Assembly: GCF_900107705.1 (NCBI RefSeq)
Contig: NZ_FNRE01000015.1
Coordinates: forward strand, 1-64,000
From: Prevotella sp. tc2-28
Lineage (GTDB): Bacteria > Bacteroidota > Bacteroidia > Bacteroidales > Bacteroidaceae
Reading direction: 5' to 3'
Length of the DNA: 64,000 bases
Part shown: positions 1 to 64,000 of the stretch, piece by piece
Layout: the number at the start of each line of letters is the position of its first letter
How positions within the stretch are numbered: position 1 is the first letter of the stretch
The notes under the pieces: model-generated
Seen by the model: the letters and a program-made list of their open reading frames with translations, nothing else
Databases searched by the model: none
What the model was told of the DNA's origin: nothing
Position numbers and translations under genes: made by a program

Positions 1-258
1 CGGATTTGGTTTGACATCTGGAATGCCTTGTCTTCTACGCTCAGGCACTTTCCCGTCTGCAAAGGTACTAATCCATCTTCGAATTGTCCTACTACTAACA
101 CCAAAATCTGCACTTAGTTGCTCAGTTGGCACATGATTTAACAAATGGGCCTTGACTATCATGCGTATTTCAGCCAAAGACTTGTGCTTTTTGACGTTTT
201 TGTGCTTTAGTGCGAGTTCCTGCAACTCCAACAAATCTGAATCTTCTGTTTTCTCCAT
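1..258 (-). CDS. Transposase-like helix-turn-helix protein, N-terminal part (runs off the left edge)
   Basis: The minus strand opens with ATG at 258 and stays open for 86 codons to the window edge. The product has a charged N-terminus (MEKTEDSDLLELQEL), then a predicted helix-turn-helix around residues 30-65 (QLSADFGVSSRTIRRWIS), followed by a basic stretch (PERRRQGIP). This is the layout of the DNA-binding front of IS-encoded transposases, where a small HTH precedes the catalytic domain. No catalytic residue is visible because the rest lies outside. An inverted repeat lies just upstream at 263-287. The neighbouring acyltransferase ORF ends within that repeat, which suggests an insertion sequence has landed at its 3' end. 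A stand-alone HTH regulator is the alternative. Confidence 0.6.
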   Translation of the reverse strand, partial: MEKTEDSDLLELQELALKHKNVKKHKSLAEIRMIVKAHLLNHVPTEQLSADFGVSSRTIRRWISTFADGKVPERRRQGIPDVKPNP

Positions 259-262
259 TTTT

Positions 263-287
263 AAACGTTGTTTTTGATTCAACGTTT
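263..287. repeat. Perfect 8-bp inverted repeat, possible IS end
   Basis: AAACGTTG (263-270) and CAACGTTT (280-287) are perfect inverted copies around a 9-nt spacer. They sit between the transposase-like start and the acyltransferase remnant, whose stop codon falls inside the repeat. It may be a terminal repeat or a regulatory dyad of the element; the other end is not in the window. Confidence 0.45.
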
Positions 288-1210
288 TTCAGGGCAAGAC
301 AAACACCCTAAACTTGCTATGATTGAGAAAAAAGTAGCTACAATGGCATAACAAATCATTGTAGAGTCGAAACGGAAAAATGGTTCGACAAATTTTGAGG
401 CACCCACAAAAAGGGGGGAGAACACATAAATTGCCAATGAGTTGCGTCCCAAATAACCGAGTAAGGACCTTCCTTGATTACCAATATATCTAACAGCAAA
501 CAGCAGGAAACAGATTATTAATAAGGTAATGAACAACCCTGGCAAAGTTCCTCTGAATAAATGATCTCTCGAAGAGAGTAATATGACCAGAGGAATTAAT
601 GCGAACCATGAGGCAGGAAAGACTTTAGTGAATGGTATTCCAGACAAACGAATCAGAACGCCTAAAAGGAAAAACAAGACGCTCTCCCATACAAAGCCAC
701 TACCTGCCATAATGGGTACTACCTCATAATGTCTGACAGAATAAGCGATGGCATAAACAATAGTACTCATCAACAAGAACTTTGATGAATTAGCCATTTG
801 AAATGAAACACCAGGTAATAAACAATGCCACAGACTATCAACACCTGTAAATACCAATAAGCACCAACTGGGTATACTAGCAAGCGAATGGCTACATCCT
901 TCAGTGTCAAGACATCCATCGAAAGCGTCGCATTAACCCCATCTCCGAACAAATGCAACAGCAGCATATAAACTGTCTCGCAAATGATATAAGGCACTAT
1001 AAGCCGAAGTATGGATCTTCCATAATCCGCAGGATTCTTGTTAATATTAGTCAAATAACCGGATATAATTAAGAAAACCGAAACATGAAATGTGTAGACA
1101 GCCATACGTACCGTTGGATAGGCTATATCCAATGCTACTAAATGAAACATGACGACAAGTATAATCATCACTCCTTTAAGATAATCTATTTCTGCTATTC
1201 TTTGGTGCAT
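279..1210 (-). pseudogene. Frameshifted acyltransferase family 3 membrane protein
   Basis: Two overlapping minus-strand frames together make one acyltransferase-3 (OafA/YrhL-like) protein. The first begins at ATG 1210 with the family opening IDYLKGVMIILVVMFHL, containing the membrane His of helix 1, and runs to a stop at 770. The second frame carries the remaining membrane helices down to 279. The frames join near 775-787, where an AAA run sits. One extra A would give a continuous reading (HQKFLLMST), so a single-base deletion is the simplest explanation. The C-terminus ends in the inverted repeat beside the transposase-like gene, so it may also be truncated. Intact relatives add acyl groups to surface sugars. 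Confidence 0.65.
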
Positions 1211-1247
1211 GATTGACAATTCATTTTCGTAATTCCTATCTCTTTGA

Positions 1248-1355
1248 CTATCCCAATGCCGCTGGGAAAGACCGAAAAGCGCATACTATAAAAGGATATA
1301 AGACAACCATTACTTTGGCCCAGTCTATCCAATTTATTCTACACTGATTTACCAT
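1248..1355 (-). pseudogene. N-terminal stub of another acyltransferase
   Basis: A 35-codon reading frame begins at ATG 1355 and reads MVNQCRINWIDWAKVMVVLYP before a stop. The motif WIDWAK is the usual start of acyltransferase-3 proteins, and the following residues resemble the first membrane helix in a disturbed form. A well-formed promoter (1363-1394) precedes it by 7 nt, so this looks like the decayed front of a once-expressed gene whose body is gone. It lies directly upstream of the frameshifted acyltransferase, in the same direction. Confidence 0.5.
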
Positions 1356-1362
1356 TATGGTG

Positions 1363-1394
1363 CAAAAATAGGAAAATATATTGTGGGAACCAAA
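1363..1394 (-). promoter_or_regulatory. Bacteroidetes -33/-7 promoter for the acyltransferase stub
   Basis: On the minus strand TTTG (1391-1394) is followed after 20 bp by TATTTTTG (1363-1370), a full match to the TTTG-N19/20-TAnnTTTG consensus. The start codon follows after 7 nt. Confidence 0.7.
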
Positions 1395-1464
1395 CAAAAA
1401 ACAAAATTTTTCCATGTAATAAAGAATCATCTCTCTAAAACACGTAAAAATCAGTTTTTATCAC

Positions 1465-1472
1465 TATCTTTG
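1465..1472 (+). promoter_or_regulatory. -7 box for the fucosyltransferase/GT4 pair
   Basis: TATCTTTG matches TAnnTTTG and lies 51 nt before the chosen start codon at 1524. No clear TTTG -33 box is visible. Confidence 0.6.
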
Positions 1473-1523
1473 CAGAAGAATTCAATATAAGGGAGATATC
1501 TTTTTATAATTTTGGAATGCAGT

Positions 1524-2360
1524 ATGAGAATCATCTGTGATGCCCCAGGTCAGACATGCAACCGTCTATGGACTTATGTTGCAAGTGTCGCTCAGTGTGT
1601 TGCTGAGCGCAAGCGAATGGCTATTTTGTTCTTCGACTGGACCATCGAGGACTTTCCCAATCTGCTCCATGCTCCGTTCATATACTATCCACTATGGCAC
1701 AAATGGTATTTGGAACGGGGTAACGGATGGAACAATTATAAGGGGTTGACATGGAAGGTGACTCACAACAAGACATGGGATAAAATCTTCCACTTCCTCG
1801 GCTTCACCAAAGGATGGAGTACAAGGACTGACACCCGCTATCTTCAACAGACATTGCCAGAGCTAAAGCGAATCTTCCGTCCCAAGGATGAGATTATGCA
1901 GAAAGCGGAGGGGATGATAGCCCAACTGAAGCAAGTATCTGACATAGTGGTTGGGGTACATATACGTCGCGGGGACTATGTCACATGGAATGACGGACGT
2001 TTTTTCTACGAATTAGAAGACTACCATCAATTCATGCTGAACGTAAAAGAGTTATACAAAGACAGAAAAGTATCATTTTTCATCAGCAGCAATGAAAATT
2101 TTTCATTGGACATATTCAATGGATGCCATTGTTGTCGCTTTGGACAAGAACCATCAGGAGCCATTCTTGATCTCTATACGCTTAGTCTCTGCGACCGCAT
2201 CATCGGTCCCTTCAGCAGCTACTCCCGTTGGGCTTCATTTATTGGGGAAATTCCACTTTGTTTTCTAGAAGTGAAAAATCAACAGTTTTCAGAAAGTGAC
2301 TTCTCCAAGATTGTCGACTATTTCCATTTCGAGAACGGTAAAGAAATATTAGACTGGTAA
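1524..2360 (+). CDS. Alpha-1,2-fucosyltransferase-like protein (GT11 type)
   Basis: The protein has 278 residues from ATG 1524; an in-frame TTG at 1512 is possible but less likely. Residues 146-152 read HIRRGDY, the GDP-fucose-binding motif of alpha-1,2-fucosyltransferases of family GT11. The N-terminal GQTCNRLW resembles the G-x-GN-x-LF/W segment that opens this fold. The expected role is transfer of fucose from GDP-fucose to a cell-surface glycan on the cytoplasmic side. It is followed one base later by a GT4 gene, so the two are probably co-transcribed from the -7 box at 1465. The overall sequence is divergent, so the acceptor and even the sugar are not certain. Confidence 0.7.
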   Translation: MRIICDAPGQTCNRLWTYVASVAQCVAERKRMAILFFDWTIEDFPNLLHAPFIYYPLWHKWYLERGNGWNNYKGLTWKVTHNKTWDKIFHFLGFTKGWSTRTDTRYLQQTLPELKRIFRPKDEIMQKAEGMIAQLKQVSDIVVGVHIRRGDYVTWNDGRFFYELEDYHQFMLNVKELYKDRKVSFFISSNENFSLDIFNGCHCCRFGQEPSGAILDLYTLSLCDRIIGPFSSYSRWASFIGEIPLCFLEVKNQQFSESDFSKIVDYFHFENGKEILDW

Positions 2361-2361
2361 T

Positions 2362-3543
2362 ATGAAAATTGCGATATTGACCTCAGGCATACTTCCTATT
2401 CCTGCTGTTCAAGGAGGAGCAGTGGAAAATCTGACAGATTTTTACCTGGAATACAACAATCAGCATAGGCTACACGATATTACCATCTATAGTGTCTGGC
2501 ACCCTGATGTGGAAAGACATCCTGCCTTACAATCTACTGTCAACCATTACGTATATATCAAGGTAACAGGATTATGGGCCAAGTTGAAAAAGAAATGGCA
2601 TCAGCTTACACGTCACGAAGAGTACTACCACTATACGATAGAATTTTATCTGCAAGAAGCCATTAAGGATATAAGCAGACGCTCTTACGACATCATTTTG
2701 ATAGAAAATCGCCCTGCTTATGCACTCAAGCTAAAAGAAGTTTCCAATGCCAAGTTAGTATATCATCTCCACAATGAGAAACTGGACAGCAAATCGGAAA
2801 AAGCACTAGACATTTACAATGCAGCTACTTGCATTATAACCGTTTCCGACTATATCAAGTCACGCGTACTGACCATCAATCATTATGACAAGAAGACAAC
2901 AACCGTATACAATGGTATAGACTTGCATGCTTTTTCTTCTTGCAACCACAGTATCAACCGCAATAGTATCGGTCTTCAAGAGGATGATTTTGTGATGGTA
3001 TTCAGCGGAAGAGTGACTGCAGAAAAAGGCATCATGCAATTGATAGAAGCGATGACTCTGCTTCAAGACTTACCCAGAATCAAACTTCTTGTGATAGGCA
3101 GTTCCTTTTATGGTAACGATGATAATGAAAACTCTTTTGCAAAAGCTTTGAGGGAAAAAGCCGCACATCTGTCTGACCGTATTATTTTCACAGGATTCAT
3201 TCCTTATGCCCAGATGCCCAACTACTTACAAATAGCCGACATTGCCGTTATTCCTTCCGTATGGGACGACCCCTTCCCCACAACGGTTCTAGAGGCACTG
3301 GCTACGGGGCTTCCCATTATTTCTACTCGGCGAGGAGGAATACCAGAACAAGTAACAGAAGAATCGGCTATCCTCCTCGACACCGATGAATACTTTGTCG
3401 ACAATTTGGCCACCGCTATCCGCAATCTCTACCAACATCCCGAGAAGCGGAAAGCTTTAGGTCAGGCTGGACTTTTGCACTCCAAATATTTCGATAAGGA
3501 ACGTTTTGCAAAAGATTTCTTTAAAGCAATACAAACTATTTGA
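2362..3543 (+). CDS. Glycosyltransferase family 4
   Basis: A 393-residue GT-B fold protein. The N-terminal half has the acceptor-domain opening MKIAILTSGILPIPAVQGGAVE, where a Gly-rich loop follows the first strand. The C-terminal half has FSGRVTAEKGI and the donor-site segment DPFPTTVLEALATGLP. In that segment the usual E-x7-E pair is D-x7-E. It starts one base after the fucosyltransferase stop and is probably the second gene of that unit. It should transfer a nucleotide-activated sugar to a growing polysaccharide; the donor cannot be named. Confidence 0.85.
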   Translation: MKIAILTSGILPIPAVQGGAVENLTDFYLEYNNQHRLHDITIYSVWHPDVERHPALQSTVNHYVYIKVTGLWAKLKKKWHQLTRHEEYYHYTIEFYLQEAIKDISRRSYDIILIENRPAYALKLKEVSNAKLVYHLHNEKLDSKSEKALDIYNAATCIITVSDYIKSRVLTINHYDKKTTTVYNGIDLHAFSSCNHSINRNSIGLQEDDFVMVFSGRVTAEKGIMQLIEAMTLLQDLPRIKLLVIGSSFYGNDDNENSFAKALREKAAHLSDRIIFTGFIPYAQMPNYLQIADIAVIPSVWDDPFPTTVLEALATGLPIISTRRGGIPEQVTEESAILLDTDEYFVDNLATAIRNLYQHPEKRKALGQAGLLHSKYFDKERFAKDFFKAIQTI

Positions 3544-3568
3544 GGTAATCATATTAACTCAAATCATA

Positions 3569-3634
3569 GCAAAACATATGGTTTTACGATGTAAAACATA
3601 TGGTTTTGTGACGCAAAATATATCATTTTACATC
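3569..3634. repeat. Three 22-bp tandem units each containing a short dyad
   Basis: Units at 3569-3590, 3591-3612 and 3613-3634 are each 22 bp. The first two share the core AAAACATATGGTTTT, an inverted repeat of AAAAC/GTTTT; the third is a diverged version, CAAAATATATCATTTTAC. The array lies between the GT4 stop and the HU-like gene, with no ORF. It does not resemble a CRISPR because there are no unique spacers. A second array of the same design occurs at 32937. Confidence 0.75.
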
Positions 3635-3736
3635 ATCTTTTGTTAATCCAAATGCAATAATGAGTTGCAAAAATCGTTATTTGGAATAGGAATTTTATGA
3701 GATTACACAAAATCACCAAAGTAAACAATAACAAAA

Positions 3737-4147
3737 ATGGATAAGACTATGGCGCTACAAATTAGAGTACAGAAAATGAAAAGAAAGGGGCAGCCAGACA
3801 AATGGTATGGGAAGGCTGTAAAGTGGCAAGACGTGTCATTAGCAACTATCGCAGAAAAGATCAGTATGGACAACTCTGTCACGGAAAGCGATGTGTATGC
3901 AGTATTAAAAGCTCTGGTCTATGAAATGAAAAAACAACTACAGATGGGAAACACGGTCAAACTTGACGGATTCGGCAGTTTTCATCTCACTGTGGAAAGT
4001 GAAACTGTAGACAACAAAGAAGACTACAAACTGGATGAACATGTCAAACGAGTTGTATGCAAATTCACTCCTACTGGCCATCGTAAAAGCGGTAAGCTCC
4101 ACTACGATTTCTGTGAGGGTGTGAAATTAAGAAAGATAAAAAAATAA
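3737..4147 (+). CDS. HU-related histone-like DNA-binding protein (Bacteroidetes type)
   Basis: A 136-residue basic protein. Residues about 1-30 form an N-terminal extension typical of the Bacteroidetes HU-related family. They are followed by an HU/IHF helical core (IAEKISMDNSVTESDVYAVLKALV) and the hallmark turn KLDGFGSFHLTV. It should bind and bend DNA. This kind of gene is often found beside Bacteroidetes capsule or exopolysaccharide loci, and here it separates the fucosyltransferase pair from the rest of the cluster. It is preceded by the 22-bp repeat array. I see no strong -7 box for it. Confidence 0.85.
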   Translation: MDKTMALQIRVQKMKRKGQPDKWYGKAVKWQDVSLATIAEKISMDNSVTESDVYAVLKALVYEMKKQLQMGNTVKLDGFGSFHLTVESETVDNKEDYKLDEHVKRVVCKFTPTGHRKSGKLHYDFCEGVKLRKIKK

Positions 4148-4168
4148 AGACTGTTACATCGTCTGGAT

Positions 4169-5149
4169 TTACTTAAACAGCCAAGGCATATACCTGTTCA
4201 TGCCTCTTGAAATATACATTCCTACGATGGCTACCGATAATATCTTTATGAGGGTAATCATATAGAACACAATGCCTTCAGTTGGAAAATGTAACATTGA
4301 ATGAAACACTTGATGACAAATTCGTAAAAGAAACATCTGGGAACAAAAGATAACGAGAGAATGATGACCAAAATCAACTAAAAGCCCCCCCAACGGGGTT
4401 TTCTCTATCTTTATTGACAACCATAATAGGAAAACCGCCCCTAAAACACAACCTAAATAATAAAGTATAAAACTGCGACCATATTCACGAACAGATAGAT
4501 TGTCGCCTCCATTGAATAAAATGACTAAGAAAAAAAATACCAATGTCAAAATATATGTATAATCCGACCGACTCAACAATGATTTATCGCTTCGTAATAC
4601 AACTCCTGCATACATAAATGCAGCCACCAAACAGGCATTATCCAAGTTCCAAGGGAGCAGTATTGGAATATACTGACAGCCAAAAGTATAGATAGTAAAA
4701 AACATCAGAATCCAATTGGCCTTTTCCTGGTTTTTCATTAAGAAAAGAAACGGAATATAAGCTGACAACATGGAAGTCAGGAACCACAGAGGAGGATTAC
4801 CTCCCCCCATCAAAAAAATGTTGTCTATAGTATGATATGGATAAAGGCAGTATCGGGAATAGAATACGCCAAGAATATCAAAGATTGAGAAACGTTGATA
4901 GAGCAAGAGCATTACAATGCTAAAAAAGAAATAAGGTTTCAGTAATCTAACTGCTCTTTTAGAAAATTGATGAAGATAAGATTCATCATGATATTTATAT
5001 GTATATCCTGATGCAATAAAAAACAAAGGGACAAAAAAATCTCCCATATTTGACATCAACCATTCTTCTGCTCCAGAATGACTGAATATGACCATTAGGA
5101 TACCAAGACCTTTCAGAATATCAATATAGTCTAGTCGTTGCTTATTCAT
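4169..5149 (-). CDS. Acyltransferase family 3 membrane protein
   Basis: A 326-residue polytopic protein opening with RLDYIDILKGLGILMVIFSHS, the acyltransferase-3 signature. The His near the end of helix 1 is thought to be catalytic. About ten hydrophobic segments follow. Members transfer acetyl or other acyl groups onto exported sugars such as O-antigen or capsule residues. The start overlaps the end of the upstream DUF6056-like gene by 8 nt, so the two are translationally linked and probably transcribed from the promoter at 6481. The gene is intact, unlike the relatives at 279-1355. Confidence 0.85.
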   Translation of the reverse strand: MNKQRLDYIDILKGLGILMVIFSHSGAEEWLMSNMGDFFVPLFFIASGYTYKYHDESYLHQFSKRAVRLLKPYFFFSIVMLLLYQRFSIFDILGVFYSRYCLYPYHTIDNIFLMGGGNPPLWFLTSMLSAYIPFLFLMKNQEKANWILMFFTIYTFGCQYIPILLPWNLDNACLVAAFMYAGVVLRSDKSLLSRSDYTYILTLVFFFLVILFNGGDNLSVREYGRSFILYYLGCVLGAVFLLWLSIKIEKTPLGGLLVDFGHHSLVIFCSQMFLLRICHQVFHSMLHFPTEGIVFYMITLIKILSVAIVGMYISRGMNRYMPWLFK

Positions 5150-6455
5150 AATTATTTTTCAGAGCGGTTGGAATGATTTTCAAATGCTTTGCGGCTTTAG
5201 TATAATATAGCGAGAAAGTTAGAAGTTCGAAAGGTCTTTCACTACAAAGGGGAGTAGGAATGTATCTTTTCACAATATGTGATTCTGGATGCAAATCGTA
5301 ATAGACAGTACCGTTAGGACTGTGCAAATATAGCGCTATTACTTCATCATACTGTTTGCGTACCTCGCCAGAACGATAAACGAGCCAAGAGAAATGCACA
5401 ACCAAGAGCAGTAGACAAGTATAAGAAAGGTTCGTGAGGAAATATCCATTTCGTTCTTTATAAGCAAAGACCTTTAAAAGTAAGATAAAAGAGAACAGCT
5501 CCGTACCCCATAGCACTCGGCCATTTCGATAGCCCACATAGAATAAGAAGAGCGACTGAAAAGCCAATGCTACCAATAGTAAACGATTCTGCTTTATAAA
5601 ATCTGTACTTCTGGAGAAGACAACCCACGCCAAGAGGAATAACCAGAAGATTCTTAGTCGGGAAAAAGACAATAGATGATTATATAATGGCAATGCAGCA
5701 TCTGTGCGATTGAAATTTCCCGGAGCTATACACAACAAGAAGGCTCCTGCAACAAAACAGATTGCCCAGATCAGCTTTTGAGTATTCAACCGATGACTAT
5801 ATATATCAAAGCACTGGTCAAAGAACAAGCCTGCTGCTATGCCAACGGCCAATCCCTCATGTGACCACCCTGCTCCAAAAGCGAAGACACAACCCATGCC
5901 AACTAACCAAGAGGATACGCGATGGTGACCTATGAAAAAATACAAATACAAGAATGATGCACAAATAGCAGAGCTCCACAGATAGTTCAAAGCATAAGTC
6001 ATCAGGAAAAAACAGGTATTCGTCTCGGGCATTAACAACCAAAGTCCCGACAAAACCACAACCCACCATTTCCAGAATCGCTTTCGATGGTCTACTATCA
6101 GCAACGTTACCATCGTTATCATCAAAAAGAACACGAAGGCATTCAATACATTGAACACTGGTTTTCCTATCAGCGCACCAAATACCTGGCTCGTCATATG
6201 AGGGAAGAGACGACCATTGGCATTCATGTAATGATAATAGCTGGACTCAAGCAAATCTGGTATAGACTCGACTCGTTCATAACGCCCCAACTGTATGGTA
6301 TCAGCTACTGCCGAGTTACTCATAGCTGCACCCAATGACGCATCCGCCTTCAAGGTATACACAACATCTTCCCACATCAACGGAGTACGTGAAGAAATCA
6401 CATAAACAAAAAGCAGAGTCAGCAATGCGAATATCTTAATAAGGATATCTTTCAT
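5142..6455 (-). CDS. Large polytopic membrane protein, probably DUF6056 family
   Basis: A 437-residue protein with about ten membrane helices and a long periplasmic-looking loop near residues 30-90 that holds conserved-looking acidic and aromatic residues (WEDVVYTLK; YHYMNANGRLFPH). This arrangement resembles DUF6056/GtrII-like membrane proteins of polysaccharide loci, some of which are thought to move sugars from lipid carriers. It is the only candidate in the cluster for a polymerase-like or lipid-linked sugar transferase role, but that is inference. It leads a two-gene leftward unit with the acyltransferase and has its own -7 box at 6481-6488. Confidence 0.55.
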   Translation of the reverse strand: MKDILIKIFALLTLLFVYVISSRTPLMWEDVVYTLKADASLGAAMSNSAVADTIQLGRYERVESIPDLLESSYYHYMNANGRLFPHMTSQVFGALIGKPVFNVLNAFVFFLMITMVTLLIVDHRKRFWKWWVVVLSGLWLLMPETNTCFFLMTYALNYLWSSAICASFLYLYFFIGHHRVSSWLVGMGCVFAFGAGWSHEGLAVGIAAGLFFDQCFDIYSHRLNTQKLIWAICFVAGAFLLCIAPGNFNRTDAALPLYNHLLSFSRLRIFWLFLLAWVVFSRSTDFIKQNRLLLVALAFQSLFLFYVGYRNGRVLWGTELFSFILLLKVFAYKERNGYFLTNLSYTCLLLLVVHFSWLVYRSGEVRKQYDEVIALYLHSPNGTVYYDLHPESHIVKRYIPTPLCSERPFELLTFSLYYTKAAKHLKIIPTALKNNYE

Positions 6456-6480
6456 GAAACAGCAAATGAATAATCACATG

Positions 6481-6528
6481 CAAAAGTACACAAAAATTTT
6501 GATAGAAAGAAATTATTTCGTATTTTTG
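6481..6528. promoter_or_regulatory. Divergent -7 promoters for the DUF6056-like and GtrB-like genes
   Basis: The minus strand has TACTTTTG (6481-6488) for the gene at 6455. The plus strand has TTTG (6498-6501), 19 bp, then TATTTTTG (6521-6528) for the gene at 6552, a full consensus match. The two transcripts diverge from a 96-bp gap. Confidence 0.75.
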
Positions 6529-6551
6529 CAACGACATAAACATACTTGACG

Positions 6552-7493
6552 ATGAATAAACTTGTTTCTATACTCATACCCTGCTATAACGAGGAAGCGT
6601 CTTTGCCGAAACTTTATGAGGAAGTCAATAAACTAATGGACAGCGAAACCAGCTACAACTGGGAATTACTCTTTGTAAATGACGGTAGTCAGGACAGGAC
6701 GATTGACATCATTAAGGAACTATATGCCAAAGACAGCAGAATATCCTATATCGACCTTTCACGCAACTTTGGCAAAGAGAATGCCATGCTGGCAGGTTTT
6801 GACCACGTGAAAGGTGACTGCATGGTGATTATGGACGCAGACTTGCAAGACCCGCCTTCATTGATTCCCGAGATGCTGAAATACTGGGAAGAAGGGTATG
6901 ATGATGTTTATGCCAAGCGAAACTCACGAGGGAAAGAAAGCTGGCTCAGACGTCAGTTCTCGCTGCTTTTTTATAATATTCTCGACCACTCAACGCGGTA
7001 TGAGGTCCTTCGTAATGTGGGGGACTTCCGCCTATTAGACAGAAAATGTATTGACGCATTGAAACAATTGCGTGAAAGTGAGCGATATACGAAAGGGTTG
7101 TTCTGCTGGATTGGCTATCGCAAAAAAGAGATCATCTTCGATAGAGGTAACCGTGTGGCAGGACAGTCAAACTGGGGTTACCATGCTTTGTTCAACCTAG
7201 CTATTGAAGGAATCACAGGTTTCACCACTGCCCCACTTCGCTTTGCAACCTTCATCGGATTAATCATCGCCATCTGGGCTTTAGGATATATGGGATGGAT
7301 CATTGCCAAAGTATTAATCTGGGGCGACCCCGTTCAAGGTTATCCCACCATCATGACCGTCATGCTTTTCTTAGGAGCAATGCAACTTATCGCCATCGGC
7401 ATATTGGGTGAATACATTGCACGCATTTTCAACGAGGCCAAGAATCGTCCGACCTATTTAATTAACGAGTACAAGGGGAAACAAGCCTCTTAA
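6552..7493 (+). CDS. GtrB/DPM1-like polyprenyl-phosphate glycosyltransferase (GT2)
   Basis: The protein has 313 residues from ATG 6552, following an in-frame TTG at 6546. The N-terminal GT2 domain shows LVSILIPCYNEE, FVNDGSQD and the metal-binding DADLQDP. Two C-terminal membrane helices (about residues 230-290) follow, as in GtrB, ArnC and related enzymes that load a sugar onto undecaprenyl phosphate. The lipid-linked sugar would then be used outside the membrane, which fits the neighbouring polytopic protein at 5142. It is the only plus-strand gene in this stretch, and its stop overlaps the convergent acyltransferase end by 4 nt. Confidence 0.88.
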   Translation: MNKLVSILIPCYNEEASLPKLYEEVNKLMDSETSYNWELLFVNDGSQDRTIDIIKELYAKDSRISYIDLSRNFGKENAMLAGFDHVKGDCMVIMDADLQDPPSLIPEMLKYWEEGYDDVYAKRNSRGKESWLRRQFSLLFYNILDHSTRYEVLRNVGDFRLLDRKCIDALKQLRESERYTKGLFCWIGYRKKEIIFDRGNRVAGQSNWGYHALFNLAIEGITGFTTAPLRFATFIGLIIAIWALGYMGWIIAKVLIWGDPVQGYPTIMTVMLFLGAMQLIAIGILGEYIARIFNEAKNRPTYLINEYKGKQAS

Positions 7494-8617
7494 CGCTTGC
7501 CTATCAAAACAGAAGTAACTAGAGGCATCCACCGCTTCAACAAGTAATAGACAGCAATATACAAACATGTCTTTATCAATGGAGCAACAAGATATTGTAA
7601 GGCATGTGTCACCTCATGTGTTGTTGGGAATACTTTTCCTACCAATTGATCAACAAAAGACAAAAAAATCACATAGTGAACAGCAAACACGAAGAAAGAA
7701 CCTTCTGCGAAAACGGGTGGCAAGGAAGATGAAGTATGCCGAACACCCCATTCAGCAAAACCCAAGAACACAAACATGCCTATCAACCGTAACAACGGGA
7801 ATAACATTGATGCCGCTTCCGTTCCGTGTCTCCAAACCATTATACCCAACAACAAGACATACAACCATAAGGCTGGTTGGAAGAAACGATGGAAGAATGT
7901 TGCAAAATCTCTTTTAGTAATACTGAACCATGCTCCAAAACTATAGAAAAAGACACAACAAGAAGATAGACCTGGACTGTTTTGGAACAACCCGGAAAGG
8001 AATAAGACTGCAAGGAAGGATAACGCCCACCCCCGCCCTCGCCTAATAACAAAATATACTACGGGAGAACAGATAGAAACAACGATTAAGTCGCGAAGAA
8101 ACCACAGAGGCAAATCAACAGGTGCTGTCAGATGGCTGACATTTCCAAACCAGTCAACACTACCACCACCTATCATGTAGAAAATCCAAAAGCAGGAGAA
8201 AATACCTTTTTCCATGTAGTGTGACACTACTTCATCCGCAGCAAGTCCCATATCTATTTGACGAACAAACCAGACACCCAGTGCTATCAGGTTCCAAATA
8301 ATATAAGGTATCAATAGAGAAAAGAACCGATTCCTCATTTTTGTACGATAGAGTTGAAGGCTATAACCTTCCACCCGATAGAACATCAAGAAGCCAGAGA
8401 TAAAGAAGAAAGTTGGAACGGCGGAATGAGCAATCATTCCAGATAACAATGTTCTCACCATTTCATAAAATCCCGAATGCAAAAGGGGAACATTGGTATC
8501 CTCTGCCGGAATGCCAAAACTGTGAATATAGACCACTAACAAAATCAACGGGAATCGCAACCTACTGACAATAGTTGACTGAGCATCTGCCGTTGAAGAA
8601 GGAATATTGTTTGCCAT
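7490..8617 (-). CDS. Acyltransferase family 3 membrane protein
   Basis: A 375-residue polytopic protein with RLRFPLILLVVYIHSFG at the start (His at the end of helix 1) and TFFFISGFLMFY in helix 2, both typical of family 3 acyltransferases. It is the last gene of a leftward GT2-GT4-acyltransferase unit and starts 2 nt after the GT4 stop. It probably decorates the glycan made by that unit. It is not a close copy of the acyltransferase at 4169, so the locus could place more than one acyl modification. Confidence 0.85.
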   Translation of the reverse strand: MANNIPSSTADAQSTIVSRLRFPLILLVVYIHSFGIPAEDTNVPLLHSGFYEMVRTLLSGMIAHSAVPTFFFISGFLMFYRVEGYSLQLYRTKMRNRFFSLLIPYIIWNLIALGVWFVRQIDMGLAADEVVSHYMEKGIFSCFWIFYMIGGGSVDWFGNVSHLTAPVDLPLWFLRDLIVVSICSPVVYFVIRRGRGWALSFLAVLFLSGLFQNSPGLSSCCVFFYSFGAWFSITKRDFATFFHRFFQPALWLYVLLLGIMVWRHGTEAASMLFPLLRLIGMFVFLGFAEWGVRHTSSSLPPVFAEGSFFVFAVHYVIFLSFVDQLVGKVFPTTHEVTHALQYLVAPLIKTCLYIAVYYLLKRWMPLVTSVLIGKR

Positions 8618-8619
8618 CC

Positions 8620-9756
8620 TTATACTAATTTCTCAAAAAGTTCCTGCCACATTTCCATTACCTTTACCTGCGTAAACTTCATCGCATGAGAACGGGCCTG
8701 TATTCCATACTGTTTCCGCTCCTCCGGATGACTAATCATCCAACAAATTGCATCAGCCAGTTTCTGGACGTTCCCATTTTCAATGAGCAGACCATCTTCT
8801 CCGTTCTTAATAATATCAGAAGGACCACAGGGGCAATCGAAAGATACAACTGGCAAGCCAGCAGCCATCGCCTCTACGAGCACCAAGCCGAAACCTTCAT
8901 TCCGTGAAGACAATACGAACAAAGAGGATGATATATATTGGGTATCTATATCTGTAACAGGTCCATTACAATGTACAACATCCTTCATTCCCATTTTGTC
9001 AGCCATCTGTTGGTATTCCTCTCGATTTCCGGCTCCATAGATATCCAAATGCCATTCCAAGTGATATTGACAGACCTGTTTCCATGCCTCTATCAACAGG
9101 TCGAAACCTTTTACTCTATCATATCGCCCAACGGCGATAACCCGCTGACGGTTCCCATGAGATGCCTCTGCTGGAATATGAGTTATAAAATTAGGTATGA
9201 CCTGCAGATTAGAAAGGGCTTTCCAATGTGCAGCGTCTTGATGAGTCAGTACCACAAAACTATCAAGGCGAGCGATTTGTTTCTGTAGCCTCTCCATCCA
9301 CAATTGCGACAAATATCGATTAAGGCAAGCAGGTAGGATTGGTATATGTACATTCCGATAGTTTGATTTATTAAAATGAATCTCTCCTACCTTCTTACTA
9401 CCATCCGGGATATCATTGATAAAATTAATCTCTCTCCTGACAGTGGACACCGTGATATCTGGGCGAACTTGCATCAGATAGTCAGTAAACATCTTCTTAT
9501 ATCTACGCTGTTTCTGCTGATAAAAGAACAGTTTTTTAAGAAATGGCATGGTATCCAACTCATCAAAGTTGATATCAAAATTCACCCAATGCACTTTCGG
9601 ATTGATGGTATAATACCACTTCTGCCCAGCCTTTTCCGTGAGGATCATATATAGTTCATAGTCCGTATGCTCTGCCAAATAATTGATTTTAGCACTCAGC
9701 ACCGAACTCATCCCATTAGGAGCAAGCAGACCACCCACGACATAGACTATCTTCAT
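8620..9756 (-). CDS. Glycosyltransferase family 4
   Basis: A 378-residue GT-B protein. N-terminal: MKIVYVVGGLLAPNGMSSVLSAKINYLAEH. C-terminal: [18 protein letters not shown] and [21 protein letters not shown], which contains the E-x7-E donor-site pair. The middle segment RPDITVSTVRREINFINDI is nearly repeated in the GT4 at 15043, marking the two as paralogues. Its start overlaps the upstream GT2 stop as ATGA. It is the second gene of the leftward unit running from 10616 to 7490. Confidence 0.88.
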   Translation of the reverse strand: MKIVYVVGGLLAPNGMSSVLSAKINYLAEHTDYELYMILTEKAGQKWYYTINPKVHWVNFDINFDELDTMPFLKKLFFYQQKQRRYKKMFTDYLMQVRPDITVSTVRREINFINDIPDGSKKVGEIHFNKSNYRNVHIPILPACLNRYLSQLWMERLQKQIARLDSFVVLTHQDAAHWKALSNLQVIPNFITHIPAEASHGNRQRVIAVGRYDRVKGFDLLIEAWKQVCQYHLEWHLDIYGAGNREEYQQMADKMGMKDVVHCNGPVTDIDTQYISSSLFVLSSRNEGFGLVLVEAMAAGLPVVSFDCPCGPSDIIKNGEDGLLIENGNVQKLADAICWMISHPEERKQYGIQARSHAMKFTQVKVMEMWQELFEKLV

Positions 9757-10616
9757 TGCTTCTTCATTTTTGAGACGAGATTGTCATCACTATCAACATA
9801 GTGAGTAGTCTTATGAAAAATACGCGTGATGCCCTTCATCTGAACCTTAACATGATTCAGGAAGCTCTTCCATAGTGATTCCTGCCCCATCGTTCCATAG
9901 CCAGTGATAGCGCGACAACGTGAATCGCGGACAAAGACTATCTTACCATATTTCTTCAGATTAAAGGCCATCGAACCATCTTCACCTCGGATAATGTCAA
10001 CACGATAGGGTTCCTTCCGTCCATAATCAGCATTATAGGCAAAGACAAGACCACGGACAGACAGTTCTGGACGCTTAAAGTGCTGTATCCACAAAAACAG
10101 GTCGCGAGTCATCTCAAACATCTTCAAACCAAAGGCAGAATGATTAGCATCTGGGAAATAGCCCCAAGTGGCAGAAACACACGAGACTCCCGGTTTCAAC
10201 AGATGGTCAATCATTACTTCGTAATACTGAGGAGGATAAAGTGTGTCACTGTCTACATCAAAATAGAAACGCCCTTTGGCATGTTGCAGACCACAACGAC
10301 GAGCATAGCCACAAGAATGCTGGTATTCGGTATAAAATGGGATACCTGACTTTTCATAAATCTCAGCAGTACGATCTTTTGAGTCATTGTCAACACCGAT
10401 AATCTCAACAGGATATTTGCATTGGATTTCACTAATAGCCCATAAACATGCCTGCAGATGTGTCTCTTCATTATAGCCAATAACTACGATAGATGCTAAT
10501 GGTTCTGAACTCTGTAAACGCGCTAACCGTTCACGAGTCTCATCAATCACTTGCTGGGGCACCTCACTAAAAGGTTTCCCGTAAATGGTCATGTATTTAT
10601 CGTACCAATTTGCCAT
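9753..10616 (-). CDS. Glycosyltransferase family 2
   Basis: The protein has 287 residues from ATG 10616. A longer frame extends to 10727 but would run through the promoter. After a short helical leader, SIVVIGYNEE and GVDNDSKDRT form the nucleotide-binding part, and DVDSDTLYP is the metal-binding site. There are no clear membrane helices, so it should act at the cytoplasmic face. It is the first gene of the GT2-GT4-acyltransferase unit, with a -7 box 18 nt upstream. Confidence 0.85.
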   Translation of the reverse strand: MANWYDKYMTIYGKPFSEVPQQVIDETRERLARLQSSEPLASIVVIGYNEETHLQACLWAISEIQCKYPVEIIGVDNDSKDRTAEIYEKSGIPFYTEYQHSCGYARRCGLQHAKGRFYFDVDSDTLYPPQYYEVMIDHLLKPGVSCVSATWGYFPDANHSAFGLKMFEMTRDLFLWIQHFKRPELSVRGLVFAYNADYGRKEPYRVDIIRGEDGSMAFNLKKYGKIVFVRDSRCRAITGYGTMGQESLWKSFLNHVKVQMKGITRIFHKTTHYVDSDDNLVSKMKKQ

Positions 10617-10634
10617 TTTTTTAAATCTATTTTG

Positions 10635-10684
10635 CAAAAATAGCATTTTTTTTTTTGAAATATAAACTTTTCTCCGTAATTTTG
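10635..10684. promoter_or_regulatory. Divergent -7 promoters between two GT2 genes
   Basis: Minus strand: TATTTTTG (10635-10642) for the gene at 10616. Plus strand: TTTG (10654-10657), 19 bp, TAATTTTG (10677-10684) for the gene at 10705, a full consensus match. Confidence 0.75.
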
Positions 10685-10704
10685 CGAAAAAGAACAGAAA
10701 AAAG

Positions 10705-11727
10705 ATGAAAGAACTCTCTATTATCATACCTGTCTACAACGTTGAGAATTTTATCGCAGAATGCCTCAATTCTATTATCAGCCAAACTTATGACAATTTT
10801 GAGTGCATTATAGTCGATGACTGCTCACCAGACAGGAGTGCAGATATCGCATCAGATATCATTAACCATTATCAGGGGAATATTGAGTTCAAGCTATTAC
10901 ATCACGATACCAACAAAGGGCCATCTGCTGCAAGAAATATAGGCATCCAACAGTCGACAACCGACTATGTATTCTTTCTTGACTCAGATGACCGTCTATA
11001 CCCTAATTCCATTGAAACACTTGTCAATGAACTAAAGAGGCATCCTAATGCAGATATTATCGATGGAGAAGTTTTTATGGAAGGGGATGCATCTCCGCTG
11101 AGTGACTTACCATCAAGTATATGTGGAGAAAAAATGCTATACAAATATTTGATGGATTCCAAAATCATACCCCGTGTATGGAACCAACTTATCAAAAAAG
11201 AAATTATCATCAATCATCAAGTATTTTTCAAAGAAGGGATCCTCTTTGAAGATCTTCTTTGGTGCTATTATTTTTATCGATACGTCGAAGAATACTACCG
11301 CGTCAAACAATATACCTATTTTTATAGGACATCCAACAGCAACTCTATCATGAGAGAAGCCAGCAAAAAATTTGACAAGCCTGCAAGGAGCTTCATTATT
11401 GTCATGAAGGAAATTATCAAGGATATTGACTACTCACTCTATCCACAAAACATCGTTTTTATTCTCAGCAAGTTGATGCCTATAGTCTATAACGCCAATA
11501 AGATGGGGATTGAGGATGATACAAAAAAACTGCTGCATCAGTTAAAAAAAGAATTACTTGTAAGGCATCTGAAAGAATTCAGACCTTTGGAAGTTATCTA
11601 TGAACTTCATCTGTTCCTTCCACTTAGCCATCTGCTTAATCTTGGGTATTATAGACACCAGGTTTTGTATAAATACTGTTCACTCATCAAATTGTACTAT
11701 AAAATATTAGGAGCATTCTACGCATGA
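10705..11727 (+). CDS. Glycosyltransferase family 2
   Basis: A 340-residue GT-A protein with LSIIIPVYNVENFI, IVDDCSPDRS, the SAARNIGI loop and DSDDRLYP as the DxD site. Its C-terminal half is helical and lacks membrane segments. It is paralogous to the convergent GT2 at 12856: both share the NxTxE-like opening, a D-C-(S/T)-P-D motif and a KEGLLFEDL-like segment (here KEGILFEDLLW). It is the first gene of a rightward pair, its stop overlapping the next start as ATGA. Confidence 0.87.
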   Translation: MKELSIIIPVYNVENFIAECLNSIISQTYDNFECIIVDDCSPDRSADIASDIINHYQGNIEFKLLHHDTNKGPSAARNIGIQQSTTDYVFFLDSDDRLYPNSIETLVNELKRHPNADIIDGEVFMEGDASPLSDLPSSICGEKMLYKYLMDSKIIPRVWNQLIKKEIIINHQVFFKEGILFEDLLWCYYFYRYVEEYYRVKQYTYFYRTSNSNSIMREASKKFDKPARSFIIVMKEIIKDIDYSLYPQNIVFILSKLMPIVYNANKMGIEDDTKKLLHQLKKELLVRHLKEFRPLEVIYELHLFLPLSHLLNLGYYRHQVLYKYCSLIKLYYKILGAFYA

Positions 11728-12932
11728 AGATTATATATATTTACACTGGTCTAGTCACTAAAGGCGGTGCAGACCGAATCTTAAGCGAAAAAGCAAACTA
11801 TTTAGCAGAGCACGGCTATGAGGTTGCATTCATTACCGATACGCAATTAGGCAGGCCTCCTATCTACCCTCTTTCAGAGAAAGTTCGAATCATCGACCTT
11901 GCCATAGATTTCAGTCAGGAATACGGACATGGATTGTTAATGAGGGCTTATATGTACTTCAGACTCATGCGTCAATATAAGAAGAAACTTAAAGATACCC
12001 TTCTTCGTGAAAAGGCTGATATCGTCATTTCCACCCTAGGGCGAGACATGGATATACTGACCTCCATCCATGACGGTAGCATCAAAATAGCAGAGTCACA
12101 CATTGCAAAGCCATTCGTACGCAATTTTCACCTCATGGAGCAACGCGGTTTTCCATATCGACAGATAGCTCACTATTGGCGACACAAGCATGAACGGAAT
12201 GTCAGCCAACTGAAGGCGTTGGTCCTTCTGACTCAACGAGATGCTGAGGCTTGGAGTCCATTCGTGAAAACAGAGGTTATCCCTAACTCTTTGCCTTTTG
12301 AAGAAGAACATATCTGTACCTGTATGAACAAACAGGCTATCTGCGTGGGGCGGCTGAACGAACAAAAAGGGCTCGACTATCTGATAGATGCTTGGGAACT
12401 CGTTGCTCGGCAACACCCAGACTGGACTCTGAACATATACGGAGCTGGGGAATTGAAAGAAGAACTACAGCAACGTATTGATAGCAAGCATTTGCAGAGA
12501 AATATAATCATTAATGCCCCTACTACAGACATCAAAGAAAAATATTTGGAGAGTTCTATCTATCTGATGACTTCCCGTTTTGAGGGTTTTCCTATGGTTT
12601 TATTAGAAGCCATGGAATGTGGACTGCCTTGTGTGGCCTTCGACTGTCCAAATGGTCCTGCAGAAATCATCAGTCATGGAAGAAACGGCTATATTACTCC
12701 CTACAAGGATACTAATACATTCGCCACCTACGTATGCAAACTGATTGAGAATGAAAAGCTAAGATGCACTATGGGTCTTCAAGCAAAGAAAGATATAAAA
12801 CGCTACAAGAGGGAGAACATCATGCGACAATGGGAATCCCTATTTTGTCATCTCATCAATCCCAAACTGACAACTTGCGCACAAGACGAACAATTTGATG
12901 ATGATGATGACGGAAGAAGCGGAAGTATGTAA
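11724..12932 (+). CDS. Glycosyltransferase family 4 with acidic C-terminal tail
   Basis: A 402-residue GT-B protein: MKIIYIYTGLVTKGGADRIL at the start, CVGRLNEQKGLDYLIDAW and RFEGFPMVLLEAMECGLP (E-x7-E) in the donor half. It is the third member of the paralogue group with 8620 and 15043. The last 77 nt overlap the 3' end of the convergent GT2 at 12856. The tail residues QFDDDDDGRSGSM are encoded there, opposite a His-rich tail on the other strand. The acidic tail is probably not part of the fold. Confidence 0.87.
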   Translation: MKIIYIYTGLVTKGGADRILSEKANYLAEHGYEVAFITDTQLGRPPIYPLSEKVRIIDLAIDFSQEYGHGLLMRAYMYFRLMRQYKKKLKDTLLREKADIVISTLGRDMDILTSIHDGSIKIAESHIAKPFVRNFHLMEQRGFPYRQIAHYWRHKHERNVSQLKALVLLTQRDAEAWSPFVKTEVIPNSLPFEEEHICTCMNKQAICVGRLNEQKGLDYLIDAWELVARQHPDWTLNIYGAGELKEELQQRIDSKHLQRNIIINAPTTDIKEKYLESSIYLMTSRFEGFPMVLLEAMECGLPCVAFDCPNGPAEIISHGRNGYITPYKDTNTFATYVCKLIENEKLRCTMGLQAKKDIKRYKRENIMRQWESLFCHLINPKLTTCAQDEQFDDDDDGRSGSM

Positions 12933-13875
12933 GCCTACTCCACGGATTAAATAGTATCATCAAATATAAGGCAAGGAGAAAATGACTTTTTGATAAGGCC
13001 CCTTTCATCAACCGTCTCTTCAGTTGCGTAAACTGCTGCCGAATTCCGTCCGAAAGTCTACTTTTATTCATCTTATCTTGAACTATCAACATAAAATACG
13101 CAATAAACAGACTACAATCTACATACAATTCTTTGTCAATATGCTCGATAGCATCCTCAAAAATATACATATAACTTTTTGCAGGAGTTTCAAAGTCCCT
13201 ATCAGCTTGACGCATAATAGATTGAGGGTTATCCTCATACGAATAGGTAACCTCTGGGACAAAGGCATACGACGGTAAAATGCGAAACAGGCGGTAAGAC
13301 CAATTCAAATCTTCAAACAACAGACCTTCTTTAAAGAAAAACCGATTCTGAAGAATAAAATCCTTGCGTATTAATTTGTTCCAGGCGGTAACAGGAAGGG
13401 AATGAGAATAAAATAATTTCCTAATCACATGATTGTCATAACTGCAAAGTGGAACTTCACCAACCTTGATTGTATTTGACAAATTATTCTGCGTATTACC
13501 TAATACCATTGTTATATCAGGATGTTGCTCCAATTGAAACGCAAGCTTTTCCAAACAACCTTCTACGATATAGTCATCAGAATCAACAAATAGTAGATAA
13601 CTACCCCGAGATTGCATGATTCCCGTATTACGTGCAGCTGACAAACCTCTATTCTTTTCATGATTAATGACTCTAAAAGAAATATTTCCCCGATAACCAT
13701 CAATGATACGCTTAACTATTGACATACTATTATCTGGAGTACAATCATTAACAAGAATACACTCAAATGGCTTCCCGTATGTCTGGTTCATCACTGAACA
13801 AAGACACCGCTCAATAAATTTCTCAACTTTATAAACGGGGATAATAACCGTTATGTCAAATTCTGCACTCTTCAT
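12856..13875 (-). CDS. Glycosyltransferase family 2 with His-rich C-terminus
   Basis: The protein has 339 residues from ATG 13875. An upstream ATG at 13908 would overlap the preceding gene and add eleven residues unlike the family. It shows ITVIIPVYKVEKFI, VNDCTPDNS, SAARNTGI and DSDDYIV as the metal site. KEGLLFEDLNWSY matches the paralogue at 10705. The C-terminus RFFRHHHHQIVR is encoded opposite the acidic tail of the convergent GT4. It is the last gene of a leftward GT4-GT4-GT2 unit. Confidence 0.85.
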   Translation of the reverse strand: MKSAEFDITVIIPVYKVEKFIERCLCSVMNQTYGKPFECILVNDCTPDNSMSIVKRIIDGYRGNISFRVINHEKNRGLSAARNTGIMQSRGSYLLFVDSDDYIVEGCLEKLAFQLEQHPDITMVLGNTQNNLSNTIKVGEVPLCSYDNHVIRKLFYSHSLPVTAWNKLIRKDFILQNRFFFKEGLLFEDLNWSYRLFRILPSYAFVPEVTYSYEDNPQSIMRQADRDFETPAKSYMYIFEDAIEHIDKELYVDCSLFIAYFMLIVQDKMNKSRLSDGIRQQFTQLKRRLMKGALSKSHFLLALYLMILFNPWSRLTYFRFFRHHHHQIVRLVRKLSVWD

Positions 13876-13894
13876 CGCTGGTCGTTTTTGGGAG

Positions 13895-15046
13895 TTAAAA
13901 CAATTCATTCAATACACGTTGCATCTGCATCTTCCACCTCAGATGCCCTACTGACTGTCGAATATCTATCGGCTGCATACTGAAGGAATCTACGAAATCT
14001 ATGATAGACAGTATTGATATTGGAGACTCATCAGCCGGTGCTTTCAAAACGTATGACTGCGTATCGAAATCACTGTCTTGTTCACTATAGATAAATGGGA
14101 TTCCTCGTGCGGCATACTCTCTGTTCTTCAATGGCTTGATATTTGTTATGCCACTACGATGACGAGCTAGTGAGCCAATAGCAAACTGACATTGATTAAA
14201 GACTTCGTCCAGTTGCTGTCCGAAGAGTTGTCCATGGAAAATCACCTTGTCTTTAATCTGGTATTTTTCCATCAGTTCAGCAAAACCGGGAGCGTGTGTG
14301 GAGTCATACATCTCGCTTGGTCCCACCCCACCAACGATATGGAAAAACACATCTCTCTTTCCTCCATTTTTATAGTATTCGCCAATACCGGCAATCAAAC
14401 GGTCATAACCGTGCCAGTAGTGTACTTCCGCAACACCGATGAGATGAAGAGGGACCTCTCCCCCCGCCCTCTCTAAAGTGAGGGGGGACTGATGCAACGG
14501 AATACTATCGAAATCTACACCATTACTAATGTTTATAGTACGCTGGCCGAAAATTTCCTGAGCATCTGAAAAAGTAACAACAGCATCCATTTGAGCATAG
14601 AGCTGCCGACGGAACAACTGGTCTATCTTTAGGCCAAGGCGTGTTTCCTGCGGAAAGCCAACAAACTCGCTATCATAAGGATAGGTCGGTATCTCCGTCA
14701 CAGAACGAATACCAGCTTGCTTTAATTTCTTGAAGAAATGAATCAGCCAGGGATTAGCATTCTGGAAACAACGGGCATATACAAACTGGATACCCTCTTG
14801 TATGCAATAGTTATATATGCAATCGTAGTCTAAACGTTGACGAATTCCTGCCCACTTGCCCTTACCATAGTCCATAATGACCTTATCATCAATATATCGA
14901 CAACGATGACCATTTTCTGCAAAGCCATAGTAACACAGGCGCACATCATGTCCATTCTCTCGAAGTCCCTTCACTTGATAGTGAATTTTCTTGGAGATTC
15001 CACTGACCTCTGAAAATCCATGATAGACAAGAAATAATATAATCAT
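13895..15046 (-). CDS. Glycosyltransferase (GT4-like)
   Basis: A 383-residue protein that begins IILFLVYHGFSEVSGISKKIHYQ, like the acceptor-binding half of GT-B enzymes. HLIGVAEVHYWHGYDRLI and KDKVIFHGQLFGQQLDEVF form the donor half. The usual E-x7-E pair is replaced by a segment reading FAIGSLARHRSG, so the donor site is atypical. The start overlaps the upstream GT4 stop as ATGA. I am confident of the fold but not of the substrate. Confidence 0.75.
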   Translation of the reverse strand: MIILFLVYHGFSEVSGISKKIHYQVKGLRENGHDVRLCYYGFAENGHRCRYIDDKVIMDYGKGKWAGIRQRLDYDCIYNYCIQEGIQFVYARCFQNANPWLIHFFKKLKQAGIRSVTEIPTYPYDSEFVGFPQETRLGLKIDQLFRRQLYAQMDAVVTFSDAQEIFGQRTINISNGVDFDSIPLHQSPLTLERAGGEVPLHLIGVAEVHYWHGYDRLIAGIGEYYKNGGKRDVFFHIVGGVGPSEMYDSTHAPGFAELMEKYQIKDKVIFHGQLFGQQLDEVFNQCQFAIGSLARHRSGITNIKPLKNREYAARGIPFIYSEQDSDFDTQSYVLKAPADESPISILSIIDFVDSFSMQPIDIRQSVGHLRWKMQMQRVLNELF

Positions 15047-16212
15047 GATGCACTTGGATTTAATGATTCAAAGACGCTTCTCCATTGTTCTGCAATATTC
15101 TCTATTTCAAAACGCTTAACATTCTTCAATCCAGCTTGAGCCATAGATTGTCGAAGAGTTTTCTCGTTCATCAACTTTAACATGCTTGAAGCCAATAAAT
15201 CAAAACGACCATTCTCAACTAAGATACTATCCTCATCATCAGATAATATATAGCGAGGTCCCCAAGGGCAATCAAAAGACACGACGGGAAGGCCACAAGC
15301 CATAGCTTCTGTAAGAACCATGCCGAAACCTTCGAAACGAGAGCTCAAAACAAAGACACTACTATTACAATATTCTTTCTCCACATCATCAGTTCTTCCA
15401 TGCAACTGACAAGATTTCCTATTAATCTTTAATTCCGAAATCAGCTGTTCATAAGGAGTTATATCCCCATCACCATATACATCTAATCTCCAATCTGAAA
15501 TTTGCTTTTCAACGATAGACCATGCTTTTAACAACAAGTCTATTCCCTTTTCATGTGAATAACGGGCTATTGCAACGACACGTTTCTCAGTTAAAGGACT
15601 AATCGTTGTTGGAGATAAAGACAACGGATCAGGAATAGTAACTACATTATTCAATTCAACCCATGACTCACGATCACTATCTGTCAGAACAACCAACTTA
15701 TCAAGACTTTGAAGATGATGCAAAAGATTTAAAAACCAGAACCTTGCAAATAGCTTCTTTAAAAGATTTGCCTTTTCAGTATTGAAATTTCTATAATTAG
15801 CCCGATTTATGTGCATTTCGCCGATTTTCCTGCTCCCATCCTTTATGTCATTCAAGAAATTAATTTCACGACGCAGCAGACTAATGGTTATGTCTGGGCG
15901 AAGATGCATCAGCTCTGCAGTAAGCAATCGTTTAAAACGATGTTGTTTCGATAAATAGACAAACACCTTCTTGGCAAATGAACAAGTCCAAAGTTTTTCA
16001 AATCCAATATCAAGATTGACAACTTTGATTTTATCCGACAAGGGATAAAACAAAGGTTTGTCCTTGCCCTCTGTTAGAATAATCGTAATATCATAACCAA
16101 AATGTTCCGCAAAATAGTTGGCCTTCAGTGTCAATACGCGCTCCACTCCTCCTGCCATATACAAAGCGGGGGTAACATATACAATTTTTAAAGGACGCTT
16201 ATCCATACACAT
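15043..16212 (-). CDS. Glycosyltransferase family 4
   Basis: The protein has 389 residues from ATG 16212. The frame extends further to 16257, but that stretch contains the -7 box and cannot be translated from this promoter. PLKIVYVTPALYMAGGVERVL opens the fold; AIARYSHEKGIDLLLKAW and SRFEGFGMVLTEAMACGLP (E-x7-E) form the donor site. The segment RPDITISLLRREINFLNDI makes it the closest paralogue of the GT4 at 8620. It leads the leftward unit ending at 12856. Confidence 0.88.
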   Translation of the reverse strand: MCMDKRPLKIVYVTPALYMAGGVERVLTLKANYFAEHFGYDITIILTEGKDKPLFYPLSDKIKVVNLDIGFEKLWTCSFAKKVFVYLSKQHRFKRLLTAELMHLRPDITISLLRREINFLNDIKDGSRKIGEMHINRANYRNFNTEKANLLKKLFARFWFLNLLHHLQSLDKLVVLTDSDRESWVELNNVVTIPDPLSLSPTTISPLTEKRVVAIARYSHEKGIDLLLKAWSIVEKQISDWRLDVYGDGDITPYEQLISELKINRKSCQLHGRTDDVEKEYCNSSVFVLSSRFEGFGMVLTEAMACGLPVVSFDCPWGPRYILSDDEDSILVENGRFDLLASSMLKLMNEKTLRQSMAQAGLKNVKRFEIENIAEQWRSVFESLNPSAS

Positions 16213-16226
16213 CTTGGTTGATGGCA

Positions 16227-16275
16227 CAAAAGTACGACAAAAATTTGGAATAATCAAAATTTTATTGTATTTTTG
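16227..16275. promoter_or_regulatory. Divergent -33/-7 promoters between two GT4 genes
   Basis: Minus: TTTG (16255-16258), 20 bp, TACTTTTG (16227-16234). Plus: TTTG (16244-16247), 20 bp, TATTTTTG (16268-16275). The two full-consensus promoters interlock, so polymerases would compete for the same 50 bp. The minus box fixes the start of the gene at 16212. Confidence 0.8.
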
Positions 16276-16304
16276 TCCAATCTATCAAAAGAATCGAGAC
16301 AAGT

Positions 16305-17441
16305 ATGATTATCGGCATCGAAGCACAACGGATATTCCGTAAAAACAAACACGGCATGGACTATGTGGTACTGCAGGATATTAAAGAATTGCAGAAGCTA
16401 GACACAGAGAATGAATATTATGTGTTTGTTAAGCCGGGAGAGGACAGATGTGTCGAAAGCACAAAGAATATACACATCATTGAACTGAATTGTCCATCCT
16501 ACCCACTTTGGGAACAGTGGGCTCTGCCACGTGCAGCGAAGAAACATGGGATTGAAATCCTTCACTGCACCAGCAATACCGCCCCCCTTTGGTGTGATAT
16601 TCCACTAGTGCTGACTTTACATGACATTATCTTCCTTGAACCACGCGACAAACAAAACCACTCCTTATACCAGAACATGGGATGGCTTTATCGTAGACTT
16701 GATGTGCCCAGGATATTAAACAAGTGCCAGCGCATTATTACGGTGTCCAATTTCGAACTGGAAAATATTGTCGAAAAGCTAAAAATCCCTCGCGAACGGA
16801 TGGCGATGATTTACAATGGCTATAACGAATGGTTCAAACAGATAAAGGACACAGAGAACATCTGTCAAAAATACATTTCTGAAAAAGGCTATTTTTTCTT
16901 CCTCGGCAATACCGACCCCAAGAAGAATACGGAACGGACGCTTGTGGCTTATTCTAACTACCTGAGACTATCAAATGTCAAACGAAAACTGCTGATGGCC
17001 GATTTGGATTCTGCCTACCTTAACAGCATCATTCAACGCAACCACATTGAAAATATCAGGGATAATATTGTAATGCCCGGTTATATTGTCAATAGCGACT
17101 TGCCCTACATCTACAATGGTGCCTTTGCCTTTCTCTACACCTCGCTACGTGAGAGTTTTGGCATTCCTCTGCTGGAAGCGATGGCTTGCGGAACGCCTGT
17201 CATTACGAGTAACACGTCATCCATGCCAGAGATTGCAGGCACTGATGCTATCCTCATTCATCCAGAAAACAGCGAAGAGATCACCCAGATGATGTTACGT
17301 TTGGAGACCGATGAGGTATTCTATAAGAAACAAGAACAAATAGGCTTGAATCGTGCCAAGCTCTTCTCATGGAAGAAAACGGCAGAGTGTCTTCTTCAAG
17401 TCTACAAAGAGGTGTACGACACATGTTATCAACGAAAGTGA
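16305..17441 (+). CDS. Glycosyltransferase family 4 (mannosyltransferase-like)
   Basis: A 378-residue GT-B protein. Features include IIGIEAQRIFRKNKHGMDYV at the start, HCTSNTAPLWCDIPLVLTLHD in the acceptor half, FFLGNTDPKKNTER in the linker strand and RESFGIPLLEAMACGTPVITS (E-x7-E) in the donor half. This pattern is common in mannosyl- and rhamnosyltransferases of polysaccharide loci, though the donor is not proven. It leads a rightward unit of three genes (16305-19197). Confidence 0.87.
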   Translation: MIIGIEAQRIFRKNKHGMDYVVLQDIKELQKLDTENEYYVFVKPGEDRCVESTKNIHIIELNCPSYPLWEQWALPRAAKKHGIEILHCTSNTAPLWCDIPLVLTLHDIIFLEPRDKQNHSLYQNMGWLYRRLDVPRILNKCQRIITVSNFELENIVEKLKIPRERMAMIYNGYNEWFKQIKDTENICQKYISEKGYFFFLGNTDPKKNTERTLVAYSNYLRLSNVKRKLLMADLDSAYLNSIIQRNHIENIRDNIVMPGYIVNSDLPYIYNGAFAFLYTSLRESFGIPLLEAMACGTPVITSNTSSMPEIAGTDAILIHPENSEEITQMMLRLETDEVFYKKQEQIGLNRAKLFSWKKTAECLLQVYKEVYDTCYQRK

Positions 17442-17453
17442 TAGTCTTATAAT

Positions 17454-18614
17454 ATGAAAAAAATTTGCTTCTTAATGGATTCCATCTTCTCATACGGAGG
17501 AGTGCAACGCGTGACAGCAGTCATTGCGAAGGAACTGGCAAAAGACTGTGACGTAACTATCGTTACGCTGGACGCGCCTTCGTTGGAGAATACTGCTCTC
17601 TATGGACTTCATGAAGCAAAGATTCACTATCGCTTTTTCTCTTATCCAGAGACTTCTCGATGGAAACTGCTTTTTTGCAAGGCATATAGTTATCTGTATA
17701 GGAAGTATATCCCTCAAAACCAATTTACTTCAAAGCTATACGGTCATAGTTCTTTTCCTTCCGAAAAGCGAAAAGCACTGACAGAAAAGCTAAAAGCGGG
17801 AGACTATGATGTCATCGTCGGAGTACATGCCCCTCTTGCAGTACGTTTGGCAGCATGTAAACAAGAGTTGAAAGGTGTCAAGCTGATTGGATGGATCCAC
17901 AACTCATACAAAGCTTTGTTTGGAAAGTCTTCTCAATATATCGGTGACGAGGTTCAAAAGTTCTACGAAATCCAGTTGAAAAAATTGAATGAGACCATCG
18001 TTCTTAGTCATGATGACGCGAGTCAATATTCTTTCCCCGTGCAAGTGATATACAACCCCTTGACGCTTGAACCAGGGAAGTTGTCACAAGGGAACAGCAA
18101 AAGATTTCTAGCTGTTGGGCGTTTTTCCCGACTACATAAAGGTTTCGACTTGCTCATTGAAGCCTTTCACTTGTTTACCAAGAAAGACAAGGAATGGACG
18201 CTTGATATTGTCGGAGAAGGAGAAGAAGAGGCGTTATACAGAAAGATGATTGCAGAATACGGACTGCAAGAGCGAATACATATCCATCCATTTACAAACC
18301 ACATCCAAACCTACTATTCTGAGGCACAGGTCTACGTGCTCAGTTCACGCTGGGAAGGATTTGGACTCGTCTTGGTTGAAGCGATGGCTCATGGACTACC
18401 TATCGTCTCGTCTGATCTCCCAACCAGTAAGGAAATCATGGGTGACTTCGGCATATATTTCACGAACGGAAATGTAGAACAACTGGCTCAACAATTGGAG
18501 TTTGCCACCCGAATAGATTGGACAAAAGCATCTGCAGAGGCTTTGCAAATAGCCCAGCGATTTGACATTTCACATATCATCGAACAATGGAAAGACATTA
18601 TATATGAAAGATAA
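17454..18614 (+). CDS. Glycosyltransferase family 4
   Basis: A 386-residue GT-B protein: [45 protein letters not shown], and [21 protein letters not shown] with the E-x7-E pair. It starts 12 nt after the previous gene, and its last 11 nt overlap the start of the acetyltransferase, so these are co-translated. Confidence 0.88.
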
Positions 18615-19197
18615 AGAAGGAATACGTGAAGGATTGAAAAACAGTCCCAGACTGAAGCGATGGCTAGACTACCTCATCATGAACCAACGTGATGCTCGTC
18701 CTAGATGGTATATTCGCTTACTGGCACCATTGTATCAGCATCGGGGAAGGGATTCGAAAATTTATTGGAGCGTCAGGATGGACACACCACCCTACCGTCG
18801 TTTTTTCCTCGGACGAAAGAGTGTCATTGAATCATATTGTTGTGTTAACAATGCTGTGGGCGATATCGTAATTGGTGACCACACACGCATCGGCATTCAT
18901 AACACAATTATCGGTCCGGTATGTATCGGAAGTCACGTAAACCTGGCACAAGGTGTTACCATCACAGCCTTGAACCATCGTTTTGAGGACACGACGAAAC
19001 GCATCGATGAGCAAGGCATCACCACCAAACCCGTCGTCATCGGAGATGACGTATGGATTGGAGCCAATGCAGTAGTTCTGCCAGGTGTAACAATCGGTAA
19101 TCATTGTGTGGTAGCAGCAGGTGCCGTTGTCACGAAAGATGTGCCAGACAACAGCCTTGTGGGTGGTGTACCTGCCAAACTAATCAAACAGATTTAA
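18604..19197 (+). CDS. Hexapeptide-repeat sugar O-acetyltransferase
   Basis: The protein has 197 residues from ATG 18604, which lies inside the 3' end of the GT4 gene. The body is a left-handed beta-helix of hexapeptide turns ([54 protein letters not shown]), with the histidine in TALNHRF that usually activates the hydroxyl. It resembles the WcaF/CatB/LacA group that moves acetyl from acetyl-CoA to a sugar. It closes the rightward module and the polysaccharide locus. The last 18 nt overlap the convergent small gene at 19180. Confidence 0.85.
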
Positions 19198-19515
19198 TGA
19201 AAGGTCCTGTTGGGTTTTCTCTTCTTTAGTTTCCTGTTGCTCCTCGCGAAACTGGAGTACCATTTGCTGTGCATCCGCAGAACCTGCCGTGTTCAGTCGG
19301 TAATAGCCGCGACGTCCGACATTTTCTATCAGTGACTGCGACGATTTACTGTTACGCAACAGATACTGCTGGATATAATTGCGTAATTCTTCGTAATCAG
19401 GAGTCGTGAAGAAGGTGTGGTTCATATTATAAACGTGCTTAGCAATAGCCTGTACGCTTATCCCCTGTTCACCTGCAACAGCCAGTATATGTAGTATCTG
19501 TTTGTCGTACGTCAT
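19180..19515 (-). CDS. Small conserved-type protein with a winged-helix-like N-terminus
   Basis: A 111-residue soluble protein. Residues 1-85 ([28 protein letters not shown], then RRGYYRLN) look like a winged helix ending in a beta wing. The remainder is a Glu/Gln-rich tail ending SLNLFD. I do not recognise a named family. It has no -7 box, so it may depend on readthrough from the winged-helix gene at 19875 across the hairpin at 19533. Confidence 0.65.
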
Positions 19516-19532
19516 GTTTTGATACGAAAAGA

Positions 19533-19565
19533 GACCGGTATGCCTTGTAGCTTACCGGCCCCTTT
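19533..19565. terminator. Hairpin terminator between two small winged-helix genes
   Basis: GACCGGTA (19533-19540) pairs with TACCGGCC (19553-19560) across a 12-nt loop. CCTTTTT follows on the plus strand and a weaker CTCTTTTC run on the minus strand. It could stop the rightward glycan transcript and attenuate the leftward one. Confidence 0.6.
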
Positions 19566-19584
19566 TTATTCTTCTTAATTGAAA

Positions 19585-19875
19585 TTAAGCCAAAGTTACT
19601 TTGTCATCAGCGGTAGCGAGCTTACCCTCCTTGAAGAGCCAACCCAGACCCAGCAGAGTCTCCTCCTCGCTGATCTTAGCTGCCTTAGCAATCTCCTTAA
19701 CGGTCATAGCCTTCTCTGCAGCTGCAAGAGCCTGATAAACATCACCAGCCTTGAAACCAGCATTCTCAGCGTTTACTGTAAACACTGCCTTCTTAGCAGC
19801 AACGGCCTTCTTTGCAGGGGCCTTCTTTGCGGGTGCCTTCTCAGCAACCTTCTTTGTAGTTTTCTTTTCTGCCAT
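19585..19875 (-). CDS. Lys/Ala-rich winged-helix protein (DUF2582-like)
   Basis: A 96-residue protein in two parts. Residues 1-32 are a basic tail of repeated KKAPAKKA units like those of histone H1. Residues 33-96 form a compact winged helix (AGDVYQALAAAEKAMTVKEIAKAAKISEEETLLGLGWL) of the DUF2582 type. It should bind nucleic acid, perhaps as a nucleoid or ribosome-associated protein. It has its own -7 box at 19927. Confidence 0.8.
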   Translation of the reverse strand: MAEKKTTKKVAEKAPAKKAPAKKAVAAKKAVFTVNAENAGFKAGDVYQALAAAEKAMTVKEIAKAAKISEEETLLGLGWLFKEGKLATADDKVTLA

Positions 19876-19926
19876 AATTTTGTAAATATTAATACACTAT
19901 TGAATGGATATTCTATATTTTGCGTG

Positions 19927-19934
19927 CAAAATTA
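19927..19934 (-). promoter_or_regulatory. -7 box for the DUF2582-like gene
   Basis: TAATTTTG on the minus strand, leaving a leader of roughly 45-50 nt before ATG 19875. Confidence 0.6.
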
Positions 19935-19989
19935 AGAACTTTTCAGAAAATTTATGCTCACTTACCGCTGAGTTTTTCTTATTTCTGCT

Positions 19990-21750
19990 TTATTCTTGAT
20001 GTAAGTCAATCTTTAACTGCAGTTCTTCCAGCTGTTTAGGGTCAAGTTCACCCGGTGCATCCAACATGACATCACGACCACTGTTGTTCTTGGGGAAGGC
20101 GATGCAGTCACGGATACTATCAAGACCAGCCATGATACTTACGAAACGGTCAAGACCGAAGGCAAGACCTGCATGGGGAGGAGCACCATACTTAAAGGCA
20201 TTGATGAGGAATCCGAACTGAGCCATTGCGCGCTCTGGCGTGAAGCCCAGAATCTGGAACATCTTCTCCTGCAACTTGCCATCATGAATACGTAGTGATC
20301 CGCCACCAACTTCGATACCATTGCAGACAAAGTCATAGGCAACAGCGCGAACCTTTTCAGGTGCTGTATCCAACAAGGGGATATCGTCCGGATTGGGCAG
20401 TGTGAACGGATGATGCGTAGCCATCAGACGCTGTTCCTCGTCACTCCACTCGAAGAGGGGAAAGTCAACAATCCACAAGCACTTGAAGGTATCTTTGTCA
20501 CGCAGTCCCAGACGGTCACCCATCTCGAGGCGGAGCGTACAAAGCTGCGTACGGGTCTTATTCGGTTTGTCACCACTGAGAATCAGCACAAGGTCACCAT
20601 CCTTGGCTTGTGTTTTCTCCTTCAGTTTAGCCCATACCTCTGGTGTATAGAACTTATCAATAGAGGTTTTCACTGTTCCATCTGTGTTGAACTTCACATA
20701 GACAAGTCCCTTGGCTCCTACCTGCGGGCGCTTCACAAAATCAGTCAGTTGATCGAGTTGTTTACGGGTGTAGTCAGCACAGCCAGGAACGACGATACCG
20801 CCGATATACTCTGCCTCGTCGAACACAGGGAAGGTTCCCGTACCCTTCAGCACGTCCATCAACTCTACGAATTCCATGCCAAAGCGAAGATCGGGTTTAT
20901 CTGAACCGAAACGACGCATGGCTTCATGCCAAGTCATACGCTCCAACTTAGGGAGTTCCACACCTCGTACCTCTTTGAACAGATGACGAGCCAAATCCTC
21001 GAATATATTAAGTACGTCTTCCTGATCAGCAAAAGACATCTCACAGTCAATCTGCGTAAACTCAGGCTGACGGTCTGCACGCAAATCTTCATCACGGAAG
21101 CACTTGGCAATCTGGAAATAACGATCAAATCCACTGACCATCAGCAGCTGTTTCAAAGTCTGAGGTGATTGAGGAAGTGCATAGAACTGACCTGGATTCA
21201 TACGTGAGGGAACCACGAAATCACGTGCGCCCTCTGGTGTTGAACCAATCAAGATAGGTGTTTCCACCTCGATAAAGTTCAGGTTATCAAGGAAATTACG
21301 AATCAGAATTGTCATACGGTGGCGCAACTCCAAATTCTTACGGACACAATTTCTACGCAGGTCCAGATAACGATATTTCATGCGAATGTCGTCACCACCA
21401 TCGGTCTGGTCTTCAATGGTGAACGGAGGTGTCTGGCTCTCACTCAACACGTTCAGTTTATCCACCAAGATTTCGATATCACCCGTTGGCATCTTGCCAT
21501 TTTTTGACTGACGCTCACTCACTTTACCAGTAGCTTGAATACACCACTCGCGTCCGAGTTTGTTAGCCTGTTCGCAGAGTGCAGCATCCTTAGATTCGTC
21601 AAACACCAACTGTGTAATGCCATAACGGTCACGTAGGTCGACAAAGGTCATGCCTCCCATCTTTCTCGTTCTCTGTACCCAGCCAGCAAGCGTTACCTCG
21701 CTGCCAACATCCGTGAGCCGGAGCTCACCACAAGTCTTTGTTCTATACAT
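19990..21750 (-). CDS. aspS: Aspartate--tRNA ligase
   Basis: The protein has 586 residues, full length for bacterial AspRS. It has the N-terminal OB-fold anticodon domain ([23 protein letters not shown]) and class II motif 1 near residue 160 (FIEVETPIL). Motif 2 is at 218-235 ([18 protein letters not shown]), the bacterial GAD insertion lies in the middle, and motif 3 is at about 528-538 ([11 protein letters not shown]). It charges tRNA-Asp in the cytoplasm. Its promoter (21779-21809) is a full consensus match. Confidence 0.98.
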
Positions 21751-21778
21751 TATTATTTATTGTTTTTCTTTCGACCTG

Positions 21779-21809
21779 CAAAGGTATGAATTATTAATGA
21801 AACAGCAAA
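21779..21809 (-). promoter_or_regulatory. aspS -33/-7 promoter
   Basis: Minus strand TTTG (21806-21809), 19 bp, TACCTTTG (21779-21786), then 28 nt to ATG. Confidence 0.8.
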
Positions 21810-21912
21810 AAGATTTAAGGGAAAAAGATGGAACTATTGATGGAAATGGCGCGTTTGTGTTAAAATTGATAAAAATAGCGACCAAAATAAGAACTATATT
21901 AATTATTTAGTT

Positions 21913-21920
21913 TACTTTTG
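21913..21920 (+). promoter_or_regulatory. -7 box for the DUF1573 gene
   Basis: TACTTTTG, 45 nt before ATG 21966. No clear -33 box. Confidence 0.6.
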
Positions 21921-21965
21921 CGGCTGAATAACGTCTTATAATATGGACAATTAAAAAGAAAAAGT

Positions 21966-22355
21966 ATGAAGAAATTTATATTTTCTACCTTATTGTTAGT
22001 GTGCGGTCTGACGATGGCAATGGCCCAGAAACCGGCTCAGATCAAGTTTGACAAGACCACTCACGACTTTGGTTCTTTCTCTGAGAAAAGCCCTAAAGTA
22101 ACATGTACGTTTACCTATACCAATGTAGGCGAGCAGCCTTTGGTTGTTAACCAAGCTATTGCTTCGTGCGGATGCACAGTACCCGAGTACACAAAAACAC
22201 CTGTCAAGCCAGGCGAGACAGGTGAAATTAAAGTAACTTACAATGGTGCTGGCAAGTTCCCCGGTCACTTCAAAAAATCAATTACAATTCGCACCAATGG
22301 TGCCGTAGAAATGACTCGTCTCTACATTGAGGGAGACATGACAGAAGCGAAATAA
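21966..22355 (+). CDS. DUF1573 secreted protein
   Basis: A 129-residue protein with a signal peptide (KKFIFSTLLLVCGLTMAMA, cleavage after AMA) and one DUF1573 domain. The domain carries THDFGSFSEKSP, FTYTNVGEQPLVV, the SCGCTVPEY cysteine pair and YNGAGKFPGHFKKSI. The fold is Ig-like (ASH/PapD type). It is a common Bacteroidetes periplasmic or surface protein of unclear role. It is monocistronic and ends 9 nt from the convergent DUF3078 gene. Confidence 0.9.
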   Translation: MKKFIFSTLLLVCGLTMAMAQKPAQIKFDKTTHDFGSFSEKSPKVTCTFTYTNVGEQPLVVNQAIASCGCTVPEYTKTPVKPGETGEIKVTYNGAGKFPGHFKKSITIRTNGAVEMTRLYIEGDMTEAK

Positions 22356-22364
22356 TCTTTCCTC

Positions 22365-23663
22365 TTACCAGCTATAGCTCAGTCCTATGGAGCTCCACTC
22401 CTGGAATTGGAAGTAGCCCATGTCATTATCCCACGTTCCAGAATCGTCGAAACGTGGATAGAGAAACAGGTTGGCTGAAAGATATTTCGTAACCTTGAGT
22501 TCGAACTGGTTTTCCCATTCTACCAATGCGCGGTGATAAGACGTATTGGCATAGAAGCGTGTCTTCCATGAAAGCTGGTCAACAATCTGCCATTTCAAAT
22601 CAGCCGTGAATTGTGAACCGAAATCCTCTGAAGTATGTCTTCCACTGGAGATGCCATTTTTCTCGGCCAACCCTAAGCGGTCAACGTAGACAAGGTTGAA
22701 CGACAACGGAAGGAAGTTCAAACTTCCCGTAAGCCTCTTATCGAACGCTTCAACCTTGTATTCCATACCGACACCGACATTCAGATGAAAAGGTGACATA
22801 AAGTCAGAGTAGGTATTAACGTCATTTGCTTTAAGACCTTTGGCAAACTGCGTATAGGCCAGCACCTGCAAGGTATAGTACCAACGTTTATGTGCCTGTA
22901 GTCCCAGTTTACTGGTCAGACGCAACAGGTCGTTGTTAGTCTTGAACTTATGTACGGTATCCGACTGGGAAGTCTGGAAGCCCAATTTCATTTCCAACTT
23001 ATTTTCGAAAGTAACTTTGTCCTTGTCGTTATAGTTCAACTCGAGCGTAGCAGCAGCAACAGCAGAATAATTGCTTTCACCACCTTTGTGCCAGTTATCT
23101 GACACGTAGTTCTGCAAGAACTGCAAATATCCATCACCCTTGAACTTCCAGAAATTAGGTTTCTGGATGAGCACTGCTACAGGAGCCGGAGCTGCTTGGG
23201 GCTCTTGAGGTATCGGAGCAGCCATCTCCACCAGTTCCACCTTCTGTGTCAGTTCCGTATTCACATCATCACGCAGGGAACCGACTTTCTTTAGCTGGCT
23301 TTCATCGTTTTTTACCAAATCCGGACGCCGCATATAAAGACTCATCAACGCAGCGTCAACGGCATCAGTCACCTCGTCTCCTATCTTGGGAGATAACGAC
23401 AACTGTTTGTTAGCCCCAGAATGATAGAACGTGGTGGGGGCAAACAGACGCAGATAGCGCCCGTCACTCGATTCTGTTCGCAACTGACTGTTCACTTGCT
23501 GCAACGAATCAAGCTGACGACGAAGTACTGTCAACGAATCCATATAGTCTTTGACAACCTGAGCCGTATCGGGATTCGTTAGTATTTTTTTACGTCGTTG
23601 ACCTGATGCATCAACAAATGCTATCAGGACTAAGCATAAAGCTAAAACATACTTGTATCTCAT
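22365..23663 (-). CDS. DUF3078 outer-membrane-type protein
   Basis: The protein has 432 residues from ATG 23663, with a signal peptide (YVLALCLVLIAFVDASG). A coiled region at about residues 35-130 (VLRRQLDSLQQVNSQL) precedes a C-terminal beta-rich part of alternating aromatic strands ending in an aromatic tryptophan (SIGLSYSW), as in outer-membrane barrels. The segment WKFKGDGYLQFLQNYVSDNWHKGGESNYS is typical of DUF3078. The -7 box ends only 9 nt before the start codon, so the transcript is nearly leaderless. Confidence 0.8.
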   Translation of the reverse strand: MRYKYVLALCLVLIAFVDASGQRRKKILTNPDTAQVVKDYMDSLTVLRRQLDSLQQVNSQLRTESSDGRYLRLFAPTTFYHSGANKQLSLSPKIGDEVTDAVDAALMSLYMRRPDLVKNDESQLKKVGSLRDDVNTELTQKVELVEMAAPIPQEPQAAPAPVAVLIQKPNFWKFKGDGYLQFLQNYVSDNWHKGGESNYSAVAAATLELNYNDKDKVTFENKLEMKLGFQTSQSDTVHKFKTNNDLLRLTSKLGLQAHKRWYYTLQVLAYTQFAKGLKANDVNTYSDFMSPFHLNVGVGMEYKVEAFDKRLTGSLNFLPLSFNLVYVDRLGLAEKNGISSGRHTSEDFGSQFTADLKWQIVDQLSWKTRFYANTSYHRALVEWENQFELKVTKYLSANLFLYPRFDDSGTWDNDMGYFQFQEWSSIGLSYSW

Positions 23664-23672
23664 AATCGAGTG

Positions 23673-23680
23673 CAAAGATA
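23673..23680 (-). promoter_or_regulatory. -7 box of the DUF3078 gene
   Basis: TATCTTTG on the minus strand, 9 nt from ATG. The expected -33 position falls inside the heptamer repeat at 23687-23714 and holds no TTTG. Confidence 0.65.
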
Positions 23681-23686
23681 CAAAAA

Positions 23687-23714
23687 AGTTAAGAGTTAAG
23701 AGTTAAGAGTTAAG
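23687..23714. repeat. Four tandem AGTTAAG heptamers
   Basis: Four exact 7-bp copies lie between the divergent DUF3078 and yidC promoters, covering the -33 zone of the first and abutting the -33 box of the second. A related set occurs at 49993. Confidence 0.85.
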
Positions 23715-23720
23715 AATTAT

Positions 23721-23751
23721 TTTGGTGTTCGGAGTTTTTTTTGTAATTTTG
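23721..23751 (+). promoter_or_regulatory. yidC -33/-7 promoter
   Basis: TTTG (23721-23724), 19 bp, TAATTTTG (23744-23751), 29 nt before ATG. Confidence 0.8.
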
Positions 23752-23780
23752 CACCTTGTAATTTTAATAATAGGTAAAAG

Positions 23781-25652
23781 ATGAATAAAGATACCATTAT
23801 CGGTTTCGTCCTCATTGCTGTAGTCTTGATAGGTTTCAGCTGGTACAACCAACCATCAGCAGAGGAGATTGAAGCCGCTCGTAAACAGGATTCAATTGAA
23901 ACGGTTATGAAGGAGAAAGCTGTCAAGGAACAGCAGGTAGCAGCACAGGCCAAGCAGGCCGCTGTCGACTCTATGGCGCTCAATGACACCACAGCTCTCT
24001 TCCATCAGGCCATGAGTGGTACCTCACAGAAAGTCGTGCTCAAGAACGACAAACTGGAGCTGACGCTCGACACCAAAGGTGGTGTCGTTCGAAAGGCCGT
24101 TATCAAGAATTTCAAGAGCATTGACGGCAAGCAGGATGTGACACTGTTCGACGAGCAGGACCAGAACATGAATTTCATGCTTGCTGGTAAACAGGACAAC
24201 ATTGTTTCTGACGACTTATACTTCACACCCACAGAGCAGACAGACTCAACAGTCACGATGACGGCTCTGGCAGCAGGAGGCGGTTCCATTAGCCTTAGCT
24301 ATCTACTCGGTCAGGACTATTTGTTGCACATGACCTTGCAAACCAAGGGACTATCCAAGTTCTTCTCCCCTTCCTACAAGGAGATGGAGATAGAATGGAA
24401 CGACCACTGTCGCCAACAAGAGAAGGGTTTCTCTTTTGAAAGCCGTTACACCTCTTTATATTATAAGGAAACCAAAGGAGGCACCGACAAACTAAGCGAG
24501 TCGTCAGACAAGACGGAAACCGTTGAAGAGCGATTGGATTGGATTGCTTTCCGTAACCAGTTCTTCAGCGTAGCTCTCATCTCGAAAGATGACTTTGCAG
24601 CCAACGCCACACTTACTAGCACCCAGGACGAGAAAGGCTCTGGCTATCTCAAACATTTCAATGCCAAGATGAAGACATCCTTCGACCCAACAGGTGTCAA
24701 GCCCTCTGAATTTGAGATGTATATCGGTCCTAACAACTTCCGGCTGATTAAGGCTGTTGAGGAGCAGAGTCAGTTTGGCAAGGAACTAGACCTAGAGCAG
24801 CTTGTAGATCTGGGATGGTGGCTGCTGCGTTGGATCAACCGTTGGTTCACGCTTTATGTATTCGACTGGTTGACAGGCTTTGGACTGAATATGGGTATCG
24901 TGCTCATTCTGATTACCTTGTTGCTGAAAGCCATCACCTTCCCAATGGTCAAGAAGAGCTATATGTCTTCTGCCAAGATGCGCGTGCTGAAGCCTAAGTT
25001 CGAAGAGGCTACCAAGCAATACGACAAGCCGGAAGACCAGATGAAGAAACAACAGGAGATGATGTCGCTCTACTCCAAGTATGGTGTTTCTCCCCTCTCA
25101 GGATGTCTGCCTATGATTATCCAGATGCCTATTTGGCTGGCTATGTTCTTCTTCGTGCCCAACGCCATCCAATTGCGTGGTGAGTCGTTCCTGTGGATGA
25201 GCGACCTGTCAACCTATGATCCCATCGTCGAATGGGGTACAAACATCTGGGGTATTGGCGACCACCTGTCCCTAACCTGTATCCTGTTCTGTGCCGCCCA
25301 AATTATCTATACTTGGTTCTCAATGCAGCAACAGAAAGACCAGATGGTAGGTGCCCAAGCTGAACAGATGAAGATGATGCAATGGATGATGTACATCATG
25401 CCGCTCATGTTCTTCTTTATCTTCAACGACTACAGTTCTGGTTTGAATTTCTACTATTTCGTATCGTTATTCATGTCTGCAGCCATCATGTGGACCCTGC
25501 GTAAGACCACAGATGATGCCAAGCTGTTAGCCATTCTGGAAGCAAACTATCAGGCCAACAAGAACAACCCCAAGAAGCAGTCTGGTCTTGCCGCTCGCTT
25601 AGAAGCACTGCAAAAGCAGGCTGAAGAAATGCAAAAAGGAAAAAGAAGATGA
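23781..25652 (+). CDS. yidC: Membrane protein insertase YidC
   Basis: A 623-residue protein. It has an N-terminal membrane anchor (IIGFVLIAVVLIGFSWY, residues 5-22) and a large periplasmic beta-sandwich domain to about residue 350. The five-helix 60 kDa insertase core follows (NRWFTLYVFDWLTG, the SKYGVSPLSGCLPMIIQMPIW loop, FNDYSSGLNFYYFVS), then a Lys-rich tail that may touch the ribosome. It inserts proteins into the inner membrane with or without SecYEG. The stop overlaps the DUF1846 start as ATGA. Confidence 0.97.
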   Translation: MNKDTIIGFVLIAVVLIGFSWYNQPSAEEIEAARKQDSIETVMKEKAVKEQQVAAQAKQAAVDSMALNDTTALFHQAMSGTSQKVVLKNDKLELTLDTKGGVVRKAVIKNFKSIDGKQDVTLFDEQDQNMNFMLAGKQDNIVSDDLYFTPTEQTDSTVTMTALAAGGGSISLSYLLGQDYLLHMTLQTKGLSKFFSPSYKEMEIEWNDHCRQQEKGFSFESRYTSLYYKETKGGTDKLSESSDKTETVEERLDWIAFRNQFFSVALISKDDFAANATLTSTQDEKGSGYLKHFNAKMKTSFDPTGVKPSEFEMYIGPNNFRLIKAVEEQSQFGKELDLEQLVDLGWWLLRWINRWFTLYVFDWLTGFGLNMGIVLILITLLLKAITFPMVKKSYMSSAKMRVLKPKFEEATKQYDKPEDQMKKQQEMMSLYSKYGVSPLSGCLPMIIQMPIWLAMFFFVPNAIQLRGESFLWMSDLSTYDPIVEWGTNIWGIGDHLSLTCILFCAAQIIYTWFSMQQQKDQMVGAQAEQMKMMQWMMYIMPLMFFFIFNDYSSGLNFYYFVSLFMSAAIMWTLRKTTDDAKLLAILEANYQANKNNPKKQSGLAARLEALQKQAEEMQKGKRR

Positions 25653-27112
25653 AGATTGGATTTGATAACGAGAAGTATCTGAAGATACAATCAGAGCATA
25701 TCCGCGAACGTATTGCTCAGTTCGACGGAAAGCTCTACCTCGAGTTAGGTGGTAAACTGTTTGACGACCATCACGCCTCTCGCGTGCTTCCCGGTTTCAA
25801 ACCTGATTCAAAACTTAAAATGTTCGGACAGCTACGCGACCAGTTAGAGATTGTTATCGTGGTCAGTGCTGAGGACATTGAGAAAAACAAGATTCGAGCA
25901 GACCTCGGCATCACTTATGACGAGGATGTCCTGCGACTGCGCGATGAGTTCATGAAGCGTGACTTCATGGTAGGTTCTGTGGTTATCACCCATTACAACG
26001 GACAACGGGCTGCTGACCAGTTCCGTCATCGTCTGGAGCGCTTGGGTATCAAGTCTTACATTCATTACTTGATTGACGGATATCCTCACAACGTGGAACT
26101 CATCGCATCAGACGAAGGATTCGGAAAGAACGAATATGTAGAGACCTCACGTGAGTTGGTCATCGTCACTGCTCCAGGCCCTGGCTCTGGCAAGATGGCC
26201 GTTTGTCTGTCTCAGCTATATAACGAGAACAAGAGAGGCATTCGTGCCGGCTATGCCAAGTTTGAGACATTCCCTGTCTGGAACCTACCCCTTAAGCATC
26301 CTGTCAACATCGCCTATGAGGCTGCCACGGCCGACCTCAACGACGTGAACATGATTGACCCGTTCCACCTGGAGGCTTACGACAAAATTGCCATCAACTA
26401 CAACCGCGACATTGAGATATTCCCCGTGCTGAATGCCTTGTTTGAAGGCATCTATGGTGACAACCCCTACAAATCGCCTACCGATATGGGGGTCAACATG
26501 GTGGGATTCTGCATCAGCGACGACGAGGTGTGCTGCAATGCCTCACGCGATGAGATTATCCGCAGATACTACAACGCCACCAACAAACTGGCCGATGGTG
26601 CTGACAATGACAACGAGGTTCATAAGATACAGTTGCTGTTCAATCAGGCCAAGATTAGCACAGCCTATCGACGCGTCACGGTTGCTGCAGCTGCCAAACA
26701 AGAACTGACGGGCCTTACTTCTGCCGCCATCGAGCTGGCTGACGGTACTCTCATCACAGCCAAGTCGAGCCCCCTGCTCGGGTGCTCTGCAGCACTATTG
26801 CTTAATGCCACCAAACACCTGGCAGGCATTGATCACGAGGCCAAGCTCATTCCACAGTCGATGATTGAACCCATTCAAAAGACTAAGATTGAATATCTAG
26901 GTGGTAAGAACCCACGACTGCATACCGACGAAGTATTGGTAGCCCTCAGCGTGCTCTCTGAGAACGACGATCTTTGCAGACGTGCCTTGGAGAAACTTCC
27001 TGAACTGCGCGACTGTCAGGTCCACTCTACTGTCATGCTCAGCGAGGTCGACCGTAAGATTTTCAAGAAGCTTGGATGTGGGCTTACCTGCGACCCGGTG
27101 AGAAAGAAATGA
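25649..27112 (+). CDS. DUF1846 family protein
   Basis: A 487-residue cytoplasmic protein matching DUF1846 over its whole length: IGFDNEKYLKIQSEHIRERI, YLELGGKLFDDHHASRVLPGF, TAPGPGSGKMAVCLSQLYNE (a P-loop-like turn) and NPYKSPTDMGVNM. The family is conserved, but no reaction is established that I can name. It is translationally coupled to yidC, which is about context rather than function. Confidence 0.88.
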   Translation: MKIGFDNEKYLKIQSEHIRERIAQFDGKLYLELGGKLFDDHHASRVLPGFKPDSKLKMFGQLRDQLEIVIVVSAEDIEKNKIRADLGITYDEDVLRLRDEFMKRDFMVGSVVITHYNGQRAADQFRHRLERLGIKSYIHYLIDGYPHNVELIASDEGFGKNEYVETSRELVIVTAPGPGSGKMAVCLSQLYNENKRGIRAGYAKFETFPVWNLPLKHPVNIAYEAATADLNDVNMIDPFHLEAYDKIAINYNRDIEIFPVLNALFEGIYGDNPYKSPTDMGVNMVGFCISDDEVCCNASRDEIIRRYYNATNKLADGADNDNEVHKIQLLFNQAKISTAYRRVTVAAAAKQELTGLTSAAIELADGTLITAKSSPLLGCSAALLLNATKHLAGIDHEAKLIPQSMIEPIQKTKIEYLGGKNPRLHTDEVLVALSVLSENDDLCRRALEKLPELRDCQVHSTVMLSEVDRKIFKKLGCGLTCDPVRKK

Positions 27113-27129
27113 AGAAATAATGATGAGAT

Positions 27130-29289
27130 ATGAAAAGAATACTAACCTTAACGGTGCTGGCACTGATGGTGCTGGGCACAGCAACAGCTGAAAACGACGT
27201 GATAGGTAAACAACATATCAAGCTGAATAGTCGCATGATGACGCCTGAGGCTCTTTGGGCCATGGGACGCATTGGCACCGTAGAAGCTTCGCCAAACGGT
27301 CGCCAGGTGGTCTATCAAGTAGGCTATTATAGCGTAAAGCAGAACAAGAGTCATCAGGTTATCTGCATCATGGATGCCGACGGAAAGAACAACCGCCAGC
27401 TGACAACGAGCAGCAAGAGCGAAAGCGATCCCACATGGCTCGACGCCCAGACTATCGCCTTTCTGAGCAAGGGAGAAGTATGGACTATGCGTCCTGATGG
27501 TTCTGAGCGCAAGCAACTGTCTGAAACCGACGGAAAGGTTGAAGGATTCAAGTTCTCACCAGACCGTCAGAAGGTCATCATCCTCAAGTCAATACCTTTC
27601 AATGAGGTCATCCAAAAGAATCCAGACGACCTGCCTAAGGCCACAGGTCGACGCGTTACTGATCTTATGTATCGCCACTGGGACCATTATGTAGAGAGTA
27701 TCCAACACCCCTTCCTCTGTTCAGTAAGTAGCGATAAGATTGCCACAGACATGACGGATATCCTCGAAGGTGAACCTTTCGAATGTCCTATGGAGCCTTT
27801 TGGCGGTATCGAACAATTGACATGGAGCCCTGACTCAAAGACAATCGCCTATACTTGTCGAAAGAAGAAAGGTATCGACTATGCCACTTCTACTGACGCT
27901 GACATTTATTTATATAATATAGGTACGCGCGAGACTCGGAACCTCTGCAAGCCTGAGGGTTACGTAGCTCCGAAGTACGACCCCAGCCACACCTTGGCTG
28001 ACCAGGCTGTCAATCGCAACACACAGGAGAACAACCCTGGCTATGACCAGAACCCACAGTTCTCACCTGATGGTAAGTTCATCGCATGGCAGTCTATGGC
28101 TCGTGATGGTTACGAGGCAGACCTCAACCGTCTTTGCATTTACTCGTTGGAAGATGGCAGGAAACACTATATCAATTGGAAGAGCGACGTGGAATCTTTC
28201 TGCTGGGCTCCTCTGAATGACAAGCAAGCCAATCTCTATTTTATCAGTGTATGGCACGGTTGCGCTAACATGTATAGCTGTAATTGGAAAGGAGAAGTAA
28301 AGCAGTTGACAGAAGACTGGGCTGACTGGACTTCCCTGCAACTGGCTAACGACGGCAAGCGCATAGTGGCTACTCGTCAAAGCCTCAGCACTCCGACAGA
28401 CATTTATATGGTGACACCGGGAAAGAATGTAGAGAAGACCAAGATTGAGCAGATTTCCTTTGAGAACAAGCATATCCTCGACCAACTGACGTTCGGTAAG
28501 ATGCAGCAATACTGGGTACCAACTACTGATGGCAAGAAAGAACTTGTCTGGGTAATGCTACCGGCTAACTATGAAGAAGGCAAGAAATACCCCACCCTGC
28601 TTTTCTGTGAAGGAGGTCCTCAGTCTCCAGTCTCTCAGTTTTGGTCGTATCGCTGGAATTTCCAGATAATGGCTGCAAATGGCTATGTTGTCGTAGCACC
28701 TAACCGTCATGGTCTTCCGGGATTTGGACAAGAATGGAAAGAGGAGATTAGCGGTGATTGGACAGGCCAGTGCATGGACGACTACCTGTCTGCCATCGAT
28801 TTCGCTGCAGACTCACTGCCTTTCGTTGATCGCAACAAACTGGGAGCTGTAGGTGCCTCCTTCGGTGGATTCTCCGTTTACTATCTTGCAGGTCATCACA
28901 ACAAGCGTTTCAAGGCATTTATCGCCCACGACGGTGCCTTCAACCTGGAATCGATGTATACGGATACTGAGGAAGTATTCTTCTCCAACTGGGAGTACGA
29001 CGATGCCTATTGGAATAAGAACCGCACCAGCCGTGCAGCAAAGACTTACGAGAATTCTCCCCATAAGTTTGTCGACAAATGGGACACCCCTATCCTCTGC
29101 ATCCACGGAGAGAAAGACTATCGAATCGTCTATAACCAAGGTATGGGCGCCTTCAACGCTGCCCGCCTGAGAGGTATTCCTGCAGAGTTGCTGATATTCC
29201 CTGACGAGAACCACTGGGTACTGAAGCCCCAGAACGGCATACTCTGGCAGCGCACCTTCTTCAACTGGCTTGACCGCTGGTTGAAATAA
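27130..29289 (+). CDS. Secreted S9-family prolyl oligopeptidase-type peptidase
   Basis: A 719-residue protein with a signal peptide (RILTLTVLALMVLGTATA). A PD40/WD-like beta-propeller (VEGFKFSPDRQKVI, IEQLTWSPDSKTIAY, NPQFSPDGKFIAWQS) precedes an alpha/beta hydrolase domain. The triad is visible: Ser577 in GASFGGFS, Asp663 in HGEKDYR and His695 in ENHWV. It should cleave short peptides in the periplasm, as dipeptidyl-peptidase 4/5-like enzymes do. It lies 17 nt after the DUF1846 gene and probably ends that operon. Confidence 0.93.
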   Translation: MKRILTLTVLALMVLGTATAENDVIGKQHIKLNSRMMTPEALWAMGRIGTVEASPNGRQVVYQVGYYSVKQNKSHQVICIMDADGKNNRQLTTSSKSESDPTWLDAQTIAFLSKGEVWTMRPDGSERKQLSETDGKVEGFKFSPDRQKVIILKSIPFNEVIQKNPDDLPKATGRRVTDLMYRHWDHYVESIQHPFLCSVSSDKIATDMTDILEGEPFECPMEPFGGIEQLTWSPDSKTIAYTCRKKKGIDYATSTDADIYLYNIGTRETRNLCKPEGYVAPKYDPSHTLADQAVNRNTQENNPGYDQNPQFSPDGKFIAWQSMARDGYEADLNRLCIYSLEDGRKHYINWKSDVESFCWAPLNDKQANLYFISVWHGCANMYSCNWKGEVKQLTEDWADWTSLQLANDGKRIVATRQSLSTPTDIYMVTPGKNVEKTKIEQISFENKHILDQLTFGKMQQYWVPTTDGKKELVWVMLPANYEEGKKYPTLLFCEGGPQSPVSQFWSYRWNFQIMAANGYVVVAPNRHGLPGFGQEWKEEISGDWTGQCMDDYLSAIDFAADSLPFVDRNKLGAVGASFGGFSVYYLAGHHNKRFKAFIAHDGAFNLESMYTDTEEVFFSNWEYDDAYWNKNRTSRAAKTYENSPHKFVDKWDTPILCIHGEKDYRIVYNQGMGAFNAARLRGIPAELLIFPDENHWVLKPQNGILWQRTFFNWLDRWLK

Positions 29290-29311
29290 GCAACCTTTTC
29301 AAATGTACAAC

Positions 29312-29346
29312 AAGGGGGTATGACAATTGGTCATGCCCCTTTGTTT
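29312..29346. terminator. Bidirectional hairpin between convergent genes
   Basis: AAGGGGGTATGAC pairs with GTCATGCCCCTTT across AATTG, followed by GTTTTG. It lies between the S9 peptidase stop and the phosphatase stop, overlapping the latter. Confidence 0.75.
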
Positions 29347-31112
29347 TGATAACGTATGGCTAGCAGAGTCAGATCATCACTTTGCTCAGCTCCTTCCGCA
29401 AAGTCATGAACGGCCTTCGTCACATGAGTCACCAAAGCCTCGCAACTGCCATTCTCCACGACGGTTTCCTGTACACGCTTCAAACCAAACTGTTCGCGTC
29501 GCACATTCATAGCTTCCGTCAGTCCATCGGTATAGAGGAACAACATCGTACCCGGTTCCAGCATCATCTCCTGCTGACTAAAACTGACATCATCAAATAC
29601 GCCTAATGGCAGATGAGGATTGGCATCCAATTGTCCCTTGCCCACAATGACAGGTTTGTCATGACCTGCGTTACAATAAGACAGACGGCCTGTAGGCAGA
29701 TCCAGCACGCCAATGAAGAAAGTAATGAACATATTCGACTTGTTGCGAAGACACAAAATCTCATTCAGCGCCTGCATGATATGGGCAGCGTTACTTTCCT
29801 TCGTCGAAGCCACACGGAACAGCGACTGTGCCTGTGCCATAATCATCGCAGAGGGAACTCCTTTTCCACTGACATCGCCAATACAGAAGAATAGTTTCTC
29901 ATTGCGGATGAAGAAATCAAACAGGTCACCACCAACCTCACGGGCAGGCAACAACTGTCCATACACATCAATATCCGTACGGTCGGGGAAGGGTGGAAAA
30001 TCCTTGGGCAGCATCGACTGCTGAATATTGCTCGCTATACGAAGCTCGTCGGCTATGCGTTTCTGCTCCATGTCCTTCTGGTTTAAAGTGATGATGTTTC
30101 TAATCATCCTATGTATAATAAAGCCTAACAGCAGGAAACCCGCCAGCATCAACAACATGCTATATTTCCGAATTTTATCTAGTCCACCATACACTTCACT
30201 GTCGTAGCATACCAACGCAACCGTCCAAAAAGGATCATGGTGCATTTGCAGATAGTAGATATAGGCCTTATCTTCTTTCTCATCGTCGTAGAACTCGATA
30301 TACCTCACATTGTCAGCGTCAGCCAACAGATGGTCAACGGTAGAGTCGTTAATGAGCATGACTACCTGGTCACGACGTTTCTTGCTGACAATTTTCTCTG
30401 ATGGACCTCCTACAAGTTGTCCTTTCGGTGTCAGGAAGAGTTCGAACGACGATGTTTTATGGTGATGAGCATTCAATGTGTCACCCAGCCATGACAACGA
30501 CACATCGAGTCCATAGGCAGCTATCAGTCGATTATTCTTGTCCAACAACGGATAGGTATAGGTTGTCAGCGACTGTACACCCGATGTACTTTTGTATTCA
30601 TAAGGATCACTCCAGAAAGGTTCGTGCTGCTTCATGATTCTAATGAACCCCGGATGTTCCAGATAATTGTGTCCCTCCAACTCACCAAGCTGCTCCGTCA
30701 TGATTTTCCCATTCTTCTCGTAGACATAAGGTTCATAGAGTCGTCCCTTCTCTTTATAATAATAAGGTGTAAAAGCCAGAAATCCGCCCACAACCTTATC
30801 GTTTACTTTGACCACATGGCTCAGCGTATTAGTAATCGAATCGGGGGTTTCCAGACTTTTCCTAACATCCCAAATATGCTCTTTCAACGTCTGTTCGGCA
30901 GAGTTCAGCGTTGCTCTAAGGTCACGCACCTTCACACCGAGATCCATCAATACACGCTGTTCCATCTCACTCTCCAGCATTTGACGTGAGTAGTAATACT
31001 GAAGTGCAGACACCAACTCCAGCAGCAAGGCTGCGACGGCAACCACCGCCACATTGCGCCATCCCCCGCGATGAATCAACCTATAGGTCCAATTTATCTT
31101 CTCTTTCTTCAT
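29331..31112 (-). CDS. Membrane sensor with SpoIIE-type PP2C phosphatase domain
   Basis: A 593-residue protein. TM1 is at about 19-38, a periplasmic Cache-like sensor domain at 40-310, TM2 at about 318-336, a short coiled linker follows, then the SpoIIE/PP2C phosphatase from 360 on. QSMLPKDFPP, EVGGDLFDF (Asp396) and IGDVSGKGVPSAM (Asp413) mark the metal-binding phosphatase core; TDGLTEAMN is the later motif. Such proteins sense a ligand outside and dephosphorylate an anti-sigma-antagonist or similar partner inside. No STAS or anti-sigma gene is adjacent, so the partner is elsewhere. A full-consensus promoter lies only 10 nt before the ATG. Confidence 0.9.
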   Translation of the reverse strand: MKKEKINWTYRLIHRGGWRNVAVVAVAALLLELVSALQYYYSRQMLESEMEQRVLMDLGVKVRDLRATLNSAEQTLKEHIWDVRKSLETPDSITNTLSHVVKVNDKVVGGFLAFTPYYYKEKGRLYEPYVYEKNGKIMTEQLGELEGHNYLEHPGFIRIMKQHEPFWSDPYEYKSTSGVQSLTTYTYPLLDKNNRLIAAYGLDVSLSWLGDTLNAHHHKTSSFELFLTPKGQLVGGPSEKIVSKKRRDQVVMLINDSTVDHLLADADNVRYIEFYDDEKEDKAYIYYLQMHHDPFWTVALVCYDSEVYGGLDKIRKYSMLLMLAGFLLLGFIIHRMIRNIITLNQKDMEQKRIADELRIASNIQQSMLPKDFPPFPDRTDIDVYGQLLPAREVGGDLFDFFIRNEKLFFCIGDVSGKGVPSAMIMAQAQSLFRVASTKESNAAHIMQALNEILCLRNKSNMFITFFIGVLDLPTGRLSYCNAGHDKPVIVGKGQLDANPHLPLGVFDDVSFSQQEMMLEPGTMLFLYTDGLTEAMNVRREQFGLKRVQETVVENGSCEALVTHVTKAVHDFAEGAEQSDDLTLLAIRYQNKGA

Positions 31113-31122
31113 ACTTTATCGG

Positions 31123-31153
31123 CAAAGGTACGAAAAGTCATCAGTAAAACAAA
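31123..31153 (-). promoter_or_regulatory. Phosphatase gene -33/-7 promoter
   Basis: Minus strand TTTG (31150-31153), 19 bp, TACCTTTG (31123-31130); the -7 box ends 10 nt before ATG 31112. Confidence 0.8.
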
Positions 31154-31172
31154 GAATCTAAGAACTTTTTTG

Positions 31173-31180
31173 TACCTTTG
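31173..31180 (+). promoter_or_regulatory. -7 box of the MFS gene
   Basis: TACCTTTG, 43 nt before ATG 31224. Confidence 0.65.
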
Positions 31181-31223
31181 CAGTCAAAATCACAAAAAAA
31201 ATAAAAATATAACAATAATTCAA

Positions 31224-32846
31224 ATGGTTCAACAAATTCAAAAAACGTTGAGAGACTCAGCAGCGATGCGCTGGACTGCACTACTGCTTTTGGCCATGGC
31301 CATGTTCTGTAGCTATATCTTCATGGACATTCTCTCACCCATCAAGGATCTCATGCAGGAGACACGAGGATGGGACTCTACCGCCTTTGGCACCATGCAG
31401 GGTTCCGAGGTATTCCTTAACGTATTCGTATTCTTCCTTATTTTCGCAGGCATCATCCTCGACAAGATGGGTGTTCGCTTCACAGCGGTCCTTTCAGCTG
31501 CTGTCATGTTGGTAGGTGCTTGTGTCAAGTGGTATGCAATCAGCGACAGCTTCATTGGCAGCGGATTGGAGACGTGGTTTAACAACAACTTAAACTACAT
31601 CCCGCTGTTCGACGAACTAGGGGTTTCACCCTTCTATGCCGGCATGCCTGCTTCTGCTAAGTTTGCTGCTTGCGGCTTTATGATTTTCGGTTGTGGTTGT
31701 GAAATGGCAGGCATTACCGTGTCCAGAGGTATCGTAAAGTGGTTCAAAGGTCGTGAGATGGCGCTGGCAATGGGTTCTGAGATGGCATTGGCCCGCCTGG
31801 GTGTTGCCACCTGTATGATCTTCTCGCCTTTCTTTGCCCGCCTGGGTGGTGAGGTCAGCGTTAGCCGCTCTGTTGCCTTTGGTGTCGTACTGATGTGTAT
31901 TGCGCTCATCATGACCATCGTCTATTTCTTCATGGATCAGAAACTCGACGCACAGACCGGTGAGGCTGAAGAAAAAGACGATCCCTTCAAGGTCAGCGAC
32001 ATCGGTAAGATCCTCTCCGACAGCGGTTTCTGGATTGTTGCCTTGCTGTGTGTGCTCTACTATTCTGCCATATTCCCCTTCCAGAAGTATGCTGTCAACA
32101 TGCTTCAGTGCAACCTGACACTGACATTGCCTGCAGCAGACTCTTTCTGGGCAAAACCCGACGTGACCATCATTCAGTACGTCATCATGCTTCTGGTGGC
32201 TGCAACCGGTTTTGCCTCTAACTTCCAGAAAAAGGCTAATATGAGATATGGGCTGTTGTGCATCTCTGTCCTTGCCCTGATTACCTACTGCTATATGGGC
32301 TTTATGCGTCAGTCTGCGGAGTCTATCTTTGCCGTATTCCCCTTGTTGGCAGTGCTCATCACTCCTATCCTAGGCAGTTATCTCGATCATCATGGCAAAG
32401 CAGCCACCATGCTGGTGCTGGGTTCATTGCTGCTCATTGGATGTCACCTGACATTCGCCTTTGTATTGCCCATGTTCAAGGGTAATGCGGTTGGAGGTAT
32501 CATCATTGCCTATACCACCATTTTGGTCTTGGGAGCATCATTCTCCTTGGTACCCGCTTCGTTGTGGCCCTCTGTGCCCAAGCTCGTTGATGCCAAGGTA
32601 ATTGGCTCTGCCTATGCCCTCATCTTCTGGATCCAGAACATCGGTCTCTGGCTATTTCCACTGCTCATCGGCAAGGTGCTTGATGCCACCAACCCTGGTG
32701 TCACCGACCCCACTCAGTTCGATTATACCGCGCCACTCGTCATGCTTGCCTCGCTGGGTGTAGCAGCCCTCTTGTTAGGCCTGTTGCTGAAGGTGGTTGA
32801 CAAGAAGAAAGGTATCGGACTCGAGGAGCCGAATATCAAGGCATAA
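31224..32846 (+). CDS. Major facilitator superfamily permease
   Basis: The protein has 540 residues from ATG 31224. The frame runs back to 31071, but that part lies upstream of the promoter and antisense to the phosphatase gene. Twelve or so membrane helices, the MFS loop FAGIILDKMGVRFTAVL between helices 2 and 3, and a mid-protein cytoplasmic loop (DQKLDAQTGEAEEKDD) are visible. A long periplasmic loop separates helices 3 and 4. It resembles the MFSD1-like or sugar/organic-anion MFS branch; the substrate is unknown. It is monocistronic with a strong terminator. Confidence 0.85.
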   Translation: MVQQIQKTLRDSAAMRWTALLLLAMAMFCSYIFMDILSPIKDLMQETRGWDSTAFGTMQGSEVFLNVFVFFLIFAGIILDKMGVRFTAVLSAAVMLVGACVKWYAISDSFIGSGLETWFNNNLNYIPLFDELGVSPFYAGMPASAKFAACGFMIFGCGCEMAGITVSRGIVKWFKGREMALAMGSEMALARLGVATCMIFSPFFARLGGEVSVSRSVAFGVVLMCIALIMTIVYFFMDQKLDAQTGEAEEKDDPFKVSDIGKILSDSGFWIVALLCVLYYSAIFPFQKYAVNMLQCNLTLTLPAADSFWAKPDVTIIQYVIMLLVAATGFASNFQKKANMRYGLLCISVLALITYCYMGFMRQSAESIFAVFPLLAVLITPILGSYLDHHGKAATMLVLGSLLLIGCHLTFAFVLPMFKGNAVGGIIIAYTTILVLGASFSLVPASLWPSVPKLVDAKVIGSAYALIFWIQNIGLWLFPLLIGKVLDATNPGVTDPTQFDYTAPLVMLASLGVAALLLGLLLKVVDKKKGIGLEEPNIKA

Positions 32847-32867
32847 TCACCAAATGCAAAACGAAAA

Positions 32868-32903
32868 AAGAGTCGCTATCATCCACTGGTAGCGATTCTT
32901 TTG
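32868..32903 (+). terminator. Intrinsic terminator of the MFS gene
   Basis: AAGAGTCGCTATCA pairs with TGGTAGCGATTCTT across TCCAC, then TTG and T runs; two G-T wobbles favour the plus-strand RNA. Confidence 0.85.
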
Positions 32904-32936
32904 TTTGGGCTCGTCAATAAGCGGGGGGTATTTTGC

Positions 32937-33062
32937 AATAACCCAGCCTTATTGTGAAATAACCCAGCCTTATTGTGAAATAACCCAGCCTTATTGATGA
33001 ATAACCCTTCCTTATTCAAAAATACTTCCGGAGTATGCTAAAATACTCCGAAAGAAAAAAAA
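32937..33062. repeat. Six-unit 21-bp tandem array of short dyads
   Basis: Units of 21 bp begin at 32937, 32958, 32979, 33000, 33021 and 33042. The first three read AATAACCCAGCCTTATTGTG with little change, and each contains the inverted pair AATAA/TTATT. The fourth keeps AATAACCC and TTATT with another centre. The fifth has a different but better dyad (ATACT-TCCGG-AGTAT). The sixth keeps only the left half. The array sits between a terminator and the 3' end of the leftward DUF3943 gene, so it is non-coding. Confidence 0.8.
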
Positions 33063-33104
33063 TTTACTCCAAGAGAAATGAAAACTAGTGTAATGATGAT
33101 TCGA

Positions 33105-34589
33105 TTAAAAGTAATAGGTAAATCCAGCCTTCGTCTCAAATGTCTTAGCTTCCTTGTTTGAGTGTTCCTTATAACGTGTATTTCGATGATAATAGGAACC
33201 GGAAAGGGTAAGACTGCAACGTTTCCAGAGGTCGACCTCGAAGATGGGAGTAACCACAAACAGCCCTGCATTACCTTCATCGCCCTGCACATTGAGATAG
33301 CGCAGATCGTCTATCTTAAGCTCAGACTTCTTATAACCTACCCATGTAAAGATACGGAAATACTTGACATGCAGATCGAAACGCCCCCAATTGCCAAACT
33401 CCAGGTGCGTCTTCGTCTTAATACTGAATCCGCTGCCCATGTTGTAGTCACGCTCCAGCACATTAAAGTAGTCGCTTTTGGTACCACCTAGCAAGATAGC
33501 ATCGAGAAAAAGGCGTTGTTCCCAACTGGAAATGAAACCTTTCTGGTGTTCGCCAGCAAAGATAAATCCAGGTCCCAAGGCTGCCGGTTCGCTGATACGA
33601 TAGGGTGTCTGGTCCGATCCATCAATGACTGGACTCGAATCGTAGTAGTTGAAATGCTGGTAGATGCCAAACTCGCCCAGTTTTCCGTTCTTATCCAATA
33701 TCGGAGTACTCCACAAACGTCCAACAATGTGCAGGTCGTTGATGAACGGCTGGTTAGAACTAAGACCAAAGGTAACGTCAACGTCGAAGAAATCAAAAGG
33801 AGTTGTATGCCGTTCGCCATCCACAGCATCCCCATAGACAAGGAACAGGTCGATGAAGGGATTGCTTTCACCACCCGTCAACTTGCCCTTGTCAGCCAGA
33901 TATCGCCAACCTGCCGACATGGAGAATTTAACAGGGAAACGGTGGGCGTCGTGATACTTGTAATGTGTACTCTTGACCCTCCACGCATCGCCACGTGCCA
34001 GGCGGGCAATGCCCTTCATAGGATTAATAACGAAGGCTGCCGCCTCACGCAGGAAACGTCCGAAACCGCGCTGACGATCATCGAGAATGATGTCACTCAC
34101 ACGATGCGTTATCTCACCAAGAGCCATACCACCCATCGTTGTCGTGATAATATCGTTAACAGCTGGCGGGTCTTTCTCGCCAAAGAGTTCCCACATCAGC
34201 GAACCACCCAGTGCATAAGGTGCCGACTCCCAGAAATTCATACCGTTAGAACGGGCCACATTGAAGTATAGATTACCATGATAAGGATGGGCAAACATGT
34301 TCATGATGAATACGTCGTTGTCCCACACAAAACCTGTGTTTAGGTTGTCGCGGATGGTACGCATCGTTGTTTGGGCAAACTCCTCCTTTGTGACATAACG
34401 GTTGTAGAGTTGTACACTAGTGTTCAGTGCCGTTACAGCTGCTGCCGCTACCCACGGATGCTTCTTCTGCGGCTGAGCCATAATAGAGTCAGGGCAGATA
34501 GTCGAATCAGCCTTTTCCATCGGTGTCTGCTGAGCCATCGCTGCCAACGACATCAAGAGGAACAATACCGTATGTAGTAGCTTCATCAT
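33105..34589 (-). CDS. DUF3943 outer-membrane-type protein
   Basis: The protein has 494 residues from ATG 34589. A signal peptide (LLHTVLFLLMSLAAMA) is followed by AYN-type membrane-near helices (PWVAAAAVTALNTSVQLYNRY). The DUF3943 hallmark NMFAHPYHGNLYFNVARSNGMNFWES is present, then a beta-barrel-like C-terminus ending in KAGFTYYF, with the terminal Phe of outer-membrane barrels. It is the last gene of a leftward run of five. Its function is unknown. Confidence 0.85.
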   Translation of the reverse strand: MMKLLHTVLFLLMSLAAMAQQTPMEKADSTICPDSIMAQPQKKHPWVAAAAVTALNTSVQLYNRYVTKEEFAQTTMRTIRDNLNTGFVWDNDVFIMNMFAHPYHGNLYFNVARSNGMNFWESAPYALGGSLMWELFGEKDPPAVNDIITTTMGGMALGEITHRVSDIILDDRQRGFGRFLREAAAFVINPMKGIARLARGDAWRVKSTHYKYHDAHRFPVKFSMSAGWRYLADKGKLTGGESNPFIDLFLVYGDAVDGERHTTPFDFFDVDVTFGLSSNQPFINDLHIVGRLWSTPILDKNGKLGEFGIYQHFNYYDSSPVIDGSDQTPYRISEPAALGPGFIFAGEHQKGFISSWEQRLFLDAILLGGTKSDYFNVLERDYNMGSGFSIKTKTHLEFGNWGRFDLHVKYFRIFTWVGYKKSELKIDDLRYLNVQGDEGNAGLFVVTPIFEVDLWKRCSLTLSGSYYHRNTRYKEHSNKEAKTFETKAGFTYYF

Positions 34590-34616
34590 CACAAATGCTG
34601 CGGCAAATAAAATCAA

Positions 34617-35534
34617 TTAATATTGAAAACGTACGACCAAAGGAAGATGATCGCTAAAACCACGCTGATATCGAAGACCATTGAAAGTACGGAAGGGTTT
34701 AACACCTCCATATTTTTTGTCTTCCTCCAAAAGGAAGGGGGCATCGTTGATATAGGCTGTTGACACATGGCCACTCAATGCAGCACTAACGAAAATATGG
34801 TCTATACTCTCCCAACGTCCTTGATAGCGATAGGTTCCCTCTGCCCCATGACTGCCTTGTGCTTCACGGCTGACATTCGTCAGTGCATGGTCTTCCAGAA
34901 AACGCAAGGCAGGGTCATTCGCTCCATCGTTGAAATCGCCAGCAATGACAACCTTAGCATGAGCAGATAAATGACTGATGGCTTCAACCAACTGGTCTGC
35001 TACCACCTGACGATTGGGACGTGTCTGCTTCTCGCCACCAAAGCGACTGGGCGCATGAACGACAAAGACATGAAGGGTATCGCCTGATATAATCTCCCCC
35101 TGCACATAGAGGATATCACGCGTAGGACGCATGCCTTCCAATGGAGTGACAGCAAGAAAATCATAACAGATAGGACGGAAGGAGAATGGCTGATAAAGCA
35201 AAGCCACATCAATGCCTCGGAGATCGGGCGACTCGGTCATCAAGAATTCATAACCGGCATGGCGGAGCAAGGAGCGACGGGTTAAGTCAAAGAGACAGGA
35301 GTCATTCTCCACCTCAACCATAGCGACGAGGTCCGGAATACCATTTTCCTGACACGACAAGATTTCTTGTCCTATATGGTTCACCTTACGCCAATAGCGG
35401 GCAGGAGTCCATTTACGCACTGAAGCAGGCAACCACTCGGTATCCTGCTTCAGTGAATCATGATGACAATCAAAGAGATTCTCGCAGTTCAGTTCCACGA
35501 GTGTCAGCCATGATGTCAGAAGAAGACTTAACAT
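34617..35534 (-). CDS. Endonuclease/exonuclease/phosphatase-family protein, secreted type
   Basis: The protein has 305 residues from ATG 35534, which overlaps the transporter stop by 7 nt. A hydrophobic leader (LSLLLTSWLTLV) precedes the fold. The EEP fold is shown by NCENLFD, AMVEVEND (catalytic Glu), FVVHAPSRFGG, IAGDFNDGAND and GFSDHLPLVV (catalytic Asp-His). Relatives cleave phosphodiester bonds in nucleic acids or lipids. The leader suggests an extracytoplasmic nuclease, which fits a neighbouring peptide transporter in nutrient scavenging, but this is inference. Confidence 0.85.
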   Translation of the reverse strand: MLSLLLTSWLTLVELNCENLFDCHHDSLKQDTEWLPASVRKWTPARYWRKVNHIGQEILSCQENGIPDLVAMVEVENDSCLFDLTRRSLLRHAGYEFLMTESPDLRGIDVALLYQPFSFRPICYDFLAVTPLEGMRPTRDILYVQGEIISGDTLHVFVVHAPSRFGGEKQTRPNRQVVADQLVEAISHLSAHAKVVIAGDFNDGANDPALRFLEDHALTNVSREAQGSHGAEGTYRYQGRWESIDHIFVSAALSGHVSTAYINDAPFLLEEDKKYGGVKPFRTFNGLRYQRGFSDHLPLVVRFQY

Positions 35535-37057
35535 ACCTTCTCTAGTCTCTTCATCATCGCAAACATAAAGACTGCAGCAACGAGACAGACACCGAGGAAG
35601 ACGCTCCAGCATATCCACAGGGGTACAGCGCCCCACAGCAATCCACCAACCACAACGAGCTGGTTACCAATAGCTGTGGCCACAAACCAGCCACCCATCA
35701 TCATACCCTTGTACTTGGGAGGAGCAACCTTCGATACAAAGGAGATACCCATCGGGGAAAGCAACAGCTCACCAAAGGTAAGCACAAGATATACCATGAT
35801 GAGCAGGTTCGGGGTGACATCAGCTACATGGACAGCAACGGGATTGCCATCAGCACCCATCTCTGTCTGTGGCATAGGCAGTCCAAAGGAGCCAAAGGCC
35901 ATCAGTGCATAGGCAACAGCAGCGACAATCATGCCATAGGCTATCTTACGAGGAGCTGAAGGCTCTTTGCCCTTCGCTGCCAGCGAACCGAAGATAGCCA
36001 TAGAGACCGGTGTCAGTGCTACGACATAGAAGGGATTGAACTGCTGGAAGATAGGAGCAGAAACAGTGACAACACCCTCGCCATCATATTGCAGGAAAAG
36101 GAATGCCAAGGCTGCCAAAATGACGATTCCCGAAATCAGCTTGCCTTTGTCCGTCTTCGACTGGAAGAGTGAGAAGAGGGCATAGACAATGAAAATGACA
36201 GCCACCAAGTTCCACACATCGAAACACATAGCCTGCAAGCCTTGAGCTGACTGGGCCGTAAACTCATCGGCAAAATAGGTCAGCGAGAGTCCGTTCTGAT
36301 GGAAGGCCATCCAGAAGAAGATGACCACAGCAAATACAAGGCATAGGGCTACAATGCGTTGCTTCGTTTCTTCCTTAGACAACTCCTCAACAGGAGCGCT
36401 TTCTGTTGATGAGCTCTTCTTGACGCCACCCTCAGTATGGCGGAAGGTAGAACGAAACAGGTAATAGATTGCTATACTCAGCACGAGCGAAGCACAGGCT
36501 ACAGCGAATGAGAAGTGGTAAGCATCGTTACTGGAATAGCCCAGCGAAGTCTCTGCATACTCCTTAATCTTAATGGCTGCTGTAGGAGCAAACAGCGCTC
36601 CTATGTTGATGGCCATATAGAATATGGAGAAACCAGAGTCACGCTTGTCCTTATATTGTGGATCATTGTACAGGTCACCTACCATCACCTGCAGGTTACC
36701 CTTAAAGAGTCCCGTTCCAAAGCCAATGAGCAACAGGGCTGCCAGCATGACGACAAGCGCTACCGTGTCACCCCCCAAAGGAACTGACAGCAGCAGATAG
36801 CCTGCAAACATGATGATAATACCCGTTGTCACCATACGGCCAAAGCCAAACTTGTCAGCCATGATACCTCCGATGAGGGGGAAGAAATAAACTAACATGA
36901 GAAACGCACTATAGATGGTGCCGGCCAGTGCAGGTGACAATCCATAGTTAGCTCTCAAGAACAAAGCAAAGACAGCGAGCATGGTATAATAGCCAAATCG
37001 CTCACCCGTGTTGGCAAGAGCCAACGCAAACAGTCCTTTCGGTTGGTTTTCAAACAT
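35528..37057 (-). CDS. POT-family proton-coupled peptide transporter
   Basis: A 509-residue protein with about 14 membrane helices. The N-terminal E-R-F-G-Y-Y motif (NTGERFGYYTMLAVF) couples protons to peptide uptake, and FYMAINIGALFAP is the PTR2 signature. It imports di- or tripeptides. It starts 8 nt after the barrel-protein stop, so it is in the same leftward operon. Confidence 0.93.
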   Translation of the reverse strand: MFENQPKGLFALALANTGERFGYYTMLAVFALFLRANYGLSPALAGTIYSAFLMLVYFFPLIGGIMADKFGFGRMVTTGIIIMFAGYLLLSVPLGGDTVALVVMLAALLLIGFGTGLFKGNLQVMVGDLYNDPQYKDKRDSGFSIFYMAINIGALFAPTAAIKIKEYAETSLGYSSNDAYHFSFAVACASLVLSIAIYYLFRSTFRHTEGGVKKSSSTESAPVEELSKEETKQRIVALCLVFAVVIFFWMAFHQNGLSLTYFADEFTAQSAQGLQAMCFDVWNLVAVIFIVYALFSLFQSKTDKGKLISGIVILAALAFLFLQYDGEGVVTVSAPIFQQFNPFYVVALTPVSMAIFGSLAAKGKEPSAPRKIAYGMIVAAVAYALMAFGSFGLPMPQTEMGADGNPVAVHVADVTPNLLIMVYLVLTFGELLLSPMGISFVSKVAPPKYKGMMMGGWFVATAIGNQLVVVGGLLWGAVPLWICWSVFLGVCLVAAVFMFAMMKRLEKVC

Positions 37058-37065
37058 AATCTTTT

Positions 37066-37830
37066 CTATTTAATTTTATCGTTTTTAGTTCTGATGAGAT
37101 CAAACAGGTAGGTAGCCTTGATGACAATCTGCCCGAAATTACTACGTCCGAAGAAGTCGGACTTAGAATTCTTATATATGTCACCCAGTCCATAGTAATA
37201 GCGTCCTTCCAAAATGAAGTGACCTACCTTGGGATGGGAAAACTCAATGCCACCACCCACCGCGATGCCATAGTCAAACTTCTTCTGGACAGCCATCGTG
37301 TCCTGTGCCTCTATCTTCGATGAGCGCTCTGTCAGTTTGCCTATACCTGGCTGCAGGTTACTGGTAGTCGACTCATCAAGGAAAAAGCCTATCTGTGGAC
37401 CTAACTGAATGAATCCCTGCAGTCCTTTGCGCTCACGTCCCCACCCTAGACGCGCCATGATAGGCACCTGAACATATTTCATATGACGTTCATAGGACAA
37501 GGGATTGGCCTTTTCCTTGTCATTGACATAATAGACGGGTTGGTTGTCCATGTCCATGATATTCTCTTTCCATCCGGTCTGTACCAGGTTGACCTCTGCC
37601 ACGATGGCACAGACGCTCTTGAAATATTTCTCACAGGTATAGCGGAAGGTGACTCCACCTGTCATTCCACCCAACTGTTTTTGGGGTACCTCAGGCACAA
37701 AACCTACCGAACTCAGCATATAACCTGCGCTGACACCAACGGCTAAGTCGTTACGATATTCTCCTACCTGAGCACGTGTGGCGAGCAACGAGCAATGAAC
37801 TACGAGCAATAAAATCAAATACCGTTTCAT
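37066..37830 (-). CDS. PorT-like outer-membrane beta-barrel protein
   Basis: The protein has 254 residues from ATG 37830. The signal peptide is RYLILLLVVHCSLLATRA. It has alternating strands with GVSAGYMLSSVGFVPE, GGVTFRYTCEKYFKSV and YGIAVGGGIEFSHPKVGHFILEGRYYYGLGD, typical of the PorT-family barrels of Bacteroidetes. Its role is unknown; PorT itself is tied to type IX secretion, but this copy is not assigned. Confidence 0.8.
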   Translation of the reverse strand: MKRYLILLLVVHCSLLATRAQVGEYRNDLAVGVSAGYMLSSVGFVPEVPQKQLGGMTGGVTFRYTCEKYFKSVCAIVAEVNLVQTGWKENIMDMDNQPVYYVNDKEKANPLSYERHMKYVQVPIMARLGWGRERKGLQGFIQLGPQIGFFLDESTTSNLQPGIGKLTERSSKIEAQDTMAVQKKFDYGIAVGGGIEFSHPKVGHFILEGRYYYGLGDIYKNSKSDFFGRSNFGQIVIKATYLFDLIRTKNDKIK

Positions 37831-37839
37831 CTTCAAGCT

Positions 37840-39237
37840 TTAAAAATTGATGGTTTCCACCTTATTGCCAGTAGTATAGTGAACAAAGAGGATGGCTTTG
37901 TTCTGCAGTCCGCCATTGCCCATCCGCTCGAAATGAAGGGGAGTCTGCAAGGGGGTATAACCTGCCATGCCGGAAGCACCCGTGAAGTGCTTTCCATAGA
38001 GGTGAAGACCCTTCAGCATGAAGAAGGCATGGTCAAATCCTGTCACTGCATAGCGCTGGTGGTAGTTCTGCATTTCCTGATGGAAGTTCCAGCGATACTT
38101 GCGCTTGATACGTTCTGAGCGTACGGACAGCGGATCCATATAATAGGTTGAAGGGATGTACACATCGAACTTATAGAAATTGTCCAGATACATACGGGTA
38201 TACATCAGCCACTCGGTATAGCCAAACATGGTGATGAGGATGCCCGGGGTGGACGTTATCAGACCATTCAACTTGGCAAATGCCACATTCAATTCGGAAG
38301 ACCTGCTAGTGTTTAGAATCACGACATTACGCTGGTTCATGTCGAAAGCCTTGCGGAACATGCTCTCGCTAGACCGTAGGTTTGTGATGGAATACTGGAT
38401 GCCATCCTGTTCCAGTTTGCGACGCAAGGCTGCCGTAAAACCGCCTTTCGTACTGGTTGAGTCGTTGCAGTCGATGAGCACGGGGTGGCAGCCCTTGAAA
38501 CGCTGACAGAAACGGTAGACATAGGCTTCGTTCAACACATGTCCGTTCTGGTAAGCCTGAAAGAGGTTACCATTATCGTAGACTTCCTGCGAACTGGTGG
38601 AGAATGGAATCAACACGCGAATGTCATGGGTCTGAGCAAAGTCACCCAATGCCTTAACCTGTTTGGTATAGAGTGGGCCAATAATCAGGTCGCGGTTAGC
38701 AGCCTTGGGGTCTTTGAGCACCTTGCTGATATCTGTATCTTCTGCCACATTCCATGCACAGACATCCACGGAGATGCCTTTGGTCTTCAGACTGTCACAA
38801 GCCATCAACACCCCCCGATAGTACTCCACCATGCGCTTGCCGTCACCATTCTGGTCGTGCAAGGGCAACATGACACCCAATCGGATAGCTCGTTGGCGTA
38901 CATCGTCCTTGTCCATGGGCTTGGCAGCGCTTACAGAACTGGCGACAACGTTCTGACTCGTAGAACTAGCTGCACTGTTCTGGCTGTTCTGACTGTTCGA
39001 AGGGAATGGTATTCTGATGAAGGACCCCTTTTTCAACTCATAGCCTGGAGTGTTCATCTCGGGGTTCGCCTTGATGAGCTCCTCTATCGTGATATTGTTC
39101 TCACGGGCAATACCGAAAATGGTTTCCTTACGTTTTACTTCATGCAGTTCCTTGTAGCTCTGCACCTGTGCTGACACGGTCTCCGACATGGAGAGCGAGA
39201 GCACCAATGCGACAAAATATCGTGTTATTCTTTTCAT
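37840..39237 (-). CDS. LysM domain fused to a periplasmic-binding-protein-like domain
   Basis: A 465-residue protein with a signal peptide (RYFVALVLSLSMSETVSA). One LysM at about residues 30-75 (HEVKRKETIFGIARENNITIEELIKANP) is followed by a Ser/Gln/Asn-rich linker. Residues 110-465 form a type 1 periplasmic-binding fold (RLGVMLPLHDQNGDG, LIIGPLYTKQVKAL, RVLIPFSTSS). It should anchor to peptidoglycan while holding a ligand-binding or structural domain. It is the first gene of the leftward five-gene run. Confidence 0.85.
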   Translation of the reverse strand: MKRITRYFVALVLSLSMSETVSAQVQSYKELHEVKRKETIFGIARENNITIEELIKANPEMNTPGYELKKGSFIRIPFPSNSQNSQNSAASSTSQNVVASSVSAAKPMDKDDVRQRAIRLGVMLPLHDQNGDGKRMVEYYRGVLMACDSLKTKGISVDVCAWNVAEDTDISKVLKDPKAANRDLIIGPLYTKQVKALGDFAQTHDIRVLIPFSTSSQEVYDNGNLFQAYQNGHVLNEAYVYRFCQRFKGCHPVLIDCNDSTSTKGGFTAALRRKLEQDGIQYSITNLRSSESMFRKAFDMNQRNVVILNTSRSSELNVAFAKLNGLITSTPGILITMFGYTEWLMYTRMYLDNFYKFDVYIPSTYYMDPLSVRSERIKRKYRWNFHQEMQNYHQRYAVTGFDHAFFMLKGLHLYGKHFTGASGMAGYTPLQTPLHFERMGNGGLQNKAILFVHYTTGNKVETINF

Positions 39238-39267
39238 CTTCTAGGTCTTTTTTTACGTTTTGCGCTA

Positions 39268-39316
39268 CAAAATTACAAAAAAAGTAGCGTAAGTTCTACT
39301 TTTTTCAGTAATTTTG
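39268..39316. promoter_or_regulatory. Symmetric divergent promoter inside a 49-bp dyad
   Basis: Minus -7 box TAATTTTG (39268-39275) and plus -7 box TAATTTTG (39309-39316) lie at the ends of two near-perfect inverted arms: CAAAATTAC plus an A run plus GTAG (39268-39287), and CTAC plus a T run plus CAGTAATTTTG (39296-39316). The 8-nt centre is CGTAAGTT. The two genes are therefore transcribed from mirror-image promoters. Confidence 0.8.
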
Positions 39317-39338
39317 CAAAAATATTCGCATATCAACA

Positions 39339-40016
39339 ATGATTTTAAAGAAAACAACCTGTCTTTTGGCTCTCCTGAGCATTTGTCTTGGGGGCTATGC
39401 TGACATCGTAGTAACGGCAACCTATACAGATAAGGAAGGAACGGAACAGACTGCTGAAAAGGAGATTCAAGACGTCAGTGCTCCCTTAAGGGTTCATTTC
39501 ACCACCAATGCCCTAGACCTTTATGAAGGGGCTTCTCTGGAATGGCGCATCCGCCATCAGTCATCAGGTCCTCGTGTCACCCGATACGACCAGGAACTGG
39601 ACTACACCTTCACAGAGGCGGGCATCAACCTGGTCACGCTACGTGTCATGCAGGAGGGCGAAGCCGTTGATTCCACATCGTTCAGCGTCACCATCAGCGA
39701 GAGTTGTCTGGAGATGCCCAATGCCTTCTCGCCTAATGGCGACGAACATAACGACATCTACCGTCCTAAACAGAGTAGCCTGAAGAGTATCGTGGAGTTT
39801 CATGCCTATATCTTCAACCGTCATGGCCAGAAGCTATTTGACTGGACTGACCCGACAAAGGGATGGGATGGCACCTACCGGGGCAATCCCGTGAAGGACG
39901 GTGTCTATTTTGTCTATGTCAAGGCTCGTGGAGCTGATGGCATCGAGTATAACATCCGACGTGACGTGAACCTGATTCGTAATTTTAACATCGTGACCAA
40001 CAGCAATAATGAGTAA
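39339..40016 (+). CDS. Short protein with T9SS/gliding-type C-terminal domain
   Basis: A 225-residue protein with a signal peptide (KTTCLLALLSICLGGYA). A single Ig/PKD-like domain is followed by the CHU_C/type B sorting domain (MPNAFSPNGDEHNDIYRP, IFNRHGQKLFDWTDPTKGWDGTYRG, VKDGVYFVYVKA). This domain directs proteins through the type IX secretion system in Bacteroidetes. At 225 residues it is unusually short for a T9SS cargo. Its stop overlaps the uvrA start by 8 nt, so the two are coupled. Confidence 0.85.
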   Translation: MILKKTTCLLALLSICLGGYADIVVTATYTDKEGTEQTAEKEIQDVSAPLRVHFTTNALDLYEGASLEWRIRHQSSGPRVTRYDQELDYTFTEAGINLVTLRVMQEGEAVDSTSFSVTISESCLEMPNAFSPNGDEHNDIYRPKQSSLKSIVEFHAYIFNRHGQKLFDWTDPTKGWDGTYRGNPVKDGVYFVYVKARGADGIEYNIRRDVNLIRNFNIVTNSNNE

Positions 40017-42843
40017 CGACGAGAAGATAAACGTATGGGGAGCCCGGGTGCATAACCTGAAGAACATTGATGTGGAGATACCACGTCACTCACTCACGGT
40101 CATCACGGGGCTCAGTGGAAGTGGTAAGTCAAGTCTTGCCTTTGACACCATCTTCGCCGAGGGACAGCGCAGGTATATCGAGACGTTCTCTGCCTATGCC
40201 CGTAATTTCCTGGGAGGCATGGAACGTCCGGATGTAGACAAGATAACAGGACTGTCACCTGTCATCAGCATCGAACAGAAGACCACGAACAAGAACCCTC
40301 GTTCCACAGTAGGTACGACGACGGAGGTCTACGACTACATGCGACTGCTCTTTGCCCGTGCCGGTAAGGCATACAGCTATGCAACAGGCGAACCTATGGT
40401 GAAATATACCGAGGAGAAGGTCGTCGACATGATTACCCACCACTATGCTGGAAGAAAGATCCTCATCCTGGCACCACTGATACGCAGTCGTAAAGGTCAC
40501 TATCGCGAACTCTTCGAAGGTCTGCGACGCAAAGGCTACCTCCATGTACGCATCGACGGTGAGGTTTCTGAGATTAGACAGGGCATGAAGGTTGACCGCT
40601 ACAAGAACCACGACATCGAGGTAATCATCGACCGCCTGGCTGTCAAGGACAATGCCGACGAGCGTCTGAAGAAGAGCGTACAGATGGCGATGAAACAAGG
40701 TGAGGGGTTGGTCATGATTATCGATCATGAGAGCGGAGAGGTCAAGCACTTCTCCAAACGACTGATGTGCCCTACCACAGGCATTTCCTACAACGACCCT
40801 GCTCCTAACACGTTCTCTTTCAACTCTCCCCAAGGAGCCTGTCCACGATGCAAGGGACTGGGATATATCAATGAGATAGATCTCGGCAAGGTCATCCCCA
40901 ACCGCAAGCATAGCATCTACGAAGGGGGCATCGTACCACTGGGGAAATACAAAAACCAGATGATCTTCTGGCAGATTGACGCCATCTTACATAAGTACGA
41001 CTGTGACCTGAAGACCAAGATAGAGGATATTCCTGACGAGGCGCTCAACGAGATTCTTTATGGCTCTCTGGAGAGTGTCCGCATCGCCAAAGAACTGGTA
41101 CACACGTCGAGCGACTACTTCGTCGACTTCGACGGTGTCGTGAAATACCTGCGCTCTGTGATGGAGAACGACGAGAGCTCGAGTGGTCAGAAATGGGCTG
41201 ACCAGTTCCTGGCCGAGTGCGAGTGTCCGGAATGTCATGGACAGCGACTTACACGTGAGGCACTGAGTTATCGGATATGGGACAAGAACATCTCCGAACT
41301 GGCACGTATGGACTTGTCCGAACTGCGTCAGTGGCTTGACGAAGTGGAGAAGCATCTCGACAACCAGCAACAGCAGATTGCCGCAGAGATTCTGAAAGAA
41401 ATAAGGACACGTCTGGACTTCCTCCTGGAGGTTGGCCTCGACTATCTGGCACTGAACCGCCAGGCAGCATCGCTCTCGGGAGGTGAGAGCCAACGCATCC
41501 GCCTAGCCACTCAGATTGGTTCACAGCTAGTCAACGTACTCTATATCCTTGACGAACCGAGCATCGGACTGCACCAGCGTGACAACGACCGCCTCATCAA
41601 GTCATTAAAGGAACTACGCGATCTAGGCAACACGGTCATTGTCGTTGAACATGACCGTGACATGATGCTAGCTGCTGACTACGTCGTTGACATTGGTCCC
41701 AAGGCTGGTCGCAAGGGGGGCGAGGTTGTCTTTCAAGGCACCGTCGACGAGATGCTGAAACAGAACACCATCACTGCCCAATACCTCAATGGACAACTGA
41801 AGATAGAACTGCCCAAGAAGCATCGTCCAGGCAATGATCATTCTCTCATACTCAGGGGATGCCGGGGTAACAACCTGAAAAATGTCGACGTGGAGTTCCC
41901 CTTGGGCAAGCTCATCGTAGTGACAGGAGTTTCCGGCTCTGGAAAGTCAACACTGGTAAATGAAACGCTCTACCCCATCCTCTCGCAACATTTCTACCGT
42001 TCCCTTCAGCAGCCCATGCCCTATGAGGCTATCGAAGGACTGGAACAGGTCGACAAAGTGGTGAACGTCGACCAGACTCCCATTGGCCGTACACCACGCT
42101 CCAACCCTGCCACCTATACAGGTGTCTTCAGTGATATCCGTTCGTTGTTCGTCAACCTGCCTGAAGCCCAGATTCGTGGTTACAAGCCGGGACGTTTCTC
42201 TTTTAATGTGAAGGGGGGACGCTGTGAGACGTGTGGGGGCAATGGCTATAAGACCATCGAAATGAACTTCCTCCCTGACATCCAGGTGCCCTGTGAAGAG
42301 TGTCATGGCAAGCGCTATAACCGCGAGACGCTGGAAGTACGCTACAAGGGCAAGTCGATTGCCGACGTGCTGGACATGACCATCAACCAGGCGGTGGAGT
42401 TCTTTGAGAATGTTCCCGACATCCTCCGTAAGATAAAGACCATCCAGGATGTCGGACTGGGCTATATCAAACTAGGACAGTCGTCTACAACACTCAGTGG
42501 TGGTGAAAGCCAACGTGTCAAACTGGCCACAGAACTGGCTAAGAAGGATACTGGAAAGACGGTCTATATTCTCGACGAACCGACCACAGGACTCCATTTT
42601 GAAGACATCCGCATCCTGATGGACGTCCTCAAACGCCTAGTGGACAGGGGCAATACCGTCATCATTATCGAGCATAACCTGGATGTCATCAAACTGGCCG
42701 ACCATATCATCGATATGGGTCCTGAGGGTGGACGCAATGGCGGTACTGTCCTGACAACAGGCACCCCAGAGGAGGTGGCGAAGTCGAAAAAGGGCTTCAC
42801 ACCCAAGTTCCTCAAGGCTGAACTGAAGAACTCATCGCGCTAA
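40009..42843 (+). CDS. uvrA: Excinuclease ABC subunit A
   Basis: The protein has 944 residues, full length. Two ABC modules: Walker A near residue 34-41 (GLSGSGKS) and again near 640 (GVSGSGKS). Each has its signature ([24 protein letters not shown]). Zinc-binding sets are CPRCKG and CPECHG in the first half, and CETCGG and CEECHG in the second. It scans DNA for damage with UvrB. Its last 12 nt overlap the convergent glycosidase gene. The start lies inside the upstream T9SS-domain gene, so expression probably depends on the promoter at 39309. Confidence 0.97.
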
Positions 42844-45768
42844 GGTCACTCCCATCAGTCCGATGACCACATCATTCGAGAGGGTGCGCAACGTCAGACT
42901 GCGTACCTTTTTGTTGCGCTGCAGCGGCATACGGAGCATCTGGGCAGCACCACCGGGAATCTCTCGTCCATAGACGCCTTTTATAGCCAGCTCCTCACCA
43001 AGCTGACGACTGACTGTACCCGTTCCAAAGGCCACACGATAAGGCCGGGGCTCTGCTGTGCGGAAGGCCTGTCCGTCGACATAGTAGTCTTGCTCTATCG
43101 GACACCAGTTGTGAGGAGGTCTGAGACGCAGCGTATCAGTGGTATCATCCACATAGCGAACGGTCACCAATGCATTGTCTATGCCATACTGCATATGGTT
43201 CGTCGACCCTGCCATCAACAGCCAGAGGCTTTCTCCACGCCCTTGCAGGGGGATGGTGACACTGTCGGGATAGTTGTCCCATAGCGAGGTATAGATGATG
43301 TTACGTCCTGTGACAGGCGTACGGAAGGGAACTCCAGCCACCACAAACTGTCCATGGTGAATCATCGAACGGAACACGCTGTCATTGATATCAGGACGAT
43401 AGTGTGGATGGCACCACTCCCCTATGCCTTGCAAGGGAATCTGTAACGTAGTATAGGGAGGACGAGGCGAACGATATTCCTGTTGGAAGATGTCCTTTAC
43501 GGAAGCATTGAAATAACGCTCGATGCGCTGTGGACGGTATTTCATCCCTGCAACAGGCTCTGCAGTATCCGTATTTTTCGTTTCCGGGATGTATGCTAGA
43601 CTGACAGCATCTTCCATATAATCTGCTCGTTCCACTTCTATGACCTGGTAGGTTGCTGTCGTACCCGTCACGTCACGATAGCGTCCTTGTCCCAGGTTCT
43701 GCCGCAGCACGATGCACAGTGGCTGACGGAAATGTTGGGTAATCTCATAACGTTCCTTGTTTCCTTTACGCACAAACCGATATTCTATATATGGCGTCTT
43801 CACATGTACACTGTCCCACTCTTTCGGAAATCCCGGACGCAGCAGACATTGTCCATACAAAGCCTGTGGAACGATACCGAAAAGACCTTGCAACAGTGTA
43901 CGTGAGGAGATGCCGATGCAGTCGCCAAAATCGCGGTAGCACTCACCACGGGCGGCATCGTAATGACTAATCTGTCCAAAGTTAGCCGGCGACTGTCCAT
44001 AATACATCTGATCCAGCACGTTGGCCTTCATCAATTGAAAACCTGCCTCACTGCGGCCTGCCTCGAAATAAGCCAGGGCGGTATGCATTACCTCTGCCGC
44101 AGCCACATTGTTGATACTCCACGAATAGGGCATCCATGTACTAGTGGCTATCGTGCTCAATCCTGTCTTCTCCACAGGAATATGTGGAATCTCCCGATCG
44201 ACATATCGGGTAGCCTGATAGGCCTGTTCCTGTGTGCAGGCACCACAGTCAATGGGGGTATAGATGCTCCACACCGCCGCATGTTCATGAACGCGCTGTA
44301 ACCCCATCAGGTCCTGGTATTCCGCCCAGTGTCCCTTGTCTGCCAGCCACAGCCTGCTATTCATCGCCTGTAGAATGGCGTCAGCCTCCTTGCGATAAGG
44401 GGTGGCATCTTCTCCCAGGAGTTCTGCAATACGGGCAGCCAGCAGATGCCCTCGGTAGTTATAGGCGGAGGAATGAGTGACGGCACCACCACTATAGTAA
44501 AGGGCATCCGACGCCCAGATACAACAGTAGGCATCATACAGGTGGTCTCCATCGGGATCGTAGTTTCGCTTCTCCCAAGCCAGATGACTGGTCAGCACCG
44601 CCCACATCTGTCGCATATACGTGGTATCTGCATCATATTGGAAATGCCACAGCAACTCATCGACATAGTTGAGGTTCATGTCATAGTGGTGCATCTGGTT
44701 GTTACGGTTCGGGTTACGACAGATATAGCCATTGCTATACATCTGCGTTCCCCACTTCTTCTCTGCTCTTGCCAGCTGCTGTTGGGGATCTTGGGTGGGA
44801 TGTGGAAAGACTGGGGCGACGTCACGCACCTGACTATTGGCATAGGCATTGAAATGCTTCACAGCCCGCTCGTTCCATCCCAGCACATCACCAAGGTAAC
44901 CTGCGCGCCAACCTGCCAGCGGCATGCGCCACCCGACACAGCCATGCAACCACGTCTCTCCGTCCCAGTCTCCGTCTGCTGCCATCACCAGTGCGGCTCC
45001 TAACGTGTTGATATAGGGGTCTGGCGTGTCAAACTGGATGCGCTGGGCCATCGTATGCCAGTGACTGAAAGCCTTGTCATACATCCTGACAGCCTCAGCA
45101 TATGGCACATGGGCTATGGAGTCCAGTATCACCACGATAGTGGCAGCCTTGCGTCGTTCGTCTGCATACGCTGCCGTGCTAACCTGCAGTCCTTTTTCTT
45201 GTGGATCATGTTCAAAGACACCTGGCCGGTCAGCCCCGATGTCACCATTACGTTGCAGTTTGGGCTGTGCGATCTGACACACCTTCACCTGCACATCAAG
45301 TGCAGGGAAAACACCTGTCGTTGCCAACTGCCACACGGCACCCTCTTCGTCATACAGCGACACCACCTTCACACAGAGCGTTCCACTACCCCAGCGCTGG
45401 TCACGCAACACATAGGAACGCATGCCGTCTTCATAGGCAGCACGACAAAAGTCCGTAGCGTCCAGTGGCACACCATTGACCACCAGTCGGATGTTCCGGT
45501 GATGGTTCTTCTTGGCTACGGCAAACACCGGACGGTCAGAGGTCTCCAGCCGCCAGTCTGTGTGCGAGCCATAGAGGGCACGTGTGAAGCGGTTACTGCC
45601 ATTCTCGCTGACAAAGGCTCGTCCCTCAGGACGGTATTGCAACGTACGGGCACTACCTGCCTTTCCGTCGTTATAGGACATCGACTCGATATAGTCTCCA
45701 ATACGTTTGTTCTGTGCAGTGGCTTGTATAACGCCACACACTGCAAAAAGTGCGATTAGTTTTTTCAT
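42832..45768 (-). CDS. Secreted six-hairpin glycosidase-like protein (probably DUF4450)
   Basis: A 978-residue protein with a signal peptide (KLIALFAVCGVIQATA). The N-terminal beta-sandwich (residues about 20-230) looks like DUF4450. The central part is an alpha/alpha-barrel-like domain (GDWDGETWLHGCVGWRMPLAGWRAGYLGD; NYVDELLWHFQYDADTTYMRQ; YDPDGDHLYDAYCCIWASDALYYSGG), the layout of six-hairpin glycosidases such as the GH15/GH65/GH95 clan. Candidate acid and base residues lie in those loops. The activity is not named from sequence. It has its own nearly leaderless promoter. Confidence 0.7.
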   Translation of the reverse strand: MKKLIALFAVCGVIQATAQNKRIGDYIESMSYNDGKAGSARTLQYRPEGRAFVSENGSNRFTRALYGSHTDWRLETSDRPVFAVAKKNHHRNIRLVVNGVPLDATDFCRAAYEDGMRSYVLRDQRWGSGTLCVKVVSLYDEEGAVWQLATTGVFPALDVQVKVCQIAQPKLQRNGDIGADRPGVFEHDPQEKGLQVSTAAYADERRKAATIVVILDSIAHVPYAEAVRMYDKAFSHWHTMAQRIQFDTPDPYINTLGAALVMAADGDWDGETWLHGCVGWRMPLAGWRAGYLGDVLGWNERAVKHFNAYANSQVRDVAPVFPHPTQDPQQQLARAEKKWGTQMYSNGYICRNPNRNNQMHHYDMNLNYVDELLWHFQYDADTTYMRQMWAVLTSHLAWEKRNYDPDGDHLYDAYCCIWASDALYYSGGAVTHSSAYNYRGHLLAARIAELLGEDATPYRKEADAILQAMNSRLWLADKGHWAEYQDLMGLQRVHEHAAVWSIYTPIDCGACTQEQAYQATRYVDREIPHIPVEKTGLSTIATSTWMPYSWSINNVAAAEVMHTALAYFEAGRSEAGFQLMKANVLDQMYYGQSPANFGQISHYDAARGECYRDFGDCIGISSRTLLQGLFGIVPQALYGQCLLRPGFPKEWDSVHVKTPYIEYRFVRKGNKERYEITQHFRQPLCIVLRQNLGQGRYRDVTGTTATYQVIEVERADYMEDAVSLAYIPETKNTDTAEPVAGMKYRPQRIERYFNASVKDIFQQEYRSPRPPYTTLQIPLQGIGEWCHPHYRPDINDSVFRSMIHHGQFVVAGVPFRTPVTGRNIIYTSLWDNYPDSVTIPLQGRGESLWLLMAGSTNHMQYGIDNALVTVRYVDDTTDTLRLRPPHNWCPIEQDYYVDGQAFRTAEPRPYRVAFGTGTVSRQLGEELAIKGVYGREIPGGAAQMLRMPLQRNKKVRSLTLRTLSNDVVIGLMGVTLAR

Positions 45769-45776
45769 ATCGCTTG

Positions 45777-45784
45777 CAAAGATA
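45777..45784 (-). promoter_or_regulatory. -7 box of the glycosidase-like gene
   Basis: TATCTTTG on the minus strand; only 8 nt separate it from ATG 45768. Confidence 0.7.
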
Positions 45785-45785
45785 C

Positions 45786-45819
45786 AAAAAAAAATCGACT
45801 GTCATCACGACAATCGATT
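45786..45819 (-). terminator. Intrinsic terminator of the candidate small RNA
   Basis: On the minus strand AATCGATTGTC pairs with GACAGTCGATT around GTGAT, then a run of nine T. The one non-Watson-Crick pair is U-G on the minus RNA but a C-A mismatch on the plus, so the signal is directional. Confidence 0.75.
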
Positions 45820-45921
45820 CTAAAAACAAACTACTTAAAAACTAATCTACTAAAACAAATCAAAAAAATATCTTTTTTCTTATGAAGTCTTATACGATAT
45901 TGCCTACGGTTTTCCGTTTGA
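45786..45921 (-). ncRNA. Candidate small RNA with its own promoter and terminator
   Basis: A minus-strand unit of about 136 nt. The predicted start lies just after TAACTTTG (45927-45934). The RNA would open with a small ACGG-AAAA-CCGT hairpin, run through an A/U-rich middle, and end in a strong terminator at 45786-45819. No ORF with a start codon fits. It matches no RNA family I can name from sequence alone. Confidence 0.4.
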
Positions 45922-45926
45922 CGTTG

Positions 45927-45934
45927 CAAAGTTA
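45927..45934 (-). promoter_or_regulatory. -7 box of the candidate small RNA
   Basis: TAACTTTG on the minus strand, preceded 20 bp upstream by CTTG, a near match to the -33 box. It lies downstream of the groEL terminator. Confidence 0.5.
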
Positions 45935-46000
45935 GGAATATTCCTATCAAGAAACAAGCATTCGGGCAAAAAGTTGAGTACGATTTTGATTTAAATCAAT

Positions 46001-46032
46001 ACGGGTGCCCGACTTTTTTATCAGACACCCGT
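46001..46032 (-). terminator. Hairpin after groEL
   Basis: ACGGGTG (46001-46007) and CACCCGT (46026-46032) pair around an 18-nt loop, 34 nt beyond the groEL stop. The following T content on the minus strand is modest. Confidence 0.55.
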
Positions 46033-46065
46033 AATTTGACATATATAGTTTACAAAATCAGCACT

Positions 46066-47718
<1,653 letters not shown>

Positions 47719-47755
47719 TTATTACGTAATGACGTTATTCCGTTATAACGCCTTT

Positions 47756-48028
47756 TTACTTCTCAATAATTGCCAAGACGTCACTCTGACGCATCATCAG
47801 GAACTTCTCTCCCTCGAACTCCAGCTCTGTGCCGCTGTACTTGCCATACAGCACCTCATCGCCTTCCTTCAGGATCATAGCCTCGTCTTTGGTTCCCTGA
47901 CCTACTGCCTTGATGGTTCCGTGCAAGGGTTTCTCCTTGGCTGTGTCAGGAATGATGATACCACCGATTTTCTCTTCTGCCGGTGCGGGCATTACCAGCA
48001 CGCGGTCTGCTAATGGTTTAATGTTCAT
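47756..48028 (-). CDS. groS: Co-chaperonin GroES
   Basis: A 90-residue protein: [33 protein letters not shown] includes the mobile loop that contacts Gro[26 protein letters not shown] closes the fold. It is the first gene of the groES-groEL operon. No TAnnTTTG box lies in the 92 nt upstream; a sigma54-like site and a dyad do. Confidence 0.97.
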
Positions 48029-48071
48029 AATACTATAATTTTTAAATTAGACTTTAATTCTTCTGTCATGG

Positions 48072-48117
48072 ACTATGCGAAAAGCGTGCCAACAGCGTGT
48101 CGACTGACACATTGGCA
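48072..48117 (-). promoter_or_regulatory. Sigma54-like promoter joined to an inverted repeat upstream of groES
   Basis: The minus strand reads TTGGCACGCTTTTCGCAT. GG and GC are exactly 10 bp apart, as in the sigma54 -24/-12 consensus TGGCAC-N5-TTGCA (here TCGCA). Transcription would start near 48065, about 37 nt before groES. The -24 half also forms one arm of the inverted repeat TGCCAA (48087-48092)/TTGGCA (48112-48117), which encloses GTGTC/GACAC. This is a pattern match only. Confidence 0.45.
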
Positions 48118-48177
48118 GATTTATGTCAGAAAACAAAAAAAACAGACGACAAAATAGGTCATATAAGAAAAAATGCC

Positions 48178-48185
48178 TATCTTTG
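48178..48185 (+). promoter_or_regulatory. sppA -7 box
   Basis: TATCTTTG, 35 nt before ATG 48221. It shows that the longer in-frame start at 48173 cannot be used from this promoter. Confidence 0.65.
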
Positions 48186-48220
48186 CAACAGATTACGCAT
48201 TAAATTTACAGAAAAGAATT

Positions 48221-49993
48221 ATGAAGCAATTTCTGAAGTATGTACTGGCCACAGTGACAGGTATCGTCCTCGTCATGGTCATCATGGGTGTTCTGGGAGC
48301 CATCTCCCTGGTAGGCATGGCTGCCGCAAGTGCCGGCAACACCCAAGTGAATGAGAATTCCGTGTTTACCTTGTCGCTCTCGGGACAACTGGATGAGCGG
48401 GCCGCCAACAACCCCTTGTCTGAACTGACAGGACAGGTCAGCAAGAACCTGGGACTGGACGACATTCTGACAGCCATCAAGAAGGCCAAGGACAACGAGG
48501 ACATCAAAGGTATCTATCTCGAGGCAGGTGCTTTCATGGCTGACACACCAGCCTCTGCACATGCCATCCGTGAGGCTTTGCTCGACTTCAAGAAGAGTGG
48601 CAAGTGGATTATCGCCTATGGTGACAGCTATACGCAGACCACCTATTATATCTGTAGCGTTGCCGACAAGCTGTTCCTCAACCCTGAGGGTATGGTCGAC
48701 TGGCACGGTCTGTCTTCTTCGCCCTATTTCGTCAAGGACCTCCTGGCAAAGTTTGGCGTGAAGGTGCAGCTTTGCAAGGTGGGCAAATACAAGAGTGCCC
48801 CTGAGATGCTTACTGCAGACCAGATGAGCGAACCTAACCGTGAGCAGGTAACAGCCTATATGTCAGGTGTTTGGAAGGTTATGCTAAATGATGTATCCAA
48901 GAGTCGTAAGATCAGCGTTGACTCCTTGAACGCCTATGCTGACCAGTTCATTGCCCTTGCTGACCAGCAGCGTCTGGTCCAGACTAAGATGGTCGACAAA
49001 CTGCTCTATACAGACGAGGTGAAGGGTGAGGTAAAGAAGATGCTCAAGATAGATGCTGATGACGATATTTCCCAGTTGACCTTGAGTGAGATGTCTGGTG
49101 TCAAGGGTAAGAAGAAAGAGGGCGAGCAGATTGCCGTCTACTATGCTTATGGCGAGATTGTCGACACAGGCACAGGCAGTGCCATGGACGACGAACACAG
49201 CATCGTGGCTAATACCGTATGCAAAGACCTCCATAAGCTGATGGAAGATGACGACGTGAAAGCAGTCGTGCTCCGCGTCAACTCTCCTGGTGGCTCTGCC
49301 TATGCCTCTGAACAGATATGGCACGCTGTCACTCAGCTGAAAGCCAAGAAGCCCGTAGTTGTCTCCATGGGTGGTTATGCAGCCAGTGGTGGCTATTACA
49401 TCAGCTGTAATGCCAACTATATCTACACAGAACCGACAACGCTGACAGGTTCCATAGGCATCTTTGGCATGTTCCCCGACTTTAGCGGTCTGTTGAAAGA
49501 CAAGCTGGGCGTGAAGTTCGACGAGGTGAAGACCAACAAGCACGCTGCCTTCGGTACCATAGCTCGTCCGTTCAACGACGAGGAAATGGCATTGCTCGGC
49601 AACTATATCGACCGGGGCTATAACTTGTTCCGCAAACGTGTAGCAGACGGTCGCAAGCTGAAAGTAGAACAGGTCGAGGAGATTGCACAGGGACGCGTAT
49701 GGCTGGGCTGTGACGCTCTTCCCATCAAGTTGGTCGATGCCATCGGTTCTTTGGGTGATGCCGTGAAAAAGGCTGCAGAACTGGCTAAGCTCAAGGAGTA
49801 CCACACCTCAGCATATCCTAACGAGCCCAGTTGGCTGGATGCCCTCTTGGACATAGCCGGCGACAAGAGCTACCTCGACGAACAGATGGAGGCTACCCTG
49901 GGTGAGTACTACGAGCCCTTCAAGTTGGTGAAGAGCCTCAACCGCCAGAGTGCTATCCAGGCTCGTCTGCCGTTCTATATGACGGTGAAATAG
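48221..49993 (+). CDS. sppA: Signal peptide peptidase SppA, long form
   Basis: The protein has 590 residues from ATG 48221. An N-terminal membrane anchor (FLKYVLATVTGIVLVMVIMGVLG) precedes the two tandem crotonase-like halves of the 67K type. The lysine half contains VGKYKSAPEM (general base Lys). The serine half contains MGGYAASGGYYIS with nucleophile Ser389. It degrades cleaved signal peptides in the membrane. It is followed by lpxK after 49 nt that hold a heptamer repeat. Confidence 0.95.
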   Translation: MKQFLKYVLATVTGIVLVMVIMGVLGAISLVGMAAASAGNTQVNENSVFTLSLSGQLDERAANNPLSELTGQVSKNLGLDDILTAIKKAKDNEDIKGIYLEAGAFMADTPASAHAIREALLDFKKSGKWIIAYGDSYTQTTYYICSVADKLFLNPEGMVDWHGLSSSPYFVKDLLAKFGVKVQLCKVGKYKSAPEMLTADQMSEPNREQVTAYMSGVWKVMLNDVSKSRKISVDSLNAYADQFIALADQQRLVQTKMVDKLLYTDEVKGEVKKMLKIDADDDISQLTLSEMSGVKGKKKEGEQIAVYYAYGEIVDTGTGSAMDDEHSIVANTVCKDLHKLMEDDDVKAVVLRVNSPGGSAYASEQIWHAVTQLKAKKPVVVSMGGYAASGGYYISCNANYIYTEPTTLTGSIGIFGMFPDFSGLLKDKLGVKFDEVKTNKHAAFGTIARPFNDEEMALLGNYIDRGYNLFRKRVADGRKLKVEQVEEIAQGRVWLGCDALPIKLVDAIGSLGDAVKKAAELAKLKEYHTSAYPNEPSWLDALLDIAGDKSYLDEQMEATLGEYYEPFKLVKSLNRQSAIQARLPFYMTVK

Positions 49994-50020
49994 TGGTAAG
50001 AGGTAAGTGGTAAGAGGTAA
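49993..50020 (+). repeat. Two copies of a 14-mer made of alternating heptamers
   Basis: GTGGTAAGAGGTAA occurs twice in tandem, equal to four heptamers G(T/A)GGTAA, between the sppA stop and the lpxK start. The unit resembles GAGTTAA at 23687. Confidence 0.8.
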
Positions 50021-50042
50021 GAATCCTATATAATATAATAAG

Positions 50043-51209
50043 GTGGAAGGCGATTTCATCAAGATCAACAAATGGCTGATGCCACTGAGCTGGCTCTACG
50101 GCTTAGGGGTGAAGATGCGAAACATGCTGTTCAACATCGGCATCCTCAAAAGTCGTGCCTTTAACACACCTGTCATCTCAGTGGGCAACATCACGGTAGG
50201 TGGTACAGGAAAGACGCCACATGTGGAATACCTCATCAACATATTGAGGAACCACTATAAGGTGGCAGTGCTCAGCCGTGGCTACAAGCGCAAGAGCAAG
50301 GGATTCGTCCTTGCCGACAGCAGCAGTACGGTGGCTGACATTGGCGACGAGCCTTACCAGATGAAGCAGAAATTCCCGCAGGTTACCGTCGCTGTCGACA
50401 AGGACCGCTGTCATGGCATCGAACAAATCGAACAGGGTGACAACAATATAGATGTCATCCTGTTGGACGACGCCTTCCAGCACCGCTATGTCAAGCCTGG
50501 CATCAACATCCTACTGGTCGACTACCACCGCCTGATCATCTACGACAAGCTGTTGCCTGCCGGACGCCTTCGTGAACCCCTGGAGGGTAAGGACCGGGCT
50601 GACATCGTCATTGTCACCAAGTGCCCTTCCGACCTGAAGCCTATGGCTTATCGCGTCATCACGAAGGCATTGAACCTCTTCCCCTACCAGCGACTGTTCT
50701 TCACGACGATAGCCTATGGGCAATTGCAGCCTGCCCTTCATCAAGGCACCGCAAGAGACTTACACGAATTGAAAGACGACAACGTGCTGCTGCTGTCAGG
50801 CATCGCCTCACCACGCCAGCTGTACCATGACCTCTCATCACATTGCAGTAACATCCAGACGCTCACCTTCCCTGACCATCATCGGTTCACCCCGAAGGAT
50901 GTCCACCTCATCAACGAGACTTTCGCTGCCATGGAGGCGTCCAAATGTATCATTACCACTGAGAAGGACCTTACCCGCCTGAGGGATGTCGAAGGACTGA
51001 ACGACGAGGTGACCGCCCACCTGTATGTACTACCTATCACCATCCAGTTCATGCACGAACAGGAGGATATGTTTAACCATTACATCATTGACTATGTACG
51101 AAAAAATTCAAGAAACGGCATCCTGGCTAAAGGAAAGGATGACCACCAGTCCCAAAACAGCAATCGTCCTGGGAACAGGACTCGGACAATTAGCTTCAGA
51201 AATAACTGA
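50043..51209 (+). CDS. lpxK: Tetraacyldisaccharide 4'-kinase
   Basis: The protein has 388 residues with a GTG start at 50043. The residues after it (EGDFIKINKWLMPLSWLYGLGVKMRN) match how Bacteroidetes LpxK proteins begin, so GTG is preferred over the later ATG. Walker A is VGGTGKTP at about 52-59; LLDDAFQHR is the Walker B-type motif. It phosphorylates lipid A disaccharide at the inner membrane. The last 116 nt overlap pnp in another frame. Confidence 0.93.
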   Translation: MEGDFIKINKWLMPLSWLYGLGVKMRNMLFNIGILKSRAFNTPVISVGNITVGGTGKTPHVEYLINILRNHYKVAVLSRGYKRKSKGFVLADSSSTVADIGDEPYQMKQKFPQVTVAVDKDRCHGIEQIEQGDNNIDVILLDDAFQHRYVKPGINILLVDYHRLIIYDKLLPAGRLREPLEGKDRADIVIVTKCPSDLKPMAYRVITKALNLFPYQRLFFTTIAYGQLQPALHQGTARDLHELKDDNVLLLSGIASPRQLYHDLSSHCSNIQTLTFPDHHRFTPKDVHLINETFAAMEASKCIITTEKDLTRLRDVEGLNDEVTAHLYVLPITIQFMHEQEDMFNHYIIDYVRKNSRNGILAKGKDDHQSQNSNRPGNRTRTISFRNN

Positions 51210-51975
51210 CAAGCGGGAGTTTCCCTATTCGGACATCCCCAACTTTCCCGTATCTACCGTAGAAGGTCATTCTGGCAAGCTCATCTTCGGAAAACTGGGT
51301 GGCGTTGACATCCTCGCCATGCAGGGTCGTTTCCACTTCTACGAGGGCTACTCCATGAAGGAGGTGACGTTCCCCGTTCGTGTGATGTACGAACTGGGCA
51401 TCAAGACGCTCTTCGTGTCCAATGCCGCTGGTGGCATGAACCCTGCCTTCAAGATTGGCGACCTGATGATCATCACCGACCATATCAACATGTTCCCTGA
51501 ACACCCGCTGCGTGGAAAGAACTTCCCAACGGGTCCCCGCTTCCCTGACATGCACGAGACCTACGACATGGAACTCATCAAGGAGGCTACGGCCATTGCC
51601 CGCGAGAAGAAGATCCGCGTCACCTATGGTGTCTATGTCGGTGTACAGGGACCAACCTTCGAGACACCTGCCGAGTATAAGATGTACCGCATGATAGGTG
51701 GCGATGCCGTAGGCATGAGTACCGTTCCTGAAGTCATCGTAGCCCACCACTGTGGCATCCGCACCTTTGGCGTATCAGTCATCACTGACCTGGGAGGCTT
51801 CGACACCCCTGTAGAGGTTAGCCACGAGGAGGTACAGGAGGCTGCCAACAAGGCACAGCCGCTGATGACGGAGATCATGCGTGAGATGATATTCCGCTCA
51901 GAACATGTCCAGAGCACTGACATGGAAACGTTCAACACTGACCACCCGACAGAATCATGGAAATCGCAGAAATAG
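51094..51975 (+). CDS. Purine-nucleoside phosphorylase, trimeric type
   Basis: The protein has 293 residues from ATG 51094; the frame is open upstream to 51025, but MYEKIQETASWLKER is the natural start. AIVLGTGLG and VEGHSGKL bind phosphate and ribose. NAAGGMNPAFKIGDLMIITDHINM and VQGPTFETPAEYKM line the active site, and VGMSTVPEV is the catalytic-loop region. The base-binding position reads VITDLGG, with Asp where human-type enzymes have Asn. It splits purine nucleosides to base and ribose-1-phosphate for salvage. The neighbouring genes make lipid A and thiamine cofactor, so the operon is mixed. Confidence 0.93.
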   Translation: MYEKIQETASWLKERMTTSPKTAIVLGTGLGQLASEITDKREFPYSDIPNFPVSTVEGHSGKLIFGKLGGVDILAMQGRFHFYEGYSMKEVTFPVRVMYELGIKTLFVSNAAGGMNPAFKIGDLMIITDHINMFPEHPLRGKNFPTGPRFPDMHETYDMELIKEATAIAREKKIRVTYGVYVGVQGPTFETPAEYKMYRMIGGDAVGMSTVPEVIVAHHCGIRTFGVSVITDLGGFDTPVEVSHEEVQEAANKAQPLMTEIMREMIFRSEHVQSTDMETFNTDHPTESWKSQK

Positions 51976-53021
51976 GAGAATTCGGGCTGATAGACCGTCT
52001 GACAAAGGATACGAAGTCCCAGAACATATCCACCAAGTACGGCATAGGCGATGACTGTGCCGTACTTCACTACCCCGACAGTGAGGTACTCGTCACCACT
52101 GACATGCTGATGGAGGGTGTCCACTTCGACCTGACCTACATCGACCTGCAACACCTCGGGTATAAGTCGGCCATGGTCAACATCAGCGACATCTTCGCCA
52201 TGAATGGCACACCCCGCCAGCTCACCGTCTCACTGGCCATCAGCAAGCGTTTCTCTGTGGAGGACATCGAACAGTTCTACCTCGGACTGCACATGGCCTG
52301 CGACAAGTGGGGCGTTGACATCGTGGGTGGCGACACCACCTCCAGCTTCACAGGTCTTGCCATCAGCATCACCTGCATCGGGGAAGCCCGCAAGGAGGAC
52401 ATCGTCTATCGCAATGGCGCCAAGGAGACCGACCTCATCTGCGTCAGTGGCGACCTGGGGGCTGCCTATATGGGACTGCAACTGCTGGAACGTGAGAAGG
52501 CGGTCTATTACGCACAGGTGGACGAAGCCAAGAAGAAGGGTGACAAGAAGGCACTGGAAGAGCTATCCCATTTCCAACCTGACTTTGCCGGCAAGGAGTA
52601 TCTCCTGCAACGCCAGCTGAAGACAGAGGCCCGTGGAGATATCATCCGTCGCCTCCGTGAGGCTGACATTCACCCTACTGCCATGATGGACATCTCCGAT
52701 GGACTGAGCAGCGAACTGATGCATATCTGTACGCAGAGCCACGTGGGCTGTCGCATCTTCGAGAAACAGCTGCCCATCGACTACCAGACGGCAGTCATGG
52801 CTGAGGAACTGAACATGAACGTCACGACATGTGCCCTGAATGGTGGCGAGGACTACGAACTACTGTTCACCGTACCCATTGGTGACCATGAAAAGATACA
52901 GGACATGGAGGACATCCACCTCATCGGTCATATCACCAAACAAAGCCTGGGCCATGTACTCGTCACACGCGATGACCAGGAGTTTGAACTGAAAGCACAG
53001 GGGTGGAAATCACTTTTTTGA
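51957..53021 (+). CDS. thiL: Thiamine-monophosphate kinase
   Basis: The protein has 354 residues, within the family range. Its motifs in order are GIGDDCAVL, TTDMLMEGVHFDL, VNISDIFAMNGTPR, GGDTTSS, SGDLGAAYMGL and MDISDGLSSEL, the ATP- and metal-binding set of ThiL. It makes thiamine diphosphate from the monophosphate. Its start overlaps pnp by 19 nt. The tRNA promoter begins 19 nt after its stop. Confidence 0.95.
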   Translation: MEIAEIGEFGLIDRLTKDTKSQNISTKYGIGDDCAVLHYPDSEVLVTTDMLMEGVHFDLTYIDLQHLGYKSAMVNISDIFAMNGTPRQLTVSLAISKRFSVEDIEQFYLGLHMACDKWGVDIVGGDTTSSFTGLAISITCIGEARKEDIVYRNGAKETDLICVSGDLGAAYMGLQLLEREKAVYYAQVDEAKKKGDKKALEELSHFQPDFAGKEYLLQRQLKTEARGDIIRRLREADIHPTAMMDISDGLSSELMHICTQSHVGCRIFEKQLPIDYQTAVMAEELNMNVTTCALNGGEDYELLFTVPIGDHEKIQDMEDIHLIGHITKQSLGHVLVTRDDQEFELKAQGWKSLF

Positions 53022-53039
53022 AAAATAATTCCCGAAAAG

Positions 53040-53071
53040 TTTGGAGGATTCATTTTTTTGTCGTACCTTTG
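53040..53071 (+). promoter_or_regulatory. tRNA-Phe -33/-7 promoter
   Basis: TTTG (53040-53043), 20 bp, TACCTTTG (53064-53071), about 41 nt before the mature tRNA. Confidence 0.75.
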
Positions 53072-53112
53072 CACCCGCAATCAAGAGGATTGCCTAGAAA
53101 AAACATAATGAT

Positions 53113-53185
53113 GGTGCCTTAGCTCAGTTGGTAGAGCATCGGACTGAAAATCCGTGTGTCCCCGGTTCGATTCCTGGAGGTACCA
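53113..53185 (+). tRNA. tRNA-Phe (anticodon GAA)
   Basis: A 73-nt cloverleaf. The acceptor arm GGTGCCT pairs with AGGTACC with one G-T pair. The D arm is CTCAGTTGGTAGAG. The anticodon stem GGACT/AATCC region carries loop CTGAAAA (anticodon GAA). The T arm contains GGTTCGATTCC, and the discriminator is A. CCA is not encoded and must be added. Confidence 0.95.
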
Positions 53186-53202
53186 CTCCTCCTTTCATTA
53201 TG

Positions 53203-53243
53203 AACCCCTGTCTTAGAGATTTCTCTAACCAGGGGTTTTTCTA
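53203..53243 (+). terminator. Strong intrinsic terminator after tRNA-Phe
   Basis: AACCCCTG and TTAGAGA pair with TCTCTAA and CAGGGGTT around a TT loop, followed by TTTTTC. It isolates the tRNA transcript from xth. Confidence 0.9.
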
Positions 53244-53282
53244 TTGAAAACAACTAACAATAAAACAAATTCAGCAAGATAT

Positions 53283-54035
53283 ATGAAACTGATTTCATGG
53301 AACGTCAATGGCCTGAGAGCATGTGAGTCTCATGGCTTTAGCACTATTTTCAAACAGTTGGATGCCGACTTCTTCTGTCTGCAGGAGACCAAGATGCAGG
53401 AGGGACAGCTCGACCTGCAGTTCGAGGGCTACCAGTCCTATTGGAACTATGCCGAGAAGAAGGGTTACTCCGGCACCGCCATCTTCACGCGTCACCAGCC
53501 GCTCAGTGTCACCTATGGGATAAGCATTGCAGAGCACGATCACGAGGGACGCGTCATCACGCTCGAGATGCCTGAGTTCTTCCTGGTCACCTGTTACACC
53601 CCTAACTCACAGGACGGCCTGAAGCGCCTTGACTATCGCATGCAGTGGGAGGACGACTTCCGTCAGTACCTTATGACACTCGACCGGCAGAAACCGGTCA
53701 TCCTTTGTGGCGACCTCAACGTGGCCCATGAGGAGATAGACCTGAAGAATCCGAAGACGAACCGCATGAATGCAGGCTTCACCGACCAGGAGCGTGAGAA
53801 GTTCACCTTATTATTAAATAGTGGCTTCATCGACACCTTCCGCACGCTCTATCCCGACCAGGTCACCTATTCGTGGTGGTCATACCGCTTCCAGGCTCGT
53901 CAGAAGAATGCCGGATGGCGCATCGACTATTTCGTCACCTCCGAGCGTCTTCGTCCGCAAATCATCGATGCCACCATCCATACCGACATCACGGGGAGCG
54001 ACCACTGTCCGGTTGAGTTATCGTTAAAAAGTTAA
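53283..54035 (+). CDS. xth: Exodeoxyribonuclease III (AP endonuclease)
   Basis: The protein has 250 residues from ATG 53283. MKLISWNVNGLRA opens the fold. QETKMQEG gives the metal-binding Glu, GDLNVAHEEIDLKNPKTN the catalytic Asp-Asn, and GSDHCPVELSL the Asp-His pair. It cuts at abasic sites in base-excision repair. No TAnnTTTG box is visible between the tRNA terminator and the start codon, so its promoter is unclear. Confidence 0.95.
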   Translation: MKLISWNVNGLRACESHGFSTIFKQLDADFFCLQETKMQEGQLDLQFEGYQSYWNYAEKKGYSGTAIFTRHQPLSVTYGISIAEHDHEGRVITLEMPEFFLVTCYTPNSQDGLKRLDYRMQWEDDFRQYLMTLDRQKPVILCGDLNVAHEEIDLKNPKTNRMNAGFTDQEREKFTLLLNSGFIDTFRTLYPDQVTYSWWSYRFQARQKNAGWRIDYFVTSERLRPQIIDATIHTDITGSDHCPVELSLKS

Positions 54036-54065
54036 AAAATAAGAACAACGTAACGGAAAAAAGTG

Positions 54066-54073
54066 TATATTTG
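54066..54073 (+). promoter_or_regulatory. -7 box of the Ala/Lys-rich lipoprotein gene
   Basis: TATATTTG, 53 nt before ATG 54127; GGAGAAAG lies 8-15 nt before the start. Confidence 0.65.
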
Positions 54074-54126
54074 CCACCGTTTTAACAAACATGTTTAACT
54101 TTAACTGAAAAAAGGAGAAAGAAACA

Positions 54127-54744
54127 ATGAAGAAATTCGTTTTAGCAGTGATGGCTGTTGCTGCCATCGGATTCACCGCATCATGTGGTAACAAGACTCA
54201 GCAGGGTGCAAGGATTGACACCGTAGCTGTTATCGATTCTATCGCTTCTGGTGCTGCCCAGGAGGACATCGATGCCATCAGTGGTATCCTGGCATCCAAG
54301 GATGCTGCCAAGTTACAGGAAGCCCTGGCTGCTGTCAAGGAGAAGATTGCCTCGTTCATCAAGGAGAACCCTGAGGTTGCTAAGGAGTATGTGACCAAGG
54401 TTCAGGAGTTCCTGAAGGAGAACGAAGAGCAGGTAAAGGCTGTCGTTGGCGACAATGCTGCTGTAGCTGCTGCAGTTAGTGCAGTGACCGAGATTGAGCC
54501 AGAGGCTATTGTCAGCGGTCTGCTCGAACAGGTGGGCGATGCAGCCACTGAGGTCAAGGATGCTGCTGTCGATGCTGCCAACCAGAAGGTGGAAGAGGCT
54601 AAGGATGCTGCCAACCAGAAGGTAGAGGAAGCCAAGGCTGCTGCTGACAAGAAGGTGGAGGACACCAAGAATGCTGCCAAGCAGAAGACCAACGAGGCTA
54701 TCGACAACGCTGCTGCTTCTGCCAAGAAGAAGTTAGGCCTCTAA
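54127..54744 (+). CDS. Ala/Lys/Glu-rich helical lipoprotein
   Basis: A 205-residue protein. The lipobox FTASC places the lipidated cysteine near residue 20. The rest is predicted continuous helix with very high Ala, Lys and Glu. From about residue 138 come repeated units (DAANQKVEEAK twice, then related AAADKKVEDTK), giving an 11-residue periodicity like that of LEA or apolipoprotein helices. It should sit on a membrane as an amphipathic or coiled-coil rod. I do not recognise a named family. It is monocistronic with a strong terminator. Confidence 0.8.
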   Translation: MKKFVLAVMAVAAIGFTASCGNKTQQGARIDTVAVIDSIASGAAQEDIDAISGILASKDAAKLQEALAAVKEKIASFIKENPEVAKEYVTKVQEFLKENEEQVKAVVGDNAAVAAAVSAVTEIEPEAIVSGLLEQVGDAATEVKDAAVDAANQKVEEAKDAANQKVEEAKAAADKKVEDTKNAAKQKTNEAIDNAAASAKKKLGL

Positions 54745-54765
54745 TCCCAATTCGTTGAACAAACA

Positions 54766-54806
54766 AGCCGGTTTGCTGAAAGTTTTTTGCAGACCGGCTC
54801 TTTTTG
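54766..54806 (+). terminator. Intrinsic terminator of the lipoprotein gene
   Basis: AGCCGGTTTGC (54766-54776) pairs with GCAGACCGGCT (54789-54799), 11 bp with one wobble, then CTTTTTG. It overlaps the next promoter. Confidence 0.85.
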
Positions 54807-54816
54807 TCTACTTTTG
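54786..54816 (+). promoter_or_regulatory. -33/-7 promoter of the carbohydrate-binding protein and two-component genes
   Basis: TTTG (54786-54789), 19 bp, TACTTTTG (54809-54816). The -33 box lies in the loop and arm of the preceding terminator. Confidence 0.7.
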
Positions 54817-54849
54817 CCCCATCGAAAACAAACTCTAAAGGATAAAAGT

Positions 54850-56691
54850 ATGAAAAAGACCTTGTTTATCACGATGCTCACAGCGACTTTCACGATGCTG
54901 ACAGCATGCTCGTCGGACGATCCGTTTAGCGACGACTACAACAACTGGATGAATAACAACAATAACACCAGTGGAGGCAATATCTCCGACACCTCCGGAG
55001 GCAGCAGTTCTGGTGTGTATAGTGAGATGAGCAGCTTTACCGTCGCACTTGACAAGACGACGGAAGAGCCTGCCAGCAGCATCGCTGCAGCTTATCCTGA
55101 AGAAGGTGACGCCCCCGCCAGCCACACCTTTTCCAAGGTGGTAAATATTGATATGGCCAATCCTGTGGACCCCGTTGTGGAAGGTGTGACCATCACCATC
55201 GACGGTAATCATGTGACAGCTAGTCACGGAAGTACGGAGGGGGTCTGCTACGTGGTGACAGGAAAGACCGCTAACGGCTCGCTGACTATCGACGGAAAGA
55301 CCGATTTCGAACTAAACCTGAACAATGCTGACATCACCAATCCCGCCAGTACGGCTATTGATATAGAGAGCAAGTTGAATGCCTATCTCGTACTGACAGG
55401 CAGCAACAAAGTCACTGACGGTACAACCGCTGACGACAGTCACAAGGGTGCGCTCTATGCCAAAGGAAAACTATTCATTGGCGGCAGTGGCTCTTTGGAG
55501 GTCTATGGCATCTATAACAATGGTATTCACGGCAAGAGCAACGTGGTCATTGACAAGGGCATCAACCTCTATGTCAAATCAACTGCCAATCACGGCATCA
55601 AGGCTGGGGCAGATATGTTTATCAACGGGGGCATCATCAACGTCGAGGTATCTGCCAACGGTGCCAAGGCCATCAACTGTGACACCAACGTGACCATCAA
55701 CGGAGGACGCACCACAGCGATTGCCACAGGTAACGGCGAATGGGAAGTCGATGAAACACTGACCTACGGAGGTGACACGAAAGCAGCAGCTGGTATTGGC
55801 TGTGACGGCATCTTCTATATGAACGGAGGCGAACTGTACGCCAAAGCGACGGGCAGCGGTGGTAAGGGTATCAAGGCTGACCTGGAAGGCTACATCACCG
55901 GTGGTAAGATACGCATCATCACCGAGGGTGGTCTCTATTACAGCAATGGTACCACCGAGAGCCATAACTATACGGGAAATACTGACAACCTGCCTGCTGC
56001 TTACACCTCTTCACCCAAGGGCATGAAGATTGGCAATAAGGAAGAGAACGGCAGTACAACGACCACCTACGGCATCCTGAAAATCTCAGGCGGCGACATT
56101 ATGGTACGCACCAAGGGTAACAACGCAGAAGGTATTGAAAGCAAGGGAACCTTCGACGTGACAGGTGGTACGATACTCATCTATGCGCACGATGATGCAA
56201 TGAACTCCACAGACGACATGACCATCTCGGGTGGCACAATAGTGGCTGTAGCTACCAACAATGATGCCATCGACGCCAATGGTAACATGTATCTCAAGGG
56301 AGGCACCATCATCGCCTGCGGAGCCAATGGTGCCGAAGCTGGCATCGACATCAACGAACAGAAGAAGCTCTACATCACCGGTGGCAACATCTTCAGCATT
56401 GGCGGACGTGTCGATGGCAATCTGGGCAGTACCACACAGGGCATCATCAATGCTTCCGGTTCTCTTTCTGCCAACAGCACTGTCAGCGTCAGCAACAGCA
56501 GCAAGACACTCTGTTCCTTCACCATGCCTCCCGTTTCCTATACCGGAAACAACGTTATCATCATCAGTTCTCCGGAACTGACCAGCGGTTCTTCCTACAC
56601 CCTCAAAGCTGGCAGCAGTTCTACCAGCGTGACGGCTTCCAACACCATCAGCGGTGGAATGGGTGGCGGCATACCTGGTGGTCGCTGGTAA
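54850..56691 (+). CDS. Cthe_2159-type beta-helix carbohydrate-binding lipoprotein
   Basis: The protein has 613 residues from ATG 54850. The lipobox LTACS makes it a lipoprotein. An Asn/Gly/Ser-rich linker (residues about 28-65) is followed by a right-handed beta-helix of the Cthe_2159/DUF4353 type, with many GG-x-I turns (INGGIINVEV, ITGGKIRIIT, ISGGTIVAVA, ITGGNIFSIGG). It ends in a Gly-rich tail (GGMGGGIPGGRW). The characterised relative binds acidic plant polysaccharides. It lies 28 nt upstream of a LytS-like kinase and should share its transcript. Confidence 0.85.
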   Translation: MKKTLFITMLTATFTMLTACSSDDPFSDDYNNWMNNNNNTSGGNISDTSGGSSSGVYSEMSSFTVALDKTTEEPASSIAAAYPEEGDAPASHTFSKVVNIDMANPVDPVVEGVTITIDGNHVTASHGSTEGVCYVVTGKTANGSLTIDGKTDFELNLNNADITNPASTAIDIESKLNAYLVLTGSNKVTDGTTADDSHKGALYAKGKLFIGGSGSLEVYGIYNNGIHGKSNVVIDKGINLYVKSTANHGIKAGADMFINGGIINVEVSANGAKAINCDTNVTINGGRTTAIATGNGEWEVDETLTYGGDTKAAAGIGCDGIFYMNGGELYAKATGSGGKGIKADLEGYITGGKIRIITEGGLYYSNGTTESHNYTGNTDNLPAAYTSSPKGMKIGNKEENGSTTTTYGILKISGGDIMVRTKGNNAEGIESKGTFDVTGGTILIYAHDDAMNSTDDMTISGGTIVAVATNNDAIDANGNMYLKGGTIIACGANGAEAGIDINEQKKLYITGGNIFSIGGRVDGNLGSTTQGIINASGSLSANSTVSVSNSSKTLCSFTMPPVSYTGNNVIIISSPELTSGSSYTLKAGSSSTSVTASNTISGGMGGGIPGGRW

Positions 56692-56719
56692 ACACAATAA
56701 ATCGACGAGGATTCCGTTT

Positions 56720-57844
56720 ATGAAGTGGATGCAGAAACAGTCGAAATATGAGAACATGGCCTACGTGGGACTGTGGGGACTACTCCTCGCAGCACCACTG
56801 CTGAGCCTGTATGTACGGACATCTAACGACAGCAGTCTGGAATTCAACTGGCAGGAAGTGTTCATCGTCTGGCGACATATCATAGTCTATCTGCTCGTCT
56901 TCCTCGTCCATAACTTCATACTGGCTCCACTGCTCATCTATCGCCACAAGCGCTGGCTCTATGGCATACTCACCCTGTGCATGATTGCCCTCTTCACCTT
57001 TTATCAGTGTCAGCAACGCCCCGACAACCCACGTCGTGAACGTTTCAGACACCGCATGGAACAGCGCTGGGAACATCGCGACCGTCCCCCACTCCCGGAA
57101 AGCCATGAGGCATTCCGCAGACATCATCGTGACCGTCCACCGGTATTCATGGGCGAGCGCGACATCATATCCATCGTCATCATCATCCTGATGTGTGGCA
57201 TGAACTTGGGCATTAAGCTGTATTACAAGACCCGTGGCGACCAGAAGAAACTGTTACGCCTGGAGAAGCAGAACCTCGAGCAACAGCTGGAATACCTGAA
57301 ATACCAGATCAACCCGCACTTCTTCATGAACACACTGAACAACATCCATGCCCTCGTCGACATCGATGCTGAGAAGGCGAAGTCCACCATCCTCGAACTG
57401 TCTAAGATGATGCGCTTCATCCTCTATGAAGGCGACAAGAAGGGCGTTCCGCTCTCCCGTGAGTTCGACTTCATACGCAACTACATCACGCTGATGCGCC
57501 TGCGCTATACCGACAAGGTACACATCAACGTCGACCTGCCTCAACAGGCTCCCGACCGCCAGCTGCCACCCCTGATGCTCATCACGTTCATCGAGAATGC
57601 TTTCAAACATGGCATCAGCTATCAGCACGATTCCTTCATCGATATCTCCGTCACCATCCATGACGAGCACCTCACCTTCTGCTGCCATAATACCAAGGCA
57701 GACACCCCTAACACAGAGAAAGGAGGCGTTGGACTGGCCAATGTCAAACAACGCCTTAACCTGCTCTACGACCATGACTACACCCTCGCCATCAACGACG
57801 AGGCAGACCATTACAATGTTGAACTCACCATTCCACTCCTATGA
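56720..57844 (+). CDS. LytS-type membrane histidine kinase with His/Arg-rich extracytoplasmic loop
   Basis: The protein has 374 residues from ATG 56720. Four membrane helices lie near 13-31, 51-73, 78-96 and 148-168. Between helices 3 and 4 lies a loop (97-147) very rich in His, Arg and Pro, with HRDRPP present twice (119-124 and 136-141). The kinase core begins with QINPHFFMNTLNN (phospho-acceptor His200) and ends with an ATPase domain (FIENAFKHG; GGVGLANVKQRL). The stop overlaps the LytTR regulator as ATGA. Confidence 0.93.
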   Translation: MKWMQKQSKYENMAYVGLWGLLLAAPLLSLYVRTSNDSSLEFNWQEVFIVWRHIIVYLLVFLVHNFILAPLLIYRHKRWLYGILTLCMIALFTFYQCQQRPDNPRRERFRHRMEQRWEHRDRPPLPESHEAFRRHHRDRPPVFMGERDIISIVIIILMCGMNLGIKLYYKTRGDQKKLLRLEKQNLEQQLEYLKYQINPHFFMNTLNNIHALVDIDAEKAKSTILELSKMMRFILYEGDKKGVPLSREFDFIRNYITLMRLRYTDKVHINVDLPQQAPDRQLPPLMLITFIENAFKHGISYQHDSFIDISVTIHDEHLTFCCHNTKADTPNTEKGGVGLANVKQRLNLLYDHDYTLAINDEADHYNVELTIPLL

Positions 57845-58602
57845 TCAGATGCATCGCCATTGACGACGAGCCCTTAGCGCTCCAGCAGATTGCCGCCTAC
57901 ATCGGCAAAGTACCGTTCCTCGAACTGGCTGCCCAGTGTCAGAGTGCCTTGGAGGCACAGCGCTTCCTGCAGAGCGACACCGTCGACGCCATTTTCTGCG
58001 ACATCAACATGCCCGACCTCAACGGCATGGACTTCATCAAGTCACTCGCAGTCCCTCCCCTCGTCGTCTTCACCACCGCCTATGCGGAATATGCCGTCGA
58101 AGGCTTTAAGGTCAATGCCGTCGACTACCTCCTCAAACCCTTCGGACTACAGGACTTCATGCGTGCTGCCAACCGCCTCCAGGAACGCCTAGTCTCTCCC
58201 CCTTCTCTCCGCTCGACCTTTGGTCGCTCGCAAGGCGAGACCTCTCACAACTCACCACTCACCTCTGAAAACGACAACGTCATTTTCCTCAAGACCGACT
58301 ATCGCATCGTCAAAGTCACCATCTCCGACATCCGTTATGTCGAAGCCATGAGCGAATACCTGAAGGTATGGCTCGAGGGCGAGGCAAAGCCCCTCATCAC
58401 CCTGCTCTCCATGAAGAAGATGGAAGAGCGCCTGCCAGCCACGTTCATGCGCATCCACCGTTCCTATATCATCAACCTCGACAAGATTCAGGAGGTCAAC
58501 AAAAACCGTGTCATCATGGATGCTGATACCTATCTGCCCATAGGCGATTTGTATAAAGAAGCTTTCCAACAGTATGTCGACACGAAATTTTTGGGCAAAT
58601 AA
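57841..58602 (+). CDS. LytTR-family response regulator
   Basis: A 253-residue protein. Receiver domain: acidic pair in IAIDDEP, phospho-acceptor Asp54 in CDINMPDLNG and Lys99 in LLKPFG. A short Ser/Pro/Thr-rich linker leads to a LytTR DNA-binding domain (KTDYRIVKVTISDIRYVEAMSEYLKVW; MRIHRSYIINLDKI). It should act with the kinase before it. Likely targets include the upstream beta-helix gene. Confidence 0.95.
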   Translation: MIRCIAIDDEPLALQQIAAYIGKVPFLELAAQCQSALEAQRFLQSDTVDAIFCDINMPDLNGMDFIKSLAVPPLVVFTTAYAEYAVEGFKVNAVDYLLKPFGLQDFMRAANRLQERLVSPPSLRSTFGRSQGETSHNSPLTSENDNVIFLKTDYRIVKVTISDIRYVEAMSEYLKVWLEGEAKPLITLLSMKKMEERLPATFMRIHRSYIINLDKIQEVNKNRVIMDADTYLPIGDLYKEAFQQYVDTKFLGK

Positions 58603-58634
58603 TTTGCATTTCTCAGGATTATCGTGTATCTTTG
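58603..58634 (+). promoter_or_regulatory. -33/-7 promoter of the aldehyde dehydrogenase
   Basis: TTTG (58603-58606), 20 bp, TATCTTTG (58627-58634), then a 47-nt leader. Confidence 0.75.
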
Positions 58635-58681
58635 TCGTCGATTAAATTTTTTTACTACTTAACTACTAAAAACATATTGTT

Positions 58682-60121
58682 ATGAAAGACTTGAAAATGT
58701 ACATTGACGGCCAGTTCTGCGAAGCGTCAGACGGGCAGTGGATTGATGTGTTAAACCCGTCGACAGAGGAGGTTATCTCCCGTCAGCCCAATGGCACCAT
58801 TGCGGATGTCAACCGCGCCCTGGATGCTGCACGTGCTGCCCAGAAACAGTGGGGCAAGACGCCTGCCATCGAACGGGCTGCCTGGCTGAAGAAGTTGGCC
58901 AACGGCATTCGTGAGCGTCGTGAGGAGTTCATCGACATCATCATGCGCGAACAGGGAAAGACCATCACCTGGGCCACCATCGAGGTCGACGTCACAGCGG
59001 AATATTTCGACTACATGGCATCCTTCGCCCGCCATATCGAGGGTGAGATCATCCCCAGCGACCGTCCTAACGAGACCATCTTCCTCACCAAGAAACCCAT
59101 TGGTGTCGTAGCTGGCATCCTGCCCTGGAACTTCCCCTTCTTCCTCATAGCCCGTAAGGCTGGTGCTGCCCTCATTGCCGGCTGTACCATCGTCATCAAG
59201 CCCTCTCAGCTCACCCCCGAGAACTGCACTGTCTTTGGTGAGGTTGTCGACAAGGTGGGACTCCCCAAGGGTGTCATCAATATCGTGACGGGTAAGGGTT
59301 CTGTCATTGGCAACGAGATGGCTGGCTCCCCGAAGATTGACATTGTCAGCGTCACCGGTTCGGTAGGTGCTGGCGAGAGCATCATGGCAGCAGCCTCGAA
59401 GAACATCACCAAGGTAAGCCTCGAACTGGGTGGCAAGGCTCCTGCCATTGTCTGCAAGGATGCCGACCTGGAGAAGGCAGCCCAGTGGATTGTCGACAGC
59501 CGTATTGGCAACAACGGCCAGATCTGCAACAATGCCGAGCGTGTCTATGTACAGAAGGAAGTAAAGGCCGAATTCACCAAGATCCTCGTCCAGAAGATGC
59601 AGGCAGTCAAGGTGGGTGATGTCTGTCAGGACCACACCGTCGACATGGGTCCGTTGGTAGAGGCCCGTGCCCTGGAGAGTGTCACCGAGAAGGTGGAGCG
59701 CGCCATCAAGCAGGGCGCCAAGCTGCTCTGTGGTGGTCATCGTGTAGGCACCAAGGGCTACTTCTATGCAGCCACCGTCCTCGACAACTGCACACAGCAG
59801 ATGGACATCATCCATGAGGAGACCTTCGGTCCTGTCATCCCGCTCGTGGAGTTCGATACGATAGACCAGGTCATCCAGTGGGCCAACGACTGTGAATACG
59901 GTCTGGCTTCCAGCGTCTTCACCAAGGACATCGACACTGCAACGCGTGTTGCTCGTGAACTGGAGTTTGGTGAGACCTATATCAACCGTGAGCATTTCGA
60001 GGCTATGCAGGGCTTCCATGCCGGTGTCAAGAAGAGTGGCATAGGTGGTGCTGATGGCAAGCATGGCATAGAGGAATACCTCGTAACCCACGTCACATAC
60101 CTCGATACGCACTACGAGTAA
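58682..60121 (+). CDS. aldA: AldA-type lactaldehyde/aldehyde dehydrogenase
   Basis: The protein has 479 residues. NAD-binding and catalytic residues are all visible: Asn150 in PWNFP, Lys174 in IKPSQ, Glu248 in LELGG and nucleophile Cys282 in GQICNNAERV. The last feature and the C-terminal FEAMQGFHAGVKKSGIGGADGKHG are characteristic of E. coli AldA rather than generic ALDHs. It probably oxidises lactaldehyde from fucose or rhamnose breakdown, though related aldehydes are possible. It stands alone with its own promoter and terminator; no fucose operon is nearby. A 453-codon frame on the opposite strand is judged a shadow. Confidence 0.9.
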   Translation: MKDLKMYIDGQFCEASDGQWIDVLNPSTEEVISRQPNGTIADVNRALDAARAAQKQWGKTPAIERAAWLKKLANGIRERREEFIDIIMREQGKTITWATIEVDVTAEYFDYMASFARHIEGEIIPSDRPNETIFLTKKPIGVVAGILPWNFPFFLIARKAGAALIAGCTIVIKPSQLTPENCTVFGEVVDKVGLPKGVINIVTGKGSVIGNEMAGSPKIDIVSVTGSVGAGESIMAAASKNITKVSLELGGKAPAIVCKDADLEKAAQWIVDSRIGNNGQICNNAERVYVQKEVKAEFTKILVQKMQAVKVGDVCQDHTVDMGPLVEARALESVTEKVERAIKQGAKLLCGGHRVGTKGYFYAATVLDNCTQQMDIIHEETFGPVIPLVEFDTIDQVIQWANDCEYGLASSVFTKDIDTATRVARELEFGETYINREHFEAMQGFHAGVKKSGIGGADGKHGIEEYLVTHVTYLDTHYE

Positions 60122-60128
60122 TCACATT

Positions 60129-60168
60129 AAAAATCGCATCAGTCTTATGACTAATGCGATTTTTTTTT
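60129..60168. terminator. Strong intrinsic terminator after aldA
   Basis: AAAAATCGCAT and AGTC pair with GACT and ATGCGATTTTT around TTAT, with T runs on the plus strand and an A-run mirror that also allows minus-strand use. Confidence 0.9.
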
Positions 60169-60174
60169 AAAACA

Positions 60175-60205
60175 TTTGTTTATTGAGAAATAATTCGTAC
60201 CTTTG
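60175..60205 (+). promoter_or_regulatory. -33/-7 promoter of the CapD-like gene
   Basis: TTTG (60175-60178), 19 bp, TACCTTTG (60198-60205), 36 nt before ATG 60242. Confidence 0.8.
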
Positions 60206-60241
60206 CAGTCGGTATAGTGAAACTCTTCTATAGAGGCGCTC

Positions 60242-62164
60242 ATGATGATGAACACGATAAAGAAACTGATTGAATGGTATTTTAGCAAGAATAGCCTCCC
60301 CTATTGGTGCATCCTGCTTTGTGATATTTTCATTATTTTCCTGTCTTCTATTTTCACCTATTGGGTATTTAGGAAGACACAATTGCTTCTCGACAACCAT
60401 CTCGCAGTGTTCTGCACCGCCTTGTTCTATGGCGCTATCGGCCTAATCGGTGCTAGGATCTTCCACACCTATATGGGCATCATGCGCTACTCGTCGTTTG
60501 TTGACCTGGTAAATGTCGCCTATGCCAATATGCTGAGCATGGTGATCGCCATCGTACTGTCCGAAGTGCTGCAGTACAGTGGACATGCCACCATTGCAGC
60601 TCTCACGCAGACACAGACTGTGGTAGCCTTTATCTTCGCAGCCTTTGGCATGGGTGCGGTACGTGTCCTGGCCAAGACGCTCTATGATATCGCCTTCACT
60701 GACCGCAGAGCCAAGAATGTACTCATTTATGGTGCCCTATCAGGTGGTGTGGGCCTAGCCAAAAACATCAAGACACAGCGTCCTCGCAAGTTCCGCCTTT
60801 GTGGCTTTATCTCCCATGACAACCGTGCCAAGCACATCATGCTGATGGGTAAAAAGGTGTATAATGTGAACGACAATCTGCTCGCGATTATCCGCAAGGA
60901 CCACATCGAGGCCATTCTCGTCTCTCCCCTCCGCATTGAAGAGTTCCGTCTCAACCAGAAGTTACAGGACGAGCTGATCAATGCCGGCTGTACCATCTTC
61001 ATGGCACATTCCGCCCAGGAGGCAACCATCAAGAACGGCCAGCTCACCGACGAAGACATCCAGGGCATGCAGATCAAGGAGGTGTCTGTCGAAGACCTGC
61101 TGCCACGCGACGAGATAGAGATTGACATGCAGTCTGTCGGCAACCTGCTGCACGACACGACCATCCTCATCACAGGCTCAGCAGGTTCCATCGGTTCTGA
61201 GATGGTTCGCCAGATAGCAGCCTACCAGCCTAAGAAGATGATTCTCATCGACCAGGCAGAGACACCACAGCATGACATCCGCCTGATGATGAAGAACGAG
61301 TTCCCCGACATCGATGCCGACACCATTGTCACCAGCATCGACCATGTGACTCGTATGGACACCATCTTCCGTAAATACCATCCCGACTACGTGTTCCACG
61401 CTGCAGCCTATAAGCACGTCCCCATGATGGAAGACAACCCCTCAGAGGCCGTGCTCAACAACATCCACGGCACGAAGGTCATTGCCGACCTCTCTGTGAA
61501 ATACGGTGTCAAGAAGTTCGTCATGGTGTCTACCGACAAGGCGGTGAACCCCACCAATGTCATGGGCTGCTCCAAGCGCATCTGCGAGATCTACGTCCAG
61601 AGCCTCAACCACGTCCAGGAGAACTGTCAGTTCGTCACCACCCGCTTTGGCAATGTGCTGGGCTCCAATGGCTCCGTCATCCCCCTCTTCCGTGAACAGA
61701 TCAAGAACGGAGGACCCGTCACCGTCACTGACGAGCGCATCGTCCGCTTCTTCATGCTCATCCCCGAGGCCTGTAAGCTCGTCCTCGAGGCAGGCACCAA
61801 GGGCCATGGCGGTGAGATATTCGTCTTCGACATGGGTAAACCCGTCAAGATAGTAGACCTCGCCAAACGCATGATAGCCCTCTCAGGCGCCAAGAACGTG
61901 CAAATCAAATTCACGGGCCTCCGTGAAGGTGAGAAGCTCTACGAGGAAGTCCTCAACGAACTCGAAGGCACCAAACCCACCTTCAACAAGAAGATCCGCA
62001 TCGCCCAAGTCCGTGAATACGACTACAACGAAGCCAGCCAGCAAATCGACGACCTCATAGCCATCGCCAAACAATACGACAACATGGCCACCGTCGCCAA
62101 GATGAAAGAAATCGTACCCGAATACAAGTCCAACAACTCCATCTACGAGGAACTTGATAAATAA
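60242..62164 (+). CDS. FlaA1/CapD-type nucleotide-sugar 4,6-dehydratase, membrane form
   Basis: A 640-residue protein. Four N-terminal membrane helices to about 150 lead to a first Rossmann-like domain (NVLIYGALSGGVGLAKNI). The catalytic short-chain-dehydrogenase domain follows, with TGSAGSIGSE (from about residue 311), AAYKHVPMME and TDKAVNPTNVMGCSK, where Lys445 is active and Met replaces the usual Tyr, as in FlaA1/WbpM. It makes 4-keto-6-deoxy UDP-sugars, often the first step to unusual N-acetyl sugars in capsule or O-antigen. It may serve the glycan locus 40 kb to the left. Confidence 0.92.
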   Translation: MMMNTIKKLIEWYFSKNSLPYWCILLCDIFIIFLSSIFTYWVFRKTQLLLDNHLAVFCTALFYGAIGLIGARIFHTYMGIMRYSSFVDLVNVAYANMLSMVIAIVLSEVLQYSGHATIAALTQTQTVVAFIFAAFGMGAVRVLAKTLYDIAFTDRRAKNVLIYGALSGGVGLAKNIKTQRPRKFRLCGFISHDNRAKHIMLMGKKVYNVNDNLLAIIRKDHIEAILVSPLRIEEFRLNQKLQDELINAGCTIFMAHSAQEATIKNGQLTDEDIQGMQIKEVSVEDLLPRDEIEIDMQSVGNLLHDTTILITGSAGSIGSEMVRQIAAYQPKKMILIDQAETPQHDIRLMMKNEFPDIDADTIVTSIDHVTRMDTIFRKYHPDYVFHAAAYKHVPMMEDNPSEAVLNNIHGTKVIADLSVKYGVKKFVMVSTDKAVNPTNVMGCSKRICEIYVQSLNHVQENCQFVTTRFGNVLGSNGSVIPLFREQIKNGGPVTVTDERIVRFFMLIPEACKLVLEAGTKGHGGEIFVFDMGKPVKIVDLAKRMIALSGAKNVQIKFTGLREGEKLYEEVLNELEGTKPTFNKKIRIAQVREYDYNEASQQIDDLIAIAKQYDNMATVAKMKEIVPEYKSNNSIYEELDK

Positions 62165-62206
62165 CCGATAGAGTGCCTTTCTCAGTTAAGGCTTACGTTA
62201 ATAATA

Positions 62207-63517
62207 TCACAAACTCTTTTGCACATAACGAAGCACAAAAATTACGAAAAGCACCCATACAGTAGGCTGAATCTGCCGAATGCCCTTCATCCCAATCCCT
62301 GCCTTCATCAACACATACATGATAATACCCAACATGATACCATCACTGATACTATAACTCAGCGGCATCAGCAACATCATGATAAACGCAGGAATCGCCT
62401 CAGTATAATCCTCCCATTGCACCCGGATGGTATTAGTACACATCATCACACCCACAATGACCAGCGCGGGCCCAGTGGCAGCAGCAGGAATGGAAAGAAA
62501 CAGTGGACCTAGGAATAGTGCTAATGCGAAACAAAGCGATACGACAAGCGCTGTAAGCCCCGTACGACCACCTACAGCCACACCCGTTGCACTCTCCACA
62601 TATGTCGTTGTCGTCGAAGTCCCCAGACAAGCCCCAGCAGTGGTAGCAACAGCATCCGCCATCAACATACGCCCGACCCCCGCAATACGACCATTCTGAT
62701 CCACCAAGTCAGCCTTTAGTGAGATTGCAATCACAGTCCCTATAGTGTCAAACAAGTCGACAAAAAGAAAGGTCAGTACCACGATCAGCATGTCCAGCGA
62801 GAAAATATGACGCCACTCGAACTGCAGGAAGATAGGAGCCAGCGAGGGCGGTGCCGATACAAACTTATCTAAATGTGTCACCCCCATTGGAATACCAATG
62901 AGCGCCGTCAGCAGAATACCCCATAGGATTCCCCCTTTCACATTCCTGACCACCAACAAACCACAGATTACAAGACCTATCAACGCCAGTATAATCGAAG
63001 GGTTGTCAAAGTCAGCCAGCGCCACCTGCGTACTCTCATTGCCAACCACAATTCCACAGTTCTGCATACCAATAAACGCAATAAATAATCCTATCCCACC
63101 TCCTATGGCTGACTTCATACCAGCCGGAATGGCATTCGCTATCAACTCCCTCACCTTAAACAGTGAGAGAAACATAAAAAGCACCCCCTCAATGAATACA
63201 GCCGTCAGCGCAAACTGCCAGCTGTAACCCATGCCGAAACACACCGTAAACACAAAAAACGCATTAATTCCCATGCCTGGAGCCAATCCAAACGGCTTCT
63301 TTGCATAGACAGCCATCACCATGGACCCCACCACAGAAGCCAGCACCGTGGCAGTAAAGACCGCTCCCGTAGGCATCCCCATCGGCTCTAACGCACTGAA
63401 TATACTCGGATTCACAGCTAGGATATACGCCATGGTCAGAAAAGTAGTAACACCCGCATAAATCTCAGTCTGCACCTGATGTTGTGCCGAGTCAAACCCA
63501 AATAGTCTTTGTAACAT
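62207..63517 (-). CDS. NCS2/AzgA-type purine permease
   Basis: The protein has 436 residues from ATG 63517, with GGAGG 10 nt upstream; an in-frame TTG lies 9 nt further up. About 12-14 membrane helices. TFLTMAYILAVNPSIF, the GMGINAFF helix, FVDLFDTIGT and the transport-site segment STTTTYVESATGV are typical of hypoxanthine/guanine/adenine transporters of the AzgA branch. Together with pnp it fits purine salvage. Confidence 0.92.
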   Translation of the reverse strand: MLQRLFGFDSAQHQVQTEIYAGVTTFLTMAYILAVNPSIFSALEPMGMPTGAVFTATVLASVVGSMVMAVYAKKPFGLAPGMGINAFFVFTVCFGMGYSWQFALTAVFIEGVLFMFLSLFKVRELIANAIPAGMKSAIGGGIGLFIAFIGMQNCGIVVGNESTQVALADFDNPSIILALIGLVICGLLVVRNVKGGILWGILLTALIGIPMGVTHLDKFVSAPPSLAPIFLQFEWRHIFSLDMLIVVLTFLFVDLFDTIGTVIAISLKADLVDQNGRIAGVGRMLMADAVATTAGACLGTSTTTTYVESATGVAVGGRTGLTALVVSLCFALALFLGPLFLSIPAAATGPALVIVGVMMCTNTIRVQWEDYTEAIPAFIMMLLMPLSYSISDGIMLGIIMYVLMKAGIGMKGIRQIQPTVWVLFVIFVLRYVQKSL

Positions 63518-63557
63518 AGTCAACAAACCTCCTCAATACTAAACCAGAAGTTGAAGG

Positions 63558-63589
63558 CAAAGATACAAATTGTTTGACAAATCTCCAAA
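63558..63589 (-). promoter_or_regulatory. -33/-7 promoter of the purine permease
   Basis: Minus strand TTTG (63586-63589), 20 bp, TATCTTTG (63558-63565), 40 nt before ATG. Confidence 0.75.
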
Positions 63590-63599
63590 TTTTTCACCA

Positions 63600-63733
63600 A
63601 TTATATCCCTGAAATTACCTTTAATGTTTTTAACTATCCATATGGATTCGAACAATTCCTGGACAAGCTAGACGAGCAGAAAATCAAGCGCGTGTTCAAA
63701 ATAAAAAAGGACGATGCAAAAGCACCAGCCCAT
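63600..63733 (+). other. Possible coding remnant
   Basis: The plus strand reads openly as NYIPEITFNVFNYPYGFEQF followed by a charged helix-like stretch (DKLDEQKIKRVFKIKKDDAK), with no start codon or RBS. It looks like the middle of a decayed gene, but the family is not recognised. A chance open frame is possible. Confidence 0.3.
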
Positions 63734-63964
63734 CTATTGATATTGATTCACCCTCCTATACCGTTCCATCAACTTCAGAAGATTAGAAAACCGTTCAACC
63801 CTCTCAACCTTCATCTTCCCTGCATTAAGAGCCTTTCTATTCGCTTTCACCCAATTCAGCATACCATGTTCCTCAATCTTGTACTTCGACGGATTCCTAT
63901 GATTCGCCTCAATAAAGCAAACCACCATCTTATACATCATCCCCCACTTCTCTTCCTGCCTCAT
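63734..63964 (-). CDS. Small helicase-associated-domain-like protein
   Basis: The protein has 76 residues from ATG 63964; the frame stays open for ten further codons before a TGA near the window edge, with no other ATG. The pattern NHRNPSKYKIEEHGMLNWVKANRKALNAGKM resembles the helicase-associated repeat (a Trp-containing helical unit ending in an R-x-GKM/L segment). It could be a free small protein or the surviving C-terminus of a larger, decayed helicase-type gene. A coding remnant lies just downstream, which favours decay. Confidence 0.5.
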   Translation of the reverse strand: MRQEEKWGMMYKMVVCFIEANHRNPSKYKIEEHGMLNWVKANRKALNAGKMKVERVERFSNLLKLMERYRRVNQYQ

Positions 63965-64000
63965 CTTCTCCCCTTCTTCATGTATTACGTATTCTCAGTT

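Follow-up and report, generated by a model that had tools for sequence, protein, structure and literature searches.

The array described here lies between two convergent genes of Prevotella sp. tc2-28, in a window that comprises the whole stretch analysed, i.e. the first 64,000 nucleotides of contig NZ_FNRE01000015.1. On one side is a plus-strand gene encoding an MFS_1 transporter (31221..32846, with the start assigned at 31221 in a longest open reading frame (ORF) running from 31071), which ends 69 bp before the array, and on the other is the convergent minus-strand gene for a DUF3943 protein (33105..34616), whose 3′ end is 67 bp from the end of the first B-type unit described below. The sequence-only reading of this DNA placed the array behind a terminator of the MFS gene. 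A terminator-like inverted repeat can indeed be seen by eye behind that gene and outside the array (32866..32902, plus strand, 16-nt arms that are 88% complementary), but it is absent from a terminator scan, which returned two other sites overlapping the array region, at 33054-33025 on the minus strand and 32910-32925 on the plus strand, compared to 0.4 in shuffled sequence. The same reading saw no ORF in the array, which is nearly right, as there is no evidence of a gene, although short ORFs do enter, cross or overlap it. Because 21 bp corresponds to seven codons, a 46-aa ORF on the minus strand and a 30-aa ORF on the plus strand run into or through the repeats, and an 84-aa ORF overlaps the array end; none of these counts as evidence of a gene.

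The array consists of eight 21-bp units (32916-33079), namely five A units and three B units, the last two B units being weak. An A unit is an AATAA-N7-TTATT dyad with a 4-bp spacer, and a B unit is of the TACT/AGTA type. The six units originally proposed are all present in 21-bp steps, starting at 32937, 32958, 32979, 33000, 33021 and 33042, while two more had been missed, an A unit at 32916 and a weak B unit at 33063-33079. The first A unit (32916..32932, AATAAGCGGGGGGTATT, identified from the sequence and the repeat listing) has one arm base off and is followed by the spacer TTGC; the second (32937..32953, AATAACCCAGCCTTATT) has the spacer GTGA; and the third (32958..32974) is identical to the second in both 17-mer and spacer, which suggests that it is a recent 21-bp duplication of its neighbour. 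The fourth (32979..32995) has the same 17-mer as the second and third with the spacer GATG, and the fifth (33000..33016, AATAACCCTTCCTTATT) is followed by CAAA, which forms the A/B junction and is similar in the orthologous array L161, discussed below. The B units are AATACTTCCGGAGTATG (33021..33037), AATACTCCGAAAGAAAA (33042..33058), in which the right half is degenerate, and the weak TTTACTCCAAGAGAAAT (33063..33079), which was placed in the 21-bp register by eye; the ortholog L161 also has B-type units on the matching side.

Tandem Repeats Finder reports positions 32929-33016 as a repeat of period 21 with 4.2 copies and 91% matches. When periods of 15 to 30 were tested over the 64-kb window, only a period of 21 gave successive units that matched the arms at 9 or 10 of 10 positions, with four such pairs, all inside the array, and the best six-unit symmetry sum was 28/30 at 32916, compared to 18-20 for six other periods. 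Two further tandem repeats were observed in the window, a 33-bp repeat of 3.5 copies at 54571-54687 (unit GATGCTGCCAACCAGAAGGTGGAGGAAGCCAAG) and a heptanucleotide repeat, AGTTAAG, of 4.7 copies at 23687-23719.

The window array is one copy of a dispersed family. A search pattern for the A unit (AATAASSNNNSSTTATT), with the reversed pattern as a control, gave 39 matches in the host genome against 0 for the control, and these 39 units fall at 22 loci including the window, the other 21 of which were read; one locus, L049, is a single unit overlapping an ORF end, which was taken as chance and left out. The period and dyad layout also recur across Prevotella, a check that the sequence-only reading had named: an A unit followed by the next left arm was found in 23 of 150 genomes of the genus, the host genome among them, with no control match in any of the 150. 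A draw of 251 genomes from the family yielded 10 positives, again including the host, in 3 of 30 genera, with a single control match (in G528), which brings the pattern-positive genomes to 32, i.e. the 23 from the genus and nine more from the family draw. Order-wide, a looser two-unit pattern matched 19 of 294 genomes besides the host, all outside the family and with one or two scattered matches each, and since the reversed control matched 24 of 295, these are attributed to chance. For the B unit, a strict two-unit pattern matched 7 of the 150 genus genomes (control 0), and all seven are among the 23 that carry the A pattern (p ~8e-7 if the genomes are treated as independent, relatedness being ignored). 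Many of the genomes searched are incomplete. A blastn search of named phages and plasmids with the 151-bp array gave no match, which is a weak test for a variable repeat, and no description of a 21-bp A/B repeat was found in a literature search that mostly excluded subscription journals, so that one may still exist.

What is retained within these units is their outer arms and their phase. Among 122 cases (unique 64-mers from both strands, which are therefore not independent), the next unit's right arm, whose bases were not fixed by the seed, is kept at 86-99% per position, whereas the centre is kept at 39-57% and the spacer at 30-43%. The arrays were found by an arm-based pattern, and while counting in the adjacent unit removes most of the resulting bias in this contrast, it still conditions on that unit's left arm. 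Between 89% and 96% of the bases at positions 6, 7, 11 and 12 are G/C, each of the two being frequent. Where exact units follow each other at no more than 70 bp, the distance is 21 bp in 55 of 58 cases, the others being 42, 44 and 63 bp, and the gap between arms is 7 bp in 105 of 108 dyads. The earlier claim that selection acts on spacing and symmetry is thus supported by the retained right arms, the 21-bp spacing and a period that holds in the ortholog, but its rider, that sequence is not what is selected, needs correcting, given that the arms hardly vary and that G/C predominates at positions 6, 7, 11 and 12. Spacing alone is no proof of selection, as the 21-bp period is also propagated by tandem duplication. 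Simple minisatellite slippage, in which the units are not recognised at all, would account for the identical adjacent units, spacer included, that are seen both in the window and in L161; it is nevertheless very improbable as the whole explanation, since arms are kept while centres vary at many loci of the 32 pattern-positive genomes and in viral contigs.

A chain of small RNA hairpins, as the sequence-only reading allowed, or a bidirectional terminator, was considered as an alternative, and pairing of the inner positions is in general not kept. In 112 distinct 17-mers, which exclude L049 and the 12 loci of a composite element described below and which include some non-independent orthologous arrays, positions 6 and 12 are complementary in 47 compared to 45.5 expected (sd 5.0) and positions 7 and 11 in 33 compared to 43.8 expected (sd 4.8); the innermost pair, 8 and 10, is complementary in 39, slightly over the 31.4 expected (sd 4.4). 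The window array does fold as RNA better than shuffled sequence (z -5.4 and -3.8), which, with the two terminator-like sites of the scan, is what speaks for a transcript-level role, but seven of the ten units of L161 folded in the same way are no better than shuffles (z -0.7 and -0.6). The units are strand-neutral, 35 being pyrimidine-rich and 34 purine-rich relative to the gene they abut. Across 14 loci searched against Rfam, only a TPP riboswitch reached its gathering score (L046, 535-630), away from the array, and the four matches that E-value mode gave within or close to the array fell far short of their gathering scores. As positions 6 and 7 do not covary with their partners, the ortholog folds no better than shuffles and neither strand is preferred, the hairpin chain is left unsupported, and it or a terminator is an extremely unlikely explanation. 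These results favour a constraint at the DNA level rather than the RNA level: because outer arms and helical phase are kept and inner pairing is not, recognition is probably on double-stranded DNA, which fits half-sites that are read independently rather than as a hairpin.

Comparison of orthologous places shows how the arrays turn over. A scan of DUF3943 genes yielded 87 loci, 80 of which were kept, and the A pattern was present at one of these, L161, from isolate RUG11590 of another species (91% protein identity). There, at a place identical to that of the window array, six A and four B units follow one another at 21-bp steps in our own register, i.e. ten units compared to eight, with the period kept, a different unit triplicated and the A/B junction alike. 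At L165 (95% identity over 319 residues) B-type units are present and the DNA beyond them is different. For 11 further DUF3943 genes the 420 bp that follow were read by eye, and no A/B array was seen; behind one of them, L173, is a short repeat of another kind. Two further orthologous sets, L105/L107 and L048/L088/L086, also retain arrays, and the latter, to which a single genome contributes both L086 and L088, has mostly retained arms and different centres.

Several observations bear on how arrays come to lie at unrelated places. The window array is 86% alike over 78 bp to the array at L031, an unrelated locus, and in genome G648 an 80-bp array-bearing stretch occurs twice, 1.3 kb apart and with 97.5% identity, with relatives at three other loci. 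In G143 three A units, 63 bp in all, lie in frame inside birA. These units are absent from the 10 relatives with a readable loop, out of 29 examined, some of which have other extra sequence there; the relatives share at most 66% protein identity, so this is not a comparison with the empty site of a sister strain. This one loop of BirA (L096 4913-5680, L243, L246, L258), occupied by an A array in one species and by unlike additional sequence in others, has the appearance of a hot spot at which small repeats settle. Inspection by eye revealed no target-site duplication or terminal repeat around free-standing arrays. Part of the family lies within a larger element, a composite noncoding repeat of ~500 bp in the host genome, for which 12 copies were aligned, several of them truncated or cut by contig ends (L032, L034-L037, L039, L040, L043-L045, L047 and L050). 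Its order is B units, a large inverted repeat of the CCCTCAC/GTGAGGG type, A units and AGTCCG/CGGACT dyads, and, by eye, no target duplication was identified around it.

Arrays are most often close to gene 3′ ends, 27 of 58 of which lie within 30 bp, compared to 3 of 38 flanking 5′ ends, and 13 of 51 arrays start at the adjacent gene's stop codon or overlapping it, gene ends here being those of a crude longest-ORF caller. The gene pairs around arrays are 26 tandem, 16 convergent and 6 divergent (n = 48), only modestly different from the other gaps at the array loci (68, 27 and 30 of 125, respectively). This closeness to 3′ ends may reflect survival rather than targeting. A common neighbouring gene was considered as the source of a binding protein and was set aside, as the neighbours belong to mixed families, with no one family shared. 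Genes for VapE, a DnaG-type zinc-ribbon protein, an HU-like (HU-HIG) protein or related proteins were observed at 9 of 62 loci (L033, L044, L048, L086, L088, L099, L104, L111 and L112), a count that has no background figure beside it and a grouping made by protein or DNA similarity, with Pfam applied to four proteins.

Dispersed short palindromes raise the question of a RAYT, a Y1 tyrosine transposase that would move the arrays as REP elements. The corresponding domain, PF01797, was sought in 58 genomes, comprising 28 of the 32 array-positive genomes, 25 array-negative genomes of the genus and 5 of the family. A long Y1_Tnp type (frames of ~250-310 aa) is present in 15 of 23 array-positive genus genomes, a figure that a fragment in G160 raises to 16, compared to 1 of 25 array-negative genomes of the genus, to which the 277-aa frame of G073 might be added as a second; the association has p ~2e-6 (16 versus 1), for a type defined post hoc and a non-random set of negatives picked mostly for completeness. 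At one locus there is also proximity, L307 (G031, reverse strand) having a four-unit B array in 21-bp register at 3003-3082, which ends ~100 bp ahead of a Y1 transposase gene. Against this, an A array is found at none of the 20 Y1_Tnp loci and a clear B array at L307 only, two others having one loose B pair each, which is near background (676 kb of other loci contain 8), and many of the 18 Y1 flanks that were read hold other palindromes, as judged by eye. Furthermore, Y1_Tnp matches are lacking altogether from 7 of the 28 array-positive genomes, including G648, which is 89% complete and has 54 pattern matches on both strands. The transposase is therefore associated with the arrays but hardly linked to them, and as the mover it is quite unlikely. 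The absence of A arrays from all 20 Y1 loci and of Y1 from seven positive genomes is the reason that the arrays are not filed here as REPs. As a separate observation, the Y1 (RAYT-like) genes of L300-L319 encode ~250-300 aa and many are flanked by their own palindromes, and at L301, L302 and L305 the Y1 protein ends in DQRTVP, which is apparently repeat-encoded.

Among known repeat systems, plasmid iterons are direct repeats about two helical turns apart that bind a protein, and they occur next to a rep gene at a replication origin; the arrays, in contrast, are scattered over chromosomes with no common neighbour. The palindromic elements of Rickettsia insert in frame and, like the array in birA, are small repeats inside genes. 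To our knowledge a phased array of short dyads is no feature of these elements, which are compared here by description. RPE-4 and RPE-6 are named as intragenic in a published account (PMC3733652). The same account describes REP, REPIN and BIME repeats, of the GTAG and CGTC superfamilies, as short dispersed palindromes that are mostly extragenic, sometimes intragenic, and may cluster (PMC3733652). The arrays are REP-like in being dispersed, mostly extragenic and of moderate copy number (39 A units at 22 loci), and differ in having no GTAG/CGTC tag in the unit consensus, no conserved stem, a 21-bp head-to-tail phase, centres that vary and an absence of A arrays next to the RAYT-like genes inspected. 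BrickBuilt of Porphyromonas gingivalis is, according to its description, a MITE/minisatellite with a 23-nt unit, AGAYCATARTATCCTCTCRTRTG, no spacers, and a leader and tail with inverted ends (PMC4596501), and the word fragment ‘palindrom’ occurs nowhere in the main text of that description. It resembles the arrays, 12 loci of which are composite, as a tandem repeat with many intergenic copies in a Bacteroidales genome and within a larger element, and differs, in a by-eye comparison with the published consensus, from their period of 21 and their sequence.

Taken together, these features make it fairly probable that the window array is a member of a dispersed, REP-like and mobile family built of phased, putative protein-binding dyads. 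The 17-bp unit (AATAA-SS-NNN-SS-TTATT, or in its B form ATTACT-N5-AGTAAT) would present two half-sites on double-stranded DNA that are read independently, and the 4-bp spacer would bring each unit to the same face of the helix as its neighbour, at a distance of two turns. A dimeric DNA-binding protein may bind each unit, with neighbours cooperating on that face, and such a putative protein would either move the arrays or depend on them. The arrays lie as multi-unit blocks at unrelated places, most often near gene 3′ ends, and vary in length by 21-bp steps, in one case apparently by 42 bp.

Arrays of this kind are also present in viral contigs, which are predicted viruses. The strict two-unit A pattern occurs in 3 viral contigs and a relaxed pattern in 15, of which 6 (including those 3) have G/C-rich centres and are of the family type by eye, and two further viral contigs have one array in common, in which B units precede A units. 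In 5 of the 6 A-array contigs the array is no more than 7 bp from the 3′ end of an ORF. Proteins were checked in L320-L322: L321 encodes an integrase and an anti-repressor, L322, from a 99-kb contig, encodes an endolysin, and three proteins of L320 have no PHROG match.

A host-serving role, in which the host retains the arrays as operator or nucleoid sites through which a resident putative DNA-binding protein structures or insulates transcription-unit ends, would agree with their closeness to gene 3′ ends and with the persistence of orthologous arrays in the window and L161, L105/L107 and L048/L088/L086. The pattern is, however, confined to 23 of 150 genus genomes, arrays turn over in both copy number and type of unit, one of them lies inside a coding sequence (birA) and viral contigs have arrays as well, all of which makes a host-serving role unlikely. 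Returning to the dispersed mobile array, it is conceivable, if doubtful, that the arrays form a mobile two-letter operator code, with A and B half-sites in strict register, that would be read by one putative dimeric protein polymerising on one DNA face, common to Prevotella chromosomes and phages, and that would thereby label or structure the DNA of host and virus alike.

Hairpins and an accompanying transposase account for REP-type repeats, whereas these arrays keep arms and phase rather than inner pairing, and they occur in both chromosomes and predicted viruses, with a patchy distribution between species. They accordingly offer a ready bait for a putative DNA-binding protein in Prevotella and turn the movement of rows of sites into a testable question.

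The other 9 viral contigs with the relaxed pattern are AT-rich or unlike the arrays and are probably unrelated to the family. Six viral contigs (L334, L335, L340, L342, L344 and L345) have in common a similar AT-rich 21-bp pair of AATAA/TTATT units, likewise probably unrelated to the arrays, and in five of the six the pair adjoins a gene whose product starts MKEG.HLSDAL.
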